A DNA stretch of 21,809 nt from a virus, in IMG/VR virus record IMGVR_UViG_3300025110_000153, positions 1 through 21,809 of that record, one strand, 5' to 3'. The notes beneath the pieces were generated by a model, which was not told the DNA's origin, did no database searches, and saw nothing but the letters and a program-made list of their open reading frames with translations. Made by a program: the position numbers and the translations under genes. Positions 1 to 21,809 of this stretch are shown here, piece after piece. The number at the start of each line of letters is the position of its first letter. Within the stretch, counting starts at the first letter, position 1.

Positions 1-1
1 A

Positions 2-76
2 CTCGTACCAGACAAGCCAAAGATTGACCCTGTCTCTGGTAAAAAAATTGATCCTCAGAGTGGAAGGTTGACATGA
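2..76 (+). CDS. C-terminal end of an unidentified gene (partial)
   Basis: An open frame enters from the left edge and ends in TGA at 74-76. The visible 24 residues read LVPDKPKIDP followed by VSGKKIDPQS and GRLT. This is a charged, Pro- and Lys-containing tail with two IDP repeats. The stop overlaps the start of the next gene in an ATGA (73-76), the same junction type used by the next genes, so it is probably the preceding cistron of the same plus-strand operon. Too little is present to name a family. Because the next protein is holin-like, an endolysin or another lysis protein is conceivable, but nothing visible supports that directly. Confidence 0.5.
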   Translation, partial: LVPDKPKIDPVSGKKIDPQSGRLT

Positions 77-282
77 TGAGTGAAGATCTTTCGATTGATG
101 CAAGACAAGAAACTCGTATTGTCTGCACAGAAATGAAGCTCAAAAGAGCAGAAGAAAAAATAGGAGATTTAGAAGATAGAGTAAGACTTTTAGAGAAAAG
201 GGTATTCCAAGCTGCCGCAGTTGTTAGTGCTGCTCTGGCATTATTAGGATTACTAGCTCAGATTTCAAAAGCCTACTTATGA
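73..282 (+). CDS. XhlA-like small coiled-coil/membrane protein, putative holin component
   Basis: A 69-residue protein. Residues about 20-45 form a charged amphipathic helix with heptad-type spacing (EEKIGDLEDRVRLLEKR), followed by one hydrophobic segment at about 46-64 (AAAVVSAALALLGLLAQI) and a short tail. This order, coiled coil then a single C-terminal membrane helix at about 70 residues, is the layout of the XhlA/haemolysin-type holin family in phages. If so, it would sit in the inner membrane and assist lysis. A GGAAGG sequence (62-67) precedes two adjacent ATGs; 73 overlaps the upstream stop and 76 gives better ribosome-site spacing, so the start may be 76. Its stop overlaps the next start (ATGA at 279). 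Other small coiled-coil membrane proteins could look alike. Confidence 0.55.
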   Translation: MMSEDLSIDARQETRIVCTEMKLKRAEEKIGDLEDRVRLLEKRVFQAAAVVSAALALLGLLAQISKAYL

Positions 283-791
283 AACGCTTTCTTCCCCTCT
301 TGCTTTTATTAGCAACACCAGCCTACTCAGGTGGAATCACCCATAAGATCACAGCTACAGCGCAAGCGTCAGTTGACGGAAGTTATTCTCACGCAAAGAG
401 AATTGGAAGTACATATTCGATGTCAAGTTCGGGAGTCACAGCAGGAACAATGGGACATTTAGACGTTCCAGCATCATCAAATAACTCTCTAACAGGAGTT
501 GCTGCAACGCATGGCTCAGGTTCCTATACCCAGACGACCGCAGGTGCAGCTACAACTTTTAGCGAAACATTTGTCCAAGGTGATACTGTTCCAAGTGCTA
601 CAACTTTAAGCTCTGGTGCTGTAGGAAGTCTGCCAATGTTGGGAGATACGATTACATATACTGGAGGAGATAATACTGGATTAGCTGCAACAATTACTAG
701 CGTATCTGGTGGTACTATTGGGCTTACTCCTGGTAAATCTGGTACTAGCGTAACTGGTTCAATTACAAGTGCATTGTCAATAGGTGACTAA
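279..791 (+). CDS. Secreted Gly/Ser/Thr-rich protein of unknown function
   Basis: A 170-residue protein starting with a clear Sec signal peptide: KR, a Leu-rich core (residues 4-12), then a likely cleavage after AYS (residue 17). The mature part is rich in Gly, Ser and Thr, almost lacks charge after residue 45, and has alternating polar/hydrophobic stretches that suggest beta strands. There is no cysteine. I do not recognise a named domain; I have an unverified memory of similar secreted proteins in T4-like cyanophages. The start overlaps the previous stop (ATGA) and the stop overlaps the next start (TAATG), so it should be translated together with its neighbours. A secreted protein in a phage late region could coat the envelope, act in lysis, or be a virion part exported to the periplasm; the sequence does not choose between these. 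Confidence 0.75.
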   Translation: MKRFLPLLLLLATPAYSGGITHKITATAQASVDGSYSHAKRIGSTYSMSSSGVTAGTMGHLDVPASSNNSLTGVAATHGSGSYTQTTAGAATTFSETFVQGDTVPSATTLSSGAVGSLPMLGDTITYTGGDNTGLAATITSVSGGTIGLTPGKSGTSVTGSITSALSIGD

Positions 792-1213
792 TGCGTTATT
801 TATTATTAATAGCCTTTATATCCCTTCCAGCACAAGCAGTCCCAGTTATTCCGTCATTCAATAGTGGCAGCACCACAGCAAAAACAACTAGCAAACAAAA
901 TACCACAGAGATTATAGAACAATGGACGTATTCAACTGGTTATGAGTATTCTGTAGGAGGAACAAATTTAAAAATTGAAGGTAATATTTTACCTAAAACG
1001 GTTACCACAGGAACACATGTTGTAGATGGCGTTACTACTACTCATCATGGGATTGACCTTAATACTAAACCTACGGTAACTATGCACACTCAAGGAGCAG
1101 CAACAAACGTTTTAGAAAGTTATCACGGACCTGGACTTAAAAGTTTTACAAAAATAAGTAGAGATATTGTCACGGAATCAGTAACAGAAACAATGTCAAC
1201 ATTTACCCAATGA
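791..1213 (+). CDS. Secreted Thr-rich protein of unknown function
   Basis: A 140-residue protein with an N-terminal signal peptide (MRYLLLIAFISLPAQA; AxA-type cleavage after residue 16). The mature region opens with a low-complexity Ser/Thr/Lys stretch (about 25-40). Next comes an apparently beta-rich region with the pattern WTYSTGYEYSVGG, and a His pair in THHGIDL. It ends in a Thr/Ser-rich tail. No cysteine is present. No known family is recognised. It is the middle of three consecutive signal-peptide genes, begins within the previous stop (TAATG) and ends in ATGA with the next start, so the three are probably made together. The repeated signal-peptide layout argues for a shared destination, the periplasm or cell surface. 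Confidence 0.72.
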   Translation: MRYLLLIAFISLPAQAVPVIPSFNSGSTTAKTTSKQNTTEIIEQWTYSTGYEYSVGGTNLKIEGNILPKTVTTGTHVVDGVTTTHHGIDLNTKPTVTMHTQGAATNVLESYHGPGLKSFTKISRDIVTESVTETMSTFTQ

Positions 1214-1932
1214 AAAGATACTTATTTACAGCACTATTGTTAATAAATAGTCCTGTAATTGCAGATACTACAATGACTAATAATCCAATAAGTAATAGTT
1301 CAGGAAGTGTAACTAATTTAGGTGTGATGAACATGCCGAGCAAGCAATTTACAAATACAATAAATCTACAACAGGTTCAATGCCAAGGTGACACCTTAGT
1401 TATTCAACCTTTTTTAACTGGTAATTACTCAGGAGGAATGCCAAAAGTTGGTAGTTTTCTTGAGCCTATATATTCAACTAAAGATGTAAAAGGTGCTACA
1501 GATGAAAATGGAGATGAGATAGGTGATGGAGAAGTTGACGATCCAACATTAATTCGTGGGTATAGAACAGTACAAAGATTTGAGAAAACTAATTATGCAA
1601 TAAGCCCAGGAATTAGTTTAAGTTGGAATATTAATCTGGATCGTAAAAGCGTCCGAAAGTGCAGGGAAGGGCAAGTGTACTTAGTAAACCTTTTACAAGC
1701 AAAGCACGAAGACGCACGATTATCCTACGAATTAGGAAGGGCTAAACATTGTGCAGATCTCCTGCAAAATGGAGTTAGGTTTAAAAAAGGAACTAAGTAC
1801 GAAGTCCTTTGTGCTGACATAGAACTTGTATCAAAACCAAACACGCTCATAGATCACACTCACTCTATTTCCGAAGATCCCTCTGAGCCTTTCTCCTTTC
1901 AGAAAGGGACAATAACTTCTCCTTCTTCTTAA
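1210..1932 (+). CDS. Secreted four-cysteine protein with Ca-loop-like motif, unknown function
   Basis: A 240-residue protein with a signal peptide (residues 1-18, cleavage after VIA). The mature part has an Asn/Ser-rich start, a beta-like region, then an acidic loop at about 98-111 (DENGDEIGDGEVDD) that resembles a DxNxD calcium-binding loop. About 138-150 reads ISLSWNINLDRK, and a helical charged stretch follows at 150-180. Four cysteines lie at 58, 151, 181 and 201, suitable for two disulfides after export. From memory, the DRK...C...C...CAD arrangement resembles a hypothetical secreted family of cyanophages; this is unverified. The start overlaps the previous stop. The last 68 bp overlap the convergent minus-strand gene that ends at 1865. 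Confidence 0.72.
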   Translation: MKRYLFTALLLINSPVIADTTMTNNPISNSSGSVTNLGVMNMPSKQFTNTINLQQVQCQGDTLVIQPFLTGNYSGGMPKVGSFLEPIYSTKDVKGATDENGDEIGDGEVDDPTLIRGYRTVQRFEKTNYAISPGISLSWNINLDRKSVRKCREGQVYLVNLLQAKHEDARLSYELGRAKHCADLLQNGVRFKKGTKYEVLCADIELVSKPNTLIDHTHSISEDPSEPFSFQKGTITSPSS

Positions 1933-2677
1933 ATAATTTCTTAGCAAGTGCTTTAGACCGTTTCTTAATTTGCTTCTGGATCTGACGTTGAACGATTTTT
2001 ATGTAGGGTTGAAGAGTACCTACTGCCAAAATGCTTGTCACAGCTATTGCAGATGTTGAAACCAATAATGGAACAGGGGGAGCGTAATTTCCTGCTATTT
2101 CTAATGGATTAAGTCCTTCCCATACTGTTTCACATTTACCTGTTACTTGATCTCTTTTCCAACCTTTAATCCTTGCAAGTCCTCCTTTACCTAACGAACC
2201 AATAGGAGTTTTAGCAAGTGTGTCTAAAGGTGGGCAGGGCAATGTTTCTGCAATAAACTCTCCATCAAGATTTGGAGTTTTTGGAATTTGATTACTTACA
2301 TTGGAATCGCCTTTCTCGTCACTTTTTCCATCATCCTTTTTCACTTCCTCTCCTACATCGTTTAAAGCATTTAAAAGCTCAACAGGAGTGTCAGGTTTAG
2401 GTGCTTCTATATCAGCGTAAAGATCAGGAGCAATAAATAGAACAGGGGCATGATCACAAAGGGTGTAATTATTCTGTGGGTCTACGTTAAACATTTCACT
2501 TCCTGTTCCTGTTTTCTTATCTCTGGCTACAACGCAAGGAAGTTCAATAATTGGAACGAAGCCAAATGGCAGTTCACCAAAAGTAGTAGGAGGGATTATT
2601 TCCGCAGGAGGAATTATTGTTAATTCTGGTAGATCTTTAACCTTTGGCTCATTTATAAAAGGAGGATTTAATTCCAC
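1865..2677 (-). CDS. Pro-rich protein with one membrane segment and basic tail, unknown function
   Basis: A 270-residue protein starting with GTG directly after the upstream stop (TAG GTG). The N-terminal part is rich in Pro and Ile/Leu (about 1-50), followed by an acidic Lys/Asp linker (about 108-125). Four cysteines lie at 48, 74, 148 and 182. A hydrophobic segment at about 203-221 is probably membrane-spanning, and the last 45 residues are strongly basic (KKRSKALAKKLFKKKEK and more). By the positive-inside rule the tail would be cytoplasmic and the four-cysteine part outside. There is no N-terminal signal peptide. It is the last gene of a four-gene overlapping cluster. Its 3' end overlaps the convergent secreted-protein gene by 68 bp. 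I recall similar Pro-rich proteins with a membrane/basic end in cyanophages, without being able to check. Confidence 0.68.
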   Translation of the reverse strand: MELNPPFINEPKVKDLPELTIIPPAEIIPPTTFGELPFGFVPIIELPCVVARDKKTGTGSEMFNVDPQNNYTLCDHAPVLFIAPDLYADIEAPKPDTPVELLNALNDVGEEVKKDDGKSDEKGDSNVSNQIPKTPNLDGEFIAETLPCPPLDTLAKTPIGSLGKGGLARIKGWKRDQVTGKCETVWEGLNPLEIAGNYAPPVPLLVSTSAIAVTSILAVGTLQPYIKIVQRQIQKQIKKRSKALAKKLFKKKEKLLSLSERRKAQRDLRK

Positions 2678-3235
2678 CTAGCAATCATTCCATTGCCCAG
2701 CAAGATCACTCGCAACACTTCCCAATTGTTTTCTGGACTGACCAAAGAAGATTCCCGCCAATACTGGGCCGATAATAGGTACGCTTGCTATGGCTGGTGT
2801 TACGGAAACGCTTGCACTATCCGCAATCAGTTGACCATTAGAACGCCCCTGAGCCATTTTTTCAATACATTCAATCTGTTCGTCTGTAAGTTTTCCTCCT
2901 GAACCTTTTGGATAAATTGCAAATTGAGCTACATCCTGTTTATGTGTATATCTCTTTTTAACTTTGCCATTAAAGGTAGGTTTTTCATCATCAATAATTG
3001 TTGTGACTAGCTTTGGATCGTGTTGCTTAGAATTAAACATCCATTCTTCAGCACCGTCAGGCTTAGTCTCACTCCTAATTTGAATTGAACTATAAGGAGT
3101 ACTAGAAAGCTTGGCTATATCAGGTATTCCAGAATCTTTACGAGCCAAAAGGTTAAGGCTCATAAAATTCGTAGCGATTAAACCACCGCCTAACACTAAA
3201 GAAGTCAAGCCGTTAAATGACTTAAATTGAATCAT
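2678..3235 (-). CDS. Membrane-associated protein with two hydrophobic segments, unknown function
   Basis: A 185-residue protein. Residues about 9-30 form a hydrophobic segment (LTSLVLGGGLIATNFMSLNLL), a signal anchor or membrane helix. A polar middle follows, including QFAIYPKGSGG and LTDEQIECIEKMAQG. A second hydrophobic, Gly/Ala/Pro-containing segment at about 143-165 ends in FFGQSRKQ. Cysteines are at 123 and at the C-terminal residue 185. The ATG overlaps the upstream stop in an ATGA (3235-3232), and the GTG of the next gene follows the stop directly, so it is translated within a tight cluster. No known domain is recognised. The two segments could place the polar middle in the periplasm, or the C-terminal one could be buried in a soluble fold. 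Confidence 0.68.
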   Translation of the reverse strand: MIQFKSFNGLTSLVLGGGLIATNFMSLNLLARKDSGIPDIAKLSSTPYSSIQIRSETKPDGAEEWMFNSKQHDPKLVTTIIDDEKPTFNGKVKKRYTHKQDVAQFAIYPKGSGGKLTDEQIECIEKMAQGRSNGQLIADSASVSVTPAIASVPIIGPVLAGIFFGQSRKQLGSVASDLAGQWNDC

Positions 3236-3450
3236 TTGTTAAACGGAGTACCTTTTAAGGAAGCCCCACCTGTCATAGGAGGAATAGTAGGCATTTTTGG
3301 CATTGCTCCTTTAACAAGAGAAGGCAATTGCTTTTGCACTTCAGTCATTATGGATTCTGTAATCTTGCCACGATTAAAGAAGGCAAACGTACCACCACCT
3401 ACTGCTACTACAAGAGCAGCAGTATTGATGTAAGTGAGGATCTTAAGCAT
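3232..3450 (-). CDS. Small single-pass membrane protein, unknown function
   Basis: A 72-residue protein when started at the ATG at 3450; a longer frame exists only with TTG at 3456. The ATG lies in ATGCTTAA, overlapping the upstream stop, which favours this start. Residues about 4-25 are hydrophobic (ILTYINTAALVVAVGGGTFAF), followed by a charged helix (RGKITESIMTEVQKQLP). The end is Pro/Met-rich (MPKMPTIPPMTGG). It would be anchored by its N-terminus with the rest on one side of the membrane. I recall very similar small proteins in cyanophage genomes with no assigned function, but this is memory only. Its stop overlaps the next start (ATGA). Confidence 0.62.
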   Translation of the reverse strand: MLKILTYINTAALVVAVGGGTFAFFNRGKITESIMTEVQKQLPSLVKGAMPKMPTIPPMTGGASLKGTPFNK

Positions 3451-3658
3451 CAGCAACGCCAGCTTCTTGATCTAACTGTTGTAGCAGTTCATCATTGATT
3501 TCTTTGATTCTAGAGTTCAAAGGATCAAGGCTGGCTTGAGTTGTAGCGTTTAAATCTTTTAATAATTCTGTTGCTTTAATATTATAATCATCGATAATTT
3601 CCTTTAATTGATTACTCAAGCTTGCCTTTTCTTGTACAAGTTCGTTACGATCAGCCAT
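3443..3658 (-). CDS. Small coiled-coil protein, unknown function
   Basis: A 71-residue, highly charged protein that is almost entirely predicted helix. It has heptad-like runs at about 4-35 (LVQEKASLSNQLKEIIDDY) and 45-65 (LDPLNSRIKEINDELLQQL). There is no signal peptide, membrane segment or cysteine, so it is probably a cytoplasmic or virion-associated oligomer. It is the first gene of the four-gene cluster and follows the fiber gene after a 63-nt gap that may hold a promoter. No clear ribosome site precedes the ATG. A small scaffold, chaperone or spanin-like partner for the membrane proteins downstream is possible but unsupported. Confidence 0.6.
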   Translation of the reverse strand: MADRNELVQEKASLSNQLKEIIDDYNIKATELLKDLNATTQASLDPLNSRIKEINDELLQQLDQEAGVADA

Positions 3659-3673
3659 AAAAATAATACATTG

Positions 3674-3709
3674 CTATCAAATTATATAACACCTGTCTAT
3701 GGCTGACCT
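3674..3709 (-). promoter_or_regulatory. Possible promoter for the four-gene minus-strand cluster
   Basis: The 63-nt gap between the fiber stop and the next ATG is the longest non-coding spacer in this half of the window. It holds TATAAT on the minus strand (3686-3681). A weak -35-like AGGTCA lies 17 nt upstream (3709-3704), matching TTGACA at three of six positions. The transcript would start about 16 nt before the ATG at 3658. The match is only partial and AT-rich DNA yields such boxes by chance, so confidence is low. Confidence 0.28.
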
Positions 3710-3721
3710 TATCGGCTATTA

Positions 3722-6700
3722 CTAACTTCTAACTAAAATACTGGTAGCACTTAAAGCAACTCCAGCCACAACACTTGGCGTATCTGCTGTTGTTGCTAGT
3801 GTTCCGTTCTTTTGAATGTAGTAGACCGAGCCTGGAGTTAGACTACTTTGATTACTATTTGTTGAGCCAAATGTCCTTATAGTTACGCTTTGCCCGTCTG
3901 ATGCTGTGTTATTTGCTATACCTACATAACGTAATGCGGTAGTAGTTGTTTCTGTAACTGCCACTGTATCAAAATATTTAGGGCCACTATCTCCCTGTTT
4001 ATACTGAACGTGTATTTTCTCTTGAGTAGGGTTCCAAATAGTAGCAGTTGGACTGCCATTACCACTATTAATATCAGAGCTAAGGGTTCCTACAGCACTT
4101 AAACTGATATTATCATCGCTAGTATTTAGAGTTCCAATCTTACAAGAGAGATCATCATTAGGGCCTTGATATAGAAAAGCAACACACCCACCGCTTATCC
4201 CTCGTACCTCTGATCTGTTAGAAGCAGCATTATAGACAGTTATTTCTGTCCCCATAGAAAAGCTGCTACCACCAAAATCTAATGCTCTAGCATAAACATT
4301 ATTAGATACTTGATACATTGCTACAGACTGATCAGTAACAGAGTCATAGGCGATAGTCATATTTGAATATTGATCAGGCGAATTGGTGTTAACGGTTTGA
4401 GGATTACTTCTACCATCAGAAGTCATGACATCACAAGATGTAACCATGATGGAGGTATCTGACATGCACTCAAATATGACAACAACTCGTTCTGATACGG
4501 AATCGTAAACTGCTCTTGTACCAGTAGATACACCTTGATCACCAACATCTAATCTAGTGTTTTTATTTGCACCTGCGACAGGTCCGTATAACATTAAACC
4601 GTCAGGATCTTGACCAGAACCGCCTACTGTTTTACCTCGCCAATCACTCTCCCAAGCATCTATATTCGATTGATCTACTAAACAAGCAGCCATATGCACT
4701 CTTTCGTTATTTTGTCTAGCTAAAAATATATAAAGTCTGTCTTGTTCAGGGTGATATACACAAGTTGGTTTGTTTCCACCATCTTGACCATTCATCATTC
4801 CTCTTGCAGCTCCAACAGTAATAGCATTGTTAGAAACTGAAATCATTCGTCCTTTGCAGTATCCCTGACTTGTTTCTTCGTAGATAATGACAAATTTACC
4901 GCTACCTACATATGCAATATCAACTCCTTGCGAGTTATTGCTTTCTATTGTTGTTTCACTACCCCATGTAATTGTGTCAGTACCAGGGGTTCCAGCATAA
5001 GCCTTTATATCATTGCTTGAGTTTTTAAAAGCAAAAATGATGACGTTGTTATCGTTGTCATAACATAATTTCCAATCTTTCCCATTATTTGAAGTAAGTG
5101 AACTATCTGTATTTGTACCCCATAGAGCCGTACTTCTAATGGCTGTAGTAGCCGACACGGGGCTAGTAGTACCGTTGCTATTTATAATCATCGTTTTTCC
5201 AGCAGTTACAGCACCACTTGCATTTGCTGTTATCTCTGGAGCACCACCAGCATCAGCCCAACTAACAGCAGCACCTGATCCACCTGAAGTTAATACTTGT
5301 CCACTTGTTCCGTAAGTAGCTCCACCAATGCCTAATTGACCTGAATTTCCAATTTTAAATCTTTCAGCACTACCAGAATACAAACTTATTTCATTTGCTC
5401 CTGCATCTATTCCTATACCTCCGCTATTTGTCCATATAGAACCTTTTAATGTCCCACCAACTTCTAAATCTAAACGTGAATTATCTGTACCATCAATCGT
5501 TAGTGTTGTTTGATTAGCATAAACATTAGGCGAAGTAGTTCCAATACCAATATTTCCCGAATTAGTTATAACCATCCGTGTGGTTAATCCTGCCGATCCA
5601 TCTGGAGTCGTACCAAAAGATAAACGCCCTGGCATGTCACCATCACCAGGGGTCGCGTCAACTGATGCACTAATTCCAGCAGCTAATTCATAGCTATTTC
5701 CGTCTGCGCCATACCAGAAAATCTCACCTAAATTATCTCCATTCTGAACAACAGTATTAGTATCGGTCGCTGCTCTTGTCTTTTCAAATCGTAAAGTACC
5801 AGCGCCAGCACTAGCTACATGTCTTCTAATACATGCTGATTGCTTTATTTGTAAATTACCGTCTTGAGTAGACTGACTACCATCAGTAAGACCTACTAAT
5901 AATCTTCCACTTGAATCTATACGAGCTTTTTCACTACTATTAACACCTAAAACTAAACTATGATTTGATGTTGTTTCTACGACACCTTCTGCACCACCAG
6001 AAACATACCCAAGTCTTGTAGTTATACCACCATAACTTGATTGAATTGCATTAGCACTAGCAGTACCTGTAACTGCTAAAGTAGTTCCATCAAAAGTAAG
6101 ATTTGCTTCACCTTCTAAAGTATTAGCAGTACCAGAGCCAGTTATGACTCTGTTGTTTGCGTTGTTATTAATCGTTGTCCCAGAGGGAACCGCTTGCCAA
6201 GTTCCATCACCTCTTAAATAATTAGATGAACTAGCTGTACCCGTTCCAAGTCTTGCTGTTGCTACTGTGCCAGATCCTAAATTAGAAGCATTTAACGATG
6301 TTAATGAAGCACCTGAACCACTAAAACCAGTTGAAGTTAATAAACCTGTTGAAGGGTTATAAGTTAAACCTGTATCTGATTCTGCTCCTTGTGATCCTGT
6401 CGCTCCATCAGCAAATAATAAATAGACAGTTTCGTCTGTTGTGTTGTTAGCAGTAACCGTCAAAGAAGAAGCTGTTCCGCTTAAATCTCCTGTTACATTT
6501 CCAACAAAGGAAGTAGCAGTTAATGCACCTGTTCCTGAGTTAAAAGTAAGACTTGCTGATCCTGCAAACGCTCCAGAATTATTAAATTGAACTTGTGTAT
6601 TTGATCCACCAGCATTAGCACTATCAGTTGCCCACTCCAAAGTTGTAGCTGTAGAGCCACTTTTGAGGACTTGACCTGTTGTAGGTGCTGTTGCTGGAAG

Positions 6701-9583
6701 TGTATAAGTTATATCTGCTGATTGAGCCTGAGCCTTAAAGCCTGTGAAATGTGCGCCGTCACTATCAGCTTCGCTTAGCCTTAATTCTTTTGCGTTATCA
6801 ATAATTAAATTGCCCGTCATGGTTGAACCAGACTTTGCGACAGCAGCACCAGCCGTTGTGGCAGCAGCATCAGCAGCATCCTTAGCTGCTTTTACAGAAG
6901 CACCTGTGGCCGCAAGGGTCGTACTAGTGCTTGTAGTCGAATCAACTAACTGGACAACACCAACAACAGAAGTGGTCCCTGCAACAATTTTCGAACCAGC
7001 AATTGCAGCCGATCCAGAAATATCAGCATTAACAATTGCTCCTGCTGCAATAGACGTAAGTCCTGCATTATTTATGCTTATGTCTCCTGTAACTGCTACT
7101 GCTGTTGGAACGTTTGATCCGTTACCAACAAGTATTTGAGCAGAAGTTAAAGAAGCTAACTTACTAAATGCAATTGCAGCTCCAGCAGCTAAATTCGCAT
7201 TGACTAAGCTTGCATCAACCATTGTTGATGTAACTGTATTTGTATCTCCACTTGTTATTACATTTCCAGAGACATCAGGAAAAAGTATTGTTTTATCGCT
7301 AGAAGTTGGATTCGTTACACCAATAGTGGTCTCAAATGCGTCTATACTCGAACCTTCAAAGACAAGGCTTCCGGTATTACCAACGAGTAGCTGACCCGTC
7401 AGTGTACCACCCGCGAAACCCATCTTTTCTGTTTCTAATTCTTGAATCGCATCTTGTACGTTAGTAGCACTAACTTGACCATAAGGTGTGAAAGTGATAT
7501 TGCTTGCCACTTGGCCCGCTACGGTCTGCGATAAATCGATCTCATTCCATGACGAGCCAGCACTATTTGTTACTCCTAAAATATAATCAGGAGGAGCAAA
7601 TGCGATAGCTGGAGCTGGAGAAGCTGGAGTTCCAGAACTTGATACAACGACATAAACACCATCCGTAGTAGCACTAGGTGTAGGCAAATTAGAACCAACA
7701 GATAAACCAGCAGCTATACCAGCCGAGGTTGTCGCAACCATTTGGCTCGTTCCAGCGTTATACGTTCCACCAAAAACAAGACTTCCTTTTGTCAGCGTAG
7801 TAATCGCTTGCCAAGCATTTCCATCCCAAATGAACGCATCCTCAGAGACAGTATCGAAAAGAATTTGTCCTGAAAAATCAGCCGTTGGATAACCACTTTG
7901 GGCAATAGATTGAAAGACTGCTGTAGAGCTATTGCTGAGTTTTGCCCCAGTAATAGAATCGTTAGCTATCCTCGCAGCATCTAAACTTCCACTTGTTATT
8001 TTACTAGCAGCAAGATTAGGAATCAAAGCAGCCGTTAATGCTGCACCCGATGTAACTACACCTTTAGTATTAACAGTAACTGATTGAAAAGTACCAGCAC
8101 TAACTCCACTTGTAGAAGTTGATAAATTACCAGAACCATCAACAGTTAAACCTCCATTAGATGTTATTTGTACTGCACCTTTAGCACTCGTGGTCGCTGT
8201 TGGGAGGTCTCCTGCTACTAAACCTGTAGCAGAAGTGATCTGCCCAGTACTCGAGAATGTGATACCTGAGACGGTTGCACCAGTTACGCTATTTGAAAGA
8301 GATAAAACGCCTGATCCGTTAACGCTTAACCCAGTGCCAACAGAAATACCACCAACAGCACTAGAAGTTGCTATAGGAAGGTCACTTGCTCCAAGTGCTG
8401 CTGTTCCAGTAATCAATCCTTGAACGTTATATGTGATCCCAGATCTTGTTGCTGCTCCACCAGTAACAGCATTATTAATACCAAGATTTCCACCCGCTAC
8501 ATTTAGTGATCTATCAATATTTGATGTATTTAATTTTGCAGCAGTAATTGTTCCATCTCTTAACTTGGTAGAGCCATCTAGACCAGTAGAACTATTAGTA
8601 GAAGTCTCAACTTTGTCATTTGTAACCGCTCCTGTATCAATACGACTTGCGTTAATAGCACTTGAGCCAATACGAGCAGCAGGAATAGTTCCACTTGTTA
8701 ATTTTGCAGCACTATGATCTGGAATATCTGCGGCAGCTAAAGTCCCTGTTCCAGTAACAATTCCTTTTGTATTTACAGTTACCTTTGCATAATCACCAGC
8801 ATTAACAGACGCTTGAGTCGCTATAGATAAATTTCCACTTACATCTACAGCCATTCCTCCAGAAGTAGGAACAATAACCCCACCTTTTGCCGATGTTGTA
8901 GCGGCAGGAATAGTTGTAGCAGTAGCAGAGGTTGACCCTGCAGTAACTTGTCCTTTTGCGTTGACTGTTACAGACGCATACGTTCCAGCAGAAAGACCAC
9001 TTACGTTTTTTACATCTATTGCTCCTGTATTACTAACTTCTAGTAAAGAACCAGATTCAACCTTTACAGCACCAATAGCACTAGCTGTTGCTTCAGGTAA
9101 ATCAGTAGAAGAAAGGTCGGCAACACTACTAATTAATCCTTCTGCTGTATAAGTAATTCCGTTTTTTGTTCCTGATGTAATACTATTTCCAATCCCAAGC
9201 TTGGAGGCAACAACAGATAAGCCACGATCAAATTTACTAGCATCTAATTTAACAACAGGTACAGATCCATCTCTTAACTTTTGGCTGCCATCAATCCCAG
9301 TAGTTGCAGATGTAGAAGTCTCAATTTTTATATTAGTAACTTTATTATCAACTATTGTTGCTGTGTCTACTAGGTTCGTTCCTAACGTTCCTACTTTCGA
9401 TCCTGGTATTGCTCCGTCAGCTAAAAAACTAGTTCCCGTTGCCGTAACAACAGCGTTCACCAAGTCTTTTACAGTTACCTTTTTTGTTTCAGTTGCGCTG
9501 ACGTCAGCAACAGCTAATTCGTCAGCCTGATTAATATCTGCTTCGACAAGCCGATTTAAACCAGTTATCTGTAGATCAGCCAT
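3722..9583 (-). CDS. Giant tail fiber protein with internal duplication and propeller-like C-terminal region
   Basis: A 1953-residue fiber, probably the host-binding organ at the tail tip. Residues 1-60 (MADLQITGLN, then AVADVSATETKKVTVKDL) resemble a virion-attachment segment common in marine phage fibers. Residues about 80-540 are two Ser/Thr/Gly-rich direct repeats of about 225 residues. Later come LTG motifs typical of fiber shafts (GGTLTGQLLV at about 725, GSTMTGNLII at about 918), an Ala-rich helix (897-917) and beta-rich repeats such as GNIGIGTTSPN (1343-1353). About 1480-1880 holds repeated strand patterns (NNVIIFAF, KFVIIYEE, DRLYIFLA, ERVVVIFE, QSVAMYQV) that suggest a beta-propeller. 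The last 70 residues (YVGIANNTASDGQ to LVRS) resemble a conserved fiber cap. No intramolecular-chaperone ending is seen. The ribosome site is AGGA, 5 nt before the ATG. Confidence 0.88.
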   Translation of the reverse strand: MADLQITGLNRLVEADINQADELAVADVSATETKKVTVKDLVNAVVTATGTSFLADGAIPGSKVGTLGTNLVDTATIVDNKVTNIKIETSTSATTGIDGSQKLRDGSVPVVKLDASKFDRGLSVVASKLGIGNSITSGTKNGITYTAEGLISSVADLSSTDLPEATASAIGAVKVESGSLLEVSNTGAIDVKNVSGLSAGTYASVTVNAKGQVTAGSTSATATTIPAATTSAKGGVIVPTSGGMAVDVSGNLSIATQASVNAGDYAKVTVNTKGIVTGTGTLAAADIPDHSAAKLTSGTIPAARIGSSAINASRIDTGAVTNDKVETSTNSSTGLDGSTKLRDGTITAAKLNTSNIDRSLNVAGGNLGINNAVTGGAATRSGITYNVQGLITGTAALGASDLPIATSSAVGGISVGTGLSVNGSGVLSLSNSVTGATVSGITFSSTGQITSATGLVAGDLPTATTSAKGAVQITSNGGLTVDGSGNLSTSTSGVSAGTFQSVTVNTKGVVTSGAALTAALIPNLAASKITSGSLDAARIANDSITGAKLSNSSTAVFQSIAQSGYPTADFSGQILFDTVSEDAFIWDGNAWQAITTLTKGSLVFGGTYNAGTSQMVATTSAGIAAGLSVGSNLPTPSATTDGVYVVVSSSGTPASPAPAIAFAPPDYILGVTNSAGSSWNEIDLSQTVAGQVASNITFTPYGQVSATNVQDAIQELETEKMGFAGGTLTGQLLVGNTGSLVFEGSSIDAFETTIGVTNPTSSDKTILFPDVSGNVITSGDTNTVTSTMVDASLVNANLAAGAAIAFSKLASLTSAQILVGNGSNVPTAVAVTGDISINNAGLTSIAAGAIVNADISGSAAIAGSKIVAGTTSVVGVVQLVDSTTSTSTTLAATGASVKAAKDAADAAATTAGAAVAKSGSTMTGNLIIDNAKELRLSEADSDGAHFTGFKAQAQSADITYTLPATAPTTGQVLKSGSTATTLEWATDSANAGGSNTQVQFNNSGAFAGSASLTFNSGTGALTATSFVGNVTGDLSGTASSLTVTANNTTDETVYLLFADGATGSQGAESDTGLTYNPSTGLLTSTGFSGSGASLTSLNASNLGSGTVATARLGTGTASSSNYLRGDGTWQAVPSGTTINNNANNRVITGSGTANTLEGEANLTFDGTTLAVTGTASANAIQSSYGGITTRLGYVSGGAEGVVETTSNHSLVLGVNSSEKARIDSSGRLLVGLTDGSQSTQDGNLQIKQSACIRRHVASAGAGTLRFEKTRAATDTNTVVQNGDNLGEIFWYGADGNSYELAAGISASVDATPGDGDMPGRLSFGTTPDGSAGLTTRMVITNSGNIGIGTTSPNVYANQTTLTIDGTDNSRLDLEVGGTLKGSIWTNSGGIGIDAGANEISLYSGSAERFKIGNSGQLGIGGATYGTSGQVLTSGGSGAAVSWADAGGAPEITANASGAVTAGKTMIINSNGTTSPVSATTAIRSTALWGTNTDSSLTSNNGKDWKLCYDNDNNVIIFAFKNSSNDIKAYAGTPGTDTITWGSETTIESNNSQGVDIAYVGSGKFVIIYEETSQGYCKGRMISVSNNAITVGAARGMMNGQDGGNKPTCVYHPEQDRLYIFLARQNNERVHMAACLVDQSNIDAWESDWRGKTVGGSGQDPDGLMLYGPVAGANKNTRLDVGDQGVSTGTRAVYDSVSERVVVIFECMSDTSIMVTSCDVMTSDGRSNPQTVNTNSPDQYSNMTIAYDSVTDQSVAMYQVSNNVYARALDFGGSSFSMGTEITVYNAASNRSEVRGISGGCVAFLYQGPNDDLSCKIGTLNTSDDNISLSAVGTLSSDINSGNGSPTATIWNPTQEKIHVQYKQGDSGPKYFDTVAVTETTTTALRYVGIANNTASDGQSVTIRTFGSTNSNQSSLTPGSVYYIQKNGTLATTADTPSVVAGVALSATSILVRS
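7967..9340 (-). repeat. Tandem duplication of about 225 codons inside the fiber gene
   Basis: Two diverged direct copies are visible at protein level: fiber residues about 82-306 (bases 9340-8666) and 320-539 (8626-7967), offset by 238 residues. Matching landmarks in order are VTNIKIETSTS / VTNDKVETSTN, GIDGSQKLRDG / GLDGSTKLRDG, GITYTAEGLIS / GITYNVQGLIT, DLPEATASAIG / DLPIATSSAVG, VTVNTKGIVTG / VTVNTKGVVTS and KLTSGTIPAARI / KITSGSLDAARI. The copies have diverged clearly, so the duplication is old. Fibers commonly change shaft length this way. Confidence 0.85.
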
Positions 9584-9615
9584 TGAGTCCTAACTAAAAA
9601 ACCATTAGCAATATC

Positions 9616-10482
9616 TTAAACCTGTTCGAGCAATATGGGACTAAGATTTTCCTGAAGAATTTTATCTGAGCTTTCTTGTAATAAATAACCAGGGGTGTCA
9701 CCCGTCTTTAATTTGACTGATCCATTGGTTACAAATTCAATTCTTGTCTCAATAACTTCAGCAGGACTAACACTTACAGCGACATTTGTAATAATGCAGT
9801 TTGCCTCATAGTAAACATTATTTTTAGCATTATTAGTATCACGGTAGATGTAAAACAATCCGTCAAAATCTGATCCTTGCTGTGTTCTAACAATTAATTG
9901 AGCAAGATAAAAAGGAAATTCTGAATCAGTGCCATATTCACTTTTTCTATTACCTGTCTCATAACTATGCTCCCAAATACAACTCATTGTTCCTTGACCG
10001 CTAATTATTCCTGCCTCGTATTGATTTCTAAATTCATCTCCAAGATTCGTTAAATCAACCTGCTCTCTACTCGTTGTCATTTCAAAATCTCTTACATTTG
10101 CAACATGCCTAAAATTTTCATTCCTAGTTTTTATCAGAATATCTTTTGAAGCGCTAGGGACTGCAAGCGCCAAAGCTGTTGATTGCAAACCTTCAATTGC
10201 TTTAGCAAATGTGTCATACAAACGAAGCCCTCCTACAGGGTCAACATTTACAAACCAACTACCGTCTTCATAAGAATGACCGCTAACAAGTTCAAGAGTT
10301 GACTTGTCTGCTGTTGCTATATCAATTCTATCTCCTGTTAACAACGAACCAGAACTATGGTCTACACTAAATCTTCTTCTAGAAGTATTGACATCAGAAG
10401 GATCTAACTTTGTTGCCAAAGTAGATTGAAGTGAATCTCTTTTAAGGGCTATTTCACCCGACTGACCAAAGTAAACACCCAT
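9616..10482 (-). CDS. Tail tube-fold paralog with inserted domain (tail tip/adaptor protein)
   Basis: A 288-residue protein. Its opening (MGVYFGQSGEIALKR) matches the openings of the adjacent 154-residue protein and the major tail tube protein. Residues 127-170 (VANVRDFEMTTSREQVDLTN, then QYEAGIISGQGTMSC) and the later ITNVAVSVSPAEVIETRIEF segment repeat the tube-protein signature. Residues about 38-110 are an insertion with LLTGDRIDIAT and FVNVDPVGGLRLYDTFAKAI, at the same place as an insertion in the major tail tube protein. The C-terminus carries a short repeated pattern (LLQESSDKILQENLSPILLE). The start ATG lies at the stop of the preceding gene, one shared base. It is followed by the fiber, so it may form a ring joining fiber and tip. 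That role is inferred. Confidence 0.65.
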   Translation of the reverse strand: MGVYFGQSGEIALKRDSLQSTLATKLDPSDVNTSRRRFSVDHSSGSLLTGDRIDIATADKSTLELVSGHSYEDGSWFVNVDPVGGLRLYDTFAKAIEGLQSTALALAVPSASKDILIKTRNENFRHVANVRDFEMTTSREQVDLTNLGDEFRNQYEAGIISGQGTMSCIWEHSYETGNRKSEYGTDSEFPFYLAQLIVRTQQGSDFDGLFYIYRDTNNAKNNVYYEANCIITNVAVSVSPAEVIETRIEFVTNGSVKLKTGDTPGYLLQESSDKILQENLSPILLEQV

Positions 10483-10946
10483 TAGTTAACCAAAGTTGTA
10501 TTGGTAAATGGCGCTCCATTTGCTTCCCAACTAATATCCGCAGAAGCAACCTCTCCAGTTGCAATACTCATTGATACACCAGTTATAAAAGCAGAAAATT
10601 GAATATCTCTTATATCGTTTGCTCCTGTTGTTAAACGTAATTTCAAAGTAACTGCTGTTGAAGCTGTATTTTCTCCTTCGCCTGCTGCTGTTCCCGTTCC
10701 AATAGCATTTGTCAAAATTGCATTTAAATTTGATGGTTTGCTAGACGCTGAATTGTCTTCTGTGTAGTAAAACAATCTTGCACTACCTGAGTAACTTCTA
10801 ACTCCAGCAGCGAGAGTTCTATCAGTGTCTGCCATTGAAGTAGTTTCAAGAACAGCCATTGAACCAGAGAAAGACCAAGACTGGATCTTTGCAGCCTTAA
10901 CGTCTCCTATGTAAAGTTCTCCGTCTTTACCTGAATAAAAAGCCAC
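10482..10946 (-). CDS. Tail tube-fold protein (second paralog)
   Basis: A 154-residue protein starting at GTG (10946-10944). It carries the same compact fold signature as the major tail tube protein. The opening is AFYSGKDGELYIGD; then IQSWSFSGSMAVLETTSMAD and SYSGSARLFYY follow in the first half. FITGVSMSIATGEVASADIS and WEANGAP come near the end. Unlike its two relatives it has no inserted domain, so it may be close to the basic tube unit. It lies between a minor tail gene and the third paralog, with stop and start joined to the latter. A role as a tip-proximal tube or distal-tail ring is likely from position; a plain second tube protein is the alternative. Confidence 0.65.
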   Translation of the reverse strand: MAFYSGKDGELYIGDVKAAKIQSWSFSGSMAVLETTSMADTDRTLAAGVRSYSGSARLFYYTEDNSASSKPSNLNAILTNAIGTGTAAGEGENTASTAVTLKLRLTTGANDIRDIQFSAFITGVSMSIATGEVASADISWEANGAPFTNTTLVN

Positions 10947-10974
10947 AACCTAAAAAATCAATACGTTGTTCTTA

Positions 10975-11409
10975 TTATATGGGTGCATCTAAACAAGCAA
11001 CAAAACTACAGCTAACATTATTTCTTCCGACAAAAGTAGTAGTTACAGTAGGCGGTCCTGAAAATCTCCATTTTAACTGCGTTTCTTCAATATATTGGTT
11101 TTGCAAATTAGTATCTGTGACTCCTGCTGTAACAACTTTGTTTCTTACATTATTCTCAATAAACTCAATCCAAGTAGATTGGGTTGAAGTCCAATCTTCG
11201 TTTGAATCTTTATAAGCTGCCAAAATACTAACAACATTAGCGTCACTAATATTTGAAAAACCAAGGGTCAGGGTCGCATTAATACGTCTGTTTCCATAGC
11301 GAAGAGTAGTCTTTGTTCCGTCCAAAGATTCAAATTCAGTTTTTGGATAAGTCCCAGGAGAATAGCTTCTAGAACTTGGAGCGATAGAAGGAAAATATGT
11401 TGCAGGCAT
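10975..11409 (-). CDS. Minor tail protein of unknown function
   Basis: A 144-residue protein that follows the tip gene after a 3-nt gap. It begins with PATYFPSIAPSSRSYSPGTYP, then FESLDGTKTTLRYGNRRINATLTLGF with a probable beta hairpin, a helical NISDANVVSILAAYKDS and an aromatic end (LKWRFSGPPTVTTTFVGRNN). It has no signal peptide or membrane segment. This SRSYSPG...YP...G...RYGN arrangement is one I associate with small tail proteins of marine phages, without a firm family name. It lies between the J-like tip protein and two tube paralogs, so a tail-tip role is likely. Confidence 0.62.
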   Translation of the reverse strand: MPATYFPSIAPSSRSYSPGTYPKTEFESLDGTKTTLRYGNRRINATLTLGFSNISDANVVSILAAYKDSNEDWTSTQSTWIEFIENNVRNKVVTAGVTDTNLQNQYIEETQLKWRFSGPPTVTTTFVGRNNVSCSFVACLDAPI

Positions 11410-11412
11410 TTT

Positions 11413-14400
11413 TTAATCACTAAAGATTTGGTTACTTGAGTTAGCCCAGTTTTGTAACATTGCTAGTTTACCGTCACTTGTTAATTCTGCGTACGAACCA
11501 GTTAATTCCACAAGGCCGTCATCTCCAAAAGTAATACTTTCTACTTTGTAGCACTGATCAGAGGATTCTGATTCCTTAATTGTGAATAGTGATCCTCTGT
11601 ATGTAGAAGGTAGTGGATTTGAAAAATTCGCCGTAGCTTCTGTCACTGGCATTATTTCGCCAGCCACTATTGTTGAAGGATTCCAGTAATAGAAAGTTTT
11701 ACTGCCACTAATTGTGTCTTTACTTACAACAGTTCCATCCTCAAGAATCGCACCGTTGTTAAATCGTTGAACGTGTTGTGTTGTTGAAAATACTCTGATG
11801 TAATCGCCAGGTCTAACTCCGTTAACGTAATGAGGAGCAGTTTTAAAACTTACGGTGTGATCTAAATGTTTTCTTAAAACTAAGGTATATTTTGCAAACA
11901 AAACTGCTGCTTCACGACTAGTACAAAAACCACTCAAATCAAAAGTTTCTAATGGATCATCTGCATGTTCTGTTCCAAACAAACGAATAACAGCAGACTT
12001 TCTTTCAGGAAATCCATTTTCTTGTTCTTGACGATAAAGAACATTTGCTTTAAAAGCTTGCCTGTCTTCTGGGGATAAAAAAGAAACACTTAAATCGCTG
12101 ATATTTCCATCAGTAAACATTGCTTTAATTTTCGGCTTTGAATGTTCTCCATCTAAGTCAATTTCAAACGTATTAGGATCAAAAGGAACAGCAGGGTATA
12201 AACTAAATTTTCCTCCAATAATCGTAAAATCTAATAAACAGTAAAGAGCTTGCTGATAAATAAATTCTCTTAAATTCACTCGATCAGCAATCATCCCGTC
12301 CCAAAAAAGTTTGTTTGCCTTACAGAACTTTGCAGCAACTGTCATGTTTGCATCATCAACAGAAGATTCACTAATAACTGCTCCAGCTCCTAGCGTTTTA
12401 TCTGTTAACAAGGCATAAGCAATTTCAGGAAATAGATTTGTTGCCCTTTTATCTCCAACCCATTCACCTTGGTTATCTTTCCCCTGAAGAATATCTTGCA
12501 CCTTTACTCCTTCTTTAAAGTAAGCAGAAAACTGACTAAAGTTTGTCCACTCTTTTGAGCTATTAATCCTTAATCCTGCGTAAGCTAAGTTTTCATAAGT
12601 CGCTGAATCTCCTTCTTTTCTATCCCCTTCTGTTTCTACAATTTCATTACAATATGTTATTTGGTGTTCTGGTCCGTCTAAATGACTTGATCTGTCACCT
12701 TCATATTGCCAGAAATCAGAAGCAGCATCATAAGGATTTAACTCAGAAGAACCAATTTCATCGCTGTAAAGACTGTCTGAAGAAGAACTAGTATCAACAT
12801 TTACTTCGAGTTGTATATCTGTAGTAATACCAGCAAAATTAAGATCATCTTTATCTATGTATACCTTTTGTTTGTGTGTATAATCTTTTCCCATGTCAGT
12901 CACGGTCCATTCTCCGTACCACTCTGTGCCAGCAGAATAAATAATTACCTGAGCTTCCAAATCTTGACCATCATCCTCATTAGTTTTAATACTTACCTTT
13001 TTATTAACAGTTGGAGTTGCTGTTAATGTTGTTTGTTCAATCTTCGTGACTCCATATAAATTTGCCGTTTGATTCGTACCTTTAACAAATTTTCCCCCTC
13101 TTCCATCTAATGTCGTGTAATGAAATTCAACAGGACTATTATCTCCTGATGCTTTTACCTGATGATTATCCCATGCAGGACCAGTAAGCCCTTCAATATT
13201 ATCGGTTACATCTACATTATTAATGTATAAACTCCAAGTTGTACTCCCTGCTTCTGGATGATTATCGAATCTAGCAATAACAGTATGATGTATTCCTGAA
13301 CCTGTTACATAGCCACCAAAACCAGGATAATAAAGTTTATTAGTAAATATTGTTCTAATTTGTCTAGCAATTGGCAAATTGCTTATGGAATAGTCATCCC
13401 TACTCCCCCCGTGATTTGGTACAAAACCAGTAACTTTATAATGAGCTTTTTGTACTTTTACTCTATCTGGTGCTCCTAAGTTCCATTCTGTATTGCTTAA
13501 CTTTTGTTTAGTTAGTGCATGATCTTTAGTTCCTGCAAATTGAACAATAAAGTCTTCATTGTTGATACTACAACTAAACTTTTCTATTGACCCAGATGTC
13601 CTTGCACCGTTGGAATTTAAAATAACAGCCTTAACAGGGGTATATCTTTCGTTGGCTTCGTATTCTTGTACTTCTTTAACAATAGCAGCACCAGGCCAAG
13701 GATAAAATCTGTACTCGTATTGATCTAAAGTAGGTTGATCTATTCTTATATAGTTATACTGAAACTCTGGAGTATTACCCCTGACACAAAACAAACCCGT
13801 ATGATGCAAGGTGTTAACTTCAGGCTTTAACCAATTCCAATCATCTTGTCCTACCTTTCTAACTTGTAATTTAAAGAAGCTATATCTAGTAATAAATTTA
13901 TTTATATTACCTAGTGTAAGTGTAGAATTATGATCATAAATCTTACCTATTTCTTCTTCTGTTGGCTTGCTATTTACATTTGCAAATTGAATTTCTTTAA
14001 ATACTTTTGACTTAATTCCTATTTCAGTAATATGACATTTTCTATTATTGGAAATAGTTCCTAAACTAACTTTTTGAAGTGCATATCGACTATTTGGATT
14101 AAAAATTTGATTATACTTTTGTTCATAATAAAAATGATCATCTGAATTTAAGTCTCCAGGCTTAACCGTGAAAAAATCACCATCTTCATCCCAATCAGGA
14201 TTCCCACAATGCGGTCCTAAACCATCAATAGGATCAGGTACTGCTTCATACTTTCCTTCTTCTACTACTTTGAAAGAAAATACTCTAATTTTTGTGCCAT
14301 CCCACGGATCTCCGTTTATAAGCTGTTTATTATCTTCCTCTATTAAGGTACAAGTAACTAAAGCTGAACCAGCCATGTATTGTTCACCTAAAGCAAGGTA

Positions 14401-21333: not shown

Positions 21334-21707
21334 TATTGAGGTCTGACAATGAGAGTGTGAAAAATGGGACTGTCACCTCTTGCTGTACTTACATTTAATA
21401 CTTTTCCCTCTCTAGTAGCTCCTGCCTGGGGGTATTGCATACGATCCGATTCTGTTGGGTAATAATTTCCTAATTCCGCAGTACCGATGATGACTTTTAC
21501 ATCAGTTGTTTGATACAAACCTTTACTCTCGTTAGTGTTTATGCTCGTTATTACTCCTCTTACAGTGACATTTGTATCGCTTGAAGTTGTTTGCCCTGTA
21601 GTTGGGTTGTAAGTAGCAGCCCCAGTTTTTATGTAAGTAAACTCTTGCCCCCATGTTGCAAGAATCTGTTCAGGTACTTTTCCGAAGACATCATCAATTT
21701 TTGCCAT
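21333..21707 (-). CDS. Head-closure/head-tail joining-like protein
   Basis: A 124-residue protein when started at the ATG at 21707, which has an AAGAGG ribosome site just upstream. A longer reading frame to 21785 would add a Trp-rich stretch that overlaps the previous gene and looks spurious. The protein is beta-rich: QEFTYIKTGAATYNPTTGQT, VTVRGVITSINTNES, YYPTESDRMQYPQAG, then GKVLNVSTARGDSPIF and LIVRPQ. The Y-x-P-TTG loop, TESDR with a following tyrosine, and final RPQ are what I expect of small head-closure adaptors of siphoviruses. It probably binds the portal/connector. Its stop overlaps the neck gene start. Confidence 0.55.
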   Translation of the reverse strand: MAKIDDVFGKVPEQILATWGQEFTYIKTGAATYNPTTGQTTSSDTNVTVRGVITSINTNESKGLYQTTDVKVIIGTAELGNYYPTESDRMQYPQAGATREGKVLNVSTARGDSPIFHTLIVRPQ

Positions 21708-21709
21708 AA

Positions 21710-21808
21710 TTAACCTCTTACCACCCGTACTTGATAGCCGCCAGCTCCACCAAGACAATAAGCACCAAGATAGGACTGAAGCCAAGGATACACGTCAAAA
21801 ACATTGTT
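21710..21808 (-). CDS. C-terminal end of an upstream head-tail connector gene (partial)
   Basis: An open frame enters from the right edge and ends in TAA at 21712-21710, only 2 nt before the ATG at 21707. The visible 32 residues read VYPWLQSYLGAYCLGGAGGY then QVRVVRG. The tight spacing, with the next gene's ribosome site inside it, shows that it belongs to the same minus-strand operon. Position before a head-closure-like gene suggests an adaptor or other head-tail gene. Its family cannot be judged from this fragment. Confidence 0.5.
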   Translation of the reverse strand, partial: NNVFDVYPWLQSYLGAYCLGGAGGYQVRVVRG

Positions 21809-21809
21809 C

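Follow-up and report, generated by a model that had tools for sequence, protein, structure and literature searches.

Two proteins of 154 and 288 residues (P154 and P288), encoded one after the other between the tip and fibre genes of a virus record, are remote homologues of the major tail tube protein (TUBE) of the same phage, a homology well supported by the comparison of sequence profiles. P154 and P288 form a constant block with the fibre gene, and they diverge together and with the N-terminus of the fibre. The reading that we prefer, and to which we give an even chance, is that these divergent tube paralogs assemble into accessory tube-fold rings, one or two in number, within the distal tail complex, where they would seat the long fibre.

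A tail module with three tube-like genes

The window, by which we mean the whole stretch of DNA analysed, is the 21.8-kb virus record IMGVR_UViG_3300025110_000153. Its tail genes lie on the minus strand in the order head closure, P206, tail terminator, TUBE (256 aa), chaperone, tape measure, P155, NLPC, TIP (1393 aa), P144, P154, P288 and fibre (1953 aa). TUBE thus stands in the slot between the tail terminator and the chaperone and tape measure genes, and P154 and P288 come instead after TIP. The tape measure and fibre are labelled from their position and sequence character, and NLPC is a label only, for a 147-aa gene in the lambda gpK slot that is named without backing from family searches. 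The likeness of TUBE to a KBS-S-2A cyanophage protein (66% identity), and of TIP to tail proteins of S-LBS1, S-CBS1, S-CBS3 and Mic1, marks the virus as cyanosiphophage-like. The features discussed below are the following:

9404..9583, minus strand: N-terminal 60 residues of the fibre (1953 aa), with a conserved TKKVTVKDL-type head that co-diverges with P154 and P288
9616..10482, minus strand: P288, 288-aa tail-tube paralog by profile homology, with tube core, N-proximal insert and C-terminal tail; ATG start
9619..9708, minus strand: C-terminal tail of P288 (residues 259-288), with conserved LLQE..ILQE..ILLE repeats, outside the tube fold
9709..10125, minus strand: tail-tube core of P288 (residues about 120-258); HHalign to the TUBE core 87.5%, to the small tube profile 97.5%
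10123..10431, minus strand: insert of P288 after the first strand (residues about 18-120), placed like the insert of TUBE; the confident part of the AlphaFold model
10482..10946, minus strand: P154, plain 154-aa tail-tube paralog without insert, by profile homology; GTG start
10975..11409, minus strand: P144, minor tail protein, probably the distal tail protein of the gpM slot; five other loci have it ahead of P155
11413..15594, minus strand: TIP, 1393-aa tip protein; by HHalign, its C-terminal part aligns with the lambda gpJ hub region (gpJ 212-589 against TIP profile positions 1018-1369, 82.7%)
19463..20233, minus strand: TUBE, major tail tube protein, at its customary place after the tail terminator and before the chaperone and tape measure

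The stop of P154 and the start of P288 overlap by one base. After the fibre gene, at 1865-3658, four minus-strand ORFs of no assigned function meet plus-strand ORFs that are likewise unassigned.

P154 and P288 are divergent relatives of the tail tube protein

The original prediction had recognised two ORFs of 288 and 154 aa at 9616-10946, and had seen in them the same opening, core and end as in TUBE. Both ORFs are confirmed on the minus strand, and the three stretches are found in all three proteins. For P154, P288 and TUBE respectively, the opening reads YSGKDGELYI, YFGQSGEIAL and LSGTSGALYY; the core IQSWSFSGSMAVLETTSM, ANVRDFEMTTSREQVDLTNLG and GQVREWTFEIERAEIDVTTIG; and the end ITGVSMSIATGEVASADISWEANG, ITNVAVSVSPAEVIETRIEFVTNG and LTSASFSVNPDDAQEVTVNFRPAG. 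The likeness of the openings is visible by eye but unproven when taken alone, as the comparison of the opening and insert of P288 with those of TUBE is marginal (19.8 against a shuffle maximum of 19.5). A common origin of the two inserts as one homologous domain is likewise not supported by this marginal comparison, and we set the idea aside.

Relatives were gathered from IMG/VR and families compared as profiles. With ten tail-module families, HHalign gave 92.5% for TUBE-P154, 77.8% for TUBE-P288 and 12.4% for P154-P288, every other pair staying at or below 1.2%. In a deepened set, which adds members from wider and more distant loci, these values reached 97.1%, 96.8% and 95.0%, and the remaining 25 of 28 family pairs did not exceed 1.0%. 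The claim that one phage carries three tube-homologous genes is therefore borne out by HHalign, as it is by PHROG and small-tube profile matches. No column-shuffled alignment reached the observed score (0/100 in each of six comparisons), the closest case being P154-P288, with 25.4 observed and a shuffle maximum of 23.7; reversed alignments also fell below the observed scores.

Annotated tube proteins tell the same story. In PHROGs, phrog_10528 ("major tail protein") is matched by 37/37 members of the P154 family (best 5e-11) and by 34 of the 36 P288 members (best 2.6e-6). The major tail protein of MED4-117 aligns with P154 (96.4%), TUBE (95.6%) and P288 (88.1%), and the P154 and P288 profiles find the tube proteins of S-H1, MED4-184, DSL-LC06 and CRP-406. 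The last of these matches (E 6.7e-14) the tube of roseophage R4C (8GTB), solved by cryo-EM (PMC10276861). A profile of seven annotated small tube proteins, R4C included, aligns at 99.5% with P154, 98.6% with TUBE and 98.0% with P288, against at most 0.2% for five control families; as a single sequence, R4C reaches 63.5% with TUBE and a weak 5.9% with P154, and has no listed match to P288. Other searches returned less: P154 and P288 have no Pfam match above cut-off, a PDB sequence search with families A1, A2 and A3 found no tube protein, and lambda gpM and the R4C Dit, used as single sequences only, gave no match above 1% with either protein.

A tree of 34 tube cores places P154 in one well-supported clade and P288 in another, both of them separate from TUBE and the small tubes, although bootstrap values are rough. 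Judging from these sequences, P154 and P288 are old families and not recent copies.

Tube genes are also multiplied elsewhere. In the cultured cyanophages S-H1 (L163 6533-7374) and MED4-117 (L162 611-1030 and L160 18474-18833), the tube slot holds a pair of differing small tube genes; those of MED4-117 lie at opposite ends of its linear record, and a chaperone-like gene accompanies each. We considered whether the MED4-117 pair is an assembly overlap and rejected it, as the ends share no sequence and the two proteins differ. A 36.8-kb record (G006) has a fourth tube-like gene of 138 aa (L168 3679-4095; P154 profile E 6.9e-16), lying between terminase-like and portal-like genes, upstream of the head genes.

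Predicted structures

The AlphaFold model of P154 is moderate (pLDDT 67, pTM 0.62) and resembles tube proteins: the highest-scoring structure is that of the R-type bacteriocin tube CD1364 (Z 9.4, rmsd 5.0 over 122 residues), and tubes, Hcp or baseplate proteins account for many of the listed matches, with two matches that carry no tube name scoring 8.0 and 8.4. Against a viral library its top match is nameless; the highest-ranking match with a name is a tail tube protein. In P288, by contrast, the tube half is not confidently folded (pLDDT under 50), and the tube fold is predicted there from sequence alone; residues about 18-120 form a separate confident domain, for which there was no clear structural match. 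A VIA search with the P288 model returned unrelated entries (best Z 5.3) and was not used.

A constant gene block of uncultured viruses

P154 has relatives in 290 stretches of uncultured virus contigs. Among 153 partly overlapping IMG/VR loci, P154 lies directly upstream of P288 in 135/135 P288 copies with room for it, P144 lies upstream of P154 in 134/134 P154 copies with room, and the fibre follows P288 in all 122 P288 copies with room; the 122 complete loci reduce to 96 distinct P154-P288 DNA pairs. The one-base overlap recurs in 83 of the 135 P154-P288 pairs. P288 is strongly conserved, its median distance (0.24) being close to that of TUBE (0.20).

Searching 50,697 phage records by tblastn with P154, P288 and a diverged P288 (L012) gave no relative at E 0.01, and a pattern scan of genome contigs with family A2 gave 63 matches and no confirmed relative. 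A tube-paralog pair of this kind is not named in the cyanophage literature covered, from which subscription papers mostly fell outside, so that its absence there is unproven.

Co-divergence links the pair to the fibre

Co-divergence was measured from pairwise protein distances (rho), dropping truncated genes and loci without the compared genes, which left 39 common loci, and 14 loci for the comparisons with TUBE. In the 39 loci, P154 and P288 are linked at 0.69, P144 with P154 and P288 at 0.42 and 0.45, and the fibre N-terminus with P154 and P288 at 0.39 and 0.38, values that none of 2000 permutations reached. P155, NLPC and TIP form a second block (0.87 to 0.95), and P144 is linked to both blocks (0.42 to 0.49). 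Across the blocks, the tip genes reach 0.11 to 0.20 with P154 or P288 (TIP at most 0.18), and show no link with the fibre N-terminus (0.06 to 0.09). In the 14 TUBE loci, TUBE and its chaperone reach 0.66; TUBE with P154 (0.28, 141/2000 permutations) and with P288 (0.34, 133/2000) is not significant, nor, in this smaller set, is P288 with the fibre (0.32, 156/2000).

Neighbouring genes co-diverge through linkage alone, and such correlations do not prove contact. Linkage explains part of the pattern, but the weak link across TIP, set against the link that runs from P154 over P288 to the fibre, is not easily covered by it.

P144 and the exchange of tip modules

The family of TUBE is followed by more than one kind of tip. 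Of 80 TUBE loci, 33 have at least 6 kb downstream, with the P155-TIP module in 29 and a lambda-type module, as in KBS-S-2A, in four. Where the P155-TIP module is followed by 1 kb or more of sequence beyond TIP, P154 is present (14/14 loci); a fifteenth locus (L230), which lacks P154, is left out of this count, since its tip is of the lambda type and its "TIP" match is gpJ. In the lambda-type records, which may be fragments, a P288 match was found in 0/4 and the P154 profile picks up nothing but TUBE, which it hits in three of them. Four loci (L183, L197, L230, L245) show the same TUBE family followed either by P155-NLPC-TIP-P144-P154-P288 or by a tip module of the KBS-S-2A/lambda type. Because one TUBE family precedes either module, whole tip modules are exchanged.

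P144 occupies two positions: after TIP in the window (10975-11409), and before P155, in the slot of lambda gpM, in L191, L193, L198, L201 and L204. Three of these (L198, L201 and L204) also have TIP, P154 and P288, in that order. Neither P154 nor P288 was ever seen in the slot between tape measure and hub, where P144 stands in those five loci. From this slot, and from its relatives in Mic1 and S-CBS3/S-LBS1, P144 is likely the distal tail protein, and P154 and P288 would therefore be extra rings and not the distal tail protein itself. We also considered P144 as a tube-fold protein by sequence and rejected it, as HHalign gives no support (2.8% with lambda gpM).

These observations weigh on the idea that P154 and P288 replace the distal tail protein, alternating in one hetero-hexameric ring between tube and hub, with P144 in another role. 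Two adjacent, overlapping tube-fold genes, one of them decorated, recall L15/L16 of Ceduovirus, for which such a ring is predicted (PMC12474359), and the co-divergence of P154 and P288 is strongest with each other. Yet the gpM slot is taken by P144 in five loci, three of them with the TIP-P154-P288 order, and there is little co-divergence with TIP or P155, so that we hold this arrangement to be unlikely.

Accessory rings that may seat the fibre

In the reading that we prefer, P154 and P288 would be produced together and would probably stack on, or mix with, each other. Their rings would continue the tube beside the ring of P144, the probable distal tail protein, and offer the long fibre its seat. 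The undecorated ring would be that of P154, comparable to T5 p140; P288 would be its decorated partner, with the insert and the conserved C-terminal tail perhaps facing outward to the fibre head. We place the rings next to P144, helping to seat the fibre, because known or predicted extra tube-fold rings, the Mu tube initiator gp43 among them, sit between tube and hub elsewhere. That P154 and P288 show no significant correlation with TUBE is a point against, since a ring that continues the tube should touch TUBE or P144.

The C-terminal tail of P288 is the candidate contact. By strict patterns, 86 distinct combinations of P288 tail and fibre head divide into 65 with both, 16 with the tail only, one with the head only and four with neither; the 21 exceptions, read by eye, have a recognisable tail and head in all but one (L257, record G019). 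G019 has the only P288 without an LLQE-type tail, and the next fibre there is also without the usual head. No other ORF of the 17 sequences scanned, window included, has the LLQE..ILQE..ILLE tail by strict pattern, and tblastn with the tail alone found nothing. We do not take tail and head as lock and key: they are jointly absent in one case only, and KBS-S-2A, where no relative of P154 or P288 was found, has a fibre with a similar head. The pairing is kept as a suggestion.

A bolder and more tentative version is that the two proteins make a second, short stretch of tube, composed of two different tube-fold rings, which belongs to the fibre module and not to the shaft, is exchanged with the fibre head independently of the hub, and seats the fibre through the LLQE-repeat tail of P288. 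If true, it would be the tube protein itself that anchors the fibre, in place of a collar or an upper baseplate protein.

The original prediction had imagined rings joining the tube or tip to the giant fibre, or capping the distal tail. Co-divergence with the fibre N-terminus and the constant P154-P288-fibre block lend partial support to a link with the fibre. A ring or collar beyond the hub, joining or capping the fibre, would agree with the gene order tip-P144-P154-P288-fibre and with co-divergence that involves the fibre head and hardly the tip. We judge it decidedly unlikely, however. Gene order is uninformative here, as P144 also follows the tip gene in the window and still occupies the gpM slot upstream of P155 in five other loci; genes after the tip need not encode parts beyond it. 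In the accessible portions of the literature on such rings, a tube-fold ring distal to the hub was not met, and the known or predicted extra rings (T5 p140, Ceduovirus L15/L16, lambda gpM) sit between tube and hub, which leaves capping unsupported.

Could P154 and P288 belong to the tail shaft, as minor or alternative subunits that are interspersed in the tube or make up one stretch of it? Duplicates of small tube genes do occur at the tube slot, in S-H1 and MED4-117, and one IMG/VR record has its further tube-like gene between terminase-like and portal-like genes. But no chaperone or tape measure gene adjoins P154 and P288, their co-divergence with TUBE and its chaperone is not significant, and their presence follows the type of tip module, not TUBE, which makes a shaft role quite improbable. 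That they are tube-fold by descent but non-structural or assembly-only, for instance a fibre assembly factor, is very improbable: virion data exist for no relative found, yet the pair is in every locus of this tip type with room, and P288 is nearly as conserved as TUBE.

Comparison with known systems

Three tube copies as the rule, and four in one record, show a repeated reuse of the tube protein in cyanophage-related long-tailed phages. Names are now available for genes that family libraries left unnamed or weakly matched, and the accessory rings that we favour suggest, in a form concrete enough to be tested, how a giant fibre might be held by a tail that has no recognised collar.

The tube proteins of MED4-117, MED4-184, S-H1, CRP-406, DSL-LC06 and R4C (phrog_10528, phrog_1407) are homologous to the tube core of P154 and P288, but their genes precede the tape measure gene, whereas P154 and P288 come after the tip. 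Lambda gpM and the distal tail proteins form a tube-fold ring between tube and hub (PMC10721106); as single sequences, lambda gpM and the R4C Dit gave no match above 1% with P154 or P288. The tube initiator gp43 of phage Mu is a tube-like hexamer ring with its own gene, placed in the baseplate and contacting the peripheral wedges (PMC11915804). It is likened to our pair by description only, and differs in belonging to a contractile tail and in its helix-rich second domain. Closer to our case, L15 and L16 of Ceduovirus are two adjacent paralogous tube-fold proteins at the tail end, like P154 and P288, and AlphaFold3 predicts for them an Hcp-like hetero-hexamer (PMC12474359); the Ceduovirus pair replaces the distal tail protein and bears carbohydrate-binding domains, whereas here the distal tail slot is filled, in five relatives, by P144, a protein distinct from the pair. 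In T5, p140 is a paralog of the tube protein located in the tip, an undecorated, pseudo-hexameric trimer whose ring lies at the anchoring point of the lateral fibres and is encircled by a distinct collar of p132 (PMC10038345). P154 is like p140 in being a tube paralog without decoration, a likeness drawn from description and not from sequence; here there are two single-domain paralogs, one of them decorated, encoded between the tip and the fibre.
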